Notes under the pieces: generated by a model
Seen by the model: only the letters and a program-made list of their open reading frames with translations
Told to the model about the DNA's origin: nothing
Database searches by the model: none
From: an endosymbiont 'TC1' of Trimyema compressum
Lineage (GTDB): Bacteria; Bacillota; TC1
DNA: 64,000 nucleotides
NCBI RefSeq assembly: GCF_001584725.1
Contig: NZ_CP014606.1
Coordinates: forward strand, 248,001-312,000
Reading direction: 5' to 3'
Translations under genes and position numbers: made by a program
Shown: positions 1 to 64,000 of the stretch, in pieces
How the letters are laid out: each line of letters starts with the position of its first letter
Position numbering within the stretch: the first letter of the stretch is position 1

Positions 1-1
1 T

Positions 2-103
2 AAAATAGGAAAAGTAATTTCAGTGTTTGATCATGGTTTGCTGAGTTATATTAAAGTTTTCAAGGGATTTGAAGACCACAAGGGCCTAGTCGCAAAGCTT
101 TAA
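2..103 (+). CDS. C-terminal end of an unidentified protein
   Basis: An open frame enters from the left edge and stops with TAA at 101-103, giving about 33 residues ending in GLVAKL. It lies 60 bases upstream of ilvD, so an amino-acid biosynthetic gene is conceivable, but I do not recognise the fragment. With so many broken genes nearby it may itself be a remnant. Confidence 0.4.
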   Translation, partial: KIGKVISVFDHGLLSYIKVFKGFEDHKGLVAKL

Positions 104-163
104 TAAAGCATTGAATAATTGTATGAAAATAAATACGTAGAAGAATAGAAGACGAGGTGTAAC

Positions 164-1833
164 ATGAAAAGTGAAAAAATGAAGTCAGGAGTAGCTAAGG
201 CTCCCCATCGCTCATTATTTAAAGCATCTGGCTTAACAGATGAAGAGATAAAAAGATCTATAATTGGTATTGTAAATTCCCAAAATGATATTGTTCCAGG
301 ACATATTCATTTAGGTGCAATAGGTGAAGAGCCGTTAAAGCTGGGGTTCGTATGGCTGGCGGCGTGCCTTTACAATTTCATACAATTGCAGTTTGTGATG
401 GCATAGCTATGAACCATACTGGTATGAAATATTCCCTTATAAGTAGAGAGCTTATTGCAGACACAATTGAAGTAATGGCCAGTGCTTATACCTTTGATGG
501 ATTAGTATTTATTCCAAACTGCGATAAAGTTGTGCCAGGCATGTTAATGGCGGCTGCCAAACTGAACATCCCTTCTATTTTCATTAGTGGTGGTGCTATG
601 TTACCAGGAAAACATAAAGGTAAAAAATAAGTTTAACAGATATGTTTGAAGCTGTTGGTTCAGTAGCAGCAGGTAAAATTGATGAATCTGAACTCTGTGA
701 CATGGAAAATTCCGCCTGTCCTACTTGTGGTTCTTGTTCAGGGATGTTTACAGCAAATTCTATGAACTGTTTAAACAGAAGTTATTGGTATGGGATTACC
801 AGGCAATGGTACAATACCAGCCGTTTATTCAGAGCGAATCCGTTTAGCAAAAACTGCAGGTATGAGAAATATTAGATTTAGTTGAAGAAGATGTGAAACC
901 AAAAGATATTATGACTGAAGGGGCTTTCCATAATGCAATTGTTGCCGATATGGCTCTTGGTTGTTCAACTAACACTGTTTTACATTTACCAGCAATTGCT
1001 CATGCAGCAGGATTTGATGTTGGCTTTGAGACCCTTAATGATATTGCTCAAATTACACCTCAAATTTGTAAGTTGGCACCTGCAGGAAATCATTTTATTT
1101 CCGATTTATATGAAGCCGGTGGTATCCGAGGGGTTTTAAAATCTCTTGATAATGCTGAAGGATTGATTAGAAGAGAATGTTTAACCGTTAGTGGTAAAAC
1201 TGTTGGAGAGCAAATTGATAAAGCTTATATTTCAGATTCAGAAGTAATTCGCAGCAAAGAAAATGCTTATAGTCAAGATGGTGGATTAGCAATTCTTTGG
1301 GGTTCATTGGCTCCAGAAGGTTGTGTTGTTAAAAAAGGTGCTGTAGCTGAAGAAATGATGATTCATACTTGACCTGCTAGAGTTTTTGAATCAGAAGAGG
1401 AAACTGTAGAAGCTATTTTTAATAAAACCATAAAAGATGGGGATGTAATAGTAATTCGCTACGAAGGTCCTAAAGGAGGACCAGGTATGAGAGAAATGCT
1501 TTCACCAACAGCTGCAATTGCTGGTATGGGACAAGATAAGACTGTCGCCTTGATACAGATGGCCGTTTTTCAGGCGCTACAAGAGGAGCATCTATTGGAC
1601 ACGTTTCACCTGAGGCAGCATCTGACGGACCAATAGGTCTTGTAGAAGAAGGGGATTTAATTGAAATAAATATTCCTAAAAATTCACTTAATTTATTAGT
1701 AGAAAAATCAGTGCTAGAAGAGAGGGAGAAGCATCTTAGAAAGAAAGAAAATAATTTAGCTATTGGCTATTTAAAAAGATATGCTTCATTAGTAACTTCA
1801 GCTAATACAGGAGCGGTGTTTAAAGATGAGTAA
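164..1833 (+). pseudogene. ilvD: dihydroxy-acid dehydratase (IlvD), multiply broken
   Basis: Remnant of the enzyme that dehydrates dihydroxy-acids in isoleucine/valine synthesis. Family motifs are spread over different frames: the NCDKVVPGM iron-sulfur segment, [30 protein letters not shown], and [10 protein letters not shown] near the C-terminus. The lesions I see are frameshifts near 350, 630, 772, 866 and 1540, plus a TGA at 1370-1372 where the family has Gly before PARVF (GGA to TGA). The start ATG follows GAGGTG. The end overlaps the ilvB start by 8 bases, an old operon arrangement. With six lesions the gene cannot be functional. Confidence 0.93.
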
Positions 1834-3400
1834 TAAGTTATACCCGGGTGCAGATATTATTTTAAAATCACTTGAAATGGAAAAAGTTAAAATAGTTTTT
1901 GGCTATCCAGGAGGCAGTGTGTTGCCATTATATGATTCCTTATATCATAATGATAATATTAAGCATATATTAACACGTCATGAACAAGGCGCAGGTCATG
2001 CAGCAGATGGTTATGCTAGGTCAACTGGTAATACAGGCGTAGTTTTTGCAACTAGTGGACCTGGTGCTACAAACTTAGTAAGGGCAATAGCAACTGCGCA
2101 AATGGATTCTATTCCAATGGTTGTTGTTACAGGACAGGTACTGAGAGACGCTATTTAGGTAAACAAGCTTTTCAGGAAGCTGAAATTGTAGATATTGTTA
2201 AACCTATAACGAAATATGCAGTAATTGTACAGCGTGTTGAGGATTTAGCAAAAGAGATTAAGAAGACTTCTAGAATTGCTAATACAGGTAGAAAAGGACT
2301 TGTATTAATTGATATTCCTAAAGATGTAATGATTGATAAGTGTCAATTTATGTATCCTTTAGAATCTCAGTTTAAAGCAGAACGCTGGGGAGAAAGTGAA
2401 AATAGATACCAGCGCAAGCAGGAGGTGTTCTTAAAAAAGCGAAAAGACTACTTCTTTTTGTCGGTGGTGGTGCTAAAGATGCAGTAGATGAAGTTGAGAA
2501 GTTGGCTGAAAAGCTGAAATCACCCGTTATCTATAGCTTAATGGGCAAAGGTGTTTTAGATGATAATCATCCATTAAATATTGGTATGGTTGGCATGCAT
2601 GGTACGGGTGCTGCAAACTATGCAGTTCATCATTGTGATCTTTTATTTGCAATAGGTGTTCGTTTTGATGATAGACAGACAGGTGATGAAAATTTCTTTG
2701 CTAAAAGTGCAAGAATTATTCATTTAGATATTGATAGAAAAGAATTTAGTAAAAATATTAGAGCCGATGTTGCTTTATATGATGATAGTGCCTTAGGTTT
2801 ATTTAAACTTTTAAGAGTTATAAAAAGAGAGGATTTTGAACCTCAAAATCCTTGGATTGATCAAATCTCTGAGTGGCAACACAATCATCCATTAAAATTT
2901 GAAGCTGAAGGTAGCATTAAGCCTCAAGAAATTCTTAATGCCATAAATATACTTACAAAAGGCGCTGCTATTATGACAACAGAAGTAGGGCAACATCAAA
3001 TGTGGGCGGCCCAGTATTTTAAAACAAATGACCCTAAGAAGTTTATAACTTCGGGTGGTTTAGGAACTATGGGATTTGGTTTACCTGCATCGATTGGCGC
3101 ACAATTAGGCAATCCTAAAACATTAACTATAGCCTTAGCTGGAGATGGCAGCATTCAAATGAACAGCCCCAAGAGCTAATGACTATTAGTGCTTGTAAGC
3201 TACCCATTAAAATTGTTGTTGTTAACAATAAGAGTTTAGGTATGGTGCGCCAGTGGCAAAAACTCTTTTATGAAGAAAGGTATTCACATACTTTATTTGA
3301 AGCAGAATCTCAACCAGACTTTATGACTTTAGCTAGAGCTTATGGCATTCCAGGTGTGCAAATTACTGAAAGAGAAAGGTTAGTTGAAGACTTAGAGACG
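1826..3400 (+). pseudogene. ilvB: acetolactate synthase large subunit (IlvB), broken and 3'-truncated
   Basis: Remnant of the thiamine-diphosphate enzyme for the first common step of branched-chain amino acid synthesis. The N-terminus reads [13 protein letters not shown] and [15 protein letters not shown], with the ThDP-contacting Glu in the second motif. GDGSIQMN and NNKSLGMVRQWQ mark the C-terminal ThDP domain. Frameshifts occur near 2140 (after TGQV), 2425 and 3165. At 3400/3401 the gene runs into an IS fragment, so roughly the last 70 codons of the family length are gone. It follows ilvD with an 8-base overlap, so both steps were one operon and both are lost. Confidence 0.93.
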
Positions 3401-3957
3401 GCCTTAATCTTAGATGGGCCAATACGTCTCTTAGTAAGATGACAAATCTCCGAGAATAAGCTGACGGAGTTTTTAATTCTCAATAGTTCTAGGAGAAAGT
3501 TTTTCCGAAAAGTATTTGTAATAGGAGCTGCGGTTCACTTTAAGGACATGACAAAGAAAAGAGATAGCGTGCTGAAAACGAAGGGTATGAACAGCCATTA
3601 ATCTTTGTCTGAGTGAGGCGTGAATATGGCAATTGCTTTTTTTAAAATGATATTTTCCTCCTAGAGTCGAGCATTACGCTTTTGAAGATCCTTAATCTGC
3701 TTAGCGGTTAGAATAGTATCATCATCAATTCTAACCTGAGAATAAAGTTTAATCCACTTGTGTAAAGCAGACATGGAGACACCATATTCTTTAGAAAGTT
3801 GGGATTGAGTTTTACCGTTTTGGTGTAAATTAACAATACTTTTTTTAAATTCTTCATCGTATTTCTTGTAATTATTCATAATTTTATCCTTTCTTATGTG
3901 TCTACTTATTTAAAACATGTTTCACTTTTTCCTGTCTACTTTTTTAGTATATGTCCA
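3401..3957 (-). mobile_element. IS3-family element, left-end fragment (copy A)
   Basis: 557 bp matching the first 557 bp of the complete copy at 5795-7059, in reverse orientation. The outer end is the terminal TGTCCA (complement of TGGACA). It carries orfA (3879 down to 3661, with an in-frame TAG after NARL) and the start of orfB. The inner break is inside orfB and abuts ilvB directly at 3400. A one-sided deletion therefore removed both the rest of the IS and the end of ilvB. Confidence 0.93.
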
Positions 3958-4185
3958 CAAGCTGTACTTTTCTTCAATATCCATAACCATAAATGTTTGA
4001 TTCATTAATTTAAAAGTACCATTTAAAACTTTACCTTCTAGTCCTTTTTCATCTTTTTGTATATAATCTATAGACAGTAATTTAGAGTCTGGAAATATAC
4101 TAATGTAGAAATCCAAAGCTTCTTTTGCTTGACCTGAAAAGGTTAAAAAAGGAATAATTCCTTTTGTGTCATTGAGTGTAACCAT
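3958..4185 (-). pseudogene. PhnB-like VOC/glyoxalase-fold protein, truncated by IS
   Basis: The N-terminal 76 residues (IIPFLTFSGQAKEALDFY, then FPDSK, then NGTFKLMNQTFMVMD) match the PhnB-like branch of the vicinal oxygen chelate superfamily, usually about 130-150 residues. The reading frame continues into the IS end at 3957, which replaces the C-terminal half, so the metal-site and dimer parts are missing. The start has AAAGG upstream. The substrate of this branch is generally unknown. Confidence 0.75.
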
Positions 4186-4744
4186 TTTTTCATCCTTTCA
4201 TTAATTTAGTTATATATAATAATATATATAGTGAGTGTAGAATAAAATGTTAATCAACTTTCTTAGACTTAGTATGATAAAATAATAATGAGATAATATA
4301 AATGTCAAAATAGGCTTAGAATTCAGAAAGCTGATAAGGATAGTTGGGTTTATCAATTAACGTTCATAAATCTCTTAAACCAGAAAAGTACTGCTTTTGG
4401 ATGTTGGAGCAAAAATGAATGGTTGTTTTGTTGATTCTAATCAACGCTAATTCTTACAGCCGAGGGCTACCTCAGCAATACAGTAAGTGATAAAAGATAA
4501 TTTTTATTGCAATTGGGTTAATGAATCCTACCAAAATAAGGACTTGAAAGAGGTTTATATCCAATCTTTAGGTTAAATTACAGCCAATGCTTTTTAAACC
4601 TATTTCTTTGATGTTGTTTAACTTTTTTGTTCTATTTTCTTGACTACATATCAAAAAATATAATTTGAATAAATATAATAAATATTTTTCTTTAATATAA
4701 AATTGTATAATGCTCTTAATTTCTATGTTATAATTAATATATAT
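4186..4744. other. gene-free stretch upstream of ssrA
   Basis: I find no convincing reading frame here. The sequence is AT-rich with many stops in all frames and may hold an unrecognisable gene remnant. The last 45 bases contain a probable ssrA promoter: TATAAT at 4729-4734, with a poor TTGTAT at 4703-4708 (20-base spacing). Confidence 0.5.
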
Positions 4745-5092
4745 GGGGATGTACTGGTTTCGACGGAGGAATGGAAATACTAGTTGCAGTTTAGGGTGAA
4801 TCCGCCTATTAACGGATTAACAAAATTTAAACGCTAAAAATAATAAATTAGCATTAGCTGCCTAAAGTGGCTACATCATCAATTATCTTCCTGCGGGTAA
4901 TTGTATGGTGTCAAATTAATGCAGGAACCCTTTTCTTTTTTCCTCAAGAAGAAATAAGGTAATTAGAGGATCGTTTGTAATCAGCCTGTCTATAGGCTCA
5001 GTTGCGAACTAAAAACAATATATAGACTATAACTGTAGAAACTGGTATGAAAATTTTTTCGGACAGGGGTTCGACTCCCCTCATCTCCACCA
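4745..5092 (+). ncRNA. ssrA: tmRNA (SsrA)
   Basis: Transfer-messenger RNA that rescues stalled ribosomes and tags the peptide for degradation. The 5' end starts GGGGATGTACTGGTTTCGAC and the 3' end carries the T-arm GGGGTTCGACTCCCC followed by CTCCACCA, pairing with the 5' GGGGA to form the acceptor stem. The tag frame at 4833-4865 encodes AKNNKLALAA followed by TAA, with the expected small apolar ending. Length about 348 nt. CCA is encoded. The gene looks intact and sits between two inverted IS copies. Confidence 0.95.
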
Positions 5093-5157
5093 TATAACTC
5101 AATTTTTTTGAATTATGGTTAGTTTTTATTAAGGCATCCTTCTTATATAATGATATT

Positions 5158-5214
5158 AAAAAAGCAATGTAACATCAACAGGAAAATTTTCTATTGATTG
5201 TTAGCATTGCTTTT
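5158..5214 (+). terminator. hairpin terminator between ssrA and the HTH gene
   Basis: Arms AAAAGCAATG and CATTGCTTTT with further pairing inside (ATCAA/TTGAT), ending in TTTTATT. It can serve both ssrA and the convergent HTH gene. Confidence 0.6.
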
Positions 5215-5428
5215 ATTGTGAATTATCATGTTTAATAATATCAGATGTTTCACATTCTAAAATAAAACATAAAGTATCAATTGTTTTGGTAGTGATTGCT
5301 TCACCATTAAGCATACACTGAAGAGTGTTGGCGGGAATACCATGATTAAATATTAATTGATATTTCGTTATATTTCTTTTTTGAGTGTTTCGAAAAACGG
5401 AGCATAAATAATCATTAACATATCTCAC
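5213..5428 (-). CDS. small Cro/CI-type (YozG-like) helix-turn-helix protein
   Basis: A 71-residue protein with one helix-turn-helix domain: NITKYQLIFNHGIPANTLQCML corresponds to the scaffold and recognition helices, and TIDTLCFILECETSDII to the last helices typical of HTH_26/YozG-like regulators. There is no partner domain and no clear start-site Shine-Dalgarno. A long inverted repeat lies about 45 bases upstream of its start, a good candidate for its own operator. The recognition helix is somewhat diverged, so decay cannot be excluded. It converges on ssrA with a shared hairpin. Confidence 0.6.
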   Translation of the reverse strand: MRYVNDYLCSVFRNTQKRNITKYQLIFNHGIPANTLQCMLNGEAITTKTIDTLCFILECETSDIIKHDNSQ

Positions 5429-5470
5429 TTTAACTTATAATATTAGGATAACATGCATGATTAAGTGACT

Positions 5471-5499
5471 ATACTAAATATATTGAGTATATTTAGTAT
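5471..5499. promoter_or_regulatory. perfect 12-bp inverted repeat upstream of the HTH gene
   Basis: ATACTAAATATA, loop TTGAG, TATATTTAGTAT. It lies 43-71 bases upstream of the divergently read HTH gene start. This is a plausible operator; it has no T-run, so a terminator is less likely. Confidence 0.5.
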
Positions 5500-5794
5500 G
5501 CATGAAAAAATCAGAAAAAGATGTTTTAAGCTAAACAAATTCGAATAGATTGTTGTAGTTTAGAAGTGCGAAGAGCTGCTAAAGAAGTAATAATCAGCTA
5601 GCTATTTTTCTTGTAACCTAGGAACTTTGCTTCAATTGAAATTATTCAATAAACCTTCTATCAATCTTTTATCAAAATACACTAAATACTTTTAGATTAA
5701 ATTTTACTGTTAATTTTGAAGAGTAAAGACAATTAACTTAAAAGCAGGTCTAACTTCATATACAATAGCAATAAAGAGTGACTTAAGTATTTTT
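5500..5794. other. gene-free stretch before IS copy B
   Basis: About 295 AT-rich bases with no frame I can support and no recognisable RNA. The IS begins directly after a short T-run. Confidence 0.5.
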
Positions 5795-7059
5795 TGGACA
5801 TATACTAAAAAAGTAGACAGGAAAAAGTGAAACATGTTTTAAATAAGTAGACACATAAGAAAGGATAAAATTATGAATAATTACAAGAAATACGATGAAG
5901 AATTTAAAAAAAGTATTGTTAATTTACACCAAAACGGTAAAACTCAATCCCAACTTTCTAAAGAATATGGTGTCTCCATGTCTGCTTTACACAAGTGGAT
6001 TAAACTTTATTCTCAGGTTAGAATTGATGATGATACTATTCTAACCGCTAAGCAGATTAAGGATCTTCAAAAGCGTAATGCTCGACTCTAGGAGGAAAAT
6101 ATCATTTTAAAAAAAGCAATTGCCATATTCACGCCTCACTCAGACAAAGATTAATGGCTGTTCATACCCTTCGTTTTCAGCACGCTATCTCTTTTCTTTG
6201 TCATGTCCTTAAAGTGAACCGCAGCTCCTATTACAAATACTTTTCGGAAAAACTTTCTCCTAGAACTATTGAGAATTAAAAACTCCGTCAGCTTATTCTC
6301 GGAGATTTGTCATCTTACTAAGAGACGTATTGGCCCATCTAAGATTAAGGCTCTTCTTTCCTATGACTATGGCATCAACATCAGTATTGGTAGAGCGAGC
6401 CGCCTGATGACTGACATGAATCTTCCTAAAATGCCTACTATCAAACTTCGGTTTATTCATCCGAGGTCTATTCCCAATTTTGATTGCCCTAACTACCTAA
6501 ATCAAAATTTTAATGTTCCTCAGCCCAATCAAGTCTGGGCTAGTGACATTACCTATATTAATTTAAATGCCTCTTTTGCTTATCTCTGTGTTATTATGGA
6601 TTTATTTTCTCGTAAAATTATTGCTTGGAAGCTCTCTCTTAAAATTGATACTTCTCTTGTTAAGGATACTTTTATCAAAGCCTTTTATTCTCAAAAACCT
6701 TCTACTTCTCTTATTTTTCATTCTGACAGAGGTTCCTAATATACTTCTTTTATCTTTAGAAAGCTCCTTGATTCTTTTGGTATCATTCAATCTTTTTCTA
6801 AGCTTTCTCATCCTTGGGACAATGCTGTCGTTGAGTCCTTTTTAAATATATGAAAAAAGAAGAAATTCTTCGTAGGTCTTTTTCTTCCTTTGCTCAAATT
6901 AAGCTTTCCTGCTTTGAACACATTGAGGGCTTCTACAACCCCCTATACGTCCCCACTCTGCTAATAACATTCTTTCTCCTAATTCCAAAGAAGACTATTT
7001 TTTCACTTCTATTAAAACTTAATTTCACTTTTTCTATCTACTCTATTGACATTCTTCCA
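5795..7059 (+). mobile_element. complete IS3-family element (copy B)
   Basis: 1265 bp with imperfect terminal inverted repeats: left TGGACATATACTAAAAAAGT, right end (complement) TGGAAGAATGTCAATAGAGT, then shared AAAAAGTGAAA. It has the two-frame transposase layout of the IS3 family. Three bases flank each side as TTT and AGC, so no target duplication is seen. It has cut an InlB-repeat gene on its right. The other complete copies (31064-32328 and 57898-59162) are the same length and encode identical peptide segments. Confidence 0.95.
5873..7022 (+). pseudogene. IS3-family transposase OrfA/OrfB, disabled
   Basis: OrfA (from 5873) is an HTH protein: [22 protein letters not shown], then a coiled-coil leucine segment interrupted by TAG at 6089-6091 where Glu is expected; the frame would otherwise end at 6154. 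An A-rich slippery run lies near 6109-6115. OrfB (from ATG 6154) is the DDE integrase: WASDITYI (first Asp), SDRGS (second Asp), NAVVESF (Glu). It carries TAA at 6277, a frameshift near 6300, TAA at 6737-6739 (Gln in DRGSQYTS) and frameshifts near 6845 and 6945. No active transposase can be made without readthrough or suppression. Confidence 0.92.
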
Positions 7060-7350
7060 AGCTAATGTATATGTTATGTCAATTTTTTCCCATACCGCAT
7101 ACAAAGTAACATCACTTGTTCCCATTGTAAATAGTGCTTCATCAGTATACTCTATATTTCCATCTTCTTGTGTTGACCAACCTATAAAAGTATTTTCATC
7201 ACTTAAAAATTCATTTTTTGGTAAATTTTGACTTTCTCTTTCAATAAGGGTAATAAGGTTCATTATTCCTTGTCCTGATGTTCCATTAAAGCTTACTGTA
7301 TGCTTATTTTGTTGCCATTGGGCATATAAGGTTGTATCATAACCTAGCAT
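7060..7350 (-). pseudogene. InlB/Listeria-Bacteroides repeat surface-protein fragment
   Basis: About 95 residues with two copies of the InlB B-repeat signature: TTLYAQWQ followed by TVSFNGTSGQG, and FIGWSTQEDGN followed by VTLYAVWEK. Such repeats are found in large cell-wall or secreted adhesin-type proteins of Firmicutes. Both ends are missing: the downstream side is cut by the IS at 7059 and I see no start, signal peptide or anchor upstream. It is a fragment of a once much longer gene. Confidence 0.75.
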
Positions 7351-7465
7351 TGTTGATTATAAAAAAGTTTCAATAGAAGACTTTTATACAATATCTAGTT
7401 TAACACAATTAGTAAATCATAATATGAGGAATAAATATCATGACCAAAAAAATATGATTCCTTGA
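7343..7465 (+). pseudogene. C-terminal remnant of a gene translationally coupled to the ABC exporter
   Basis: An open frame with no start, ending ...QKNMIP and a TGA that overlaps the next ATG as ATGA (7463-7467). The coupled stop/start indicates a former operon gene directly upstream of the exporter. The 40 visible residues contain no cysteine and no recognised domain. I cannot say whether it was a precursor peptide, a second enzyme or something else. Confidence 0.4.
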
Positions 7466-9159
7466 TGAAATATTTACACTTAATTGTAAAGTCAGCCAAA
7501 TGGTCACTTCTTGGTTCTTTTGTTATTATGGTAATTGTTATGGTAATTAACATAGCATTGCCAGAAGTTATAAAACAGATTATTGATATAGGAATAGGTG
7601 AAAATAATAAAAAAAGTCCTTATTATCCTTTGTGCAACATACATTGTAGGAATAATATTTGCTAATGGGATTAATTTATTTTTAGATAATTTTTATGAAA
7701 AACTCAAATTAAAAATATCGACTAAATTAAAATTGAGCTTACTTAATAAATTATCAAAATCAGATGGATACTATTTATCTCGCCTAGAAACAGGAGATGT
7801 TTTGCGAATTTTAGATAATGATATTTTTCAAATAGAAAATTTTGGTATAAACATTATTTTTGAATTTATTACTAATGCGATAACAGCTATTGTTGTGTTT
7901 TTTATCCTAATGTTTATTAGTCCAATCTTATTAGGAGTTGTTTTAATAATTCAGGTTTTTACTTTTGTAATTCAAGATAAGATATCAAAAAAAGTAGAAG
8001 CAAGAATAAAACATATAAGAAAAATTGCAGGTGAACAGTCTAATCTTCAAGAACAATTTGTCTCAAATATAAAAGGAGTAACATTAACTAATGCGACAAG
8101 ATATTTTGAGAAAGTAATAAGAAAAAGCAAGGTGATTTTGTAGATGAATCCAAAAAAGTTAATTTATTAATTGCATTTCACTTACAATTTGCTAATACAA
8201 CAAGTTCAATAATTGTCATAGTTACATATTTTTTAGGTGGCTTAATGGTTATATCCAAGCAAATAACATTAGGATAATTAATTGCATTTGCACAGTATAT
8301 CACACTATTAATTGCTCCATGTATGTACTTTATTAAAGCAAATATTCAAATTAAACAGACTAATGTATCTTTGGATAGAATATATTCTGAATTTGACAAA
8401 ATTAAAATTTGCCAAGATTTAGCTAATAGTATTGAATTAAAAGATAATATTCAAAAAATAAAATTTTCAAATATTAATTTTGATTATGGAAAAGATGAGT
8501 GCACATTAGATAATTTTAACTTGGAAGTTTGTAAAGGAGAAACTGTTGCTCTCGTTGGAGAGAGTGACTGTGGAAAATCAACAGTGTTAAATCTTTTATA
8601 TCGACTTTGGGTGCCTAAAAGTGGAGAAGTTTTAATTAACGAAAAGAACTTTGAGTTATATACTATAAAATCAATTAGAGAGAAAATCTGCATTTTAAAT
8701 CAAGACCCTCTACTGTTTAATGCTAGCATACGGGAAAATATTCTTCTTAATAAATCAGAATTTTCAAATGACGGATTAAATCGATTTTTTTGGAAAACAG
8801 GTGTTGATTTATTAATGACTGAGCATCCGATGACAATAGGAGAACGGGGAAATAAGTTATCTGGTGGCCAAAAACAAAGAGTAGCAATAGCTAGGGCTAT
8901 GTTATCAAATTGTGATGTAATTATTTTTGATGAATCAACTTCTTCATTAGATAATATATCACAAAAAGAATTAATGACAAACTTAGAGGATTTATTTAAA
9001 GATAAAATTGTAATATTTATTGCTCATAGAATGGAAATAGCCAAATTTTCAGATAGAATTTATGTTATGAATGATGGAAGAATAATTGAAAGTGGCACTC
9101 ACAGTAATTTAATGAGGCAAAATGGGTTATACAAAAAAATTAATGAGGCACAAATATGA
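7465..9159 (+). pseudogene. ABC exporter (fused membrane and ATPase domains), broken
   Basis: A half-size ABCB-type exporter of about 565 residues. Six membrane segments occur in the first two thirds. The nucleotide-binding domain has Walker A GESDCGKST, signature LSGGQKQRVAIARAM, Walker B VIIFDEST and the H-loop in FIAHRME. There are frameshifts near 7612 and 8110, and a TAA at 8275-8277 (TLG-stop-LIAF, probably GAA to TAA). The conserved Gly in Walker A (GESGCGKST) is Asp. No C39 peptidase domain is present. It precedes a radical SAM gene by 13 bases, suggesting export of a modified peptide. Confidence 0.85.
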
Positions 9160-9172
9160 AAGGAAATTATAA

Positions 9173-10418
9173 ATGGTTATTGGGAATCATGTCGAAATAA
9201 TTGTTAATTTAGGGAAAGTTATTTTGGCAAATCGTGAAACTTGTGGTTGGATAAGAGTTTCAAATGAAGTTTATGAAATTTTGAAACAAATATTAGAGTT
9301 GGAAAATATTGCAACAATGAGTAAAGATTTATTTGATTCAGAAGAGGATTATTCATTTGCAAAAAGCACACTGGATAATCTTATAGAAATGAATATTCTT
9401 GTGCCAGAGAATTACCACAAAGTTGAAATGCATAAAATTATATCATTGCAACTGACAAATAATTGTAATTTGCGATGTACGCATTGCTGTGTTGATGCAG
9501 ATAATACAGTCTACTGTATAGATGATTTGCTATTTGAGCAGTGGCGCCTTATCATTGATAAAGAGTAATTGAATGGAATCCCGTAAATATAATGCTCAGT
9601 GGTGGTGAGCCAATGTTTCAGCAAGATTTTATAGAAATTTTATCATACCTATATGAACGATATGAAGGGAAAATAATACTTTCTACTAATTCGTTACTAA
9701 TCAATAATGATAATATTGCTGAACTTGTCAAAATGTGCGATAGTTTCGAAATAAGTGTTGATGGAATTGATGAATCTACATGTGCTCTTGTGAGAGGTAA
9801 AGGGGTATTTAATAAAGTATGCCAAAAAATCAATTTGCTGAAAGAAAGTGGGGCAAAGAACATAAATTTATCAATGGTTTTTTCAGATAAAAATGAGCAT
9901 TTAATGAATGCCTTTCGTGAGTTGAATGTAGCGTTAGGGACAACGCCAATTTGTAGAATCTTTTCTGCTATAGGCAGAGGCGCAAATAACCGTTTTATTT
10001 TTACTGAAAAAACTGAAGACGATATATATTTCCAAAAGAATACTTGAAACCAAATGGAGAACCATTTGGAATAACGACTTGTTCTGCAGGGAAAAATGAA
10101 TTAATTGTTGGAAATAATGGAGAGGTATATCCTTGTCCTAGTTATATGAATGAAAATTTTTCTATGGGAAATCTTTTGAATTTCAAGAAAATAAGTGATA
10201 TGCTAAAAGCCGATACTAATGATTATGTTTGTGAGCATGTTGGAAAAATACATCCTGCTAATTTAGAAGAGTGCTTAAATTGCAATGTAAAGTTGTTTTG
10301 TTGGACTTGTCCTGGGGAATTTAGAGATATAAAAACAAAAAAAGCATTCCAAAAAAGATGCGCTATTACAAAACCGATGTTACAAGAAAGGGTGTGGGAA
10401 AGCAAAATAATGTATTAA
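9173..10418 (+). pseudogene. radical SAM/SPASM peptide maturase with PqqD-like N-terminus, two frameshifts
   Basis: Residues 1-85 resemble a PqqD/RRE peptide-recognition domain. The radical SAM core follows with CNLRCTHC (CxxxCxxC iron-sulfur cluster) and MLSGGEP. The C-terminal SPASM region is Cys-rich (CSAGKNELIVGNNGEVYPCPSY, then CLNCNVKLFCWTCPGE, then CAITKP). Frameshifts lie near 9565 (between IDKE and VIEWNPVN) and near 10035. The start has AAAGGAA upstream. The layout (RRE-rSAM-SPASM next to an ABC exporter) is that of ribosomal-peptide maturation loci. I find no intact precursor peptide. Confidence 0.85.
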
Positions 10419-10446
10419 TAAATTGATAGTATGAATTTATTTTATC

Positions 10447-10490
10447 CTATTAATAATAAATAAAACACAACATTTTTCATAAGTTGTTTT
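10447..10490. terminator. weak hairpin between convergent genes
   Basis: Arms AAAACACAAC and GTTGTTTTT around a short AT loop. It may serve the radical SAM and lysozyme genes, which converge here. Confidence 0.3.
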
Positions 10491-10498
10491 TACAATTT

Positions 10499-11209
10499 TT
10501 ATTTTGAAAATGAGTCATTAAATTGTTCTAAAGTGCTTTTATAAACATTTTTATCAACATAGCCATCAATGCCATTGATTTTGCCTTGATCAGTAAATTG
10601 CCAAAAAGTCCAATTTCTACCACCATATAAAAGGGGTGGCTTTAGTATGTCCCTAATCCAAATTGGGGAGTTCTGGAAATCATTTTTAATATAGGTATTA
10701 TAGGTGTCATAGGTGACATAAAGAATAGGTTCTTTATTATAATATTTTTTTAATTGTAGAATTAAATCCTGAAGCTCTTTTTTAACAAGAAGTTCATTAT
10801 AATTTGTAGGTATTTCTATGTCAATTACAGGCGGCATACTATTTTCATCGTAGGGAACAATTTCTTTTATTCTTGCTCCCTGTTCTGCACCAGAGCTTCT
10901 CATTGAAAAAAAGTGGTAAGCACCTCTTTTAATACCCGAGCGCCCTGTCTCTTCCCAGTTGAATTTAAAATTTGGGTCAACATAGTCATGACCTTCAGTG
11001 GCTTTCATAAATACGAAAATAATATTTTCTTGACTTACTTTTTCCCAGTCAATATTCTCCTGGTAATGGGATATGTCAATACCTTGAACTGGATATCTTG
11101 TTGAAAACATTTCATTGTGCCAGCGGGTTCCATTAAGGAATACATAGAGAAAAACTGCTAGTGCAATTAGTGTAAATCCAATAATGATGCCCATTCTTTT
11201 TTTATTCAT
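10499..11209 (-). CDS. GH25 family lysozyme, membrane-anchored or secreted
   Basis: A 236-residue muramidase predicted to cut peptidoglycan. A Lys/Arg-rich N-terminus and one hydrophobic segment (residues 6-24) act as signal anchor. The GH25 domain starts GIDISHYQENIDWEKV and contains the catalytic acidic cluster in PPVIDIEIP, then PILYVTYDTYNTYI, WTFWQFTD and the closing DGYVDKNVY. I chose ATG 11209 because AAGGAGTG lies just upstream; a longer in-frame extension has no ribosome site. The frame is intact, unlike its neighbours, and appears monocistronic. Confidence 0.88.
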   Translation of the reverse strand: MNKKRMGIIIGFTLIALAVFLYVFLNGTRWHNEMFSTRYPVQGIDISHYQENIDWEKVSQENIIFVFMKATEGHDYVDPNFKFNWEETGRSGIKRGAYHFFSMRSSGAEQGARIKEIVPYDENSMPPVIDIEIPTNYNELLVKKELQDLILQLKKYYNKEPILYVTYDTYNTYIKNDFQNSPIWIRDILKPPLLYGGRNWTFWQFTDQGKINGIDGYVDKNVYKSTLEQFNDSFSK

Positions 11210-11325
11210 TGTGTCACTCCTTATGGCTTTCCATAATTCATTATACCATAGTAACTGAAAGGTAAACAAACAGAGTTTACAGTTCAAGTGAAGTTTGATA
11301 GAGTTAATTAAGAGGTGAGTAAAAT

Positions 11326-12068
11326 ATGTCAAAAACTATTTTTTACTTTTCTGGTACAGGTAATAGTTTGAAGACAGCTAAAGAAATAAAAACAAAGATA
11401 GAAGCTAATGAGTTAATTTCGATGAGTCAAGGGCTAGAAGAATACAATTCTTGTCAGAGTCAAGTTATTGGCTTTGTTTTCCCAGTTTATTTCGGTGGAA
11501 TACCTAATCGAGTATTTCAATTTATTAATAATCTATATGTTAATCCCCCAAAGTTATATATTTGTTGTATTAACATATGGCCTGTTTCTTGGCAATGGGC
11601 TACCTGCTGTTCAGAGTATTCTTAGAAAAAGGCGCTAGAATTGCTTATGGCTTTTCCCTAAAAATGGTAAATAACTATATACCACTATTCAAGATAAAAC
11701 CTAAAACTGTTAAGAAAAGATTGTTAAAAAGCAGGGAGAAGAAATGATATTAATAAGCAAAAAAAGAATAGAATAAAAAATCCAATAGCCTTGTAAATAC
11801 TATAAATAATCGATTCTATGTGAAGTTTGCAGAAAGGGATTGCTGTTTTTCAGTTTCAAAAGAATGTAATCATTGTGGTGTTTGTGTTCATGTTTGTCCT
11901 GGACAAAATATTGATTTAATTGATGGGAACCCCATTTTTAATCATTATCGCGAACAATGTTTAGCCTGTCTTCATTGGTGTCCAAAGCAGGCTATTAACT
12001 GGAAAGATAAGACACAAACAAAGATAAGATAACATTATCCTGAAATTAGTTATAGAGAATTACCGTAG
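11326..12068 (+). pseudogene. EFR1-type flavodoxin-ferredoxin fusion protein, broken
   Basis: The N-terminal flavodoxin-like part begins with the FMN-loop motif FYFSGTGNSLKTAKEI. The C-terminal part has two 4Fe-4S motifs, CNHCGVCVHVCPG and CLACLHWCPKQAI. This layout is the EFR1 family, about 250 residues, a probable electron-transfer protein of anaerobes. Lesions: a frameshift near 11560, stops and a frameshift around 11700-11820, and TAA at 12030-12032 before HYPEISYRELP. The start ATG at 11326 follows AAGAGGTGAG. Confidence 0.85.
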
Positions 12069-12110
12069 CGTAGATGAGGATAAATGTTGTATGAATTGGA
12101 GGTCATTATT

Positions 12111-12735
12111 ATGGATGAAAAAATATTTGAGGCTTTTAATAATTATAATGAAGCTTATGATCAAAACCGAAGAAAATTTATTCCTTTATATGATACTTTT
12201 TATGAATCAGCAGTAGCTTTACTTGCCTGTGAGTTTTCTACACCTAAAATTCTTGACTTAGGAGCTGGAACTCGGCTAATGTCAGCATTTGCGCTTTCTA
12301 AGTATCCTAAAGCTGAGCGTACTTTAGTAGATTAGGCAGAAAATATGCTAAATCTTGCACGGAAGCGTTTTGAAAATATGCCTAATATAAATTATATTTC
12401 AGGCGATTATACTAAAGTTTGAATTTACAGATAAGTATGATGCAGTTATTTCAGCATTATCGATTCATCATTTAGAAAATTAGTATAAGAAAATACTTTA
12501 CAATAAGTGTTTTGAATTACTTACTGAAAAAGGTGTTTTTATAAATGCGGATCAAATTAAGAGTAACTTTGAGAGTATTGAGAACATAATGATTCAGCAG
12601 TGGCATGACTTTGTTCAAGTAAAAGATTTAAGTAAAGAAGAAATTGAAGCATATTATTATAGGATTTCTTTTGATAAAACTACAACATTAGATGAGCAAC
12701 TTAAGTGGTTATTAGCTACGGTTTTAAAAGTGTAG
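12111..12735 (+). pseudogene. class I SAM-dependent methyltransferase, broken
   Basis: A roughly 205-residue Rossmann methyltransferase. Motif I reads ILDLGAGTRLMSA, where the usual GxGxG has Arg in place of Gly. Later segments YDAVISALSIHHLEN and a C-terminal helix pair match YrrT/small-molecule methyltransferases. In-frame TAG codons occur after TLVD (12333-12335) and after HHLEN (12481), and there is a frameshift near 12418. The start ATG follows TTGGAGG. The substrate is unknown. Confidence 0.82.
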
Positions 12736-12922
12736 ACTGTATTTTTAAATATCTTAATTTTGTTGTTTTTTGCTTTGAAAACTGAAAAATAGAAAATAGT
12801 TAATTTAAATGTTTCCATAAAACTATTAAAAGTGAATTAAACTAAAAGCCTATTTAGGTTAGAGGTTATTTATGGTAAAATGGATAGAACATAATGAATA
12901 ATTTAAAGAGGTGTAAATAATT

Positions 12923-14390
12923 ATGATTCAATTATCAGATGGAAGAATGATCCCGTTAGACATGCACAAAGTAAAGGTTATTCAAAAATTACCATTTCCT
13001 AATGTTGAGGAACGTCTAGAGTCTATAAGAGTTGGTGGATTTAATACTTTTTTACTTCGTTCAAGTCAGTTGTTTTTGGATATGTTAACTGATTCAGGTA
13101 CCAATGCACAAAGTGATAAACAAATGGGTGCTATGATGGAAGCTGATGATGCCTATGCAGGATCTGAAAGCTTTTATAAGCTAGAAAAATCAGTTCAAGA
13201 TGTTTTTAAAATGAAATATACGTTGCCTGTTTCATCAAGGCAGAGCTGCTGAGCATATGATTGCTAAGTGCTTTGTTAAGGAAGGGGATTTTATTCCTAT
13301 GAACCAACATTTTACTACAACAAGTGCTCATTTTGAGATTTGTGGCGGTAAAGTAGAGGAAATTTGTATTGATGAAGCTTTTAATACTGAGAGTGATTAT
13401 CCATTTAAAGGTAATATTGATATAGATAAATTTGAGGCATTAATTGAAAAAGTTGGTAAAGATAATGTACCTTTTGTTAGAATGGAAGCGCCTGCAAACT
13501 TATTGGGAGGACAACCCTTTTTCAATGGCAAACTTAAGAGCAGTTAAGAGAGTTGCTGATTTAAATGGCATTAAAGTTATAATTGATACAAGTTTAATTG
13601 GCGATAATGCTTATTTAATTAAAATGAGGGAATCTGAGTTTAAAAATAAATCAATTGCTGAAATTATTGAGGAAATGCTGAGTATGGCAGATTTAATCTA
13701 TATGTCAGCGCGTAAAAGCTGTATGTCAAGAGGGGGATTAATTGCAACAAGCAATAAGGATATGTATAATCTTATGGCGCCATTAATTCCTGTCTATGAA
13801 GGCTTTTTAACCTATGGTGGTATCCTCTACAAGAGAAATTGAATCTATGGCTGTTGAGCTACGTGAAATGACGGATACTTATATTGCAGGTTCTGCTACT
13901 GATTTAATTGATTATTTTGTAACGCGTTTAAAGGAAGCAGGAATTCCTGTAGTGAGCACCTCCAGGTGCTGTAGGTGCTCACATTGACGCTTGCAAGTTT
14001 TTGCCGAATTTAAAGCATGAGGACTTCCAGCAGGTGCTTTAGCTGCAGAGAGACATCTTTATTGTATCTGGAGCAAGAGGCATGGAGCGAGGAACTATTT
14101 CTACTGAACGTTTACCTGACGGTACAGAAGTAATGTCTGAATTAGAGTTAGTTCGCTTAGCCGTTCCTAGAAGAACATTTACAATATCTCATATTGAGTA
14201 TGTTGTGGATCGCATTAAGTGGCTTTATAAAAACAGACATCTAGTTGGAGGCTTAGAATTTGAATATGAGCCTGAAGTTTTGCGTTTCTTTATTGGACGC
14301 TTAAAACCTAAAGCAGCAGGTGGTGTTGAAGTAAACTGGGATGAAAAGTTAGCTAAAGCATTTAAAAATGAATTTGCTGAAAATATGTAG
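12923..14390 (+). pseudogene. tryptophanase/tyrosine phenol-lyase family enzyme, broken
   Basis: A PLP beta-eliminating lyase of about 460 residues (cleaving tryptophan or tyrosine to indole or phenol, pyruvate and ammonia). Recognisable blocks: FLDMLTDSGTNAQSDKQ, the former HQGRAAEH, RMEAPANLLGGQP, VIIDTSLIGDNAYL, and YMSARKSCMSRGG with the PLP lysine position kept. The C-terminus reads EPEVLRFFIGRL. There are frameshifts near 13230, 13515, 13820 and 13951, and more between 14020 and 14075. The start has AAAGAGGTG. The motif SARKSC differs from SAKKD (TnaA) and SGKKD (Tpl), so the substrate is uncertain. Confidence 0.88.
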
Positions 14391-14472
14391 TTTTGTAAAA
14401 TCATAAAAAGTTTTTAAAGAGTATTGTAAGATGCTGTGAATTGATTTACAATTAAATTAACAAACTAAATAA

Positions 14473-14617
14473 ATAAGAGTTTTTAGTATTGGGAAAATGG
14501 TGAGAATCCATTACAGCCTCCGCTACTGTAAACACGGATGATGTTCTTAATATGCCACTGTCTCGGATGGGAAGGCAAGAACAGAATAGGATGTGTAAGT
14601 CAGGATATCATACTACA
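14473..14617 (+). promoter_or_regulatory. cobalamin riboswitch
   Basis: The order of conserved blocks is GGGAA..GGTGAGAATCC, ACAGCCTCCGCTACTGTAA, GCCACTG, GGGAAGGC, then AGGATG..AAGTCAGGA, as in the B12 element. It sits about 100 bases upstream of the importer operon and is followed by a terminator hairpin, so it should reduce btu expression when cobalamin is plentiful. Confidence 0.92.
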
Positions 14618-14671
14618 GGCTTAGACTGTATATTTCGGCAGGAGGTATATGACAGTTAGGTTAGTGATTTT

Positions 14672-14706
14672 AAAATCCTCTTCCATTTTGGAAGAGGATT
14701 TTTTAT
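14672..14706 (+). terminator. riboswitch-controlled terminator
   Basis: AAAATCCTCTTCC, loop, GGAAGAGGATT followed by TTTTATTTTA, between the cobalamin riboswitch and the btuF ribosome site (GGAGGG). It is the expression platform. Confidence 0.88.
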
Positions 14707-14723
14707 TTTAGGAGGGAAAGAAA

Positions 14724-15641
14724 ATGAAAAAAGTTTTAATGACCATTGTATTAATAATGGGGTTTGCTATTTTTTTAGGGGGGTGTGGCAATAAGGAAAG
14801 TGGTTCAGTAAATGGTGTGAATTATCCCCTGACTATTACAGATAGTACTGGAAGCCAAGTAACTATTGAAAAAGAACCTAAAAAAGTGGTGTCATTTTCA
14901 CCAGTGGTTACAGAAACTGTAACAGCCATTGGCAAGAAAAATGTTTTAGTAGGAAGAACCTCTTTCTGTGATTATCCGCCATCAGTAGAGTCTATTCCAG
15001 TCGTTGGGAATTTAACAACGCGCAATATGGAATTAGTGGCAGGGGCTGAACCTGATGTTGTTTTAGCATCGGCATTTGTTGATGAAGGGACTAAGGAACA
15101 ATTAAAACAGCTTGGGATACCATTAGTAGTAACATATTCTTCAGAGAGTTTTAATGGTGCTTATGATGATATTGAAATGATAGGAAAAGTACTTAATGGA
15201 AAAGATAAAAGCAAGGAAGTTATTGACGGAATGAAAAGCAAAGTTTCCTCTGTGGAAACTAAAGTTAAAGAGACTGGGAATAAACCTAGTGTTTATTATG
15301 TTTTAGGCTTTATTAAAGGTGATTTTACAGCAACTGGAGAAACATTTATCAATGAAATGATTACTATGGCTGGTGGGACTAATATTGCTGCAGATGGTAC
15401 AAGGTGGAGCTACAATAAGGAAAGCTTAATTGAAAAAAATCCTGATATTTTAATATTAAATAATATGGCAGGGACCATTGATGATTTGAAAAATACGGAG
15501 GGTTATAAGGATTTAGACGCTGTAAAAAATAATAAAGTCTATTTAATTGATAGTAATCTTATTAATAGGGCTGGACCTAGACTGGCTTTAGGCTTAGAAG
15601 CTCTAGCAGCAATTATTCATCCGGAGATTTTTAGCAAGTAA
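14724..15641 (+). CDS. btuF: cobalamin/corrinoid ABC transporter substrate-binding lipoprotein
   Basis: A 305-residue lipoprotein. The signal peptide ends in the lipobox LGGC (Cys about residue 21). The periplasmic-binding fold of the BtuF/FecB class follows, with EPKKVVSFSPVVTETV near the start of the mature part, EPDVVLAS in the first lobe and IEKNPDILIL in the second. Ligand assignment rests mainly on the upstream cobalamin riboswitch and the adjacent cob genes, since iron-siderophore binders share this fold. It is the first gene of btuFCD-cobT; the start has TTAGGAGGG. Intact. Confidence 0.88.
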   Translation: MKKVLMTIVLIMGFAIFLGGCGNKESGSVNGVNYPLTITDSTGSQVTIEKEPKKVVSFSPVVTETVTAIGKKNVLVGRTSFCDYPPSVESIPVVGNLTTRNMELVAGAEPDVVLASAFVDEGTKEQLKQLGIPLVVTYSSESFNGAYDDIEMIGKVLNGKDKSKEVIDGMKSKVSSVETKVKETGNKPSVYYVLGFIKGDFTATGETFINEMITMAGGTNIAADGTRWSYNKESLIEKNPDILILNNMAGTIDDLKNTEGYKDLDAVKNNKVYLIDSNLINRAGPRLALGLEALAAIIHPEIFSK

Positions 15642-15661
15642 AGAAAGATAGGTAGTGTGTT

Positions 15662-16714
15662 ATGGGTACATTGGAAGGTAGACTAAAATTAAATATAGCT
15701 TTTTTTGTGAGTGTAGTTGCCTTGATTTTACTAATGCTTATAGCTATTATGTTAGGAGCAGCAGATATTGGTTTAAAAGAAGTTGTAGATACTGTATTTT
15801 CTAAAATACCCTTTGTTAATGAATGGTTTTCTGGAGACAGTGTTTCTAAAGGAGCAGCACTAATACTTTGGAAATTAAGAATACCACGGGTTGTTCTAGC
15901 CGCAATAATTGGCGCAGGGCTTTCTGTAGTCGGCGCTGTTTTTCAAGGAGTTTTTAAAAATCCAATGGCGGATCCTTTTGTTTTAGGTGTTTCATCTGGA
16001 GGTGCTTTAGGAGCTACAATAGCCATTGTTTTAGGGAGTCAACTAATTATTAGCTCACTATTTGTACCTGTTTTTGCTTTTGTTGGGGCATTGATTACAA
16101 TTGCAATTATATTTATTATTACTCGTTTAAGTAGAACTCAGGATATGTCTACATTGCTTTTAGCAGGCGTTGCTATGAATTTCTTTTCAACTGCCTGTGT
16201 TTCAATGCTTATGTTTATGAATCATGATGAGATTAATAAAATTATCCTCTGGAATATGGGGAGTTTAGCAGGGGCTAGTTGGCAACAAGTCGTATTATGT
16301 TTACCTTTTGTTTTAATAGGTAGTATTGTTTTTCTTATTTTTAGAAGGGAATTAAATGCCTTTCTTTTAGGCGATGAACATGCTCAGAGTTTTGGTATTC
16401 CTGTTAAACTTGTACGGAAAATACTAATTATTGTATCTGCTTTGATTATAGGTGTTATTGTATCTATGTCCGGTATTATTGGTTTCGTTGGTTTAATTAT
16501 TCCCCATATAACCCGCCTAATTGTGGGGAGTAATTATAAGGTGTTATTACCTTTTTCTATTGTTTATGGAGCTGCATTTTTAGTCTTTTGTGATACAGTA
16601 GCTCGTTTAATGGTACTGCCTAGTGAAATGCCTGTTGGTTCAATTACCGCCGTTTTTGGAGCGCCTTTCTTTGTTTTTCTTTTGGTTAAAAATAGAAGGG
16701 GGCGGCAGAGTTGA
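15662..16714 (+). CDS. btuC: cobalamin ABC transporter permease (FecCD family)
   Basis: A 350-residue permease of the BtuC/FecCD family with about ten hydrophobic segments. Characteristic blocks are LRIPRVVLAAIIGAGLSVVG, then FKNPMADPFVLGVSSGGALGA, then the C-terminal GIIGFVGLIIPHITRLIVG, which carries the coupling region to the ATPase. It is intact, begins 20 bases after btuF and overlaps the next start by one base (TGATG), so the two are coupled. Confidence 0.9.
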   Translation: MGTLEGRLKLNIAFFVSVVALILLMLIAIMLGAADIGLKEVVDTVFSKIPFVNEWFSGDSVSKGAALILWKLRIPRVVLAAIIGAGLSVVGAVFQGVFKNPMADPFVLGVSSGGALGATIAIVLGSQLIISSLFVPVFAFVGALITIAIIFIITRLSRTQDMSTLLLAGVAMNFFSTACVSMLMFMNHDEINKIILWNMGSLAGASWQQVVLCLPFVLIGSIVFLIFRRELNAFLLGDEHAQSFGIPVKLVRKILIIVSALIIGVIVSMSGIIGFVGLIIPHITRLIVGSNYKVLLPFSIVYGAAFLVFCDTVARLMVLPSEMPVGSITAVFGAPFFVFLLVKNRRGRQS

Positions 16715-17517
16715 TGAATAAAAATACTATGGTGAATATTGAATCTTTAAAATTTAAATATCATCAACAACAAGTTTTAAATGATGTTAATTTTAAGGTA
16801 GAAAAAGGGAAGCTCTATAGTATTATTGGACCTAATGGGTCTGGTAAGACAACATTATTAAAAATCATTGCTAAACAACTGGAAACCCATGTTGGAAAAG
16901 TAGAGGTTGCAGGAGAATTAATTGAGTTTTATAAATATAAAGACTTTGCAAAGCAGGTTGCTTTAGTGCCTCAAAATACAAGTATTGATGCAGACTTCCG
17001 AAATGAAGAAGTGGTTTTAATGGGCCGAATGCCTTACTTAACTCCTTTAGCAAGAGAATCAAAAAAAGATTATGATATTGTTCAGGAGGCTATGATTAAA
17101 ACCAACACAGTACACCTTAAAAATAGGCTAGTTGAACAGATTAGCGGTGGTGAAAGGCAGAGAATAATCTTGGCTAGAGCACTGGCTCAGGCAACACCTA
17201 TTATGCTTTTAGATGAACCTGTTTCTCAATTGGATATTCAGCATCAAATTGGCATTATGAATTTATTAAGACAATTAGTTGATGTTGAAGGTCTAACAGC
17301 AATTGTTGTCCTTCATGATTTAAATTTAGCCAGTCAATATAGTGATGAGCTATTACTATTAGATAAGGGTAAGCTTGTGTCTAAGGGTATTCCGGAAACT
17401 GTATTAAATCCTAAATTATTGAAGAATGTTTATGGGCTTACGGCTACTATTATAGAGAATCCTGTTACCAAAAGACCTTTTATTTTACATGTTACCTGTA
17501 AGGAGGGAGAAAAATGA
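16714..17517 (+). CDS. btuD: cobalamin ABC transporter ATP-binding protein
   Basis: A 267-residue ATPase of the FecE/BtuD type. Walker A is GPNGSGKTT, the signature ISGGERQRIILARAL, Walker B PIMLLDEPVSQLD and the H-loop VVLHDLN. I placed the start at ATG 16714, where it overlaps the permease stop; a TTG one codon earlier is possible. Its stop overlaps the cobT start (ATGA), so importer and cobalamin-assembly genes were a single transcript under the riboswitch. Confidence 0.9.
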   Translation: MNKNTMVNIESLKFKYHQQQVLNDVNFKVEKGKLYSIIGPNGSGKTTLLKIIAKQLETHVGKVEVAGELIEFYKYKDFAKQVALVPQNTSIDADFRNEEVVLMGRMPYLTPLARESKKDYDIVQEAMIKTNTVHLKNRLVEQISGGERQRIILARALAQATPIMLLDEPVSQLDIQHQIGIMNLLRQLVDVEGLTAIVVLHDLNLASQYSDELLLLDKGKLVSKGIPETVLNPKLLKNVYGLTATIIENPVTKRPFILHVTCKEGEK

Positions 17518-18205
17518 TTTCATTTGAGAAAGTTAAAAAAGAAATTAATTCTGTAAATTATGAAGTTGGAGAGGCTATGACACAGCAGATTGATGGCTTG
17601 GCAAAACCCTTGGGTAGTTTAGGCTATTTGGAGAAAATGGCTGTTAGAATCAGTCGGATAACAGGGAAATTAGATAATCAATTGAAACAAAAGGCTATGA
17701 TTGTTATGTGTAGCGATAATTGTGTTTTTGAAGAGGGCATTGCCTCAACACCTCAAGAGCTTGGAAGAATGTCAATAGAGTAGATAGAAAAAGTGAAATT
17801 AAGTTTTAATAGAAGTGAAAAAATAGTCTTCTTTGGAATTAGGAGAAAGAATGTTATTAGCAGAGTGGGGACGTATAGGGGGTTGTAGAAGCCCTCAATG
17901 TGTTCAAAGCAGGAAAGCTTAATTTGAGCAAAGGAAGAAAAAGACCTACGAAGAATTTCTTCTTTTTTCATATATTTAAAAAGGACTCAACGACAGCATT
18001 GTCCCAAGGATGAGAAAGCTTAGAAAAAGATTGAATGATACCAAAAGAATCAAGGAGCTTTCTAAAGATAAAAGAAGTATATATCCAAGGTTGCCCTCTT
18101 CTTTTTAAGATAATGGATAGTGCTTTGGCACTAATGAAAGGTATGGGAACTCTTGATGGTGTAGCAATGGAAAAAGAGAACATGGTTGATTTAAGGAAAC
18201 AATAG
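17514..18205 (+). pseudogene. cobT: CobT (DMB phosphoribosyltransferase) split by an IS fragment
   Basis: CobT makes alpha-ribazole phosphate for the lower ligand of cobalamin. The first 83 codons (17514-17761, including DGLAKPLGSLGYLEKMAVRI) and the last 40 (18083-18202, GCPLLFKIMDSALALMKGMGT ending VDLRKQ) are present in different places. A 321-bp IS fragment lies between them. About 230 residues of the usual 355 are missing, including the catalytic region, so this is insertion plus deletion rather than simple insertion. The start overlaps the btuD stop. Confidence 0.85.
17762..18082 (-). mobile_element. IS3-family element, right-end fragment (copy E)
   Basis: 321 bp identical in layout to the right end of the complete element (equivalent to 6739-7059 of copy B, reversed). 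The terminal TGGAAGAATGTC is intact at 17762, and the fragment breaks just downstream of the DRGS motif region of orfB. The break abuts the cobT C-terminus. This is the mirror case of copy A, where the other end survived. Confidence 0.92.
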
Positions 18206-18220
18206 AGAGAAGTGAGATAA

Positions 18221-18796
18221 ATGGGCAAAATTGTTTTAGTAACCGGCGGTGCCAGAAGCGGAAAAAGCAGTCAAGCAGAACGTTGGATGAGGGAGCTGGA
18301 GTCAGATGGCAAGTCTGTTACATACATAGCTACTGGTATTCCTTTTGATGAAGAAATGGTAAACAGAATAAAAAACATCAAGCCATGCGACCGAACCATT
18401 GGCAAACAATAGAAGCTTATAAAGGTTTTTCTGATTTAGTGCCACTCAAAGGTCATGTTCTATTGGATTGTCTAACAATAATGGTGACCAATTTATTTCT
18501 CGAAGAAATGGAAGATATTGTAAATTTTGAGGATTTAGATACAGCTAAAGAAGAGCTGATTGAAGCGCTGGTTGATAAGGAAGTCCAAGCATTAATTGAA
18601 TTTTTAAGAAAAATTAATGGTACTGCTATTCTAGTAACCAATGAAATTGGTTTAGGTCTTGTGCAAGAATATAGAAGCAGTCGATTTTTTAGAGATTTAG
18701 TAGGTCGAGTCAATCAGAAGATTGGTAGTATAGCTGACACTGTTTATTTTTGTATTTCCGGAATACCTATGAAGGTTAAGGGGGCGGATTTTTTGA
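18221..18796 (+). pseudogene. cobU: CobU (adenosylcobinamide kinase/guanylyltransferase), frameshifted
   Basis: The bifunctional enzyme that phosphorylates adenosylcobinamide and adds GMP. The P-loop GGARSGKSSQAE is at the N-terminus; NEIGLGLVQEYRSSRFFRDLVGRVNQ and VYFCISGIPMKVKG follow in a second frame. The shift occurs near 18378 in an A-run. There is no stop at the expected end: the frame continues into CobS through GATTTTTTGAAG. One base less in that run would give a TGA overlapping a TTG start of cobS, so the ancestral stop was probably lost by an indel. Confidence 0.87.
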
Positions 18797-19558
18797 AGTG
18801 GATTAAAAGATTCATTATGAGTTTACAATTTCTAACGAAAATTCCTATTCCCATTCGGATAAAATTTAATGAAACAGATTTTGGAAAATGTGCAATGTTA
18901 AGTCCTTTAGTAGGGGTTATTTTAGGGACTATATTAGCATTAATTTATTATTTATTTTCTTTTCTTTTTCCGCCACTTATTGTTGGTTTTATTTGTTTAA
19001 TAATTTATGTATTTTTAACGGGTGGTCTTCATTTAGATGGTTTGGGAGATACTTTTGATGGGGTGTTTTCCTATAGGGAAAAAGATAAGATTATTGAGAT
19101 TATGAAGGATAGCCGTTTAGGAACCAATGGCTTGTTGGCAATCTTATTTATTTTAATATTAGATGGTATTTTTATTGGTTTTTTACCACCGTCCATAGGC
19201 GGCGCTATAGGGATTTTTCTAATAGCCTGTTGCAGGTCGTGTAAGTTGTCTTGTGACAGGGGCTACAAACAACTATATATATCGAAGTTATGGTATGTCG
19301 AAAGATTTTGTTTCCTATGCTAATTTAAAGAATTGTTTTCCAATGCTTTTAATAAGTGCAATTATTTTTGTTGTTTGTTTTTCTTATGGAGGCTTAGTCA
19401 TTTATAGTATTATCTTTGTTTTTGCGTTTTTAGCCAGTCGATTTTTCAGCAGAAAAATAGGTGGTGTATCTGGAGATACTATTGGAGCTGTTGTAGAATT
19501 AACTCAACTTGTTTACCTTATTAGCTTATTTCTTTTACAACGAGGAGGCTTTTTATGA
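18793..19558 (+). pseudogene. cobS: CobS (cobalamin 5'-phosphate synthase), frameshifted
   Basis: A membrane enzyme that joins adenosylcobinamide-GDP with alpha-ribazole. FIMSLQFLTKIPIPIRI is the usual N-terminus and GGLHLDGLGDTFDGVFSYREKDKIIEIMKDSRLG is the catalytic block with its acidic metal-binding residues. The rest is hydrophobic. A frameshift near 19220 separates the last 100 residues. The start is probably TTG 18793 behind GGGGGCGG. It is fused in frame to CobU in the present sequence and overlaps cobC by four bases. Confidence 0.87.
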
Positions 19559-20129
19559 AAATATTAATTATTATTCGCCATGGTATGAAAAGTGCTAATA
19601 AAGAAGGTCGTTACTGTGGTCATTTGGATTTGCCTTTAATTGAAGAGGGAATGGCTATTTTAAAAGAGCCTAAAAGTTGCTTGCGAAAAGAAAATATTAG
19701 TCAGATTATTTCGAGTCCATTAATTAGGGCAGAAGAAACGTCAAATTTGCTTTTTCCAGAGCAGAAAGTCAACTTAAAGAAATAAATTTTGGTCTTTTTG
19801 AAGGTTTAAGCTATAGTGAAATTAGCAATCGATTTCCAGAGGAACAAAAGGCCTGGAGTGAGGATTTTCTGAATTTTAGCTTTCCTGAAGGAGAGTCTTT
19901 TAAGAAATTTTATAATAGAGTCGGCAAATATGTAAATCAGTTGATAGAAGATTTTTTAAAGACAGAGGAAGAAACTATAGCCGTGTTTACCCATTTAGGG
20001 GTTATTCAGTGTATGTTAATCCATATTTTAAAATTGGATGATAGTATGTTATGGCGTTTTAAAGTTAGAAATGGCCGCTACATGAAAGTGGGCTTGGATC
20101 AATCAGGATATGGTTATTTAAGTTGGTAG
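19555..20129 (+). pseudogene. cobC: CobC-like alpha-ribazole phosphatase, frameshifted
   Basis: A histidine-phosphatase-superfamily protein of about 190 residues in the cobalamin gene cluster. The active-site motif reads IIRHGMKSANKEGRYCGHLD; the usual RHGET has Met-Lys in place of Glu-Thr. A frameshift near 19779 separates INFGLFEGLSYSEI and the second His region (VFTHLGVIQ). The start overlaps cobS (ATGA). Together with broken cobT, cobU and cobS, it means the whole late assembly branch is disabled. Confidence 0.83.
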
Positions 20130-20146
20130 TTTATAGGAGGCTAAAC

Positions 20147-20612
20147 ATGAAAAGATTTTTCACATCATGGAGTGGTGGAAAGGACTGTACCCTTTGTGAA
20201 GCAACTAGCTATTTTAAAAAAACAAGGCATCGACTATGGCGTTTTTGGAGATATGGACTTAGAAGCTCATCGTCAATGGCAGGAAATGGTTTGTGAAAAG
20301 GTTGGCATGGACGCTCTTATGCCTTTATGGTTAAAAGGCAGAGAAGCCAATACAAGACAGTTTATAGACTTATGCTTTAAAGCAATTATTACAAGTATTA
20401 AGCTAGATGTTGTTGATAAAAAGTATTTAGGTGAGGTATTAACCCATAATATTGTTGATAGAATGAAGTTAGAGGGTATTGAACCCTCTGGTGAAGGTGG
20501 AGAATTTCATACGGCTGTAATTGCAGGACCTCTATTTAAAAAACCAATTAATATTACAATTGAAGATAAACTTTTTAATGAGACCCATGGTTTCATTAAA
20601 TATAAAATTTAA
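20147..20612 (+). pseudogene. Dph6-like (MJ0570-type) ATP-pyrophosphatase, internal deletion
   Basis: The start ATG 20147 sits behind TAGGAGG and encodes MKRFFTSWSGGKDCTL, the PP-loop of the diphthine-ammonia-ligase-like family. Only about 10 codons later a different frame continues with LKKQGIDYGVFGDMDLEAHRQWQ and GIEPSGEGGEFHT, which in the family lie about 60 residues further on. So some 180 bases after the PP-loop are gone, with a frame change. The bacterial function of this family is uncertain; corrinoid-linked amide formation has been proposed from its frequent cob neighbourhood. Confidence 0.75.
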
Positions 20613-20613
20613 A

Positions 20614-21680
20614 TTAAAGAAGCTTTTTAAATGCTGTAGGAATGGAGAGGGTATTTATATCCTCTTTTTTTATCCAAAAAATATTAGGGGCTTCTATTTT
20701 TTTACTGAGCTTAATAGGGTAGAGTGTCAGATGCCAAGTTTTATGGGTAAAATGATGGGTTTTTGGTTTAATGGTTTTCCCGAAGTAACTTCCGTATGGT
20801 ATTTTTTGAGGAAATACTCCTTTAAATTTTCATCTGCAGGTAAGCCCATCTAAATTAGCTAGTAAATCTCTACTCGGTCTTTTTTCAAATAAAAGACAGT
20901 TATCATAGGTTACATAGCCAACTTCTAAATAACTAACTGTTTTTTATTTTCTTTTTATTCACCGGAAACGCTTCAATGGCATTGTTGTTATAGGCCATAC
21001 AAATTGGGCTAAATGGGCAGCTGGTGCAGGCTGGATTTTTTTGGCGCAAACAAGGGAACCTAAATCCATCAATGCTTCATTAAAGTCTCCAGAATTATCT
21101 TCGGACATAATATTTTTAATTTTTCTTGAAAATAGCGTTTTGTTTTAGGGTTTGAAATATTTTTTTAAGACCGAATAAACGGCTGAATACTCTTAGTAGA
21201 TTACCATCAACAGCAGGGGTTTTTCTCCAAATGCAATACTTGCAATTACACCAGCTGTATAGTCACCAATGCCAGGTAATTTTTTTAAGGCGTCAAAAGA
21301 TTGGGGTAGTCGACTATTAAAATTCTTTGTCTAACCTTTTGGGCGCATTTAAGGAGATTTCTACCTCGAGAATAGTAGCCTAAACCTTCCCAAAGTTTTA
21401 ATACTTTTTCTTCAGTTCCTAGACTGAGGGCTTCTAGTGTTGGGTAAGCTTCTATAAAACGGCTAAAGTAAGGGATTACAGTTTGCATTTGTGTTTGTTG
21501 CAACATTATTTCTGACAATAGAATATAGTAAGGGTTTTTATTTTCTCTAAAGGGTAGCTCTCTTTTATTCTTTTTGTACCATAAAAAAAGATTTTCATTT
21601 ATCTGAATGTTAAGTAATTGTTGTTTTTCTTTTTTGGAGAGTTCTTTTTTGTTAGGTTTGAAGTTAAAAAATGTTCATAC
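20614..21680 (-). pseudogene. mutY: MutY adenine glycosylase, multiply broken
   Basis: Remnant of the glycosylase that removes adenine opposite 8-oxoguanine. Recognisable parts, reading on the minus strand: LSEIMLQQTQMQTVIPYFSRF, LWEGLGYYSRGRNL, LPGIGDYTAGVIASIAFGE, then the Cys ladder ending CTSCPFSPICMA, and a MutT-like C-terminal domain ending in FTHKTWHLTLYPI. Frameshifts and stops occur near 21300, 21215, 21130, 21060 and 20850. The stop lies two bases from the stop of the converging ATPase gene; a hairpin with a T-run at 20646-20672 falls inside the coding end. Confidence 0.83.
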
Positions 21681-22046
21681 TTTTCTAGCAGGGGAACTAA
21701 AGGGCGATTATGTGGTAGTAAATTATATTTTTTTAAGTCTTTAATAGAAATCCAATAAGCAGTTTCGTATTCATAATCCTCTAAATTATTAAAAGAATCA
21801 CCAATAAAGAAAAATAGAGTATAAAATCTTCACTGTTATTTTTAAAAAGAAAATGTGCATATGGAATGGTTAGATTTAATTCTTCATAAAGCTCTCTTTC
21901 AAGAGATTCTAAGATGGTTTCAGGGTATTCTAATTTACCTCCTGGAAATTCAAAATAACCAGGAAATGGTTTGTTTTAATTTCTTTTACCGATTAGGTTT
22001 TTTGAGTAGTCGGCTTGTATAGAATGCCCATTGTTACCTGTCTCAT
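21681..22046 (-). pseudogene. MutT-like NUDIX hydrolase, broken
   Basis: A Nudix protein upstream of mutY. The Nudix box is clear: GGKLEYPETILESLERELYEEL, preceded by GYFEFP. The start is ATG 22046 (MRQVTMGILY). Frameshifts near 22010 and 21820, plus a TAA near 21978, break it. Its C-terminal segment (NRPLVPLLEKYEHF) runs toward MutY without an obvious intervening start codon, so the two may once have been fused or tightly coupled. Predicted role: 8-oxo-dGTP clean-up. Confidence 0.72.
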
Positions 22047-22133
22047 TTTAACGCCTACTTTCTTACCAGTATAAAATTATCTCCATTTATGATAAGATAT
22101 ACAAAGACAATAATCAAGGACGGGGGAGATAAA

Positions 22134-22619
22134 ATGAAGATTACTTTTAAGTCACAAGGTCGTTTTTTTGCTGAAGTTGCAATCATTGCTTCTTTATATG
22201 CTGTACTAACAGTTGTATTGCCTATTAGCTATGGACCTATTCAATTTAGAATAGCAGAAGCTTTAATTGTTTTAGTATGTTTTAGACGTTCAGCTTTACC
22301 AGGTTTAATAGTAGGGTGTTTAATTGCTAATTTGTTTAGCCCATTTGGATTGCCGGATGTTATTTTTGGCACTTTAGCAACAGCTGTTGGTGTAGGGATT
22401 GTTTATAAGCTAAGGCATCGTAAAATTGGCTGGGTAATGTTACCACCGTTAATTGCCAATAGCTTAATAGTGGGTATTGAATTAACTGTATTTGCAGGGA
22501 TTCCTTTCTGGTTTTCAGCCGGAGGGGTTTTCTTAGGCGAGATAGTAATTCTCTATGGATTGGGAATTCCTTTTTACTATGCTCTGAAAAAAATGAAGTT
22601 TAAGCAGGATATTACATAG
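22134..22619 (+). CDS. queT: QueT family transporter (queuosine precursor, ECF S component)
   Basis: A 161-residue membrane protein with five to six hydrophobic segments. EVAIIASLYAVLTVVLPISYGPIQFRIAEALIVL is the typical QueT N-terminal block and FGLPDVIFGTLAT the next. QueT is the substrate-binding subunit of an energy-coupling-factor importer for queuosine precursors; the ECF module is not in this window. The start ATG 22134 follows GGGGGAG; an earlier ATG at 22089 has no ribosome site. I looked for a preQ1 riboswitch upstream and saw none. Confidence 0.87.
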   Translation: MKITFKSQGRFFAEVAIIASLYAVLTVVLPISYGPIQFRIAEALIVLVCFRRSALPGLIVGCLIANLFSPFGLPDVIFGTLATAVGVGIVYKLRHRKIGWVMLPPLIANSLIVGIELTVFAGIPFWFSAGGVFLGEIVILYGLGIPFYYALKKMKFKQDIT

Positions 22620-22718
22620 CTTGAGAAAAATATAACATTTGGAAACACTTATTAAAGATTGATTTTTATTCAATTTTACTATATTCTTATAAGTAAGAAC
22701 ATATTGGTGAATGAATAT

Positions 22719-22893
22719 CAGCAGGAGAGTGGTGAAAAGCCACACCGATGGAGCAACTTGTTAACAATGCGAGTTAATTGAGGAATCTCTCAGGTACAAG
22801 GTACTGTTGGTGGACACGAACTCTGGAGAGATCTCGCATGTGAGACACCAAAGAGAATAAGCGCTTAGATAGTGCAAAAGTCTTCAGGTAAAA
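22719..22893 (+). promoter_or_regulatory. tandem glycine riboswitch
   Basis: Two glycine aptamers in series. The first runs AGGAGAGTGGTGAAAAGCC..ACCGATGGAGCAA..AATCTCTCAGGTACAAGGTACTG; the second runs GGACACGAACTCTGGAGAG..ACACCAAAGAGAATAAGCGC..CTTCAGGTAAAAGGAC. It directly precedes gcvT. Such elements switch on glycine cleavage when glycine binds. Confidence 0.93.
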
Positions 22894-22934
22894 GGACAGG
22901 GAAAAAGCGCAAGTTTTTTCTCGTGTCCTTTTTA
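22893..22934 (+). terminator. glycine-riboswitch expression platform terminator
   Basis: AAGGACAGG..AAAAAGCGC paired with GTTTTTTC..TGTCC, followed by TTTTTA. It overlaps the end of the second aptamer and lies 50 bases before gcvT. Confidence 0.75.
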
Positions 22935-22982
22935 CAAGTTATTTGTTTATTATATGTTGAAAATATTTTGGAGGTGCAATTT

Positions 22983-24083
22983 ATGTCAGATAATTTGAAA
23001 AAAACCCCTTTAAATCAAAAGCATTATGACCTAGGAGCTAAAATGGTGGATTTTGGTGGCTGGGATATGCCGGTTCAGTATTCAGGTATTTTAGATGAGC
23101 ATGAAGCAGTTCGAACAAAATCAGGTTTATTTGATGTTAGCCACATGGGAGAATTCTGGATTACAGGAAAAGATGCTAGTAAGTTTATTAATTACTTACT
23201 ATCAAGCAGTGTAACAAATGTAAAGGATGGTTTTATTAAGTATGGTGTTTTAATGCTACCTACTGGTAAAGCAGTTGACGATTTATTGGCTTACAAATTT
23301 AACGATGAAAAATATTTATTAGTGCCAAACGCATCTAATACACCAAAAGACTATCAATGGATTTTAGATCATAAAGATGGCTTTGATGTAGTATTTGAAG
23401 ACAAATCAGATGTGACTGGTGAAGTAGCAATTCAAGGGCCTTTAGCCGAGAAAATTTTACAAAAAATTACAGATATTAATTTAAAAGATATTCCTTTTTA
23501 TTCTTTTAAAGTAGGTAAAGTAGCTGGTGTTGAGGCTATTGTTTCAAGAACTGGTTATACTGGAGAAGATGGTTTTGAAATTTATGTTGAATCAAATGAT
23601 GGTAAAGATATTAACATTGTTTGGGACAAAATTTTAGAAGTTAGCGGAGAAGATATTAAACCAGCAGGTTTAGGCTGTAGAGATACACTTCGTTTTGAAA
23701 TGAAGTTACCTTTATATGGTCATGAGCTAAGTGATGAAATTTCTCCATTAGAAACTGGTATTGGTCGTTTTGTTGATTTAGACAAAGATGATTTTATTGG
23801 TAAAGATGCTTTAGATAAAGAAAAAGCTGAAGGTAGAAAACGTAAAGTTGTGGGTTTAGAAATGGTTGGCAGAGGAATTGCTAGAGATGATTACCCAGTG
23901 AAAAAAGATGGTAATGTAGTTGGCTATATTACTTCTGGTAGCTATTCTCCATCATTAAAGAAAAACTTAGGCTTAGCTTTGGTTTCTATGGATGTTGCAG
24001 TTGATGACAAAATCGCTGTTGAAATTCGTGGCAAAGATGTAGAAGCAGTTGTAGTTAAAACACCATTTTACAAAAAAGGGTAA
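22983..24083 (+). CDS. gcvT: aminomethyltransferase, glycine cleavage T protein
   Basis: A 366-residue T protein that moves the aminomethyl carbon from lipoylated H protein to tetrahydrofolate. N-terminal LGAKMVDFGGWDMPVQYSGILDEHEAVR and FDVSHMGEF are standard, followed by SRTGYTGEDGFEIY and the C-terminal barrel ending VVKTPFYKKG. The start ATG 22983 follows TTGGAGGTG; reading frame upstream of it overlaps the riboswitch and is not coding. First gene of the operon, intact. Confidence 0.95.
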   Translation: MSDNLKKTPLNQKHYDLGAKMVDFGGWDMPVQYSGILDEHEAVRTKSGLFDVSHMGEFWITGKDASKFINYLLSSSVTNVKDGFIKYGVLMLPTGKAVDDLLAYKFNDEKYLLVPNASNTPKDYQWILDHKDGFDVVFEDKSDVTGEVAIQGPLAEKILQKITDINLKDIPFYSFKVGKVAGVEAIVSRTGYTGEDGFEIYVESNDGKDINIVWDKILEVSGEDIKPAGLGCRDTLRFEMKLPLYGHELSDEISPLETGIGRFVDLDKDDFIGKDALDKEKAEGRKRKVVGLEMVGRGIARDDYPVKKDGNVVGYITSGSYSPSLKKNLGLALVSMDVAVDDKIAVEIRGKDVEAVVVKTPFYKKG

Positions 24084-24109
24084 TCCCTTTAATTGGAAGG
24101 AGCGATTTT

Positions 24110-25459
24110 ATGAATTATGTACCTATTACGGAGCAAGAAAAAGAAACGATGCTTCAGAAAATAGGCGTAAAATCTATTGAGGAATTATTTCAAGACATTC
24201 CTGAGGATTTACGTTTGAAAGATACTATGGCTATGCCGAAAGGCCTTTCAGAATATGAAACAAGACAACTGCTAATGAAAATGGCAGGAAAAAACAAAGA
24301 TACAAATGCTAACCCATGTTTCATGGGTGCTGGTGCGTACAACCACTTTGTACCAACTATTGTAGATCATCTGATTAGCCGTTCAGAATTCTACACCGCT
24401 TATACACCATACCAACCTGAAATCAGCCAAGGAACATTACAAAATATTTATGAATTCCAAACAATGGTTTGTGAGTTATTTGGTTTAGATGTTTCGAATG
24501 CATCAGTTTATGATGGTGCAACTGCATTAGCAGAGGCTATGATTATGGCATGTGATAAAAGAAAAAATGAAGTAGTTATTTCTGCTGGTGTTCATCCTGA
24601 ATATATTGAAACTGCTAAAACATATGCCCATGGACCAGGACAAGTTGTGAAAATTGCTGAAATGAAAGACGGCGTTACACCGGTTGAGGCTTTTGAAGCT
24701 TTGGCAACAGAAAAGGCTGCTGCTTATGTTATTCAATACCCTAACTTCTTTGGGTCAGTAGAAGATGTTGCTAAAATTGTTGAAGCAGCACATGCGAGAA
24801 AAGCATTAGTTATTGCAGTTGTAACTGATTTATCTGCAATGGGTGTTTTAGAATCTCCAGGCAGTTTAGGTGTAGATATTGCTGTTGGAGATGGTATCTG
24901 TTTTGCTGGACCTACTTCATTTTCAGGACCAAATATTGGTTTAATTGCAACAACAACTAAACTAGGTAGAAAATTACCTGGACGTATTGCTGGTGTTACA
25001 GAAGACGTTGAAGGAAAAAAAGCATATGTATTGACTATGCAAGCTCGTGAGCAACATATTAGAAGAGACAAAGCTTCTTCTAATATTTGTTCCAACCAAG
25101 CCCTATATGCTTTAGCAGTAAATATTACATTATCTGCTTTAGGAAAAGCTGGTTTAAAAGAAGTAGCTGAAAAAAGTTTATCTAATGCCCATTACTTAAA
25201 AGATGCACTTACAAAAATTGAAGGAGTTGAATTATTGTATAATCAACCATTTTACTGTGAGTTTGCTCTAAAATTACCAATTAAAGCTAAAGTTTTACAA
25301 GAAAAATTATTAGAAAATGGATTCTTAGCTCCAGTTGACTTAGGTCATTTTAACGAGAAATTAGATCATGTTGGTCTATTCTTTGTTAATGAACTTCGTT
25401 CAAAAGGAGAAATGGATGCATTAGTTAACGCAGTGGAGGTGATTATCAATGCTAAATAA
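24110..25459 (+). CDS. gcvPA: glycine dehydrogenase (decarboxylating) subunit 1
   Basis: A 449-residue N-terminal half of the P protein in the split form common in Firmicutes. Typical segments are MGAGAYNHFVPTIVDHLISRSEFYTAYTPYQPEISQGTLQ at residues 72-112, VYDGATALAEA, and GPTSFSGPNIGLIATT. The PLP lysine is on the partner subunit. The gene lies 26 bases after gcvT behind GGAAGGAG and overlaps gcvPB by 11 bases. Intact. Confidence 0.95.
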   Translation: MNYVPITEQEKETMLQKIGVKSIEELFQDIPEDLRLKDTMAMPKGLSEYETRQLLMKMAGKNKDTNANPCFMGAGAYNHFVPTIVDHLISRSEFYTAYTPYQPEISQGTLQNIYEFQTMVCELFGLDVSNASVYDGATALAEAMIMACDKRKNEVVISAGVHPEYIETAKTYAHGPGQVVKIAEMKDGVTPVEAFEALATEKAAAYVIQYPNFFGSVEDVAKIVEAAHARKALVIAVVTDLSAMGVLESPGSLGVDIAVGDGICFAGPTSFSGPNIGLIATTTKLGRKLPGRIAGVTEDVEGKKAYVLTMQAREQHIRRDKASSNICSNQALYALAVNITLSALGKAGLKEVAEKSLSNAHYLKDALTKIEGVELLYNQPFYCEFALKLPIKAKVLQEKLLENGFLAPVDLGHFNEKLDHVGLFFVNELRSKGEMDALVNAVEVIINAK

Positions 25460-26918
25460 AGCAGAACCACTTATTTTTGAAATGAGCACTCCAGGACATA
25501 AAGGTTATAGTCTTCCAGAATTACAAGTACCTAAAGTAGATCAAGGAAATGTTTTGCCAGGAGGAATGCTCCGTAAAGAAGAGGCTGATTTACCAGAGGT
25601 AAGCGAAATTGAAGTTGTACGTCATTTTACTCACTTATCAAGTATGAACTTTGGTGTTGATACAGGATTTTATCCATTAGGCTCTTGTACAATGAAATAT
25701 AATCCTAAATTAAATGAAAATACAAGCCGTTTGCCAGGATTTATTTGGATGCATCCTTACCAACCAGAAAGTACAATGCAAGGCGGATTACAGTTAATGT
25801 ATGAATTGCAAAAATTAATTGCTGAATTAACTGGTATGGATTCTGTAACATTACAACCTGCAGCAGGGGCTCATGGAGAGTTAGCTGGTATTAAAGTAAT
25901 CAGAGCTTACCATGAAAATAGAGGTGATTTCAAAAGAACAAAAGTTATTGTTCCTGATGCCGCCCATGGTACAAACCCTGCTACTGCAGTTATGGCTGGA
26001 TACGAAATCTTTGAGATTAAGTCTTCACCAGAAGGTGATGTAGATATTGAAGCATTAAAAGAAGCTGTTGGTGATGACACAGCTGCCTTAATGTTAACTA
26101 ACCCAAGTACCCTTGGTTTATTTAAAAGAAACATTAAAGAAATTACTAAAATTGTTCACGATGCAGGTGGTCAAATTTACTATGATGGTGCTAATGCTAA
26201 TGCTATTATGGGTATTACAAGACCTGGTGATATGGGATTTGACGTTGTTCACCTTAATGTTCACAAAACATTATCTGCCCCTCATGGTGGCGGTGGACCA
26301 GGTGCAGGCCCAATTGGTGTAAAAGCTCACTTAGCTGAATTTTTACCAGCACCAATTGCAGAGTACAATAAAGATGAAGAAAGATACTACTTAGAATATG
26401 ATATTCCAAATTCAATTGGCAGAATGAAAATGTTCTATGGTAACTTCTCTGTTCTTGTTAAAGCATATACTTATATGCGTGCACTTGGACCTGAAGGCTT
26501 AAAACAAGCTTCTCAGTATGCTGTGCTTAATGCAAACTACTTAAAGAAACTCGTAAGTGAGTTTTTACATGTAGAAGCACCAGAACGTTTTGCAATGCAT
26601 GAGTTTATTATGACTCCGGCAAATATTGCTGATACAGGTGTTCATACACTTGATATTGCTAAGAGAATGATTGACTATGGATATCATCCACCAACAATTT
26701 ACTTTCCATTAATTGTTGCAGAGGCAATGATGGTTGAGCCAACTGAGACTGAAACAAAAGAGACTCTTGAAGGTTTTGCTGAGGTTGTAGGCAAGATTGT
26801 AGCAGAGGCTAAGGCTAATGCGTCTATTGTTACTTCTGCATCTCATATGACTAGAATTAAGCGTCTAGACGAAGTAAAAGCAGCTAGAGAGCCAAACTTA
26901 CGTTATACTAAATCATAA
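25449..26918 (+). CDS. gcvPB: glycine dehydrogenase (decarboxylating) subunit 2
   Basis: A 489-residue C-terminal half of P protein carrying the PLP site: HLNVHKTLSAPHGGGGPGAGPIG contains the Schiff-base lysine (about residue 274). GSCTMKYNPKLNE near residue 80 and PAAGAHGELAG are also standard. The ribosome site GGAGG lies inside the end of gcvPA. No gcvH or lipoamide dehydrogenase follows; a terminator closes the operon, so those subunits must be elsewhere. Confidence 0.95.
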   Translation: MLNKAEPLIFEMSTPGHKGYSLPELQVPKVDQGNVLPGGMLRKEEADLPEVSEIEVVRHFTHLSSMNFGVDTGFYPLGSCTMKYNPKLNENTSRLPGFIWMHPYQPESTMQGGLQLMYELQKLIAELTGMDSVTLQPAAGAHGELAGIKVIRAYHENRGDFKRTKVIVPDAAHGTNPATAVMAGYEIFEIKSSPEGDVDIEALKEAVGDDTAALMLTNPSTLGLFKRNIKEITKIVHDAGGQIYYDGANANAIMGITRPGDMGFDVVHLNVHKTLSAPHGGGGPGAGPIGVKAHLAEFLPAPIAEYNKDEERYYLEYDIPNSIGRMKMFYGNFSVLVKAYTYMRALGPEGLKQASQYAVLNANYLKKLVSEFLHVEAPERFAMHEFIMTPANIADTGVHTLDIAKRMIDYGYHPPTIYFPLIVAEAMMVEPTETETKETLEGFAEVVGKIVAEAKANASIVTSASHMTRIKRLDEVKAAREPNLRYTKS

Positions 26919-26944
26919 GTTAAACAAATTTGTATCATATAGAA

Positions 26945-26975
26945 AGAAGCTGGTTATTTAACTGGCTTCTTTTTA
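26945..26975 (+). terminator. terminator of the gcv operon
   Basis: AAGAAGCTGG, short loop, CTGGCTTCTT followed by TTTAA, 26 bases after the gcvPB stop. Confidence 0.8.
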
Positions 26976-27097
26976 AATTGTGTTTTTTTCGTAGGCTTTT
27001 TGAGAAAGCTATAGAAATAGTGACTCTTTGAGGATTATAATAGATTTAAGATATTAGATAAGAAATGTTTTAAGAATAAACTAGGAGGGGGATAATA

Positions 27098-27849
27098 ATG
27101 CATAGTAAAGGTAAAAAATAGGATAATAATTATTATTTGCCTAATAGCATTAATAGGATTTTTTGTTATAGCTTTTGCTTTATTAAATACCATAAATAAG
27201 TTTGAATCAGTTTTTACTTTACATAATGATAGGGTCAGTGTTGAAGCACAATCTTACCCAGTAGAAGCTTTTATTGATATGCCTTTACTTTATCAATTTG
27301 ATGATCCTCCTTTATATAATGGCTGTGAGGTTACTTCTTTAGCAATGATTCTGAGTAACAGCGGTTATGATATTAGTAAAAATCAATTAGCTCAGGAGAT
27401 TAATAAAGAACCCTTTATTGATGAAGATGGATTCTATGGCAATTTCAATATTGGTTTTGTAGGGTGATATTGAGGGTATTGATTCTGGGTTAGGGGTTTA
27501 CAATAAACCCGTTGAAGATGTATTAGTGAAATATGTCAATAAGAATCAGGTGAAAAATATTTCTGGAGAGTCTTTTCAAGAGGTTGAAAAAGCTATTGCT
27601 TTAGGTTCTCCTGTTTGGGTTATTAAAACAATAGATTTTATGCCTGCCGCTGATATGGAGGCTTGGCCTACACGACAAGGAATAATGGAAATTACATATT
27701 CCATGCATAGTGTTGTAGTAGTTGGATATGATCAAGATTTTATTTACCTTAATGATCCTTATGGTGAAAAAGACTATAGAACCGATAAAGAAAATTTTAT
27801 TGCTGCCTGGAAACAGATGGGGAGTCAAGGAATCTATATTGAAAAATAG
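27098..27849 (+). pseudogene. C39-like (papain-fold) peptidase family protein, frameshifted
   Basis: About 245 residues: a short N-terminal membrane anchor (IIICLIALIGFFVIAFALL), then a C39-like domain with the catalytic Cys in YNGCEVTSLAMIL and the His in MHSVVVVGYDQDFIYLNDPYG. This layout is found in secreted or surface C39_2-type proteins. Frameshifts near 27118 (inside the anchor) and near 27463 break it. The start ATG 27098 follows AGGAGGGG. The target is unknown; no bacteriocin-exporter domains are attached. Confidence 0.78.
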
Positions 27850-27856
27850 GTTTGAA

Positions 27857-27896
27857 AAAGGACTGAATTTGCATTTTATAAATTCAGTCCTTTTAT
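27857..27896 (+). terminator. terminator after the C39-like gene
   Basis: AAGGACTGAATTT and AAATTCAGTCCTTT with a 9-base loop, then TATTATA. It can act on both strands. Confidence 0.85.
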
Positions 27897-27899
27897 TAT

Positions 27900-28430
27900 A
27901 GTTAATAATCAAAAGCTATCATTAATGAATGGTTTGTAATACTTACAATAGCTACTTTTATAAAGCGCTTATTCTCTTTAATGCACAAACAATCCTCAAT
28001 AGTATTTTTCGTTAAGTTTGAATAGAGAGAACATAGTCAGCATCTGAAATATTATTTGTTTGCTGGTTATTATTTTTTAAATTACAGCGAACCTTAAAAT
28101 TAATATTATTTTCTGTAGCAAAATGAGATAAAATATTAATCATATATAAGTTACAATATTTTTTATCTGGTTATTGGGTAGGTAAGATTGCCAAGTTGAA
28201 ACATATTCCCTGAGTTTAGCATATTGATGATTCTCTATAAAACCATCAATTATGGTAAGGTGGTTATGTATATTGTGGCGCATTTTTATTACATCTTTCA
28301 TTTCCTTTATTAAGAGAGTGAAGTAGGCTATTTGTGTTTCATAAAGTTGCTCCACTATATGTGCTCGCTCGTTTAAAATAGCTGATTCTTTGTATGGGAA
28401 TGGTATAAAGATATATTTTTTTGTTACTGG
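27900..28430 (-). pseudogene. GHKL-type sensor histidine kinase (AgrC/NatK-like), remnant
   Basis: Minus-strand segments match the C-terminal kinase core of GHKL sensor kinases. MRHNIHNHLTIIDGFIENHQYAKLREYV is the dimerisation helix with the phospho-accepting His. Further on, a NINFKVRCNLK segment and an N-box-like stretch (NTIEDCLCIKENKRFIKVAI) appear in another frame. Stops near 28140 and 28020 and frameshifts separate them. No sensor domain or ATP-lid is intact and no response regulator is adjacent. Confidence 0.6.
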
Positions 28431-28608
28431 AAAATAGTAATGAAAAATGCAATTGAAATATTATTCTTCCACTTTCAAACTTCATATTTCTCATTTAATA
28501 TACACAAAACACACATTTAAAGGACTTATGAACTTCATATATGTTTAGTAAGATATTATAGTAGTTAAGGAGGATACTATGAATATTTTGAGAGGAAAAT
28601 GTATATGA

Positions 28609-29030
28609 ATGCAAAAATAAAAAACATTAGCTATTGGATTAACAGCACTTACATTATTGGGAATTGGAGGAACTACTTTATTTGCAGCTACAAATGATAA
28701 TTCAGCTAATCAGAAAGCTAATGCTATTACAGCAAAACAGATTGGCTATAAGTGTAAAGGAGCATCAAAATTTGAAGAAGCGGTATCAAAGGGAATTATT
28801 GATAAAGCAATAGCAAACAAAATGTTAGAGTTTTTAAAAAATAACAAAGATAATGCTAAAAAGGAGCCGATAAATTTTCTGATTTAGTATCTGCAGGTAT
28901 TATTAATGAGAATCAAGCTAAACAGCTAAAAGAAATGAACCTTCATAAGGAACATAAAGATACGAAAGCATAGATGGCTGAAGATGCAGTAAAAAAATGG
29001 TCCACATATAATCCACATATAAATAGATAA
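28609..29030 (+). pseudogene. small secreted protein with two helical repeats, broken
   Basis: An N-terminal signal peptide (LAIGLTALTLLGIGGTTLFAAT) is followed by a basic domain with two related segments: FEEAVSKGIIDKAIANKML and FSDLVSAGIINENQAKQLKE, resembling the helical repeats of DUF2680/YckD-like exported proteins. Lesions: TAA as codon 4 (28618-28620 region), a frameshift near 28868, and a TAG at 28971-28973 after which the frame stays open to 29030. An AAGGAGG site lies about 30 bases upstream. Function unknown. Confidence 0.5.
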
Positions 29031-29241
29031 AAAAATAATATCAGTGGAAAAGAATAGTTAATATATCCATTTTGAGTGAATCGTTAATAAAAAGAGCAAA
29101 ATACTCTATTAACGGAAATTTCAAAGGGGGTTTTTAATAGCAATAAAAATTAGATTTGCTATTAAAAAGTGGGTGAAGCTATTTGATTGTTCTAGCAAAA
29201 ATAAAAATCAAAAGAAAGAAATTAGTAATTACACAGATATA

Positions 29242-30226
29242 CTAATATTTTTTAATAATATTGCTAATATATTTAATAATACTATCAAAATCTATTTGGC
29301 TCGGAATATAGGCAGACCATTCTAAAATTTTAAATTCTTTATGGTAGGCATTTAAGTTTTGAAAATAATCAAAAGCAATTTTAAAAGAACTAGTTTTATC
29401 ATATTTGCCATGAATAAAATAGATAGGTATATCAATTAAAGTATTATCAGGTGAAAATATAACACCAGATAATAACCTTGATATACTAATTTTGTTTTCT
29501 CCATTATTACTTTCAATTTTATTATTATTCTCCCAAATTGTACTAAATATTTTTAAATCTTTTTTCTGCTTATAAGGTGGACACCCTATTTGCTTTAACA
29601 GACGAATTTCTTTTTTTCTTTTTTATTGTTTCCAGTAGCCAAGTGTATGTATCTAAATCTCCTTTATCCATATTAAGAAGTTGAGCATAAGCAATATAAC
29701 CATAAAATTTTTGCGGATATTGTTGTATAAGCTTAATAGCCGGTATTGTCCCCCAAGAAGCGCCAACAATAAATATTTTTGAACGATTAAATTCTTTGCA
29801 AAGGTAATCTACCAAAGCATTCGTGTCATTTACAATCTGTTCTATAGTAAGATCAGCTACATTTACATTTTTATTATAGGATTTTCCAGCACCTCTTTGA
29901 TCCCAGTAAACGGCTACTGCATTTTCTGTAATTTCAGGATAAATTCCTCTTGAATTTACACCAAAAGGATAGGCAATACCTGGGCCACCATGTAAAAATA
30001 ATACAACTGGCTTATTCTTATCTGTTGCTTCAATATAAATATATTGTTCTGAATTATTTAATACTACTTTTCTTAATTCACTAATACCATTATTAGCAAT
30101 AATGCTATTGCTATTAGTATAAGTAATGATTTTTTTCTGTCTATATTTTCTGTAAGCTAAAAATATTATGATAAATGCTAATATAAAAAGCAAAGAAACT
30201 AAAAACAGATTAATTATTATATTCAA
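29242..30226 (-). pseudogene. alpha/beta hydrolase (proline-iminopeptidase-like), frameshifted
   Basis: About 325 residues: an N-terminal membrane segment (LFLVSLLFILAFIIIFLAY), then the S33-type hydrolase core with oxyanion motif LFLHGGPG, WDQRGAGKS and nucleophile elbow VGASWGT. The C-terminal part, in another frame after about 29600, contains IPIYFIHGKYD with the charge-relay Asp. The frameshift lies in an A/T run near 29605. Its presumed role is peptide or ester hydrolysis at the membrane. Confidence 0.78.
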
Positions 30227-30494
30227 ATTGTTCTCCTTTGTTTAAAGTATTATGTAAATATAAATTTAAGGATAGAGTTGATATTTATTTATTCTGAACT
30301 ATTTAATTATACAATACACTTTTTGCATGTCAATAATGAATCCTTCTGAAAATACAGGAATGTAGTCGATTGAGTTGGCTGAAAAGCATTTAATATGGCA
30401 TAGACAGATGAGCGTGATTAATAATACTAGAGACTTTTTGATAAGAATGTAAAAAGCAGTTTTAAAAGTAATATATATAAATTTCAAAAAAGTA

Positions 30495-30540
30495 TTGACA
30501 AAACATCGAAAATATAGTCAAATATAGTCAAATATAGTCA
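30495..30540 (+). promoter_or_regulatory. ctsR promoter with triple CtsR operator
   Basis: TTGACA at 30495-30500 is followed by three direct heptads spaced by three bases: AGTCAAA TAT AGTCAAA TAT AGTCAGG (30517-30543). This matches the CtsR heptad direct repeat, here with three rather than two units, covering the -10 and start region of the autoregulated operon. Confidence 0.82.
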
Positions 30541-30552
30541 GGAGTGAGAATA

Positions 30553-30963
30553 ATGAAGACCCTAAGTGATGTAATTGAAGCCTATATTTTAGATATTATT
30601 AAAGGTAGTGAAAATGGATCTGTTCATTTAAAAAGAATGGATTTATCATTTAAATTTTCCTGTGTTCCCTCACAGATTAACTATGTTTTAAATACTAGAT
30701 TTACAATTGAGAGAGGTTATCTGGTAGAAAGTAAACGCGGTGGAGGTGGTTATGTGCAAATTGAAAAAATATCCGCTTCAGATATTCCTTCTTTTCTAAA
30801 GAAGATTGAATGTGTTTCAGGAGAAATGACCAGTATGATGGGGAAGAAAATTCTGGAAAGACTTGGAGAAGAAAAAATAATTACAGATAGAGGATTAGCA
30901 ATTATCTGGCAACTTATTAAAGATGAAAGTTTGCCAATTGATGATAAAAAAGGAAAGAAATAA
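30553..30963 (+). CDS. ctsR: CtsR, heat-shock transcriptional repressor
   Basis: A 136-residue repressor of class III heat-shock genes. The winged-helix DNA-binding part includes LSDVIEAYILDII, the FSCVPSQINYVLNTRF helix-turn-helix, and the glycine wing RGGGGYVQI. The C-terminal domain is short for the family (about 150). The start ATG 30553 follows AGGAGTG. It is intact, but its usual operon partners mcsA, mcsB and clpC are destroyed just downstream, so the remaining targets must be elsewhere (for example clpP or other operons). Confidence 0.92.
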   Translation: MKTLSDVIEAYILDIIKGSENGSVHLKRMDLSFKFSCVPSQINYVLNTRFTIERGYLVESKRGGGGYVQIEKISASDIPSFLKKIECVSGEMTSMMGKKILERLGEEKIITDRGLAIIWQLIKDESLPIDDKKGKK

Positions 30964-31023
30964 CATAAGAGCTATTATGATGAAAAATTTAATGGTTTTT
31001 TAGCTGGCGAAGGAGGAAACTAA

Positions 31024-31063
31024 AATGAAATGTCAATTATGTGGAAAAAATGATGCAAGCTAC
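31024..31063 (+). pseudogene. mcsA: McsA, first 13 codons only
   Basis: The start ATG behind AGGAGG encodes MKCQLCGKNDASY with the first CxxC zinc motif of McsA. The next base begins the IS. The rest of mcsA, all of mcsB and the front of clpC are absent. Confidence 0.75.
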
Positions 31064-32328
31064 TGGAAGAATGTCAATAGAGTAGATAGAAAAAGTGAAA
31101 TTAAGTTTTAATAGAAGTGAAAAAATAGTCTTCTTTGGAATTAGGAGAAAGAATGTTATTAGCAGAGTGGGGACGTATAGGGGGTTGTAGAAGCCCTCAA
31201 TGTGTTCAAAGCAGGAAAGCTTAATTTGAGCAAAGGAAGAAAAAGACCTACGAAGAATTTCTTCTTTTTTCATATATTTAAAAAGGACTCAACGACAGCA
31301 TTGTCCCAAGGATGAGAAAGCTTAGAAAAAGATTGAATGATACCAAAAGAATCAAGGAGCTTTCTAAAGATAAAAGAAGTATATTAGGAACCTCTGTCAG
31401 AATGAAAAATAAGAGAAGTAGAAGGTTTTTGAGAATAAAAGGCTTTGATAAAAGTATCCTTAACAAGAGAAGTATCAATTTTAAGAGAGAGCTTCCAAGC
31501 AATAATTTTACGAGAAAATAAATCCATAATAACACAGAGATAAGCAAAAGAGGCATTTAAATTAATATAGGTAATGTCACTAGCCCAGACTTGATTGGGC
31601 TGAGGAACATTAAAATTTTGATTTAGGTAGTTAGGGCAATCAAAATTGGGAATAGACCTCGGATGAATAAACCGAAGTTTGATAGTAGGCATTTTAGGAA
31701 GATTCATGTCAGTCATCAGGCGGCTCGCTCTACCAATACTGATGTTGATGCCATAGTCATAGGAAAGAAGAGCCTTAATCTTAGATGGGCCAATACGTCT
31801 CTTAGTAAGATGACAAATCTCCGAGAATAAGCTGACGGAGTTTTTAATTCTCAATAGTTCTAGGAGAAAGTTTTTCCGAAAAGTATTTGTAATAGGAGCT
31901 GCGGTTCACTTTAAGGACATGACAAAGAAAAGAGATAGCGTGCTGAAAACGAAGGGTATGAACAGCCATTAATCTTTGTCTGAGTGAGGCGTGAATATGG
32001 CAATTGCTTTTTTTAAAATGATATTTTCCTCCTAGAGTCGAGCATTACGCTTTTGAAGATCCTTAATCTGCTTAGCGGTTAGAATAGTATCATCATCAAT
32101 TCTAACCTGAGAATAAAGTTTAATCCACTTGTGTAAAGCAGACATGGAGACACCATATTCTTTAGAAAGTTGGGATTGAGTTTTACCGTTTTGGTGTAAA
32201 TTAACAATACTTTTTTTAAATTCTTCATCGTATTTCTTGTAATTATTCATAATTTTATCCTTTCTTATGTGTCTACTTATTTAAAACATGTTTCACTTTT
32301 TCCTGTCTACTTTTTTAGTATATGTCCA
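31064..32328 (-). mobile_element. complete IS3-family element (copy C)
   Basis: 1265 bp, the same termini as copy B in reverse orientation (TGGAAG at 31064, TGTCCA ending at 32328). The left flank is mcsA codon 13 and the right flank is the middle of clpC. The element therefore sits at the junction of a deletion of several kilobases, not at a simple insertion. Flanking triplets TAC and GAT do not match. Confidence 0.95.
31101..32250 (-). pseudogene. IS3-family transposase OrfA/OrfB, disabled (copy C)
   Basis: Same peptide segments as copy B: OrfA 32250-32032 with TAG after NARL; OrfB with the WASDITYI, SDRGS-stop and NAVVESF blocks in several frames. Every lesion of copy B is reproduced at the equivalent base. 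Confidence 0.92.
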
Positions 32329-33319
32329 GATATTGCCAAGATTGTTTCTGAATGGACTGGCATTCCAGTTGAAAATATGGAAAAATCTGAAACTGATAAA
32401 CTAATGAATTTAGAGTCTACTTTACATCAGAGAGTAATTGGTCAAGATGAAGCCATTACTGTACTTTCAAAAGCAGTTAGAAGAGCAAGATCTGGACTTA
32501 AAATCCTAAGAGACCATCAGGTTCTTTCTTATTCCTTGGACCTACTGGTGTCGGAAAAACTGAAACGGCTAAAGCTTTAGCAGAATACTTATTCGGCAAA
32601 GAAGAAGATATGGTTCGTTTCGATATGTCAGAGTTTATGGAGAAACATACTGTTTCAAAATTAATTGGTGCTCCTCCAGGATATGTAGGATTTGATGATG
32701 CATGTCAATTAACTGAAGCTGTCAGAAGAAATCCATATAGTGTTATTCTATTTGATGAAGTTGAGAAAGCCCACCCAGATGTATTTAACATTATGCTCTA
32801 ATTATTTAATGATGGTAGACTTACAGACGGATAAGGTAGAACCGTAAACTTTAGAAATACAGTTATTATTATGACTTCTAACGTTGGCGTTGATAAAATT
32901 CGCTATATTAATAAATTAGGGTTTAATAATGATGTTGATAGTGAGTCTGAAGAAAAACAAAATAGAGAAAAAATAATGAGTGAAGTCAAAAATACATTTA
33001 GACCAGAATTCATTAATCGTTTAGATGATATTTTAGAGATGTTGAAAAAAGAGTAATGGAACTAGGTATTCCTTCATTGGAAATTAAAGATACCTTGAAG
33101 AAAAAATTGTTAGATGATGGTTTCGATCCAGAGTATGGCGCAAGACCGCTTAAGCGTTCAGTTCAAAGCTTTGTTGAAGACCCATTAGCAGATGCAATCT
33201 TAAGTAGCACTATTGAAGAAGGGGAAAAAGCAATTCTTAATTATAAGAATGAAAGAGTAATTGTAACCAATGCTGGAGATGATGATATAGAAGAAATAAT
33301 TGAAGTAGTTGAAGAATAA
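32329..33319 (+). pseudogene. clpC: ClpC C-terminal half, broken
   Basis: Remnant of the AAA+ unfoldase partner of ClpP. It begins at [17 protein letters not shown], so the N-domain and first ATPase domain (about 470 residues) are missing. The second ATPase domain shows [16 protein letters not shown] (Walker A), [25 protein letters not shown] and [15 protein letters not shown] (Walker B). Lesions: a frameshift near 32507, TAA at 32800 and 32832 where Gln is expected (ML-Q-LFNDGRLTDG-Q-GRTV), and a deletion plus frameshift near 33040 before the C-terminal DPEYGARPLKR. Confidence 0.9.
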
Positions 33320-33359
33320 ACCTTTTATTTAGATGTTTTTTCTGATACAATACAGTGAG

Positions 33360-33445
33360 ATACAGGGGAGCTGGTAAACCAGCTGAGAGTTAAGCGTGAC
33401 TTAAGACCCTTTAACCTGATCTGGATAATGCCAGCGTAGGGAGAA
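33360..33445 (+). promoter_or_regulatory. TPP (thiamine pyrophosphate) riboswitch
   Basis: THI-box blocks CAGGGGAGCTG, GCTGAGAG, GACCCTTTAACCTGATCTGG and AATGCCAGCGTAGGGA are all present in order. It precedes thiT and a terminator. Confidence 0.95.
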
Positions 33446-33455
33446 AAAGCATTTA

Positions 33456-33488
33456 ACAGCTTTATCCTGACGGATAAAGCTGTTTTTT
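33456..33488 (+). terminator. TPP-riboswitch terminator
   Basis: AACAGCTTTATCC, loop TGAC, GGATAAAGCTGTT followed by TTTTT, immediately before the thiT ribosome site. Confidence 0.88.
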
Positions 33489-33509
33489 TATGTGGAAAGG
33501 AGATTGGAA

Positions 33510-34013
33510 ATGGAACGGAAAAAATTATCAATACTGGTTGAGGGCGGGGTTTTACTGGGAATAGCTGAAGCCTTAAATTACTTTGTTTTATTAACTATGC
33601 CTTATGGAGGGGCTATTACTTTAGCGCCTTTATCTATTATTATATTCGCTATGAGACGAGGGGTTAAGCAAGGTGTTTTTTTAGGTATTCTCTATGGAAT
33701 CTTACATTTTGTTTTAACCACTAAGTTTAGTTTTCATCCACTTTCAATAGTATTGGATTACATTGTGCCAGGTGCGGCATTAGGCCTAGTGGCTCTAGGT
33801 AAGCATAATCTTGGTTTTTTATTAGCGACTCTAGTTCGCTTTGTTAGTAATTTTTTATCAGGTGTTCTTGTGTTTGCCAGTTATGCAGGTGACAGTAATC
33901 CAATTATCTATTCCTTGATTTATAATTTCACGTATGTGATTCCAGAAATGCTTATTATATTTGTTCTTGTAATTCTGCTTAAAAAGTTTATGCCTATATT
34001 CTCCAGACAGTGA
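33510..34013 (+). CDS. thiT: ThiT, thiamine ECF transporter S component
   Basis: A 167-residue membrane protein that binds thiamine for import through the shared ECF energising module (not in this window). Six hydrophobic segments; YGGAITLAPLSIIIFAMRRG and GKHNLGFLLATLVRFVSNFLSGVLVF are typical ThiT blocks. The start ATG 33510 follows AAAGGAGATT; an upstream in-frame GTG would overlap that site. The TPP riboswitch upstream supports the assignment. Intact. Confidence 0.93.
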   Translation: MERKKLSILVEGGVLLGIAEALNYFVLLTMPYGGAITLAPLSIIIFAMRRGVKQGVFLGILYGILHFVLTTKFSFHPLSIVLDYIVPGAALGLVALGKHNLGFLLATLVRFVSNFLSGVLVFASYAGDSNPIIYSLIYNFTYVIPEMLIIFVLVILLKKFMPIFSRQ

Positions 34014-34054
34014 AAATATGGTATAATAGGTTAAAAAGAAAAGGGAGCGAAGTC

Positions 34055-34564
34055 ATGTTATCAAAACATTTAAATGAAGAATTAAATAATCAAATTATGT
34101 ATGAGTTTTTTTCAGCCCATCTTTATTTAGCAATGGCTGCTAAATTTGAGAGCTTAGATTTTGCAGGTGCTTCAAACTATATGAAAGTACAAGCTGAAGA
34201 GGAAAAATCTCATGCTATGAAAATATTTGATTTTATTGCAGAAAAAGGTGGCGACATTGAAATCTTAGGATTTGAAACTCCTGTCGTTAAAGGCAATGAT
34301 ATTCTTGAAATTTTTGAAGAAACTTTAGAACATGAACAATGGGTTACCAAAAGAATTAATTTATTAATGGATATTGCTCAAGAGGAAAGAGATTACTCTG
34401 TAATTAGTTTTCTAAACTGGTTCATTGATGAGCAAGTTGAAGAAGAGAGCAATGCAGATGCTATTATTAAGAAATTAAGATTAATTGGCGACAATAGCAA
34501 TGGCCTATATCAAATGGATAAAGAGTTAGCAACGAGAGTGTTTGTGGATGACACACAAGAATAA
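34055..34564 (+). CDS. ftnA: bacterial ferritin (FtnA type)
   Basis: A 169-residue four-helix ferritin. The ferroxidase ligands are in NQIMYEFFSAHLYLAMA (Glu17), AEEEKSHAMKIFDFI (Glu50, His53) and in the third and fourth helices (EEERDY-type segment, DEQVEEE). It stores iron and limits iron-driven oxidative damage. The ribosome site is GGGAGCGAAG. A TATAAT-like element (34023) lies close upstream. Intact. Confidence 0.93.
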   Translation: MLSKHLNEELNNQIMYEFFSAHLYLAMAAKFESLDFAGASNYMKVQAEEEKSHAMKIFDFIAEKGGDIEILGFETPVVKGNDILEIFEETLEHEQWVTKRINLLMDIAQEERDYSVISFLNWFIDEQVEEESNADAIIKKLRLIGDNSNGLYQMDKELATRVFVDDTQE

Positions 34565-34585
34565 TATTGATTACATGGAGTAACA

Positions 34586-35656
34586 ATGACTTTTAAGATG
34601 ATAATTACACTTGTGGCAATAGGCATAACACTTATTTTAAGTTTTGCCCTTGTGCCACTTGTTAAGAAGATAGCATTTAAAGTTGATGCCTTAGATTATC
34701 CAAATAATAGGAAAGTACATACAATGCCAACACCTCGATTAGGAGGGATTGGCATTGTTGTTTCCTTTTATGTTGGAATATTTATTGTATTCGGCTTTAT
34801 TCAAACAGCTGTTTCAATTATTTTCCCATCAATTTTTGTAGTACTTGCAGGTGTCTTAGATGATATTTTTACTATTAGCCCAAAACTAAAACTTTTTTTA
34901 CAGTTTATGGGTGCCCTAGTATTTGTAAGTTTTGGAGGCAATCATATAATTAGTTTTTTTATGGTTGAAGGACAGCCATTACCTTTAAATGAATTATCTT
35001 TGGTTATTACAGTGCTATGGTTAATTGGCGCCTCAAATGCTGTTAATTTAATTGATGGCTTAGATGGTTTAGCTGGTGGGGTATCTCTTATTTCCAGTTT
35101 ATCTTTAGGGCTTTTATGTATTTTAATTGGCAATAATACTTATGGTATTGTAACCTTTATTTTAGCTGCCAGTATACTGGGTTTTCTTAAGTATAATTTT
35201 TATCCAGCTAGTATTTTTATGGGAGATACAGGTGCCTTATTCTTAGGTTTTATTTTAGGAGAGTTGGCTATATTAGGCGCTCTTAAAGGAGCGACTTTCA
35301 TTAGTTTTATGTTACCTATTCTAATTTTAGGTATTCCTATTTTAGATACAGTGTGGTCCATTCTTAGAAGAGCACTGTCAGGAAAACCTATTATGAATGC
35401 AGATAAAAATCACCTTCATCATCGGCTTCTCAATAGGGGGTTCAGCCATCGGCAAACGGTACTATTTATTTATTGTATCAGTGCTATTCTAGGGGTAACA
35501 GCTGTTTTAGTTAGTGGTATTAGTACTATTAACATGGTTATTGTAGTCGTTGCTGTTGTTTTAATTATTCTGCTTTTATTTGCACAAATGGGTTTGTTTA
35601 GTAAAACAGAGCGTGAAAAGGAAAAGGGGTGTATGGAAGATGAGAAGGAAGAATAA
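34586..35656 (+). CDS. WecA/TagO-type undecaprenyl-phosphate sugar-1-phosphate transferase
   Basis: A 356-residue polytopic membrane enzyme of the MraY/WecA/TagO family, which loads a sugar-1-phosphate (usually GlcNAc) onto undecaprenyl phosphate to start wall polymers. Conserved acidic motifs are visible: VLDDI, NLIDGLDGLAGG, FMGDTGALFLG, and the family HLHHRLLNRGFSHRQ block. The highly charged C-terminal tail ends next to the cinA start. Intact; the polymer made is not indicated by the neighbours. Confidence 0.88.
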   Translation: MTFKMIITLVAIGITLILSFALVPLVKKIAFKVDALDYPNNRKVHTMPTPRLGGIGIVVSFYVGIFIVFGFIQTAVSIIFPSIFVVLAGVLDDIFTISPKLKLFLQFMGALVFVSFGGNHIISFFMVEGQPLPLNELSLVITVLWLIGASNAVNLIDGLDGLAGGVSLISSLSLGLLCILIGNNTYGIVTFILAASILGFLKYNFYPASIFMGDTGALFLGFILGELAILGALKGATFISFMLPILILGIPILDTVWSILRRALSGKPIMNADKNHLHHRLLNRGFSHRQTVLFIYCISAILGVTAVLVSGISTINMVIVVVAVVLIILLLFAQMGLFSKTEREKEKGCMEDEKEE

Positions 35657-35657
35657 T

Positions 35658-36898
35658 ATGGAATGTCAGATTATTTGTACAGGAACTGAATTGCTTTTAG
35701 GTGAGACTTTAAATACTAACAGCCAATATTTAGGACGTCAATTTGCTAAATGGGGAATTGATGTATATGAAGTGAGCACTTATGGCGATAATAAAGTTCG
35801 TTTAGTTGAGGCTCTAAAAAGAACTAAAAGCCAGCTGATTTTTTTAAATGGTGGCTTAGGTCCAACAGAGGATGACGTTACAAGAGAGGCTTTAAGTGAG
35901 TTTTTAGGTGTCCCAGAAATTGTGCACCAAAGAACTTTAGATAAAATGAAGAATTTTGTAGAAAAAGGAATAAAGCCTGCCTTTCAGGAAATAAAAAAGT
36001 AGCGAATGTATTAGACGGCGCTACTGTTTTTTTTAATGAAGAAGGGGCTGCTCCTGGTTCAGTAATCAAAAAAGATAATCGTTATTTCTTTTTAACGCCA
36101 GGGCCTCCTAATGAATTAGAATGGCTTTTTGAAAATGAAATTTTGCCATATTTAGTTAAGGAATTTAATTTAACTGAAACGATTCTCTCAAAGACAATCA
36201 AAATTATGGGTATTGGGGAATCCGATGCAGAGAATTTATTAAAGGATCTTATAAAAAGTAATAATCCTACTTTGGCTCCTACTGTAAAAGAGGGAGAAAT
36301 TCATTTTAGAATTACGGCTAAAGGTGATAATATGATTGCCTTGGAAAATTTAATTAATACAATGAAAAAAAAGATAGAGGCTGTTTTAGGTGACTATATA
36401 TTCGGTGAGAATTCAGATACTCTTGAAAGTGTTTTAGGCAATCTTTTATTGGTTGAAAAGAAATCTATTTCTGTTGCTGAATCTTGCACGGGAGGGTACT
36501 TAAGCCATATATTAACTAATGTACCAGGTAGTTCAGCTTATTTTAATAGAGGCTATGTTACATATTCCAATGATGCTAAAATGGATTTATTAGGTGTTTC
36601 TAAAGAGACTTTAGAAACCTATGGTGCTGTTAGTGAAGAGGCTGCTAGTGAAATGGTAGCGGGTGTTTATAAACATACTAAATCAGATATCTGTATGGCA
36701 ACAACTGGAATAGCAGGCCCAGATGGTGGCAGTATTGAGAAGCCTGTTGGTTTAGTCTATATTGGTTTTTCTTTTGATGGCAGTATTATTATTATTAAAA
36801 AACAATTTTCAGGGAGTCGTGAAAGTATTAAAAAGAGAACCGTTAGATATATTTTATTTTATTTATTAAATCAAATAAAAAGGGGAAAAATAGAATGA
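35658..36898 (+). pseudogene. cinA: CinA-like competence/damage protein, one frameshift
   Basis: A 410-residue CinA with two parts: the N-terminal MoCF-like domain (CTGTELLLGETLNTNSQYL, FLNGGLGPTEDDVTREAL) and the C-terminal nicotinamide-nucleotide amidase domain (SVAESCTGGYLSHILTNVPGSS, then TTGIAGPDGG). A single frameshift near 35990 (GAAATAAAAAAG, apparently one A short) ends the first part with TAG. It may be a recent lesion or a sequence error; translation of the second half alone is conceivable. I chose ATG 35658 behind GAAGGAAG. Confidence 0.85.
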
Positions 36899-38169
36899 TT
36901 GTAAAAGGCGACATATTGTATTCAAAAAACAAAGATCAAATTGAAGTAGTAGAAAAAGGTTATCTCATAATTGAAGATGGGATAGTACAAGGTGTTTATA
37001 ATAAGTTGGCACCAAAACATGAAGGGGGAAAAATAGTTGATTATGAGGGTAAGTTGATTATTCCATCTTTTGTTGATTTGCATTTACATGCACCTCAGTA
37101 TGCCAATTGTGGATTGGGAACAGATGTGGAGTTATTAGTATGGTTAGAGAAGTATACTTATCCGGAAGAAGAAAAATTCAAAGATGAAGTTTACAGAAAA
37201 GCTATTTATAAGGAGCTTATCAGAAATCTTTGGAAAGGTGGTTCTCTGCGTTCTGTTATTTTTGGCAGTCTCTATAGAGAGGCTACTGAAGATTTAATGG
37301 ATATGTTAATAGAATCTGGCTTAAGTGCTTATGTTGGCAAAGTAAATATGGATAGAAACTGTCCTGATAGTTATAGAGAGACTACTTTAGAATCTCTTGA
37401 AGATACAGAGGCATTTATTATTAAATATGAGGGGAAATCAGATTTAGTAAAACCAATTATTACGCCGCGATTTGTGCCTCATTGTACAGCGGAGTCTATG
37501 GCTGGACAGGGTCAGTTAGCTGAAAAGTATGGGGTACCTGTACAAAGTCATATTAATGAAAGTTTAAGTGAAATTGAGTGGGTAAAGGAACTTCACCCAG
37601 AGTCAAAAGCCTATAGTCATGTTTATGATGAGTATGGCTTATTTGGTTCACCTACAAAAACCATTATGGCCCATGTGATTTTTAATGAAGAGGCTGAACT
37701 AGAGCTTATGGACGACAGACAGATTTATCCAGTTCATTGTCCTGAATCGAATGCGAATATAATGAGTGGTATTATGGATGCAAAACGTTTATTAGAAAGA
37801 GGGTTGCCTGTATCTTTAGGTTCAGACATTAGTGGAGGTCACCATCTTTACATGCCATTTCAAATTGTTTTAGCTATTCAGCTTTCAAAAATGAGAGCTA
37901 GAATGGAAGATGATTTATCAAAAGTTTTAACATTTTCTGAAGCTTTTTATATGGCAACAAAAAGCGGCGGTTCTTTTTTTGGTAAAGTCGGTAGTTTTGA
38001 ACCAGGCTATGAAGGAGACTTTCTGGTAGTAGACACTGATAAAATATTGACTAAAGGAGAAGTAAGGAATCCACTTGAACGGTTGCAGAAATTTATTTAC
38101 ATTGGCAATCAAAAAGCCATAAAAGAACGTTATCTAAGAGGAGTTCGTTTAGAAAAACCTTTCAAATAA
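36895..38169 (+). CDS. guaD: guanine deaminase
   Basis: A 424-residue amidohydrolase converting guanine to xanthine. The zinc-site motif is SFVDLHLHAPQYANCG; FVPHCTAESM, SHINESLSEIEW, HCPESNANI and SLGSDISGGH provide the remaining His/Asp ligands. It overlaps the cinA end (ATGA). It stands with selenium/molybdenum hydroxylase and Moco genes in the same window, so xanthine formation probably feeds purine breakdown. Intact. Confidence 0.93.
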   Translation: MIVKGDILYSKNKDQIEVVEKGYLIIEDGIVQGVYNKLAPKHEGGKIVDYEGKLIIPSFVDLHLHAPQYANCGLGTDVELLVWLEKYTYPEEEKFKDEVYRKAIYKELIRNLWKGGSLRSVIFGSLYREATEDLMDMLIESGLSAYVGKVNMDRNCPDSYRETTLESLEDTEAFIIKYEGKSDLVKPIITPRFVPHCTAESMAGQGQLAEKYGVPVQSHINESLSEIEWVKELHPESKAYSHVYDEYGLFGSPTKTIMAHVIFNEEAELELMDDRQIYPVHCPESNANIMSGIMDAKRLLERGLPVSLGSDISGGHHLYMPFQIVLAIQLSKMRARMEDDLSKVLTFSEAFYMATKSGGSFFGKVGSFEPGYEGDFLVVDTDKILTKGEVRNPLERLQKFIYIGNQKAIKERYLRGVRLEKPFK

Positions 38170-38188
38170 CAATTGAGGAATGATAAAA

Positions 38189-40186
38189 ATGAATTCATAT
38201 TTTAACAGAGAATTAAGCTGGTTAGAATTTAATAGAAGAGTACTAGGTGAAAGCTTTGAAAAAGAAAATCCGCTAGCTGAACAGCTGAATTTTTTAAGTA
38301 TTTTCAGCTCTAATTTAGATGAATTTTTTATGGTTAGAGTTGGGTCTCTATAGGATCAATTGCGCTCAGGAGAGATGATTAAGGATATTTCTGGTTATAC
38401 AGCTGAGGAACAGATTGAATTAATCAATGAAGTTACTAAAAAAATGATAGTTACCCAATATGATCGTTATAAAGAACTTAAGTTAGAGATGAAAAAGCAA
38501 AAAGTTCTAATTCTATCCTATGATCAATTAACTCAAGGCGAAAAGAAGAAAGCTGATATATTTTATAGGGAGAATATTTATCCATTAGTAACACCTACTA
38601 TAATTGATAAAAATGGATCTTTTCCTCTAATTGCTAATAAAACTATTAATTTGTTTTTGCTGTTGGAAAAAGATGGAAAAACCAGATATGGGAATGTGCA
38701 AGTTCCCTATCAAGTTAATCGTTAGTGGAAATAAAGGAAAATGGTTTAAGGAAATTTATTACTATAGAATCACTGTTAAGGCATCAGTTGGTTAATCTTT
38801 ATCCTACTTATGAAATTAAGAAAGTATCTATTTATCGACTCACCAGAAATGCTGATTTGGACTATGATGAAGAAGAGGCACAAGATTTATTAGTTAAAAT
38901 TGAGAATTCTATTCAGAAAAGAAAATGGGGTAAGGCAGTTAGAATAGAACTTGAAGAGAGTCCTAGTAATCCTGTTTTAGAAATTTTAAAAAATAAAGTT
39001 TTTGGTATCAGATAGAGAATTGTACATTCTTAATGATGTTCTGGATTTAACCTTTTTGACTTATTTTATGAAGAAAAAATGGTTTGCTAAAAATCGTTTT
39101 AAATCTTTTACACCTAATAAAGTAGTTGAGACAGTAAATAGCGATGTTTTTTAAATGGATTAGTGAAAAAGATCTGGTTTATCATTTACCTTATGATGAT
39201 TTTTCAGCTATTTTAGCATTTATTAATTTAGCTGCTAGAGACGAAAAAGTTCTGGCTATTAAGCAAACTCTTTATCGGGTAAGTAAGAATAGTCCCATTA
39301 TTGATGCCTTAGAGTTAGCGGCGAAAAATGGTAAAAATGTGACTGTTTTATTAGAGTTAAAGGCCCGTTTTTGATGAAGAAAACAATATACATTGGAATA
39401 AACGCTTAGAAAAAGCAGGCGTTCATGTTATCCATGGACCTCGTAAACTTAAGACTCATTCAAAAATGCTTTTAGTTTTGCGAAAAGAAAAAGAAGGAGG
39501 TATTCGTACCTATTGTCACTTAGCCACAAGTAATTATAATGAAAGGACGGCAACAGTTTATGAAGATGTTGGCTTGTTTACTGCTGATCAAAAAATAGGT
39601 GCAGATGGCATAGAAATTTTTAATTTTCTAGCTTCTCAGATACCTGTTAACGATTTAAATACTTTAATAATTAGTCCTTATCAAGCAAGAGACTATTTTG
39701 AGAAAGCTCATTCGCTTTGAAATGGCAGAGGCTTTAAAAGGCAATAAAAGCCATATTAGGGCTAAAATGAATTCTTTTGTTGACCAATCATGATGGATTT
39801 GCTCTATGAAGCTGCTTCTGTTGGTGTTAAAATAGAGTTAGTTGTACGTGGTATTTGTACATTAATACCTAAGACAATATAGTTATTAAAAGTAGTGTAG
39901 GTCGCTTTTTAGAACATAGTAGACTTTATTATTTCTATCAAGGAGGCTTAGAAAAACATTTATTAGTAGTTTAGATTGGATGGAAAGAAACTTCAATAAA
40001 AGAGTTGAACTTTTAACACCAATTGTTGAAACAGATGCTAAGAGAAAAATTATTGATATTTTAGAAAAATCATGGGAAGATACTGAGAAGAGCTATTATC
40101 TAAGACCTGATGGAACGTATGTAAAAGAAAAGAAAGAAAATGGTTTTAATGTACAGAACTATTTTTTAACTCATAAGGAGCAGTAA
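38189..40186 (+). pseudogene. ppk1: polyphosphate kinase Ppk1, multiply broken
   Basis: Ppk1 (about 690 residues) makes inorganic polyphosphate. Blocks in order: [15 protein letters not shown] (N domain), [13 protein letters not shown], then [34 protein letters not shown] (catalytic His domain), YCHLATSNYNERTATVYEDVGLFT and the C-terminal MERNFNKRVELLTPI. Lesions: TAG at 38351-38353 (probably CAG), frameshifts near 38722, 39003, 39150, 39370 and 39715, and more disorder from 39790 to 39970. The stop overlaps the mnmA start. Confidence 0.92.
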
Positions 40187-41271
40187 TGAAAAAGAAAGTA
40201 TTATGTGCTATGAGCGGTGGTGTTGACAGCAGTGTGGCGACAGCCTTATTATTAGAAGCGGGGTATGAAGTAGCAGGCGTAACCTGTCAAATTTGGCTAG
40301 ATGATTTATGTTCGGTAACATCTGGAAAATCCTGTTGTAGTAATGATGCAATTGAAGATGCAAGACAAACAGCCCATCAACTAGGAATAAAGCATTATGT
40401 ATTTAATTACCGAGAGCTATTTGAAGATAAAGTTATTAAGCCTTTTTGCAATAGCTATTTAGAAGGTAAAACACCTAACCCCTGTATGGATTGCAATCGC
40501 TATATTCGTTCACAAGATTTACTTTCAAAGGCTCTTGGAATGGGGTTTGATTATATGGCTACTGGTCATTATGTTCGTCGTTTATATAATGAAGAAACTC
40601 AGGAGTATGTTTTAAAGACAGGGTTTGATCAGAAAAAAGACCAAAGCTATTTTTTGTACCAAATGAATCAAGAGCAATTATCTCACATGCTTTTTCCTCT
40701 AGGGGATTTTGAAAAAAGCTATATTCGAGAAATTGCTAGAAAACATAATTTTGAAGTTGCAGAAAAAAAAGATAGCCAGGATATTTGCTTTGTTCTCGAA
40801 GGTACATACGGTGATTTTATTGAAACTTACACAGGAAAGGAAAAACCGCCTGCCTCTATTTACTATAAGGATGGCGTTTTTTTAGGTAGGGGTAAACCTA
40901 TTTATAACTATACTATTGGACAGCGAAAAGGCTTAGGGATTGCTTTCGGTAATCCGGTTTATGTTATAGGAATAGATAGTTTAAATAACAGAGTTACTTT
41001 AGGTGAAAAAGAGGATTTTATTAATAAGGGCTTACTATGTGATGATGTTTTCTTTATTTCTGAAAGACCTTTAGAGGAAGAACGGGAAGTATTAGTTAAA
41101 GTTCGCTACAAAAGTCCACCAAAAAAAGGTATTTACTGGACTGCAGGCAGTGGGTTTAAAATAAAATTTACTGAACCAGTAGAAGGGGTTACTATTGGAC
41201 AGTCAGCAGTATTGTATGATTTAGATAAAGAAACAGTCCTTGGTGGTGGACGAATAACTAAACCTCTATAA
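40186..41271 (+). CDS. mnmA: tRNA-specific 2-thiouridylase MnmA
   Basis: A 361-residue enzyme that thiolates wobble U34 of Lys/Glu/Gln tRNAs. The PP-loop is AMSGGVDSSVATALL; the catalytic cysteines are in NPCMDCNRYI and DSQDICFV; GRGKPIYNYTIGQRKGLGIA is the tRNA-binding block. The start overlaps the ppk1 stop (TAATG) behind AAGGAG. It is intact and essential in most bacteria, in sharp contrast to its upstream neighbour. Confidence 0.95.
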   Translation: MKKKVLCAMSGGVDSSVATALLLEAGYEVAGVTCQIWLDDLCSVTSGKSCCSNDAIEDARQTAHQLGIKHYVFNYRELFEDKVIKPFCNSYLEGKTPNPCMDCNRYIRSQDLLSKALGMGFDYMATGHYVRRLYNEETQEYVLKTGFDQKKDQSYFLYQMNQEQLSHMLFPLGDFEKSYIREIARKHNFEVAEKKDSQDICFVLEGTYGDFIETYTGKEKPPASIYYKDGVFLGRGKPIYNYTIGQRKGLGIAFGNPVYVIGIDSLNNRVTLGEKEDFINKGLLCDDVFFISERPLEEEREVLVKVRYKSPPKKGIYWTAGSGFKIKFTEPVEGVTIGQSAVLYDLDKETVLGGGRITKPL

Positions 41272-41330
41272 CAAAAATTTATATTTACAAAAAGAAAATA
41301 GAAAGAATTTATAAATCTTTCATCTTGTTA

Positions 41331-41367
41331 TAGCATCCTCTATATTATAGAGGATGCTATGTTTTTA
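41331..41367 (+). terminator. terminator after mnmA
   Basis: TAGCATCCTCTATA and TATAGAGGATGCTA, then TGTTTTTA. Confidence 0.85.
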
Positions 41368-41380
41368 AGGAGGAATTTAA

Positions 41381-42305
41381 ATGAAGAAAAAAGTGTTTTT
41401 TAAGTCTTTTAGGTTTTTTCTGTATTGTTTCTAGTTGCTTGTGGAGGACAAGCTACAACAAGCAATGCTAATCAGGCTGTACCATTTAAAAATGATAATG
41501 TTGTAGATATTGATTATTTGAAAAAGCATCTTGAAGATGATAATGTTATGATAGTGGATGCAAGAGGAGAAAAAAGCAACAGCTGGTGTTATTAAGAATG
41601 CCAGTGTAGTTTCTTGGCAACAATTCTTTAATATGGCGGGGACTAGCAGTGATTCAGGCTTTGGTGTTGTATTACCAGCTGATAAACTAAGTAAGGCTTT
41701 ATCTGATGCGGGGCTCAGTAAGGATAAGACTATTGTTTTATATTCAGATGGGCAGAAAGAATGGGGAGAAGATGGTCGTATTTTCTGGATGCTTCAAGGC
41801 TCTGGCTATACTAATATTAAGATTCTTGATGGTGGCTATAGTTACTGGAAAGCTCAAGGTGGAGAAACTACTTCAGAGATTAAAAAGTCAGAAGCTGTAG
41901 ACGTTAAGGTTGATAATTTAGATAAACTGAAAACAATTGATACTGTTACACTTGAAAAGAGACTTAAAAGAAGTTCAAATTATTGATACTAGAGAAAAAG
42001 ACGAGTATGATGGTGCTGTTAAATATGGTGAAAAAATAGGTGGACATATACCTGAGGCTATTAATATTCCTTTTTCAACCTTATTTAATGATAATGGTAC
42101 TTTGAAATCCAATAGTGATATTGAAACTATTTTGACGGAAGCAGGTATTACTAAAGATAAGAAAGTTGTCTCCTATTGTACTGCTGGTATTCGTTCAGCT
42201 TACATGACAATTGTTTTAGAAATGCTTGGGTATAGTGATTCTCTTAATTATGATGATTCATTTTATAGCTGGGCTGCAAGTAGTTCCTCAGAAGTTATTA
42301 AATAA
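41381..42305 (+). pseudogene. tandem rhodanese-domain lipoprotein, frameshifted
   Basis: About 305 residues: a lipoprotein-type signal (lipobox VACG in one frame), then two rhodanese domains. The first (VDARGEKATAG, DGGYSYWKAQGG) lacks an obvious catalytic Cys loop; the second has the active-site loop SYCTAGIRSAYM. This is the layout of exported thiosulfate/3-mercaptopyruvate sulfurtransferases. Frameshifts near 41415, 41572 and 41967 break it. The start ATG 41381 follows AAGGAGG. Confidence 0.83.
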
Positions 42306-42346
42306 AAAAAAATTCCTTGTAGGTGTACTACAAGGAATTTTTTTAT
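42306..42346. terminator. bidirectional terminator
   Basis: AAATTCCTTGTAG, loop GTGTA, CTACAAGGAATTT flanked by A-run and T-run, between convergent genes. Confidence 0.88.
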
Positions 42347-42906
42347 TTTCTCCGTCTACCAACAATATAACCTAAGAGCATTCCTGAAAGATTTAAAATC
42401 ATGTCATTAATATCAAAAACACCTATTTTAAAAACAAGTTGAATAGATTCAATTCCTAAGGCAATGAGAATGGCTGCAATAACAAAGAAAACAAAGGATT
42501 TTCTTCTGAAAAAATAGCCAATAGGAACAAACATAAAAATATTAATTATAAATGTAAAAACTTCGTAAGGGCTATGGGGAACTATATTATCTATTTTTAA
42601 GTCAATTCTATTATCATAAATACCGGAACGATTGAAAAGCAACATACCTAGAAAACCACTATAGATAGCTACAGAAAGCAAATAGATTGGTCTTGGAATT
42701 CTAGTTCCTAAAAGACTGCTTATTATAATATAGAAAATAACGATTTCTACACCTAAAGCTAGCCAGAGTACAATATCAGGATTTTTAAATAAGTAGCTGA
42801 AAGGCCCCGTTAAAATATTTTTCATAAATAGAAAGTGGGTTGCCATACCCAGTACACAACTACTTAGAATAATCAGCAGTTGGGTTAGTATTTTTTTTAT
42901 ATTCAT
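42343..42906 (-). CDS. VanZ family membrane protein
   Basis: A 187-residue protein with five hydrophobic segments and the VanZ-like block FTFIINIFMFVPIGYFF followed by IESIQLVFKIGVFDINDMILNLSGMLLGYIVG. VanZ-type proteins are linked to low-level teicoplanin resistance in one system, but most family members have no known role. I chose ATG 42906 because AAAGGATG lies 9 bases upstream; an ATG three codons earlier lacks room for a ribosome site. Intact, monocistronic. Confidence 0.8.
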   Translation of the reverse strand: MNIKKILTQLLIILSSCVLGMATHFLFMKNILTGPFSYLFKNPDIVLWLALGVEIVIFYIIISSLLGTRIPRPIYLLSVAIYSGFLGMLLFNRSGIYDNRIDLKIDNIVPHSPYEVFTFIINIFMFVPIGYFFRRKSFVFFVIAAILIALGIESIQLVFKIGVFDINDMILNLSGMLLGYIVGRRRK

Positions 42907-43054
42907 AAGTATCATCCTTTATTCTTTATGTAACCTAATTTATGCGAATGATAGGATAATTCTATTAATACTATCATACATATTTAAAAAGGGTTTATTA
43001 CCAGTATAACAATTGTTTGAGATTTATCAAGTTATATAAAAAATAGTGATATTG

Positions 43055-43084
43055 TTGTCAAGATTAGAAGAAAGATGATATAAT
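43055..43084 (+). promoter_or_regulatory. sigma-A-type promoter of the GtrA gene
   Basis: TTGTCA (43055-43060), 18-base spacer, TATAAT (43079-43084). The predicted transcript starts near 43091, which supports the downstream GTG start. Confidence 0.65.
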
Positions 43085-43117
43085 TATAGGCATATGATTA
43101 ATAAGGAGAGTTTCTTT

Positions 43118-43531
43118 GTGCTTGATAAATTAAAAAGTAATAAAATGAAAAGACTTTTATTATATGTGGTTTTTGGTGTCTTAACTACAGCTGTTAATAT
43201 TTTCTTGTTTTGGTTATTGGCAGATGTGCTTCATGTTCAATATCTTATTAGTAACTTACTTGCTATTGTCGTTTCCATACTGTTTGCTTATATAACTAAT
43301 AAATGGTATGTTTTTAAATCAAAGACAGAAACTAGAAAAGAATTGATTCGGGAATTTATAACTTTTATTGGCGCTCGAACAGGCACCTTAATATTTGATA
43401 TGGTAGGCATGTTTGTTTTAGTAAGTTTTCTTAATTTAGATTCATTGGTCAGTAAGATTTTTGTGAATATAGTTGTAGTTATTTTAAATTATGTTTTTAG
43501 TAGATTATTGGTCTTTAAAGGGGCTGAATAA
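43118..43531 (+). CDS. GtrA-like family membrane protein
   Basis: A 137-residue protein with four hydrophobic segments; LLLYVVFGVLTTAVNIFLFWLL and ISNLLAIVVSILFAYITNKWYVFKSK are characteristic of GtrA/DPMS_TM proteins, thought to help move lipid-linked sugars for wall polymers. I placed the start at GTG 43118, ten bases after AAGGAG; an ATG at 43094 would be almost leaderless from the promoter seen. A terminator follows directly. Confidence 0.83.
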   Translation: MLDKLKSNKMKRLLLYVVFGVLTTAVNIFLFWLLADVLHVQYLISNLLAIVVSILFAYITNKWYVFKSKTETRKELIREFITFIGARTGTLIFDMVGMFVLVSFLNLDSLVSKIFVNIVVVILNYVFSRLLVFKGAE

Positions 43532-43559
43532 AAAGAGCACTTTTTTAGAGTGCTTTTTT
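43531..43559 (+). terminator. terminator after the GtrA gene
   Basis: AAAAGAGCACTTTTTT paired with AGAGTGCTTTTTT. Confidence 0.8.
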
Positions 43560-43584
43560 GTTATCAAAAATGAAGGAGTAGATT

Positions 43585-44895
43585 ATGGATTTTAAATCAT
43601 TTGTTAAAGACTCATTTAAAGGCGGGCATCTGTATACTTTTGTCGGTGGCGGTGGTAAATCCTCTTCTATTTGGGCTATTGGCAATTGCTTAAGAGAAAT
43701 AGGCTATAAAGTTAGGATTTCGACAACTACTAAAGTAGATTTAAAAGAGTTTTCTAATTATGAAACTTGTTTTATAGAGAGTGAATCAGCAATGCAAAAA
43801 GCAATTTTAGATGTAAGAGAAGGCCTTCTTTTAGTCAAAGGGGTTTGGCAGGAAAAGGGCAAGTATTTTGGAGTGGAAAATAGTTTTTTTGATGCTGCTA
43901 CTATTCCCCTTGATACAGTTGTTTTAGTTGAAGGTGATGGTGCTAAGAGAAAACCATTTAAAATACCTAAAAGTCATGAACCTGTTTTGCCAAAAAATTC
44001 TGCTACTTTATTTGTTGTTATTGGTGCATCGATAATTAATGAGGAAATTACTGGACAAAACTGTTATAATATAGATAGAGTTTTGGAACTCTTAGGAGAT
44101 AGAGAAAAAATATTTAGTATAGATAATACACGCTATTTAATAGAAACAGGGTGGTTGTCTCGAGAGGCTTCAATTCCAACTGTCTTTCTTTTTAATCAGT
44201 GTGACCTTGAAGGAAAAGCTACTGCCGCTAGAGAAATTGTTGAAGCTCTATGGCTAAAGCATAATGTGGCTGGAGTTGCTTTTTCAGTTCAAGAAAAAGA
44301 GGTATTTTTTAAAACGGGTAGTCACATAATTGCTATTATTTTAGCTGCTGGAAAAAGCAGTCGAATGGGTACCGTCAAATGCCTTTTGGATTATAAGGGA
44401 AAGACTTTTCTAGAAAGGGCTATAGAACTATATGGTAATTATTGTCAGGATATAGTGATTCCTGTTGGTTATCACAGCCAACAGATCAAGGATAAGATTA
44501 AAGGATTTGGCTTTGAGTTTTTTGACAGCAAAATCTATGAAGAGGGTATGGGTGGCACTTTGAGAGAAGCCATACTAAACTTAAATTATTGTGATTTCTT
44601 TTTTGTAACACTTTGTGATTTGCCTTTAGTGCAGAAAGAAACACTGAGAAAACTTTTAAAAGTTGCTTCTGAAAATCAAAAAGCTGTGGTTCCGGTTTAT
44701 CATGGAAAAAAAGGACATCCAGTTTTATTTCCCAGAAAAATGAGAGCAGATTTTGCTAAACTCAAGGGAGACTTAGGAGCAAAAAAAACATTAACAGCTA
44801 ATAATACTATATTTGTTAATGTTGAGGATGAAGGTGTTATTACTGACATTGATACGCCAGAAGCTTATTATCAGCTTGGAGGAGAAAATGATTAA
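43585..44895 (+). CDS. yqeC-mocA: YqeC-MocA fusion: molybdenum hydroxylase accessory plus Moco cytidylyltransferase
   Basis: 436 residues in two domains. Residues 1-245 are YqeC-like (FVGGGGKSSSIWAIG P-loop, VLVEGDGAKRKPFKIPKSHEPV), known as a putative accessory of selenium-dependent molybdenum hydroxylases. Residues 248-430 are a MobA/MocA-type nucleotidyltransferase (IIAIILAAGKSSRMG, CDLPLV, HPVLFP), predicted to make molybdopterin cytosine dinucleotide. It overlaps yqeB by 8 bases. Intact; the first gene of a three-gene hydroxylase maturation set. Confidence 0.9.
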   Translation: MDFKSFVKDSFKGGHLYTFVGGGGKSSSIWAIGNCLREIGYKVRISTTTKVDLKEFSNYETCFIESESAMQKAILDVREGLLLVKGVWQEKGKYFGVENSFFDAATIPLDTVVLVEGDGAKRKPFKIPKSHEPVLPKNSATLFVVIGASIINEEITGQNCYNIDRVLELLGDREKIFSIDNTRYLIETGWLSREASIPTVFLFNQCDLEGKATAAREIVEALWLKHNVAGVAFSVQEKEVFFKTGSHIIAIILAAGKSSRMGTVKCLLDYKGKTFLERAIELYGNYCQDIVIPVGYHSQQIKDKIKGFGFEFFDSKIYEEGMGGTLREAILNLNYCDFFFVTLCDLPLVQKETLRKLLKVASENQKAVVPVYHGKKGHPVLFPRKMRADFAKLKGDLGAKKTLTANNTIFVNVEDEGVITDIDTPEAYYQLGGEND

Positions 44896-45703
44896 AGTAT
44901 TAATAAAAGGTGCAGGTGATTTAGCTACAGGCGTTGCTATTGCACTTAATAATAGTGGTTTTAAGGTTTTGATGACTGATATTGAACAACCTACTGTAAT
45001 TAGGAGAAGTGTTTCTTTTGCAACCGCTATTTATAATAAGACTGTATCAGTTGAAGGTGTTGAGGCTCAATTAGTAGATTCTAATAATTATGAGCAGATT
45101 ATTTCTAATGGTAAAGTCGGTGTTATAATTGACCCTGAGGCAACTATAATAAAATCTTACAAGCCTGATGTAGTTGTAGATGCAATTTTAGCAAAAAAAA
45201 ATATAGGAACCACAATCAATGACGCTCCAATTGTAATTGCTTTAGGACCGGGATTTGAGGCAGCTAAGGATTGTCATTTGGCTATCGAAACGAAAAGAGG
45301 TCATTATCTAGGCAAACTCATTTACCAGGGTTCAACCATTGCTAATACAGGCATTCCAGGTGAAATTGGAGGTCGAAAAGAAGAACGGGTCATTAAGGCA
45401 CCGGTTGATGGAAGGATTACTTGGATTCGTAAGCTTGGGGATATTGTAGCAGAAGCCGAACCTGTATTAAAAGTAGATGATACTATTGTTAGAGCTGCTT
45501 TTACAGGCTGTTTACGAGGTTTGTTAATGGAAGGGTTGTCTGTTCATAAAGGCATGAAAATTGGTGATATTGATCCTCGAAGGGATCCAAATTACTGTAC
45601 AACATTATCAGATAAATCTAGGGCATTAGGAAGAGCAGTCTTAGAAGGGGCTCTTAAACTGGGCAAAGATAATGGCTATTTCGGAGTGACAAAAAATGTA
45701 TAA
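44888..45703 (+). CDS. yqeB: YqeB, selenium-dependent molybdenum hydroxylase system protein
   Basis: A 271-residue EF2563/YqeB family protein. The N-terminus IKGAGDLATGVAIALNNSGFKVLMTD is a Rossmann-like nucleotide site; later blocks are NDAPIVIALGPGFEAAKDCHLAIETKRGH and the C-terminal DGRITWIRKLGDIV barrel-sandwich motif. The family is a genomic marker of selenium-dependent molybdenum hydroxylases. The start is ATG 44888 behind GGAGGAGA, inside the end of the previous gene. It overlaps xdhC by 8 bases. Confidence 0.9.
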   Translation: MIKVLIKGAGDLATGVAIALNNSGFKVLMTDIEQPTVIRRSVSFATAIYNKTVSVEGVEAQLVDSNNYEQIISNGKVGVIIDPEATIIKSYKPDVVVDAILAKKNIGTTINDAPIVIALGPGFEAAKDCHLAIETKRGHYLGKLIYQGSTIANTGIPGEIGGRKEERVIKAPVDGRITWIRKLGDIVAEAEPVLKVDDTIVRAAFTGCLRGLLMEGLSVHKGMKIGDIDPRRDPNYCTTLSDKSRALGRAVLEGALKLGKDNGYFGVTKNV

Positions 45704-46670
45704 AACTGTAATAGAACAATTAATAAATGAAAATGAACCAATGGTATTGATTACCATATTAAAGGTTAAGGGTTCTGCGCCGAGACATGCTGGAAGTAAA
45801 ATGCTATTGTCAGAAAAAGGCGTAATTAATGGTACTGTTGGTGGTGGACGTGGAGAAGCATTAGCTATTGAAAAAGCAATGTCTATTCTTAAATCAAAAA
45901 TATTTAGTTGTTTAGAAGTTGAAATGCTTGGAGAAGATATTTATGATAAAGACATGATTTGTGGTGGCAGAAGTTATATGATGTTTCAATACATTGATGC
46001 TGACAAGACTGTTTATAAAAAAGCTTGTCTTGATTTAGAAAAGGGGAAACCGGCTTATTTAGTAACAGATTTAAAAACAGGTGAAACAGAAATAGTTGAA
46101 AATGAAAATAATGAAGTTTTTAAGGCTAGCGAATTAGCAAAAAAAAGTTTTCTAAATACAGACAAAACTAAATTTTATGATGTGGTTTTTCCTCTGGATA
46201 ATTTATTGATTTTAGGGGGAGGCTATGTTGGACAGGCTGTTTATAAAGTGGCATCTTTTATGGACTTTAATATTACAGTTTATGATGATAGAGAAGCTTT
46301 TGCAAATCAAGAACGTTTTCCGAAAGCTGGAAGTGTTAAAGCAGGTAATTATGAGGAGCTACTGAAGAAGTATCCATTTAATGATGCTACTTATGTTGTC
46401 ATTACAACTAGAGGCCATCTTTGTGATGTCAATTGTTTACGAAATACATTAAACAGGCCCCATGCTTATTTAGGGTGTATTGGAAGTCGACGAAAAATAG
46501 AAACAGTAAAAAATGGCCTTTTAGAAGAAGGTTTTTCAAAAGCAAAAATGGCAAGTATTTATGCGCCAATTGGTTTTGATATTGGGGCTGAAACACCTGA
46601 GGAAATTGCAATTGCAATTTTAGCACAGATAATAGGAGTTAAACATGGGAAAGAGAACAGATTATTATAG
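45696..46670 (+). CDS. XdhC/CoxI family protein
   Basis: 324 residues. The N-terminal XdhC_CoxI domain has VKGSAPRHAGSKMLLSEKG and NGTVGGGRGE; the C-terminal Rossmann domain has LLILGGGYVGQAVYKVA and HAYLGCIGSRRK. XdhC proteins bind the molybdenum cofactor, assist its sulfuration and insert it into xanthine dehydrogenase-type enzymes. The hydroxylase subunits themselves are not in this window. It overlaps the next gene by 26 bases. Confidence 0.9.
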   Translation: MYKTVIEQLINENEPMVLITILKVKGSAPRHAGSKMLLSEKGVINGTVGGGRGEALAIEKAMSILKSKIFSCLEVEMLGEDIYDKDMICGGRSYMMFQYIDADKTVYKKACLDLEKGKPAYLVTDLKTGETEIVENENNEVFKASELAKKSFLNTDKTKFYDVVFPLDNLLILGGGYVGQAVYKVASFMDFNITVYDDREAFANQERFPKAGSVKAGNYEELLKKYPFNDATYVVITTRGHLCDVNCLRNTLNRPHAYLGCIGSRRKIETVKNGLLEEGFSKAKMASIYAPIGFDIGAETPEEIAIAILAQIIGVKHGKENRLL

Positions 46671-47445
46671 GAAGACCAAGAAGAAAAAGAAAAGGAAATC
46701 TTTTTTTAAGACAAAAATTTTACTAGGTCTTGGTATAGTTTTAGGTGTGAGCTTTTTCTTGTTAAAGCATAATGAACCTAAAATGGAGGCTCAAATCAAC
46801 CAAGCTAATCTTATAGTTAATGAAATTGTTACAGCAGTGTCAGGTAAGGTCAAAGTAGATAATCAAAAGGATTTAATTGTAACACCTGCAGATGGGGAAC
46901 CTAGAAAAGGACTAATATTGTATCCTGAAACTGAAGTAGCTTCAGAAGCTTATATTCCTTTGGCGACAAAATTAGCGGAAAAAGGATATCGAGTAGTAAT
47001 TCCTAAGTTTCTATTTAATAATCCAACTATTGATGTTAATAAAGTAAATAGTATTATTTCAGAAAATGCTATTGTTGACTTATGGGCTGTTGGTGGTCAT
47101 GGAGAAGGCGGTATCATTGCCTCAAAAGCGCTTTTAGGCAATGATAAAATAAAAGGGGCTTTTTTCTTAGCTTCTTACCCAGACGAGACAGTTAATCTTG
47201 TGGATTCAGGATTAAAGGCAACTGCAATTTATGGCAGTAAGGATAATACGTTTGCTAAAAGTAATTTAACAACAAGGAAATCCTCCTTACCTAAAAATAC
47301 AGTCTATACGGTTATTGAAAATGGTAATCATAGTTATTTTGGTAATTATCAAAATGAAAATACGGGTATTACTGAAGAAGAACAGCAGATTCAAACAGTT
47401 GTTCAATTAGTAAATTTAATGGATGAGTTGAGAGAAAGCACTTAA
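46645..47445 (+). CDS. membrane-anchored alpha/beta hydrolase-fold protein lacking the nucleophile
   Basis: 266 residues with a Lys-rich N-terminus, a membrane segment (residues 23-41) and an extracellular alpha/beta-hydrolase domain (Abhydrolase_5-like). GLILYPETEVASEAYIPLATKLAEKGY, AIYGSKDNTF (Asp) and ENGNHSYFGNY (His) match the family. The nucleophile elbow reads VGGHGEGG where family members have GHSxGG, so the catalytic Ser is Gly. The gene is otherwise intact. A terminator hairpin overlaps the stop codon. Confidence 0.8.
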   Translation: MGKRTDYYRKTKKKKKRKSFFKTKILLGLGIVLGVSFFLLKHNEPKMEAQINQANLIVNEIVTAVSGKVKVDNQKDLIVTPADGEPRKGLILYPETEVASEAYIPLATKLAEKGYRVVIPKFLFNNPTIDVNKVNSIISENAIVDLWAVGGHGEGGIIASKALLGNDKIKGAFFLASYPDETVNLVDSGLKATAIYGSKDNTFAKSNLTTRKSSLPKNTVYTVIENGNHSYFGNYQNENTGITEEEQQIQTVVQLVNLMDELREST

Positions 47446-47460
47446 TGGTGCTTTCTCTTT
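47431..47460 (+). terminator. terminator overlapping the hydrolase stop codon
   Basis: AGAGAAAGCAC, loop TTAAT, GGTGCTTTCTCTTT. Confidence 0.8.
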
Positions 47461-47481
47461 AAAAGTGAAGAGAGGAAGAAA

Positions 47482-48192
47482 ATGAGACAACCTTTTGATA
47501 GAACGGCCATGCTCTTAGGGACGGTAGCTATGGAAAAGTTAAATAAAGCTCATGTTATTGTATTTGGAGTTGGTGGTGTAGGATCGTTTACAGTAGAAGC
47601 TTTGGTTCGTTCCGGTATCGGTTCATTAACGTTAGCGGATAATGATACAATTGCTACAACTAATTTAAATAGACAACTCCATACTACAGTTGATACTATT
47701 GGTGAAAGTAAAGTTGAGGTGATGGCACAACGGGTTTTGTCAATTAATCCCGAGGTAGATGTTAGGGCTATTGAAAAGCTATATTTACCAGAAACTAGGG
47801 ATTATTTCTTTAATGAAAGTAGTCATTATGACTATATTGTTGATGCAATAGATACCGTAACAGCTAAAATTGACTTAGCCGTTGCGAGCCAAGATAAGAA
47901 AATACCTTTAATTAGTGCAATGGGGGCTGGTAATAAATTGAATCCTACCCAATTTAGAGTAGGCGATATTTATGAAACCCATACAGATCCTCTAGCTAAA
48001 GTAATGCGTAGAGAATTAAAAAAAAGAGGGATTAAGTCTTTAAAAGTAGTTTATTCAATGGAGGCACCAGTGGTTCCTTTCTCAACGGATGAGATTACAG
48101 CGAAAAGAACAGTACCTGGGAGTGTTGCTTTTGTTCCTTCTGTAGAAGGCTTAATTATTGCAGGAGAAGTTATTAAAGACTTAATTAAATAG
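47482..48192 (+). CDS. tcdA: TcdA/CsdL, tRNA threonylcarbamoyladenosine dehydratase
   Basis: A 236-residue ThiF/E1-superfamily enzyme that cyclises t6A37 in tRNA. The ATP site is VFGVGGVGSFTVEALVRSG, with DNDTIATTNLNRQ, DAIDTVTAKIDL and SAMGAGNKLNP following. It lies close to tsaD, which makes the t6A substrate, so the two steps of the same modification are neighbours. The ribosome site is GAGAGGAAG. Intact. Confidence 0.92.
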   Translation: MRQPFDRTAMLLGTVAMEKLNKAHVIVFGVGGVGSFTVEALVRSGIGSLTLADNDTIATTNLNRQLHTTVDTIGESKVEVMAQRVLSINPEVDVRAIEKLYLPETRDYFFNESSHYDYIVDAIDTVTAKIDLAVASQDKKIPLISAMGAGNKLNPTQFRVGDIYETHTDPLAKVMRRELKKRGIKSLKVVYSMEAPVVPFSTDEITAKRTVPGSVAFVPSVEGLIIAGEVIKDLIK

Positions 48193-48215
48193 AGACCAAT
48201 AAGGAGGATAATTTG

Positions 48216-48974
48216 ATGACTGAATTCGATAGTATTTTTAAAAGACAATCTATTAGAAAATATGAAGATAGACCTGTTGAGGAGGATGTGCTTCAAACTA
48301 TTAAAAAATATATTGAAACAATTGAGCCACTTATTCCAGGCATCGAAGTGAAAATGACCATAGTAGATAGGACGCTTTTCAATAAAATCGCCAAAGGCAA
48401 GTTTATTGTTTCAGCACCTCACTATATAGTAATTACTTCTGAGGAAAAGGAAGGTTCCTACCTTAATGCTGGCTATATGGGAGAGCAAGCTGTTCTGCAT
48501 TTAACAAAGTTAGGCATTGGCAGTTGTTGGTTGGGAGGAGCAAGAGAGCAAAAAGACATTAACTACACTTTACCTTATACAATAGCAATTGCTTTTGGTT
48601 ATGGCCGTGAATCCATTGAGCGAGAAAATTTAGAAGGCATTAATAGAAAAGAAATAAGCAGCTGGGCCAGTGGCGAAACTGCATCTTTCTATTCTTTATT
48701 ATTAGAATGTGTTAGAATTGCGCCTTCAGCTATGAACAATCAGCCATGGATTTGTCAAGTTTCAAATGATAAAATTAGATGGTTTAAGAAGAAAAGTAAT
48801 ATTTTCAAGAAAATATTTTTAGAGAATCTTAATGATGTGGATATGGGAATTGCTTTCTGTCATTTTGTGATTGCAGCTGAAGCTGAAAATCGCTTAGTTA
48901 CTTTTGAGAAAGAAGATTTAATCCATGGGATTGGGTATGTTTTAACTGCCTATATAAAAGATAATTTGATATAA
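48216..48974 (+). CDS. nitroreductase family protein (TM1586-like)
   Basis: 252 residues. The N-terminal RQSIRKYEDRPVEEDVLQ and C-terminal LECVRIAPSAMNNQPWIC match the FMN-binding nitroreductase fold, in the branch with duplicated halves (putative TM nitroreductase). GIGSCWLGGAR is the third block. The substrate is unknown. The start ATG 48216 follows AAGGAGGA. It lies between tcdA and tsaD in apparently the same transcript. Intact. Confidence 0.85.
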   Translation: MTEFDSIFKRQSIRKYEDRPVEEDVLQTIKKYIETIEPLIPGIEVKMTIVDRTLFNKIAKGKFIVSAPHYIVITSEEKEGSYLNAGYMGEQAVLHLTKLGIGSCWLGGAREQKDINYTLPYTIAIAFGYGRESIERENLEGINRKEISSWASGETASFYSLLLECVRIAPSAMNNQPWICQVSNDKIRWFKKKSNIFKKIFLENLNDVDMGIAFCHFVIAAEAENRLVTFEKEDLIHGIGYVLTAYIKDNLI

Positions 48975-48999
48975 TGAAGTGAAGGATAGGCGGAATGTT

Positions 49000-50010
49000 T
49001 TGGATACATATATACTAGGCTTAGAATCAAGTTGCGATGAAACATCAGCAGCTGTTATAAAAAATGGAAAAGAAGTTTTATCCAATATAATTTCTTCTCA
49101 AATTGAAGTTCATAAGAAGTTTGGAGGGGTAGTTCCTGAGGTAGCTTCAAGAAAGCATTTGGAAAATATTTTAATTGTGGTTGATGAAGCCTTAGCAAAA
49201 GCAGGTATCAAGAAAGAACAATTAACTGGAATTGGTGTTACGAACAGACCTGGTTTAATAGGGGCTCTTTTAGTTGGCATTACAGGGGCTAAAGCCTTAA
49301 GCTATAGTTTAGGGATACCTTTAATACCAGTCCATCATTTAAGAGGCCATATTTATGCTAATACATTGGAGCGTTCATTAGATGATTTTCCTTATTTATG
49401 TTTAATTATTTCTGGGGGGCATACTTCCCTAGCAATTTGGCACAATCATGAATCAATTGAAGTGATTGGTCAAACACTAGATGATGCCGCTGGAGAAGTT
49501 TTTGATAAAGTGGCCAGAGCACTAGGTTTAGGATATCCAGGTGGTCCTGTTATTGAAATGCTTGCCTTAGAAGGCAATTCTGAGGCTATTTCATTTCCTG
49601 TAGCTCAGTTAGGCAAAGAAAGCTTTGATTTTAGTTTTAGTGGTCTAAAATCAAGTGTTTTAAATTACCTGAATCAGCAAGCAATGAAGGGTTTGAAGGT
49701 AAATAAGTCAGATGTGGCCGCCTCCTTTCAGAGGGCCGTTTTTAAGGCTCTAGAAGAGAAGATTTTTCTAGGAGTGATACAGTATGGTATAAAGACAGTT
49801 GTCTTAGCTGGTGGTGTTGTTGCAAATGAAACAATGATTGCCTATTTAGAGAGAAGGGGTCAAAAAGAAGGGGTTTCTTTTGTTTATCCCGGTTCTATTT
49901 TATGTACGGATAATGGTGCCATGATTGGAGCAGCAGCCTACTATTTAAATGAACTTGGGGTGCAGGCTGACTATACATTAAATGCCTTTCCAACGGCAAT
50001 TATTGAATAA
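49000..50010 (+). CDS. tsaD: TsaD, tRNA N6-adenosine threonylcarbamoyltransferase
   Basis: A 336-residue protein transferring the threonylcarbamoyl group to A37 of tRNAs. LGLESSCDETSAAVI starts the ASKHA fold; IPVHHLRGHIYAN holds the metal-binding His pair; ISGGHTSLAIW and VLAGGVVANETM follow. I chose TTG 49000 (DTYILGLESSCDET) behind GGATAGGCGG because it matches the family N-terminus; a GTG at 48979 is in frame and possible. Intact. Confidence 0.92.
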   Translation: MDTYILGLESSCDETSAAVIKNGKEVLSNIISSQIEVHKKFGGVVPEVASRKHLENILIVVDEALAKAGIKKEQLTGIGVTNRPGLIGALLVGITGAKALSYSLGIPLIPVHHLRGHIYANTLERSLDDFPYLCLIISGGHTSLAIWHNHESIEVIGQTLDDAAGEVFDKVARALGLGYPGGPVIEMLALEGNSEAISFPVAQLGKESFDFSFSGLKSSVLNYLNQQAMKGLKVNKSDVAASFQRAVFKALEEKIFLGVIQYGIKTVVLAGGVVANETMIAYLERRGQKEGVSFVYPGSILCTDNGAMIGAAAYYLNELGVQADYTLNAFPTAIIE

Positions 50011-50020
50011 ATATAAAAAG

Positions 50021-50074
50021 TTATCCACAGAATACACATAAAAAATAGTAATAGTCTGTGGATACTGTGGAAAA
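50021..50074. promoter_or_regulatory. cluster of DnaA-box-like sites / inverted repeat
   Basis: TTATCCACA (50021-50029) matches the DnaA box. TGTGGATAC (50057-50065) and TGTGGAAAA (50066-50074) are reverse-orientation near matches. TATCCACAG and CTGTGGATA also form a perfect 9-bp inverted repeat with a 25-base loop. No T-run follows, so it is not a standard terminator. Confidence 0.5.
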
Positions 50075-50091
50075 GTAGGGGGAACAATGCA

Positions 50092-50568
50092 GTGAAGGCT
50101 GATAAGAATGTAGATAAAGCTAAAAAAGAGAAAAGAAAAAAACGGTCGAAAAAATGGTTGCTGATACCAATTATTATAGTTGTTATTGTAGGACTTTTTC
50201 TTTTTAATGGGAATGAGATGAAAGCTGTAAATTTATTTAAAGAAATTGAATTGTTACGTGAAGAAAAAAAACCTTTTGTTATTATTCTAACAGATAGTAA
50301 TTCACAAGTAGCCCACAATGAAGAGAAAAATATTGAAGGGATTCGTAAAGGAGCTCCTAAAGGATTAAGTGTATTTTTTGTGGATCGTGGTAAGGAAAAA
50401 ATAAAAGAAGGGGATTATTTTATAGATACTTATAAGGTCGTTAGTTTACCTAGTGTTATTGTTTGTAATGCTCAGGGTGATTCCGTTGGTACTTTTATGG
50501 CGCATTTGGATGTTCAACAGATAATTGGTGTAATGAATGCATTACCTATAAAAAATAGTGAGGAATAA
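50092..50568 (+). CDS. membrane-anchored thioredoxin-fold-like protein without CxxC
   Basis: 158 residues: a strongly basic cytoplasmic tail, one membrane segment (LLIPIIIVVIVGLFLF, residues 24-39) and an outer domain whose KKPFVIILTDSN and VVSLPSVIVCNAQGD suggest a thioredoxin fold with the cis-Pro loop. The CxxC position reads DSNS, so no disulfide chemistry is expected. The start is GTG 50092 behind AGGGGGAAC. It leads directly into moeA; a role in that pathway is not evident. Confidence 0.65.
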   Translation: MKADKNVDKAKKEKRKKRSKKWLLIPIIIVVIVGLFLFNGNEMKAVNLFKEIELLREEKKPFVIILTDSNSQVAHNEEKNIEGIRKGAPKGLSVFFVDRGKEKIKEGDYFIDTYKVVSLPSVIVCNAQGDSVGTFMAHLDVQQIIGVMNALPIKNSEE

Positions 50569-50570
50569 AA

Positions 50571-51779
50571 ATGGATTTGTACACATTAACGAATATTGAA
50601 GAGGGACAGAAACTTCTAAAAGAAAGTTATGACAATATAAAAAGAAAAGTAGAGCTACGTAAAATAAATGAGGCTTTAGGTTTTGTGCTAGCTGAAGATA
50701 TCTTTGCCAGAGAATCTCTGCCACAGTTTTCTCGCTCTACAGTTGATGGTTATGCTGTTCTGAGTGAAAATACTTATGGAGGAAGCAGTTCTTTGGGAAT
50801 TCCATTAAAAATTGCAGGTGAAATTCCTATTGGGGTTGAATCAAAAGCAGTTTTAAAGAATCAGGAATGTTTTGAGGTGGTAACGGGAAGCATGCTTCCT
50901 GAAGGTTCTGACAGTGTCGTTATGGTGGAACATACTGAGAAACTCAGTGGTGATGAAATTTTAGTCTATCGAGGTTTACACGAATATGAAAACTTAATTT
51001 TAAAAGGAGAAGATGTAAGAGTAAATGAGCTTCTTTTTAAAAAAGGTCATAGGCTACGTTTTCAAGATATTGCTTTATTAGGAGCTTTAGGGATGGATTT
51101 TATTCAAGTGGAAAGTTCATTGAGAGTGGGCATTATTTCTACAGGAGATGAAATTGTTCCTGTTTCTAAAAAAAAGCTTAAAATTGGTGAAATTAGAGAT
51201 ATTAATGGACCTTTAATACTGAATAGATTAAGAGCAATTAGAGGTGTTGAAGCAGTTGATTTGGGCATCATAAAGGATAACAAAAATGCTTTAGAGCAAG
51301 GGGTAATAGAGAGTTTAAGGAAGACGGATGTACTTCTTATGAGCGGTGGCAGTTCTATTGGCGCTAAAGATTATGCTTTAGGTATTATTGAATCCTTAGG
51401 CCATTCACTTTTTCATGGTTTGCCTATGAGACCTGGCAAACCAACTATTGGTGGCATTATTGATGGTAAATTAGTCATGGGATTACCTGGACAGCCTTTA
51501 TCCTGTTATTTTGTTTATGAAAAAATGTTAGCACCTCTTTTTATATGTGGAGAATATATTGTTAAGGCTTCTGTTAAAGGTACATTACAAAGAAATATTG
51601 CCTCTGTAAGCGGTCGTTTGGATTTTGCGCCAGTTAATTATGATAATGGAAAAGTCACACCTATTTTTGGCAAATCAGGTCTTTTAAGTCCTTTGGGAAA
51701 AGGCAATGGATATATTGAGATTCCATTTTTAAAAGAAGGTTTACTTGCTGATAGCGATGTTGACGTTTATTTATTTTAG
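50571..51779 (+). CDS. moeA: MoeA, molybdopterin molybdotransferase
   Basis: A 402-residue enzyme inserting molybdate into adenylated molybdopterin. ARESLPQFSRSTVDGYAV is the standard N-terminal block, then GSMLPEGSDSVVMVEHTE, ISTGDEIV, MSGGSSIGAKDY and GLPGQPLSCYFVYE. It is three bases after the preceding gene and 8 bases before a second MoeA-type gene. First of six contiguous cofactor genes. Intact. Confidence 0.93.
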   Translation: MDLYTLTNIEEGQKLLKESYDNIKRKVELRKINEALGFVLAEDIFARESLPQFSRSTVDGYAVLSENTYGGSSSLGIPLKIAGEIPIGVESKAVLKNQECFEVVTGSMLPEGSDSVVMVEHTEKLSGDEILVYRGLHEYENLILKGEDVRVNELLFKKGHRLRFQDIALLGALGMDFIQVESSLRVGIISTGDEIVPVSKKKLKIGEIRDINGPLILNRLRAIRGVEAVDLGIIKDNKNALEQGVIESLRKTDVLLMSGGSSIGAKDYALGIIESLGHSLFHGLPMRPGKPTIGGIIDGKLVMGLPGQPLSCYFVYEKMLAPLFICGEYIVKASVKGTLQRNIASVSGRLDFAPVNYDNGKVTPIFGKSGLLSPLGKGNGYIEIPFLKEGLLADSDVDVYLF

Positions 51780-51787
51780 GAGATAAT

Positions 51788-53695
51788 ATGGGAAAAAGAA
51801 ATTTATATTTAAGTAATATACCAGTAGCAGAAGCTCTTGGTTATATGGTGGCTTATTTAGAAAAAGAAAAAATAGAGTTGGGGATAGAAACAGTACCTGT
51901 AGCTGATGCAGTAGGAAGAGTAACTGGTATTCCAATCTATGCTAAGAAATCTAATCCGCTTTTTCTCTCCTCAGCAATGGATGGCATTGCCACCATTCAT
52001 ACTTATTTAAAAGAGGCTAAAGAAACTAATCCCATTATATTGGAAACCAATCAATTTGAAGAAATTGATACAGGTGATAAAGTCAGGCCCCCTTTTAATT
52101 GCGTAGTGCCTGCTGAAGAGGTTACTTATTTAGAGAATGGGAAGGTTGAATTAATTAAGAGTGTTACGCCTTGGAGTCATGTAAGGCCTGTTGGTGAAGA
52201 CATAGGTGATAATGAGTTAATTGTACCTATTTACCATACTTTAACCCCCTATGATACAGGCGTTGTTTTAAATGGAGGTTGGACTGAAATTGAAGTTTTA
52301 AAGAAGCCTCATATTGTTTTGATTCCAACAGGCGATGAAATGATTAGCCCTTATAAACTCTATAAAGAAGGAAAACTAATTGATTGCAACTCTACTGTAT
52401 TTAAAGGTATTCTAGAGGAAATAGGTGGCAAAGTAACAACATTTCCTATAGTTGCAGATGATAAATTCTTGTTAAAAAAAGCTATTATGGATGCTGTGAA
52501 TATAGGGGATATTGTAGTGATAAATGCTGGTTCATCAGCTGGTAGAGATGATTACACAGTACATATAATTCGGGAATTAGGAGAAGTATTCTGTCACGGC
52601 ATTGCTATGTGTCCAGGAAAACCTACTGTACTGGGGGGTATTGCTAAAACGCCTGTATTAGGTATTCCAGGTTTCCCAGTATCTGCTGCTTTTTCTCTTG
52701 AAACTTTTGTAAAACCCCTTATAGCTCGTCTCTTAAAAAGACAATTGCCAGATGTGGAAATTCTCGAAGGTACATTGGCTACACAAGTGCCGTCTCAATT
52801 TGGTGCTTTAGAATTAGTTCGGGTTTTAGTTGGAAAAATTGAAGAGCAATATAAAGTGCTGCCTTTACCTAGAGGTTCAAGTAGTCTTTCATCTCTTTCA
52901 AAAGCAGATGGATTAATTAAGATTCCTCCTTTATCTCAAGGCTATGAAAAAGGAGAATCCGTTAAGGTAGAGCTTTTATCGAAGAGAAGTCAATTAGCAA
53001 AGCGCTTGGTTTTTCAAGGCAGTCATGATTTTACATTAGACGTATTAAAAAATACAGTGAAAATAATGAATCCTCAATATGAATTAATTACTACTAATGT
53101 AGGTAGCCTAACAGGAATATTAGCTGTTAAAAATAAAGAGGCTCATGGTGCAGGTATTCATTTATTAAATGAAGAAACCCATACCTATAATTTTTCATAC
53201 ATTGATAAATACTTAGGGAAAGAGGGGCACCTCATTCATATCGCAAAAAGACAACAAGGCCTTATTTTACCTAAGGGCAATCCTCAAAACATACATTCCT
53301 TAAAAGATGTTATTGATAAAGAAGGGGTTTATGTAAATCGACAATTAGGAGCAGGTACACGTGTTCTGTTAGATTACTTGCTTAAAAAAGAAGCTTTGGA
53401 TAAAAAGCGTATTGAAGGCTATAATCAGATTGTTTACACTCACTTAGAAGTAGGCGCAAGAATAGCTAGTGGACAGGCTGATGTGGGTATGGGTATCTAT
53501 AGTGCAGCAGCCTTATATGATTTGGATTTTATTCCTATTACAGAAGAATCCTATGATCTTTGTTGTCTAGATAGTTTCATGGAAAGCTATCTTTATGAAT
53601 TATTTATTAAATGTCTTAAAGAATCTTCTTTTAGAGAGAAAATTGAACAATATGGAGGATATGATTTAAGAGAAAGTGGAAAGGTTTTAAGGTGA
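51788..53695 (+). CDS. MoeA fused to a periplasmic-binding-protein-like (PBP) domain
   Basis: 635 residues. Positions 1-405 are a second MoeA (SSAMDGIATIHTYL, PTGDEMI, NAGSSAGRDDYTV, GIPGFPVSAAFSLETFV). Positions 410-635 are a PBP-like domain (NVGSLTGILAVKNKEAHGAGIHLL, VNRQLGAGTRVLLDYLL, VGARIASGQADVGMGIYSAA) related to the molybdate-binding C-terminal domains of this family. It may sense or hold the oxyanion for insertion. Intact. Two different MoeA genes in tandem can reflect separate cofactor destinations. Confidence 0.9.
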   Translation: MGKRNLYLSNIPVAEALGYMVAYLEKEKIELGIETVPVADAVGRVTGIPIYAKKSNPLFLSSAMDGIATIHTYLKEAKETNPIILETNQFEEIDTGDKVRPPFNCVVPAEEVTYLENGKVELIKSVTPWSHVRPVGEDIGDNELIVPIYHTLTPYDTGVVLNGGWTEIEVLKKPHIVLIPTGDEMISPYKLYKEGKLIDCNSTVFKGILEEIGGKVTTFPIVADDKFLLKKAIMDAVNIGDIVVINAGSSAGRDDYTVHIIRELGEVFCHGIAMCPGKPTVLGGIAKTPVLGIPGFPVSAAFSLETFVKPLIARLLKRQLPDVEILEGTLATQVPSQFGALELVRVLVGKIEEQYKVLPLPRGSSSLSSLSKADGLIKIPPLSQGYEKGESVKVELLSKRSQLAKRLVFQGSHDFTLDVLKNTVKIMNPQYELITTNVGSLTGILAVKNKEAHGAGIHLLNEETHTYNFSYIDKYLGKEGHLIHIAKRQQGLILPKGNPQNIHSLKDVIDKEGVYVNRQLGAGTRVLLDYLLKKEALDKKRIEGYNQIVYTHLEVGARIASGQADVGMGIYSAAALYDLDFIPITEESYDLCCLDSFMESYLYELFIKCLKESSFREKIEQYGGYDLRESGKVLR

Positions 53696-53699
53696 TAAT

Positions 53700-54668
53700 A
53701 TGAACACCATTGATTACTTGCGAATTGCGGTAACAGACCGCTGTAACCTCCGTTGTGTCTATTGTATGCCAGAAGAAGGTGTTGATTTAAAATCCCATGA
53801 TGAAATGCTATCAATTGAGGAAGTTGAGAAACTAGTAAAATCAGTTGCGCCTATGGGGATTAAGAAAATTAGACTGACTGGAGGGGAGCCTTTAGTTAGA
53901 AAAAATATTGAAATTTTAGTGAAAAAAATTGCTTCAGTGGAAGGTGTTGAACATATTACAATGACTACAAATGGCATTCTTCTTGGATCCATGGCTAAAG
54001 CCCTTAAGGTATCGGGTCTTAATAGAGTTAACATTAGTCTAGATACTTTAAAGGCTGATAAATTTAAAGCAATTACTCGTTGGGGAGACTTAAATGATGT
54101 TCTAGCTGGTATTGATGCCTCTTTAAAGTTTGGCTTAACGCCGGTTAAAATAAATGTAGTTGCGATGAAGGGCTTTAATGATGATGAGATTATAGATTTT
54201 GTTGAGTTGGCAATTAAAAAAAGGGTACAGGTTAGATTTATTGAGTTAATGCCCATTGGCGAAAGCGATGAAAAAGCTCGAATTGAGCATATTTCAATTG
54301 ATGCAATTAAGGCAATTATTGAAGAAAAATATAAGCTGATTTCTACAGATGATATTGTTACAGATGGTCCGGCTTCTAATTATTTTATTGAGGGACATCC
54401 TGGCAGTAGTGTTGGTTTTATTGGTTCTCTTTCAAATCATTTTTGTGGTCGTTGTAATCGATTGAGAGTAACAGCTGATGGTAAAGTTAGGTTGTGTTTA
54501 CATAAAGATGTAGAATTTGATGTTTTAGCTTTATTGAGAGAAGGAAAAAGTGAGGCAGAAATCAGGGCTTTTTTTGAATCTATTATTCCCTTAAAGCCTA
54601 AGGGACATTCTATGACAGAAGAAGGTTGGGGCAATCAAAAAAGAAAAATGTCTCAAATAGGAGGTTAG
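53700..54668 (+). CDS. moaA: MoaA, GTP 3',8-cyclase
   Basis: A 322-residue radical SAM enzyme that, with MoaC, makes cyclic pyranopterin monophosphate from GTP. DRCNLRCVYCMPEEG carries the N-terminal iron-sulfur motif, LTGGEPLVR the SAM site, and FCGRCNRLRVTADGKVRLCL the C-terminal cluster. The final Gly-Gly at the extreme C-terminus, important in the family, is present (SQIGG). It starts 4 bases after the previous stop behind AAGG. Intact. Confidence 0.95.
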   Translation: MNTIDYLRIAVTDRCNLRCVYCMPEEGVDLKSHDEMLSIEEVEKLVKSVAPMGIKKIRLTGGEPLVRKNIEILVKKIASVEGVEHITMTTNGILLGSMAKALKVSGLNRVNISLDTLKADKFKAITRWGDLNDVLAGIDASLKFGLTPVKINVVAMKGFNDDEIIDFVELAIKKRVQVRFIELMPIGESDEKARIEHISIDAIKAIIEEKYKLISTDDIVTDGPASNYFIEGHPGSSVGFIGSLSNHFCGRCNRLRVTADGKVRLCLHKDVEFDVLALLREGKSEAEIRAFFESIIPLKPKGHSMTEEGWGNQKRKMSQIGG

Positions 54669-54670
54669 TA

Positions 54671-55147
54671 ATGAAATTATCCCATTTAAATGAACAAGGG
54701 GATGCTCGAATGGTTTCAATTGATGAAAAGAAAGCTACTAAGCGAGTAGCACTTGCCAAAGGTAAAATTTATTTAAGTCCTGAGCTTCTAAATTTAATTA
54801 CTAATCATAAAGTGCCTAAAGGTGATGTTTTAAGTGTTGGCAGAATTGCAGGAATTATGGCCGCTAAAGAGACTAGTCATTTAATTCCTATGTGTCATCC
54901 ATTATTAATTGAAGGTAGTTCAGTAACATTTGAAATTATCAAAGACAAAGGCTATGTTGAAGCAACTTGTGAAGTGAAGGTATCAGGAAAAACGGGTGTG
55001 GAAATGGAAGCTTTAACAGGGGTTACAGTTGCCTTGTTAGTTATTTATGATATGTGTAAAGCAGTTGATAAGAATATGCTTATTGGCGATGTAAGACTGA
55101 TTAAAAAAACTGGCGGAAAATCAGGGGTTTATGAAAGAGAGGAATAA
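54671..55147 (+). CDS. moaC: MoaC, cyclic pyranopterin monophosphate synthase
   Basis: A 158-residue enzyme. MVSIDEKKATKRVALAKGKIYLS, AGIMAAKETSHLIPMCHPL (active-site His) and EMEALTGVTVALLVIYDMCKAVDK are the conserved blocks. I chose ATG 54671 behind TAGGAGG; longer frames would overlap moaA. It pairs functionally with moaA. Intact. Confidence 0.95.
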   Translation: MKLSHLNEQGDARMVSIDEKKATKRVALAKGKIYLSPELLNLITNHKVPKGDVLSVGRIAGIMAAKETSHLIPMCHPLLIEGSSVTFEIIKDKGYVEATCEVKVSGKTGVEMEALTGVTVALLVIYDMCKAVDKNMLIGDVRLIKKTGGKSGVYEREE

Positions 55148-55149
55148 AA

Positions 55150-55581
55150 ATGCCTAAAGTAATTGGAGTATGTATTAGTGAGAAAAAGGGAGAGCAAAAA
55201 AAAGAGATTCCTTTTGGAGAATGTATTGTAGATTTTGGAATTAAAAATGATGCCCATGGCGGAAATTGGCATAGGCAAATTAGCCTTTTAGCTAAAGAAA
55301 GTGTTGATACAATGAGAGCCACTGGTATTGAATTAATCAATGGTGATTTTGCTGAAAATATTATTACTGAAGGTATTGTTTTAAAAGATTTACCTATTGG
55401 AACTAGGTTGAAAATTGGTGGAAATCTTATTCTTGAAGTTACTCAGATTGGTAAAGAATGTCATTCAGGCTGTGTTATTCAACAAAAAGCTGGAAAGTGC
55501 GTAATGCCAACAGAAGGTATTTTTGCAATTGTTGTTGAACCTGGTCTTGTAAAAAAGGGAGATAATATTGAGGTGATGTAA
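55150..55581 (+). CDS. MOSC domain protein
   Basis: A 143-residue stand-alone MOSC domain, the sulfur-carrier fold also found at the C-terminus of Moco sulfurases. DFGIKNDAHGGNWHRQISLLA and GDFAENIITEGI are typical, and the conserved Cys is in GKECHSGCVIQQKAGKC. Within a Moco operon it probably handles sulfur or cofactor transfer. It overlaps the next start (TAATG). Intact. Confidence 0.9.
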   Translation: MPKVIGVCISEKKGEQKKEIPFGECIVDFGIKNDAHGGNWHRQISLLAKESVDTMRATGIELINGDFAENIITEGIVLKDLPIGTRLKIGGNLILEVTQIGKECHSGCVIQQKAGKCVMPTEGIFAIVVEPGLVKKGDNIEVM

Positions 55582-56066
55582 TGTATACTATTGGTATTTT
55601 AACTTCTAGTGACACAGGATCAAAAGGTGAGCGTGAGGATGGTAGCGGTCCAGCTATTAAGGAAATGGTAGCAGATATTGGAATTGTTTCAGCTTATAAA
55701 ATTGTACCTGATAATAGGAGAATTATAAGTGAAACTTTAATTCAATGGAGCGATGAAAAACATTTGAATTTAATATTAACTACTGGAGGTACTGGTTTTT
55801 CTAAAAGAGATATTACACCAGAGGCAACTTTAGATGTAGTCCAGCGTTTAGTGCCAGGTATTCCAGAAGCTATGCGTCAGGAAAGTCTGAATGTAACGCA
55901 AACGGCCATGTTGTCTCGAGCTACGGCAGGTATTAGAGGTGAAACATTAATTATTAATTTACCAGGCAGCCCAAAAGCCTGTAGAGAGTGTTTAGAGGTT
56001 ATTTTAAAGCCCCTTAAACATGGTTTAGATATTCTAATGGGCAATTCAAGTAATTGTGCTAGATAG
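55581..56066 (+). CDS. mogA: MogA/MoaB-type molybdopterin adenylyltransferase
   Basis: A 161-residue MoCF fold protein that adenylates molybdopterin before metal insertion. LTSSDTGSKGEREDGSGPAI, LTTGGTGFSKRDITPEAT and LPGSPKACRECLEVI are the conserved loops. It is the last gene of the operon before a terminator. The molybdopterin synthase subunits MoaD and MoaE are not in the operon or window. Intact. Confidence 0.92.
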   Translation: MYTIGILTSSDTGSKGEREDGSGPAIKEMVADIGIVSAYKIVPDNRRIISETLIQWSDEKHLNLILTTGGTGFSKRDITPEATLDVVQRLVPGIPEAMRQESLNVTQTAMLSRATAGIRGETLIINLPGSPKACRECLEVILKPLKHGLDILMGNSSNCAR

Positions 56067-56077
56067 GGAAATTATTT

Positions 56078-56108
56078 TAAAAAGCTACTCATATGAGTAG
56101 CTTTTTTG
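56078..56108 (+). terminator. terminator of the Moco operon
   Basis: AAAAAGCTACTC, AT centre, GAGTAGCTTTTTT. Confidence 0.88.
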
Positions 56109-56246
56109 ATGCTTTTGCATAATATATAATTATTTTAGTGTCGAAAAAGCTGGTATTTTGTTATAATAAGGATAAAATATAGAAATTTTTATAATATGAC
56201 TAAAGGATATACTAGAGAGTAGACACTTATTATATGGAGGCAAAGA

Positions 56247-57666
56247 ATGGCGTATCAAGAAAAACCAGCTGAAAGAGATGTTGTAAACTGACTTATAGAA
56301 AGTGTTAAGGCGAAAGAACCAGAAGCTTTCTCTGCATTTTATAATCATTTTAAAAACTATGTGTTTTACTTGGCTTTAAAAATATCTAAGACTAAGGAAG
56401 ATGCAGAGGACATAACTCAAGAAACTTTTCTTGAAGCTTATAAGAAAATAGGACGACTTAAAAGCTCGGAAGCAATTTATAGTTGGCTTAGCACTATTGT
56501 TGCAAGAAAAAGTTGGCGTTTATTAAAGAAAACACAAAGAAAAGTTAACGTTGAAAACCTGGATATGATTTTAAATGACTCGGATAAAGATTGGGTTGAG
56601 CAAAAAGAAATTCCAGAAGTTATTGTGGAAGATGCTGAAAAACGAAGAGCTGTAGTAGAAATGATTGATCAATTACCTGAAAAACAGAAGGTTGTTTTAT
56701 ATTTTTACTATTTTGCAGATAAATCTACAAAGGAAATTGCAGAGATTCAGGCTGTGCAAGAAGGCACTATTTATGCTACTATCTATCAAGGAAAAAGGAA
56801 TTTAAAGAAATATATCGAGAATGCTTTTGGAGAAAGAGTGAATTTAGGAGTGATGGTTCCATTTATTCTGCTTTTTCAAAATGACCAAGATGATATGTTA
56901 ATTGGTGGCGCACTATCTCTATCAGCAACAAGCGCTAGTATAATAGAAAAAGGTATGAAACAGAGTATATTACATGCATCTGGTATTGTAGCAGTGGGAG
57001 CGACAGTAATTACGATTTCTATCTTGATTTTTAATGGTTTAACAGCAAGTCCGGAAAATAAATTATCTGAAATATCTATATCTACGCCAGTAGCTACAGC
57101 GACGACATCTATGAAGGAACCTAAACTAGATTGAAGAAAATAAAGAAGCTTTTGAGGAAGTGCAAGTTTCTGCGGTAGTGGATTCTCCAGCTACCAACCA
57201 GTTGTTCACAATTGATGAGGGTAATGAGTTAATATCGACTAAAAATATTGATAATCCAATGGTCCTCCAAGAGCCAAATGATTCTATTTTTCTTCCAAGA
57301 ACAGATGAAAACTCACATGGGTGTGTCTATCCTAACATGTGTTTAGAATGTATTTTCTCAAAAGAAGATGCACAACTCATTGAAGGGTTAAGTCAAGATA
57401 AGATTGCTAACCCATCAGCAGAATTTACAGAATTGTTAAGTCGCTATGAGTTTAACTTTAGAGGTGTGATAGCAGAGGAATATGCAAAAGGACAGTTATT
57501 TGAAATAAAGAAGGATTGGGTAAAAGTTAGAATTGGTGTTATGTGGTATGGTGATGAGCATGACGACTTATCTCATAGATGGAAATACAAATTAAAGTAT
57601 GAATTAGTGCCTGAGAATGATAAAAGTGTTACAATTTTTGAATTCCTTGACTGGATGCGCCAATAA
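56247..57666 (+). pseudogene. ECF sigma factor with membrane and extracellular C-terminal extension, damaged
   Basis: The first ~185 residues are an ECF sigma factor: region 2 (YLALKISKTKEDAEDITQETFLEAYKKI) and region 4 (LPEKQKVVLYFYYFADKSTKEIAEI, then TIYATIYQGKRNLKKYI). A membrane segment follows (ASGIVAVGATVITISILIF) and then an outer domain of about 200 residues with two nearby Cys (YPNMCLECIFS). Two lesions: TGA at 56289-56291 as codon 15, and a frameshift near 57130 between membrane segment and outer domain. The start ATG 56247 follows TGGAGG. A TTG or ATG after the TGA could still start a nearly full sigma domain. Confidence 0.78.
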
Positions 57667-57812
57667 TTACGGGTTTTCTTAAAAATCATAAATAGCATAT
57701 TTAACTAGTCGATTTTCAACTAAATTTGAACGGCATGCTATTTGGGTTTTTAAATTAATAGGGAAGTTTGATTAGGTCATTAAATGGCAATTTGTTTTAG
57801 GGTAATTTGTCG

Positions 57813-57850
57813 GAGAAGAGTAAGGAAATTGTCTTTACTCTTCTTTTTTA
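57813..57850 (+). terminator. terminator after the sigma-factor gene
   Basis: GAAGAGTAAGG, short loop, TCTTTACTCTTC followed by TTTTTTATTTT. Confidence 0.75.
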
Positions 57851-57897
57851 TTTTGCTTTTCTAAATAAGTTAAAGTAAATTGGACCTTTTTACAAAC

Positions 57898-59162
57898 TGG
57901 AAGAATGTCAATAGAGTAGATAGAAAAAGTGAAATTAAGTTTTAATAGAAGTGAAAAAATAGTCTTCTTTGGAATTAGGAGAAAGAATGTTATTAGCAGA
58001 GTGGGGACGTATAGGGGGTTGTAGAAGCCCTCAATGTGTTCAAAGCAGGAAAGCTTAATTTGAGCAAAGGAAGAAAAAGACCTACGAAGAATTTCTTCTT
58101 TTTTCATATATTTAAAAAGGACTCAACGACAGCATTGTCCCAAGGATGAGAAAGCTTAGAAAAAGATTGAATGATACCAAAAGAATCAAGGAGCTTTCTA
58201 AAGATAAAAGAAGTATATTAGGAACCTCTGTCAGAATGAAAAATAAGAGAAGTAGAAGGTTTTTGAGAATAAAAGGCTTTGATAAAAGTATCCTTAACAA
58301 GAGAAGTATCAATTTTAAGAGAGAGCTTCCAAGCAATAATTTTACGAGAAAATAAATCCATAATAACACAGAGATAAGCAAAAGAGGCATTTAAATTAAT
58401 ATAGGTAATGTCACTAGCCCAGACTTGATTGGGCTGAGGAACATTAAAATTTTGATTTAGGTAGTTAGGGCAATCAAAATTGGGAATAGACCTCGGATGA
58501 ATAAACCGAAGTTTGATAGTAGGCATTTTAGGAAGATTCATGTCAGTCATCAGGCGGCTCGCTCTACCAATACTGATGTTGATGCCATAGTCATAGGAAA
58601 GAAGAGCCTTAATCTTAGATGGGCCAATACGTCTCTTAGTAAGATGACAAATCTCCGAGAATAAGCTGACGGAGTTTTTAATTCTCAATAGTTCTAGGAG
58701 AAAGTTTTTCCGAAAAGTATTTGTAATAGGAGCTGCGGTTCACTTTAAGGACATGACAAAGAAAAGAGATAGCGTGCTGAAAACGAAGGGTATGAACAGC
58801 CATTAATCTTTGTCTGAGTGAGGCGTGAATATGGCAATTGCTTTTTTTAAAATGATATTTTCCTCCTAGAGTCGAGCATTACGCTTTTGAAGATCCTTAA
58901 TCTGCTTAGCGGTTAGAATAGTATCATCATCAATTCTAACCTGAGAATAAAGTTTAATCCACTTGTGTAAAGCAGACATGGAGACACCATATTCTTTAGA
59001 AAGTTGGGATTGAGTTTTACCGTTTTGGTGTAAATTAACAATACTTTTTTTAAATTCTTCATCGTATTTCTTGTAATTATTCATAATTTTATCCTTTCTT
59101 ATGTGTCTACTTATTTAAAACATGTTTCACTTTTTCCTGTCTACTTTTTTAGTATATGTCCA
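57898..59162 (-). mobile_element. complete IS3-family element (copy D)
   Basis: 1265 bp, reverse orientation, same termini as copies B and C (TGGAAG at 57898; TGTCCA ending at 59162). The flanking triplets are AAC and AAA, so no clean target duplication. It lies 38 bases upstream of the groESL -35 box, so the chaperonin promoter was spared. Confidence 0.95.
57935..59084 (-). pseudogene. IS3-family transposase OrfA/OrfB, disabled (copy D)
   Basis: OrfA spans 59084-58866 with the shared TAG after NARL. OrfB is spread over several frames with the shared TAA before YTS in the DRGS motif and shared frameshifts. The peptide segments are identical to copies B and C. Confidence 0.92.
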
Positions 59163-59200
59163 AAAAATACAAAAAAAAGAACTTAATTCATCTCTAGGTA

Positions 59201-59264
59201 TTGATTTTAAAAATAGATTTTGTTATGATTTTAATAGTTAGCAAATGAGACTAGAGACTGCTAA
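59201..59264 (+). promoter_or_regulatory. groESL promoter with degenerate CIRCE operator
   Basis: TTGATT (59201-59206), 17-base spacer, TATGAT (59224-59229). Right at the predicted start lies TTAGCAAAT (59238-59246), 9-base spacer, GACTGCTAA (59256-59264). The CIRCE consensus is TTAGCACTC-N9-GAGTGCTAA: the left arm has three mismatches and the right arm one. HrcA control is likely but may be weakened. Confidence 0.78.
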
Positions 59265-59283
59265 AATATAAGGAGGGATTCAC

Positions 59284-59574
59284 GTGAACTTTAAAGTAAT
59301 TGGAAATCGTGTTGTAATCAAACAATTAGACGCAGAAGAAAAAACTGCAAGCGGTATAGTATTACCGGATTCTGCAAAAGAGAAACCATTCGAAGGTGAG
59401 GTTATTGCTGTAGGTCCAGGAAGAGTTTTAGAAAATGGAGATAGAGAAGACTTACAAGTAAAGGCTGGAGATAGAGTAATTTTCTCTAAATTCGGTGGTA
59501 TTGAAGTAAAAGTAGATGGCGAAAATTATTTAGTGCTTCGTCAAGATGATATCTTAATTATATTAGAGAAGTAG
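59284..59574 (+). CDS. groES: GroES co-chaperonin
   Basis: A 96-residue lid of the GroEL chamber. [42 protein letters not shown] includes the mobile loop, and [29 protein letters not shown] is the C-terminal barrel. The start codon is GTG behind AAGGAGGG. It is 12 bases before groEL. Intact. Confidence 0.96.
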
Positions 59575-59586
59575 GAGGAACAATAA

Positions 59587-61221
<1,635 letters not shown>

Positions 61222-61244
61222 GAATATTCTAATTAATTTAGAAT

Positions 61245-61278
61245 AAAGGGATACTGTTTTTTACAGTATCCCTTTTTT
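61245..61278 (+). terminator. terminator of groESL
   Basis: AAAGGGATACTGT, T-rich loop, ACAGTATCCCTTTTTT. Confidence 0.9.
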
Positions 61279-61688
61279 ATGAAAAAATATTTCAGAAATT
61301 TTAAAATATCTATTGATTATTGCAAGTATATAATTCATAATGAATTATAGTAGTATAGTTATTTACAGCGCTAAATATGAAAACTTTATAAATAGTCTTT
61401 TAAAAATTGAATAACTACGTTAATATACTGGAAGAGAACAGTTTAAGATTATATTATATATTGGCTAGTATCATATGAGAATTGAAGCCACATTTATATT
61501 CAGTACTAATTGACAATGATATTTTAAATGTAATGCCATAAATATTATGCACAATACAGTGGAAGTATTCTAGTACAAATGGTATAATAGTGATGACACT
61601 AAAAAAATTACATTATCCAAAGTTTAATACACGTATGGCTGAAAAACTTTGTGTAGGCTAATTTTTATTTAAAGAAAAAGGTGAAAAA
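61279..61688. other. gene-free stretch with a 21-bp palindrome
   Basis: No supported reading frame in about 410 bases. It contains a perfect inverted repeat at 61329-61349 (TATAATTCA, TAA, TGAATTATA) and a TATAAT at 61583-61588 that may be the -10 of the following regulator gene. A small RNA could be encoded here but I have no direct sign of one. Confidence 0.5.
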
Positions 61689-62144
61689 ATGGGAAAAAAC
61701 TGCTCGGGGAAAATCGATTTTGTTAAAGCTTTAGAAGAAAAAGATATAAAACCAACACTTCAAAGGGTTAAGATTTTTCAGTATTTAGTAAAAATAAATC
61801 ATAAACATCCTACTGTGGATACCATTTATCAAGGATTATATAAAAAGATACCAACCTTATCAAAAGCAACCGTTTATAATTCCTTAGACTTATTTGAAGC
61901 AAGTGGACTTATTAGAAGAATACACATCGGTAGTAATGATATTCGCTATGACGCTTGGACAGATAGACATAGTCATTTTAAATGTATTAAATGCAATGAG
62001 GTTTATGATTTTGCAATAGAAACTTTGGAAAGTGAAGAAGAAAAGTTATCTAAACATAAAATTTTGGATAAAGTTGTTTTTTATATAGGTATTTGTGAAA
62101 AATGCTTAGAAAAAGATAATTCAGAAAATAAAGAAATTAGCTAA
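61689..62144 (+). CDS. Fur family metal-dependent repressor (PerR-like)
   Basis: A 151-residue regulator. The winged helix spans KPTLQRVKIFQYL through PTLSKATVYNSLDLFEASGLI; the metal-binding hinge is RIHIGSNDIRYDAWTDRHSHFKCIKCNEVYDF and a second CxxC (CEKC) is near the C-terminus, giving a structural zinc site. The sequence YD...HSHFKC resembles PerR more than Fur, but which metal and signal it uses cannot be decided here. The start ATG follows AAAAGGTG. Intact. Confidence 0.88.
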   Translation: MGKNCSGKIDFVKALEEKDIKPTLQRVKIFQYLVKINHKHPTVDTIYQGLYKKIPTLSKATVYNSLDLFEASGLIRRIHIGSNDIRYDAWTDRHSHFKCIKCNEVYDFAIETLESEEEKLSKHKILDKVVFYIGICEKCLEKDNSENKEIS

Positions 62145-62156
62145 GATATGGATTTA

Positions 62157-62198
62157 AATACCCTGCAGTATTTTTAGAATACCTCAGGGTATTTTTTT
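62157..62198 (+). terminator. terminator after the Fur-family gene
   Basis: AATACCCTG and CAGGGTATT with an internally pairing loop, followed by TTTTT. Confidence 0.8.
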
Positions 62199-62294
62199 GA
62201 AAAATTTTAGGCTTTTAAATAGTTCCGCCATCATTAAGAATATGCTATACTTAAGTGTAGATTTAATATGTCTGCTGGAAGGAGAAATCAATTG

Positions 62295-62894
62295 ATGAAA
62301 GTATATGATAATGACATTGCAGAAATTCTTTTTAACAGAGATGAAATCAAAGAAAGAATAAATGAATTGGGTGTTCAGATTACTGCTGACTATAATGGTG
62401 AAGAAGTATTTGTTGTTTCAATTTTAAGAGGCTCAATGCTTTTTGTAGCTGACTTAGTAAGAAAAATGGATTTACCTGTTATTATGGATACCATGGCAGT
62501 TTCAAGTTATTATGATGGCACCGAGACGAGTGGTAAAGTAAAAATCAATAAAGATTTAGAAAGCAGTATTACTGGGAAAAATGTACTGATTGTTGAAGAT
62601 ATTGTAGATACAGGAATTACACTGAAGTTTCTTTTGGAAATGCTTAAAGTTAGAGGGGCAAAGTCTATAAAAATATGCAGTTTTTTAAGTAAGCCAAGCA
62701 GAAGGAAAACAGCAGTAGACATTGATTATATAGGTTTTGATATTGAAGATTATTTTGTAGTAGGGTATGGTTTAGACTATAATCAAAAATACAGAAATTA
62801 TCCTCATTTAGGTCGTTTAAAAGAAGAAAATATTAAGGGGTTAGGAAATGTCAAAAGAAGTAGTAATTGTTTTAGATTTTGGTGGTCAATATAA
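62295..62894 (+). CDS. hpt: hypoxanthine phosphoribosyltransferase, extended into guaA
   Basis: A purine salvage enzyme making IMP or GMP from the free base and [26 protein letters not shown] holds the PPi loop and [14 protein letters not shown] the PRPP motif; [24 protein letters not shown] is the usual C-terminal block near residue 175. The family normally ends soon after, but here the frame runs on through [12 protein letters not shown] into the first 47 bases of guaA. The original stop was probably lost by an indel. The start ATG 62295 follows AAGGAGAA. Confidence 0.9.
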
Positions 62895-64000
62895 TCAATT
62901 GATTGCAAGACGAGTGAGAGAGGCAGGAGTCTATTGTGAAATGCTCTCCTATTCTACTCCATTAGAAGTTTTAAAAGAAAAAAATATTAAAGGCATTATT
63001 TTATCTGGAGGTCCTAATAGTGTTTATACTGAGGATGCCCCAAGAATTAATGAAAAATTATTTGAATTAGGAATTCCGGTTTTGGGAATTTGTTATGGGA
63101 TGCAATTAATGGCTCATATGTTAGGTGGAGAAGTAAAAACATCAACCTTAAAGGAATATGGCAAGCGCAAGGTTATTCTAAGTAATGAATCGCCATTAAC
63201 GGATTCTGTTAAAAAAGAAAGTAATTGTTGGATGAGTCATACTGATCAAATTCATGCTTTGCCTGAAAACTTTACTGAACTTGGTAAAACTGAGACTACT
63301 CCCTATGCTATTATTGGTAATTTAGATAAAGGATTTTATGGTATCCAATTTCACCCTGAAGTGAAACATACGGAGTTTGGACAAGTTTTTTTAGAGAATT
63401 TTCTTTTTAATGTTTGTCATTGCTCTAAAAATTGGACAATGGATTCTTTTATTAAAGAAGAAATTGTGAGAGTTAGAAAAGAAGTTGGCAATAAGAAAGT
63501 CCTTTGTGCCTTAAGTGGAGGGGTAGACTCTGCTGTTGCAGCTATTTTAATTCATGCCGCAATTGGGGATCAATTAACCTGTATGTTTGTAGACCATGGG
63601 CTTCTTCGTAAAGGGGAACGAGAGTCTGTTGAAAAAACATTTAAAAATCAATATGGTTTGAAATTAATAACGATTGATGCAGCTGAGAGATTTATTTCTA
63701 AACTAATAGGTGTAGGGGACCCAGAGGAAAAAAGAAAAATTATTGGTGGAGAGTTCATTAGAGTATTTGAAGAGGAATCACAAAAAAATGGTGACTTTGA
63801 TTATTTAGTACAAGGGACTCTTTATTCTGATGTTATTGAAAGTGGTACAGACACAGCTGAAACCATAAAAAGCCATCACAATGTTGGCGGCTTACCAGAG
63901 CACATGAAGTTTTCATTAATAGAACCTTTAAAATGGCTATTTAAAGATGAAGTTCGCAAGGTTGGAACAACCCTTGGCATGCCAGATGAAATTGTCCAGA
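62848..64000 (+). CDS. guaA: GMP synthase (glutamine-hydrolysing), 3' end outside window
   Basis: The first 384 of about 510 residues. The amidotransferase domain has [42 protein letters not shown] (nucleophile Cys) and GIQFHPEV (His, Glu). The ATP-pyrophosphatase domain has [14 protein letters not shown], then [12 protein letters not shown]. It converts XMP to GMP. The start ATG 62848 follows GGGGTTAGG within the end of hpt. The visible frame is clean to the window edge. Confidence 0.94.

Follow-up and report, generated by a model that had tools for sequence, protein, structure and literature searches.

Shared lesions, absent target repeats and common flanks among the copies of a dead IS3-family element in the endosymbiont 'TC1' of Trimyema compressum

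In the parts of PMC3196728 and PMC3004938 that cite Cordaux 2009, highly similar IS copies with multiple stops and frameshifts are described in Wolbachia wBm, and their likeness is ascribed to gene conversion. The element studied here, from the endosymbiont 'TC1' of Trimyema compressum, resembles the wBm case, as far as those accounts describe it, in its many similar broken copies, in the lack of an intact copy, in the decaying genome of a host-dependent bacterium, and in that gene conversion is proposed. The IS family and the host lineage are different. It also differs from the wBm case as described there in that the TC1 lesions can be ordered, adjacent target repeats are absent, flank words are common to several loci, and mismatch repair appears to be lost. 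Amoebophilus asiaticus resembles TC1 in that its small genome carries a large IS load and in that direct repeats are mostly absent (from 83% of the full-length IS copies); however, it retains intact transposase genes, decay varies by copy, and gene conversion could largely be dismissed there (PMC3196728).

In anatomy the TC1 element is like the IS150-like members of the IS3 family, with HTH_Tnp_1 in orfA, rve and DDE in orfB, TG...CA ends, and an A7 stretch ahead of the orfB frame, whereas it has no functional transposase and no target repeats, and the nearest relative found is 49% identical over the core. MITEs are well known as dead elements that are moved in trans. The TC1 element shares with them and with other non-autonomous IS derivatives its many copies and the lack of a working transposase of its own, but it is full length and not internally shrunk, no helper for it was found in the assembly, and target repeats are missing. 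We therefore describe the element as a variant of something already known; its time order is clearer, and the signature at its junctions is unusual. What is new is the sharing of flanks, whose mechanism we infer.

The window is the whole stretch of 64,000 nucleotides that was analysed. The initial annotation had recognised five pieces of one element in it, and this proved right: the three full copies are mutually identical across 1,265 bp, and both fragments match them at 100%.

5795-7059, + strand: IS copy of 1,265 bp (L016), ends TGGACATATACT...CATTCTTCCA, without a flanking direct repeat; left flank ...GTATTTTT, right flank AGCTAATG...
31064-32328, − strand: identical IS copy (L015), between a ctsR-mcsA start and a clp remnant
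57898-59162, − strand: identical IS copy (L014)
3401-3957, − strand: IS fragment, element positions 1-557
17762-18082, − strand: IS fragment, element positions 945-1265, right flank AGCTCTTG

A profile search found the IS3 anatomy, with HTH_Tnp_1 in orfA (E = 5.3e-11) and rve in orfB (E = 8.3e-19). The element has intact transposases among its homologues, that of L033 for example, and it has imperfect inverted terminal repeats with a TG start and a CA end (TGGACATATAC...AAAGTAGACAGG / TGGAAGAATGTC...GAGTAGATAGA). The stops and frameshifts that had been pointed out in it are real, and all of them could be located in the copy at 5795-7059.

5873-6091, + strand: orfA remnant with HTH_Tnp_1 (frame 1 translation, Pfam), ended by TAG
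6089-6091, + strand: this TAG (element 295-297), at which a relic, L090, reads through
6269-6739, + strand: longest orfB stretch left (156 aa), which retains the greater part of the rve (DDE) domain
6277-6279, + strand: TAA stop in frame, in the N-terminal region of orfB (element 483-485)
6301-6302, + strand: extra G causing a frameshift (element 507-508), absent from the relic L090
6737-6739, + strand: TAA (element 943-945) ending the 156-aa orfB stretch
about 6839-6846, + strand: missing A (frameshift) just past the catalytic E of NAVVESF, compared with the intact homologue in L033
about 6939-6943, + strand: indel in a C run (frameshift) ahead of RPHSANN, compared with the intact homologue in L033

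Six lesions thus separate the element from intact transposases: TAG295, TAA483, the extra G507, TAA943, the missing A near 1047, and the indel near 1146. No frame of the element encodes a whole transposase, and the functional fused OrfAB protein that is a trait of IS3 elements was not found, given these lesions and the lack of an intact copy in the assembly. The element is a transpositionally dead insertion sequence of the IS3 family (IS150-like). With regard to an alternative genetic code, the intact genes within the window end normally. The fragment at 17762-18082, which had been said to have the same lesions where it overlaps, starts inside the third stop and covers the last two lesions only.

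We searched the genome (1.62 Mb in two contigs, 96.9% complete, 0.03% contaminated) with the element as query. There were 30 essentially complete copies, 18 of them letter-identical, plus fragments, so that the case is larger than had been claimed. TAG295, TAA483, the extra G507 and both later frameshifts (near 1047 and near 1146) were present in 30/30 copies. Position 943, where the third stop begins, gives TAA in 24 copies and CAA in the other six. Apart from L030, which additionally lacks about 19 bp close to its right end, full copies vary from the reference at three positions only: 5 (C/T), 314 (T/-, where a T run varies in length by one T) and 943 (T/C). L086 and L087 have a 93-bp internal deletion in common together with 183 bp of right flank, and one of these two copies also has a 23-bp duplication. 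The non-functional copies are more alike than independent decay would permit, and none of the full-length copies shows the independent decay that had been named as counter-evidence.

The order of the lesions can be read from L090, a truncated relic (element 1-782) with an unbroken orfA. It differs from the other copies by exactly two absent lesions, TAG295 and the extra G507, and it does carry TAA483, which was present in every copy seen. Because L090 is without TAG295 and the extra G, the lesions came stepwise and spread through the family. The sequence comparison places TAA483 first, TAG295 and G507 next, and TAA943 last; this last lesion would be still spreading and has reached 24 of the 30 copies. 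The initial annotation held that the lesions are the same wherever copies overlap; this is right within the window and does not hold genome-wide, because of L090 and the six CAA943 copies.

Three explanations had been proposed for the multiplication of so damaged an element: movement in trans by an intact copy, homogenisation by gene conversion, and expression through suppression or readthrough. This interpretation is supported in part, and gene conversion fits best among the three. Readthrough or suppression was rejected, since three frameshifts would have to be bypassed besides the stops. More broadly, the element might still drive itself by readthrough, by suppression, or by a split enzyme made of the orfA remnant and a catalytic stretch of 190-odd residues that is open in the CAA943 copies. 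In those six copies a 211-codon frame spans all three catalytic residues, and orfA has kept its HTH domain. For the normal fused product, however, three frameshifts must be bypassed together with two or more stops, and the catalytic stretch, which lacks an evident ribosome site and the C-terminal part, has since been lost in 24 copies. We consider a self-driven element extremely improbable.

Gene conversion received the best support, from the apparently mosaic variants, the stepwise lesions, the identical fragments, the common flanks, the rearrangement between copies, and an intact recA. All four combinations of variants occur at the site pairs 5/314 and 314/943, as exchange between copies predicts. 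Both pairs include site 314, and its mosaic pattern could be recurrent slippage because it is located in a T run; the pair 5/943 shows three combinations only. We hold, with some reserve, that the dead element has probably been kept alike by RecA recombination and gene conversion and not by jumping.

Recent amplification in trans would be another way to obtain so many similar copies. An intact copy, or a related transposase with matching ends, would have moved a succession of dead master copies, and would since have been lost or lie outside the assembly. The near-zero divergence among the 30 copies agrees with this, the stepwise variants fit successive masters, MITEs provide the precedent, and an assembly that is 97% complete could lack a plasmid or a minor copy. 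However, the search of the assembly for an intact copy found none, nor was there another intact transposase of IS3 type. A search for rve returned the element's own family and a few short truncated remnants of other IS3 elements, with no intact IS3/IS30/IS481-type integrase core beyond these. All 35 left ends found with three or fewer mismatches are of this element's family, so a helper with matching ends was not found either. A second element with the same ends was considered and rejected; the match in L083 is what remains (45 bp) of a right end, next to another dead IS. No close relative was found in 60 related genomes, and the GTDB species contigs hold none closer than 49% identity over the core. 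A helper may have been lost earlier or may lie outside the assembly. Moreover, amplification in trans accounts for the identity of the copies and not for their missing target repeats. It fits less well than concerted evolution, and we regard it as unlikely.

Transposition of an IS3 element is expected to leave a flanking direct repeat of 3-5 bp. An adjacent 3-bp direct repeat was found in 0/30 copies, which also speaks against recent movement by an intact copy in trans. Target repeats shifted by a few bases showed no significant excess. At L030, judged from homologues, there is perhaps a displaced 3-bp repeat (CAA), with possibly two extra bases (AC). The triplets at the right ends, read outward-in, were GCT (10), TAC (6) and GAC (4), and those at the left ends AAA (18) and GTT (5). 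If normal 3-bp repeats had merely been shuffled among the copies, the right-end set would equal the left-end set; the two sets differ, and this explanation was rejected.

Many copies at unrelated places have 6-12 bp of flank in common. Fifteen pairs of right flanks had at least 7 common bases, compared with expectations of 0.1 for random positions and 0.22 when the composition of each column is kept; there were also 15 such pairs of left flanks (expected 0.12 and 0.77, respectively). On the right, AGCCT was found in eight copies, three of them with AGCCTACAGC, GTAGCTT in five, and GTCAATTGT in two. On the left, TTTTGTATTTTT was found in two copies, TACCTTT in three, and ATTCAAAC in two. Several classes of words, together with non-target bases at L023 (see below), speak against a single target motif behind the common right-flank words. 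Four copies (L005, L016, L086 and L087) have right flanks in common over 183-352 bp, far over chance, and their left flanks differ. One of these flanks lies in the window.

7060-7365, + strand: right flank of the copy at 5795-7059, of which about 306 bp is near-identical in L005 and L086, and 183 bp in L087

This common flank is part of a family of repeat-rich surface-protein genes, which may contribute to the sharing. The flanks of L005, L010, L019, L023 and L027 are in or beside repeat-rich surface-protein genes (named from their sequence only), and the repeats of the family are Listeria-Bacteroides-like and leucine-rich.

Copies were found within one gene at L009, at L017 (an ATP-NAD-kinase-type gene) and at L030 (an amidohydrolase). 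One gene is interrupted with almost no loss at L009, L017 and L002, and the gene halves at L009 and L030 have hardly decayed. No homologue from which to read the empty site was found for the L009 protein. Several other copies have different genes on either side, or DNA is absent there (mutL, ctsR-mcsA/clp and purC). The mutL gene is cut by L007 after residue ~90; the middle is absent, and the gene becomes recognisable again in its C-terminal region. The purC gene is cut at the IS, after which an Rhs gene follows, and the rest of purC was not found anywhere in the genome. The third case lies in the window at 30544-33340, which holds ctsR, 13 mcsA-like codons, the IS and half of a clp gene, so that part of a stress operon is absent.

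31025-31063, + strand: first 13 codons of a putative mcsA-like gene (MKCQLCGKNDASY), cut by the IS, with the following DNA absent
32329-33340, + strand: C-terminal half of a ClpB/ClpC-type gene, frameshifted, which starts directly at the IS (NCBIfam ClpB profile from position 532)

The name mcsA-like is our own reading of the 13 codons, which have no profile match. A search for McsB at ctsR-mcsA/clp gave no match, and the control search was also without a match where McsB is expected.

The copies L023 and L018 lie in inverted orientation, with about 2.3 kb between them (G000 C1:77929-82733). The left flank of one and the right flank of the other together restore another element, IS-C, and the flanks look like the ends of a ~2.3 kb inversion. 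IS-C (L088, L089, L090, L092) is a second IS3-type element whose transposase is also broken; two of its copies show no difference over 882 bp, and a target repeat is absent from L090. L089 and L090 supply the uninterrupted sequence of IS-C, which also gives the best empty site, CTGTGAAAGGTATATTC. In the left flank of L023, CTGTGAA is followed by TTT, as against CTGTGAAAGG in L089 and L090. Because the empty-site comparison reads otherwise, the three bases adjoining the IS at L023 did not come from the target. At L013, a GMP synthase gene ends in a GGC codon where the intact gene of this genome and all relatives have arginine or lysine. There are two GMP synthase genes, a decayed one ended by the IS (L013) and an intact one (G000 C1:312057).

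Such junctions could conceivably come from copying without any transposase, in which the IS and a few bases of donor flank would be joined elsewhere at short matches, in a recA+ cell without mismatch repair. The route would be template switching or double illegitimate recombination, replacing from zero to several thousand target bases. The nested sharing of flank words and the absent target repeats agree with this, as do the missing target DNA between flanks at mutL and ctsR-mcsA/clp, the bases at L023 that are unlike the empty site, and the possible extra AC at L030. However, the exact 1,265-bp ends of nearly all copies fit transposition, or conversion within old copies, and not random end points, the known empty sites are too few to gauge short matches at the joins, and the literature searched held no such IS amplification. 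From the sequences, an increase of this kind may explain the edges best, yet it needs more steps, and we consider it quite improbable. If copies do multiply without a transposase, the reading of IS counts in reduced genomes changes.

Chimeric flanks at short common words are also what bad gap closing would be expected to give. If copies had been filled with one consensus and flanks misjoined at short overlaps, the near-identity of all copies would follow as well. However, the assembly has two contigs only, with 96.9% completeness and 0.03% contamination, and both flanks are from one gene at L009, L017 and L030. The individual combinations of variants, the 93-bp deletion found twice, the 23-bp duplication and the 19-bp deletion are unlike a pasted consensus. 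The collapse to one consensus that had been named as a possible refutation is unlikely, since copies retain variants of their own, and we judge an assembly artefact very improbable.

The setting for recombination was also explored. The recA gene is intact (355 aa), whereas mutS is frameshifted and has stops in the ATPase region. With mutL broken too, mismatch repair appears to be lost, as read from these genes; the mutS/mutL region lies at G000 C1:1006629-1009557 (L007, L120, L133). The loss of mismatch repair raises one-base indels and relaxes the barrier to recombination between imperfect matches. It would explain the many one-base indels in the genes of this genome.

Concerted evolution, our preferred reading, could have proceeded as follows. 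While a transposase existed, the element would have been spread by ordinary transposition. After the enzyme's death, RecA-dependent homologous recombination between copies would have overwritten the copies with one another, and successive lesions would have swept the whole set: TAA483, then TAG295 and G507, and now TAA943 in 24/30. The same recombination may have joined, deleted and inverted DNA between copies. The least certain step is that repair synthesis at times overran the end of the donor copy, by a few to a few hundred bases into its flank, and that the product was rejoined at a short match in the recipient. Such an overrun would remove target repeats and give unrelated copies common flank words, and the loss of mismatch repair would favour such sloppy recombination.

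Some observations do not fit this reading easily. L009, L017 and L002 look like clean insertions without a repeat rather than like eroded repeats, and the hardly decayed gene halves at L009 and L030 could mean recent insertion. The overshoot step has no before/after pair here, and the mosaic evidence leans on the T-run site, with the pair 5/943 alone giving three combinations.

This is a clear natural case of a mobile element that outlives its own enzyme, with its lesions dated relative to each other. The absent target repeats and the common flank words would be a record of repeat recombination reshaping a shrinking genome. Such a record of junctions would help to separate true transposition bursts from the concerted evolution of dead copies.

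The window also contains genes split by frameshifts, at 893-3179 and 7598-10418 (an ilvD-like gene, an ilvB-like gene and an ABC exporter that has a radical SAM gene next to it), which are a sign of widespread pseudogenes. In addition, a tmRNA (tag AKNNKLALAA) is present at 4745-5092, a cobalamin riboswitch at 14452-14630, a glycine riboswitch at 22712-22816, and a TPP riboswitch at 33354-33459.

Follow-up and report, generated by a model that had tools for sequence, protein, structure and literature searches.

The CLI_3235/CcpM systems (TIGR04065-TIGR04069), represented by SacP23 of Paenibacillus polymyxa (PMC10731318) and by a cluster of Roseburia intestinalis (PMC4573289), are operons that encode a Cys-rich peptide together with a radical-SAM/SPASM maturase, a subtilase, an exporter, and an acyl-carrier-related part. 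The maturase is a single TIGR04068 enzyme, and a separate carrier-related protein, TIGR04069, is found beside the subtilase and the exporter (PMC10731318, PMC4573289). PapB, known from the ranthipeptide freyrasin with its six Cys-X3-Asp motifs, forms crosslinks within Cys-X3-Asp and tolerates Cys-Xn-Asp with n = 0-6 (PMC9413430). Two-maturase sactipeptide systems such as thuricin CD contain two radical-SAM enzymes, small Cys peptides, and an exporter (PMC12093266). QhpE, from quinohemoprotein amine dehydrogenase maturation, is a leader-type protease beside a radical-SAM maturase, and its substrate is an enzyme subunit.

The locus compared here with these systems is located in a window of 64,000 nucleotides from the endosymbiont 'TC1' of Trimyema compressum, corresponding to positions 248001-312000 of contig C1 of its genome (G000; 1.62 Mb, two contigs). 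Positions 7343-10418 of the plus strand of the window consist of three pieces: a 40-codon open end, an ABC exporter, and a radical-SAM/SPASM maturase. A preliminary description of this region as a decayed peptide-modification locus holds. The exporter and the maturase were both identified, frameshifts appear in each, and the exporter contains an additional in-frame stop. The locus is a dead remnant that makes nothing now. Very probably it is what is left of a ribosomal-peptide operon that, in the live version, encodes a precursor, two maturases, an S8 subtilase, and an MsbA-type exporter.

The maturase pseudogene (family rSAM1; 9173-10418, plus strand) was characterized using Pfam, alignment, frame-aware tblastn, and a tree. 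Three frames are needed to read it (9173-9562, 9562-10038, and about 10030-10418), and it therefore carries two frameshifts, near 9562 and near 10030. Pfam matches were obtained for Radical_SAM (3.2e-19) and SPASM (1.3e-5). The CxxxCxxC motif and the Cys-rich SPASM tail first noticed in the letters are present as CNLRCTHC and as SPASM cysteines that align with those of intact relatives. The window maturase groups with the maturases of the related cassettes, with an identity of 43% to that of Clostridioides mangenotii; in the tree, it falls in a seven-row clade (support 98/95) with homologues from Tepidibacter, C. mangenotii, Velocimicrobium, and Eubacterium. None of the curated radical-SAM family models of NCBIfam was reached. 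The scores were 84 bits for the mycofactocin maturase TIGR03962 (cut-off 265), of which it is not a member, 77 bits for StsB (cut-off 625), and 55 bits for TIGR04068 (cut-off 500).

The N-terminal part of the maturase (9173-9445, plus strand) had been labeled a PqqD-like domain for precursor recognition. By sequence this label found no counterpart, as neither a PqqD match in Pfam nor a PDB sequence match was obtained for the N-terminus. It fared better by structure. Residues 1-95 were modeled using AlphaFold together with 36 relatives (pLDDT 82.5), and the model was compared with the PDB using Foldseek. The first six matches are all RRE domains, with further ones lower, and the best match has an E value of 0.025 and a probability of 0.99. 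The RRE matches are TbiB1, lasso B1, CteB, PbtF, and SuiB, from lasso-peptide, thioether-peptide, and thiopeptide systems. The assignment of the predicted domain as PqqD-like/RRE is therefore moderately supported.

The exporter pseudogene (7465-9159, plus strand) is of the MsbA type, with a TMD and an NBD and without a peptidase domain. It shares 37% identity over 569 residues with the exporter of the Romboutsia sedimentorum cassette (locus L072). In frame-aware tblastn, its reading frame shifts near 7610 and again near 8128, and a TAA at 8275-8277 interrupts it in frame. The open frame that precedes the exporter (7343-7462) is real, as had been proposed for the last 40 codons of a lost gene. 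Its first stop is the TGA at 7463-7465, which has one base in common with the exporter ATG at 7465-7467. The ATGA given in the preliminary description as the coupling between the two genes is indeed present. It is formed by a second TGA directly after the first, whereas the first TGA overlaps the ATG by a single base.

Relatives of the locus were sought with the maturase. No match was obtained when genome contigs were scanned with the window maturase sequence alone. Scanning 84,980 genomes with an alignment instead yielded 62 loci, to which three plasmids were added, mostly from Clostridia and Paenibacillus; the best matches are those of Clostridioides mangenotii (43%) and Tepidibacter (42%). 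There is no close homologue of the maturase in the genomes searched of the window's family, order, and class, and therefore no near-identical intact copy is known. Plasmids of Clostridioides difficile and Paraclostridium sordellii encode full-length homologues at 34-35% identity. Each of the three plasmid loci also has, as neighbors, genes for a second radical-SAM protein, an S8 peptidase, and an ABC exporter. A gene for 52-59 residues that lies between them is annotated in two of the three; in the other, a candidate of 58 residues lies farther upstream.

Intact versions of the cassette are found at about 50 other bacterial loci. In a scripted census of 63 loci, maturase 1 was counted in 52 and the second, PapB-like maturase in 49; 40 had the S8 protease, 49 the exporter, 48 the precursor, and 35 all five parts. 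Members with an intact set include Clostridium oryzae (L059), Tissierella simiarum (L050), and Paenibacillus oleatilyticus (L075). The pairing of maturase and exporter is thus also conserved in relatives, and the original reading of a radical-SAM-modified ribosomal peptide system was right in kind. The commonest arrangement begins with maturase 1 and continues with maturase 2, the peptide, S8, and the exporter. The order in the window (S8, exporter, maturase 1) is seen only in Clostridiaceae bacterium M8S5 (L064), where precursor, S8, exporter, maturase 1, and maturase 2 follow one another in agreement with what remains in the window, and where the peptide gene lies directly before S8. The L064 maturase forms a long, uncertain branch of the tree. 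In the closest relatives (L042 and L043), the maturases are upstream of S8 and the exporter, whereas the window maturase is downstream.

The precursors in relatives are 50-80 residues long and contain Cys, with several Cys residues in 47 of the 48 aligned sequences. The leader has the form KI-x-K-x-DK-x-E-x-L-V-x-x-Q. The core is usually CxxDC, or more generally C-x-x-[DNE]-C, in which the last two positions are nearly invariant. Two to four precursor copies are present per locus in L045, L056, L073, and L092. No credible match to NCBIfam or Pfam was obtained for 27 precursors, and the live peptide family appears to be unnamed in both. Searches of the open literature yielded CcpM-type clusters and no description of this cassette. 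The absence of a precursor from the window, already noted from the letters, was confirmed: the best match of a 43-sequence precursor profile has an E value of 0.067 and is inside an unrelated gene. No small precursor gene was found beside the maturase in the window or in its own genome, which makes the locus a remnant and not a working member of the family.

The 40-codon tail (7343-7465 with its stop, plus strand; 5' part missing) was compared with the genes that precede the exporter in relatives. It falls on the C-termini of three S8 proteins in an alignment, and a profile of 40 S8 proteins matches it with an E value of 3.8e-7, calculated for one sequence. An HMM of the last 60 residues of the relatives' S8 proteins scores 27.0 bits with the tail. 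Among 1001 control C-termini from other open reading frames of the same loci, the best unrelated score is 15.5 bits, and the only controls above it are four genes of 303-328 residues, which inspection showed to be divergent S8-like genes. Directly 5' of the exporter, about 24 of the 40 loci carry a gene for an S8 subtilase of roughly 330 residues, and the two genes overlap by four bases in L047, L059, L062, L075, L084, and L089. The profile match and the same position before the exporter identify the lost gene as the predicted leader protease. The assignment leans on profile and position together because the tail offers only about 25 informative residues. By these comparisons, the gene truncated before the exporter is an S8 protease and not the precursor, and the window retains the C-terminal end alone of an S8 protein with a carrier-like domain.

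A free carrier protein had been the first idea for the tail and was abandoned, as the relatives show a subtilase end. It is improbable that the tail belonged to a free-standing acyl-carrier-related protein of the TIGR04069 type instead of a fused subtilase. Such a protein would suit the acyl-carrier-like character of the tail, the separate TIGR04069 of CcpM systems, and locus L079, where a free-standing carrier-like gene adjoins an exporter. The tail, however, has no match in NCBIfam, TIGR04069 included, and an alignment of 22 proteins from the cassettes shows the domain as part of the subtilase, with the fused gene directly preceding the exporter. Less probable still is that the lost gene was the small precursor itself. 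A precursor gene would fit the short open frame ahead of the exporter and its translational coupling; the tail nevertheless matches the cassette S8 C-termini from the same position, contains no Cys where nearly all of the aligned precursors have several, and gives nothing with the precursor profile.

The S8 protease is thus the preferred identity of the lost gene. The preliminary description had expected the gene 5' of the exporter in relatives to encode a small peptide, and this expectation failed. Its wider reading was to fall only if the upstream partner were a large unrelated protein and no small peptide were conserved nearby. A small Cys-containing peptide is kept at 48 of the 63 loci, and the peptide-modification reading therefore stands.

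In the relatives' S8 proteins, the catalytic triad (Asp15, His54, and Ser199) is invariant in 22 sequences, and the model of the Tepidibacter protein (pLDDT 91) has a subtilisin fold. A helical domain makes up the C-terminal 80 residues, and its profile matches in the PDB are almost only acyl or peptidyl carrier proteins, among them 2lki (3.5e-7) and the ACP 6kxf (0.0013). At the site of the carrier-protein DSL motif, most members read GLNYDN or similar in the alignment, and the phosphopantetheine serine therefore appears to have been lost. The best NCBIfam match of the cassette S8 proteins is QhpE (79-91 bits), which they resemble as leader-type proteases beside a radical-SAM maturase. They remain below the QhpE cut-off of 165, and the match covers the protease part alone and not the carrier-like domain. 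Divergent S8-like genes of 303-328 residues are present in the cassettes of L085, L086, L087, and L088; in L085-L087, the GHGT around the catalytic His is replaced by SHGE. At L079 (873-1127), the free-standing carrier-like protein keeps a DS motif and adjoins Cys-rich peptides as well as an exporter, and it may represent the carrier-like domain in unfused form.

The operon parts listed above for the CcpM systems are all present in the cassette. It differs from them in having two maturases instead of one and a carrier-like part that is fused to the subtilase, and a TIGR04066 protein was not seen in the NCBIfam scans made. The second maturase scores 150 bits against TIGR04068, which again is below the cut-off, and TIGR04065 gives no match among the precursors of relatives. 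The best match of the second maturase is PapB (NF047865) at 189-219 bits, short of the cut-off of 340. As in PapB substrates, Cys is close to Asp in the cassette precursors, in a CxxDC spacing unlike that of freyrasin. The tolerance of PapB for n = 0-6 would fit the conserved CxxD and is a lead by analogy. Unlike the PapB system, the cassettes always have a second, RRE-bearing maturase near; the window has lost its PapB-like enzyme. The resemblance to thuricin CD lies in the two radical-SAM enzymes, the small Cys peptides, and the exporter. The cassette departs from it in precursor sequence, in usually having one precursor type per cassette, and in its S8 protease with a carrier-like domain.

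For the live family, the chemistry, the order of steps, and the bioactivity of the product are those that we infer from these comparisons. The precursor leader would be bound via the RRE domain of maturase 1. The core would then be crosslinked by maturase 1 and the PapB-like radical-SAM/SPASM enzyme, probably through thioethers between Cys and a neighboring residue. The S8 subtilase with its acyl-carrier-like C-terminal domain would cut off the leader, and the product would leave through the MsbA-type exporter, which itself has no peptidase domain. In the window, all that remains is the 40-codon end of the protease together with broken copies of the exporter and maturase 1. The chances seem evenly balanced that the locus is the fossil of a widespread, unnamed ribosomal-peptide class in which two different radical-SAM enzymes act on a CxxDC core and release depends on a fusion of subtilase and acyl-carrier-like domain, the latter lacking the phosphopantetheine serine and serving as a docking or recognition module and not as a carrier. 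Many Clostridia and some Paenibacillus carry the cassette, plasmids of C. difficile and P. sordellii among them, and none of the curated NCBIfam models tested is reached by its precursors, maturases, or protease. Two features, the recurrent combination of two different radical-SAM maturases and the unusual subtilase/carrier-like fusion, provide testable handles for peptide discovery, and they account for a part of such operons that would otherwise be mistaken for the precursor.

The losses are wider than the precursor, since the protease body and the second maturase were also not detected in the genome. A search of the endosymbiont genome, conducted without a positive control there, found no S8 protein; the corresponding search for a precursor, also without a positive control and for short peptides that are easily missed, found none. 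No second, PapB-like maturase was found in the genome, where the responders were a SCIFF maturase, the window maturase, and one weak match. On the same contig, more than 25 ribosomal and translation genes in the ribosomal-protein operon are unbroken over 18 kb, and a SCIFF six-Cys precursor and its 473-residue maturase are intact (L110, 8531-10137; about 1246531-1248137 of contig C1). The breaks at the locus are therefore decay and not sequencing noise. It is highly unlikely that the living cell has intact genes and that the frameshifts arose during assembly, even though the lesions are often at A-runs and long-read assemblies make such errors, given these unbroken genes, the structural junction rather than an indel that cuts the protease, and the failure to find the second maturase and the precursor. 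Several stops at usual Gln sites suggested a reassignment of TAG and TAA to Gln, and this was rejected because ordinary stops terminate the ribosomal genes and the stops in question occur together with frameshifts.

Immediately 5' of the tail, the sequence changes at a breakpoint at about 7343-7352, where the protease remnant is fused head-to-head to a fragment of an InlB-type protein with Listeria-Bacteroides repeats (7012-7350, minus strand; PF09479, 2.5e-9). An IS3-like insertion sequence (about 5797-7059, plus strand) is located within this fragment and was delimited by its terminal repeats and by comparing the flanks between copies. Both had been reported as abutting the locus; both are real, and neither is part of the operon. 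Removal of the precursor by a rearrangement at about 7343 is plausible, and the 5' part of the operon was probably lost through one rearrangement near this position.

Several observations concern the relatives. In the cassette of Thermoanaerobacterium saccharolyticum (L100, 7959-11158), the maturase and the exporter are in short pieces and a precursor match is left; decay of the operon therefore happened more than once. On the P. sordellii plasmids (L036 and L037), agr-like genes for AgrB, a cyclic lactone autoinducer peptide, a LytTR regulator, and a sensor kinase adjoin the cassette, which suggests control by cell density there. Each of these two cassettes has two maturase 1 paralogues.

Much gene decay is seen in the endosymbiont genome outside the core genes. 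At 164-3442 of the window, ilvD and the gene for the large subunit of acetolactate synthase are each split into several frames. At 14452-17517 and 17514-20129, a cobalamin riboswitch precedes an intact set of cobalamin-type binding protein, permease, and ATPase, and the cobalamin biosynthesis genes that come next are broken or cut by the insertion sequence. The IS3-like element is present in contig C1 in 30 near-full-length copies with no more than two differences each, and in all 30 the transposase is interrupted by identical in-frame stops and frameshifts. The orfA site reads TAG at 34 of 35 places, with a lone GAG in a truncated copy. A seemingly dead transposase has apparently spread, for which readthrough, action in trans, or an intact copy at another place would account.
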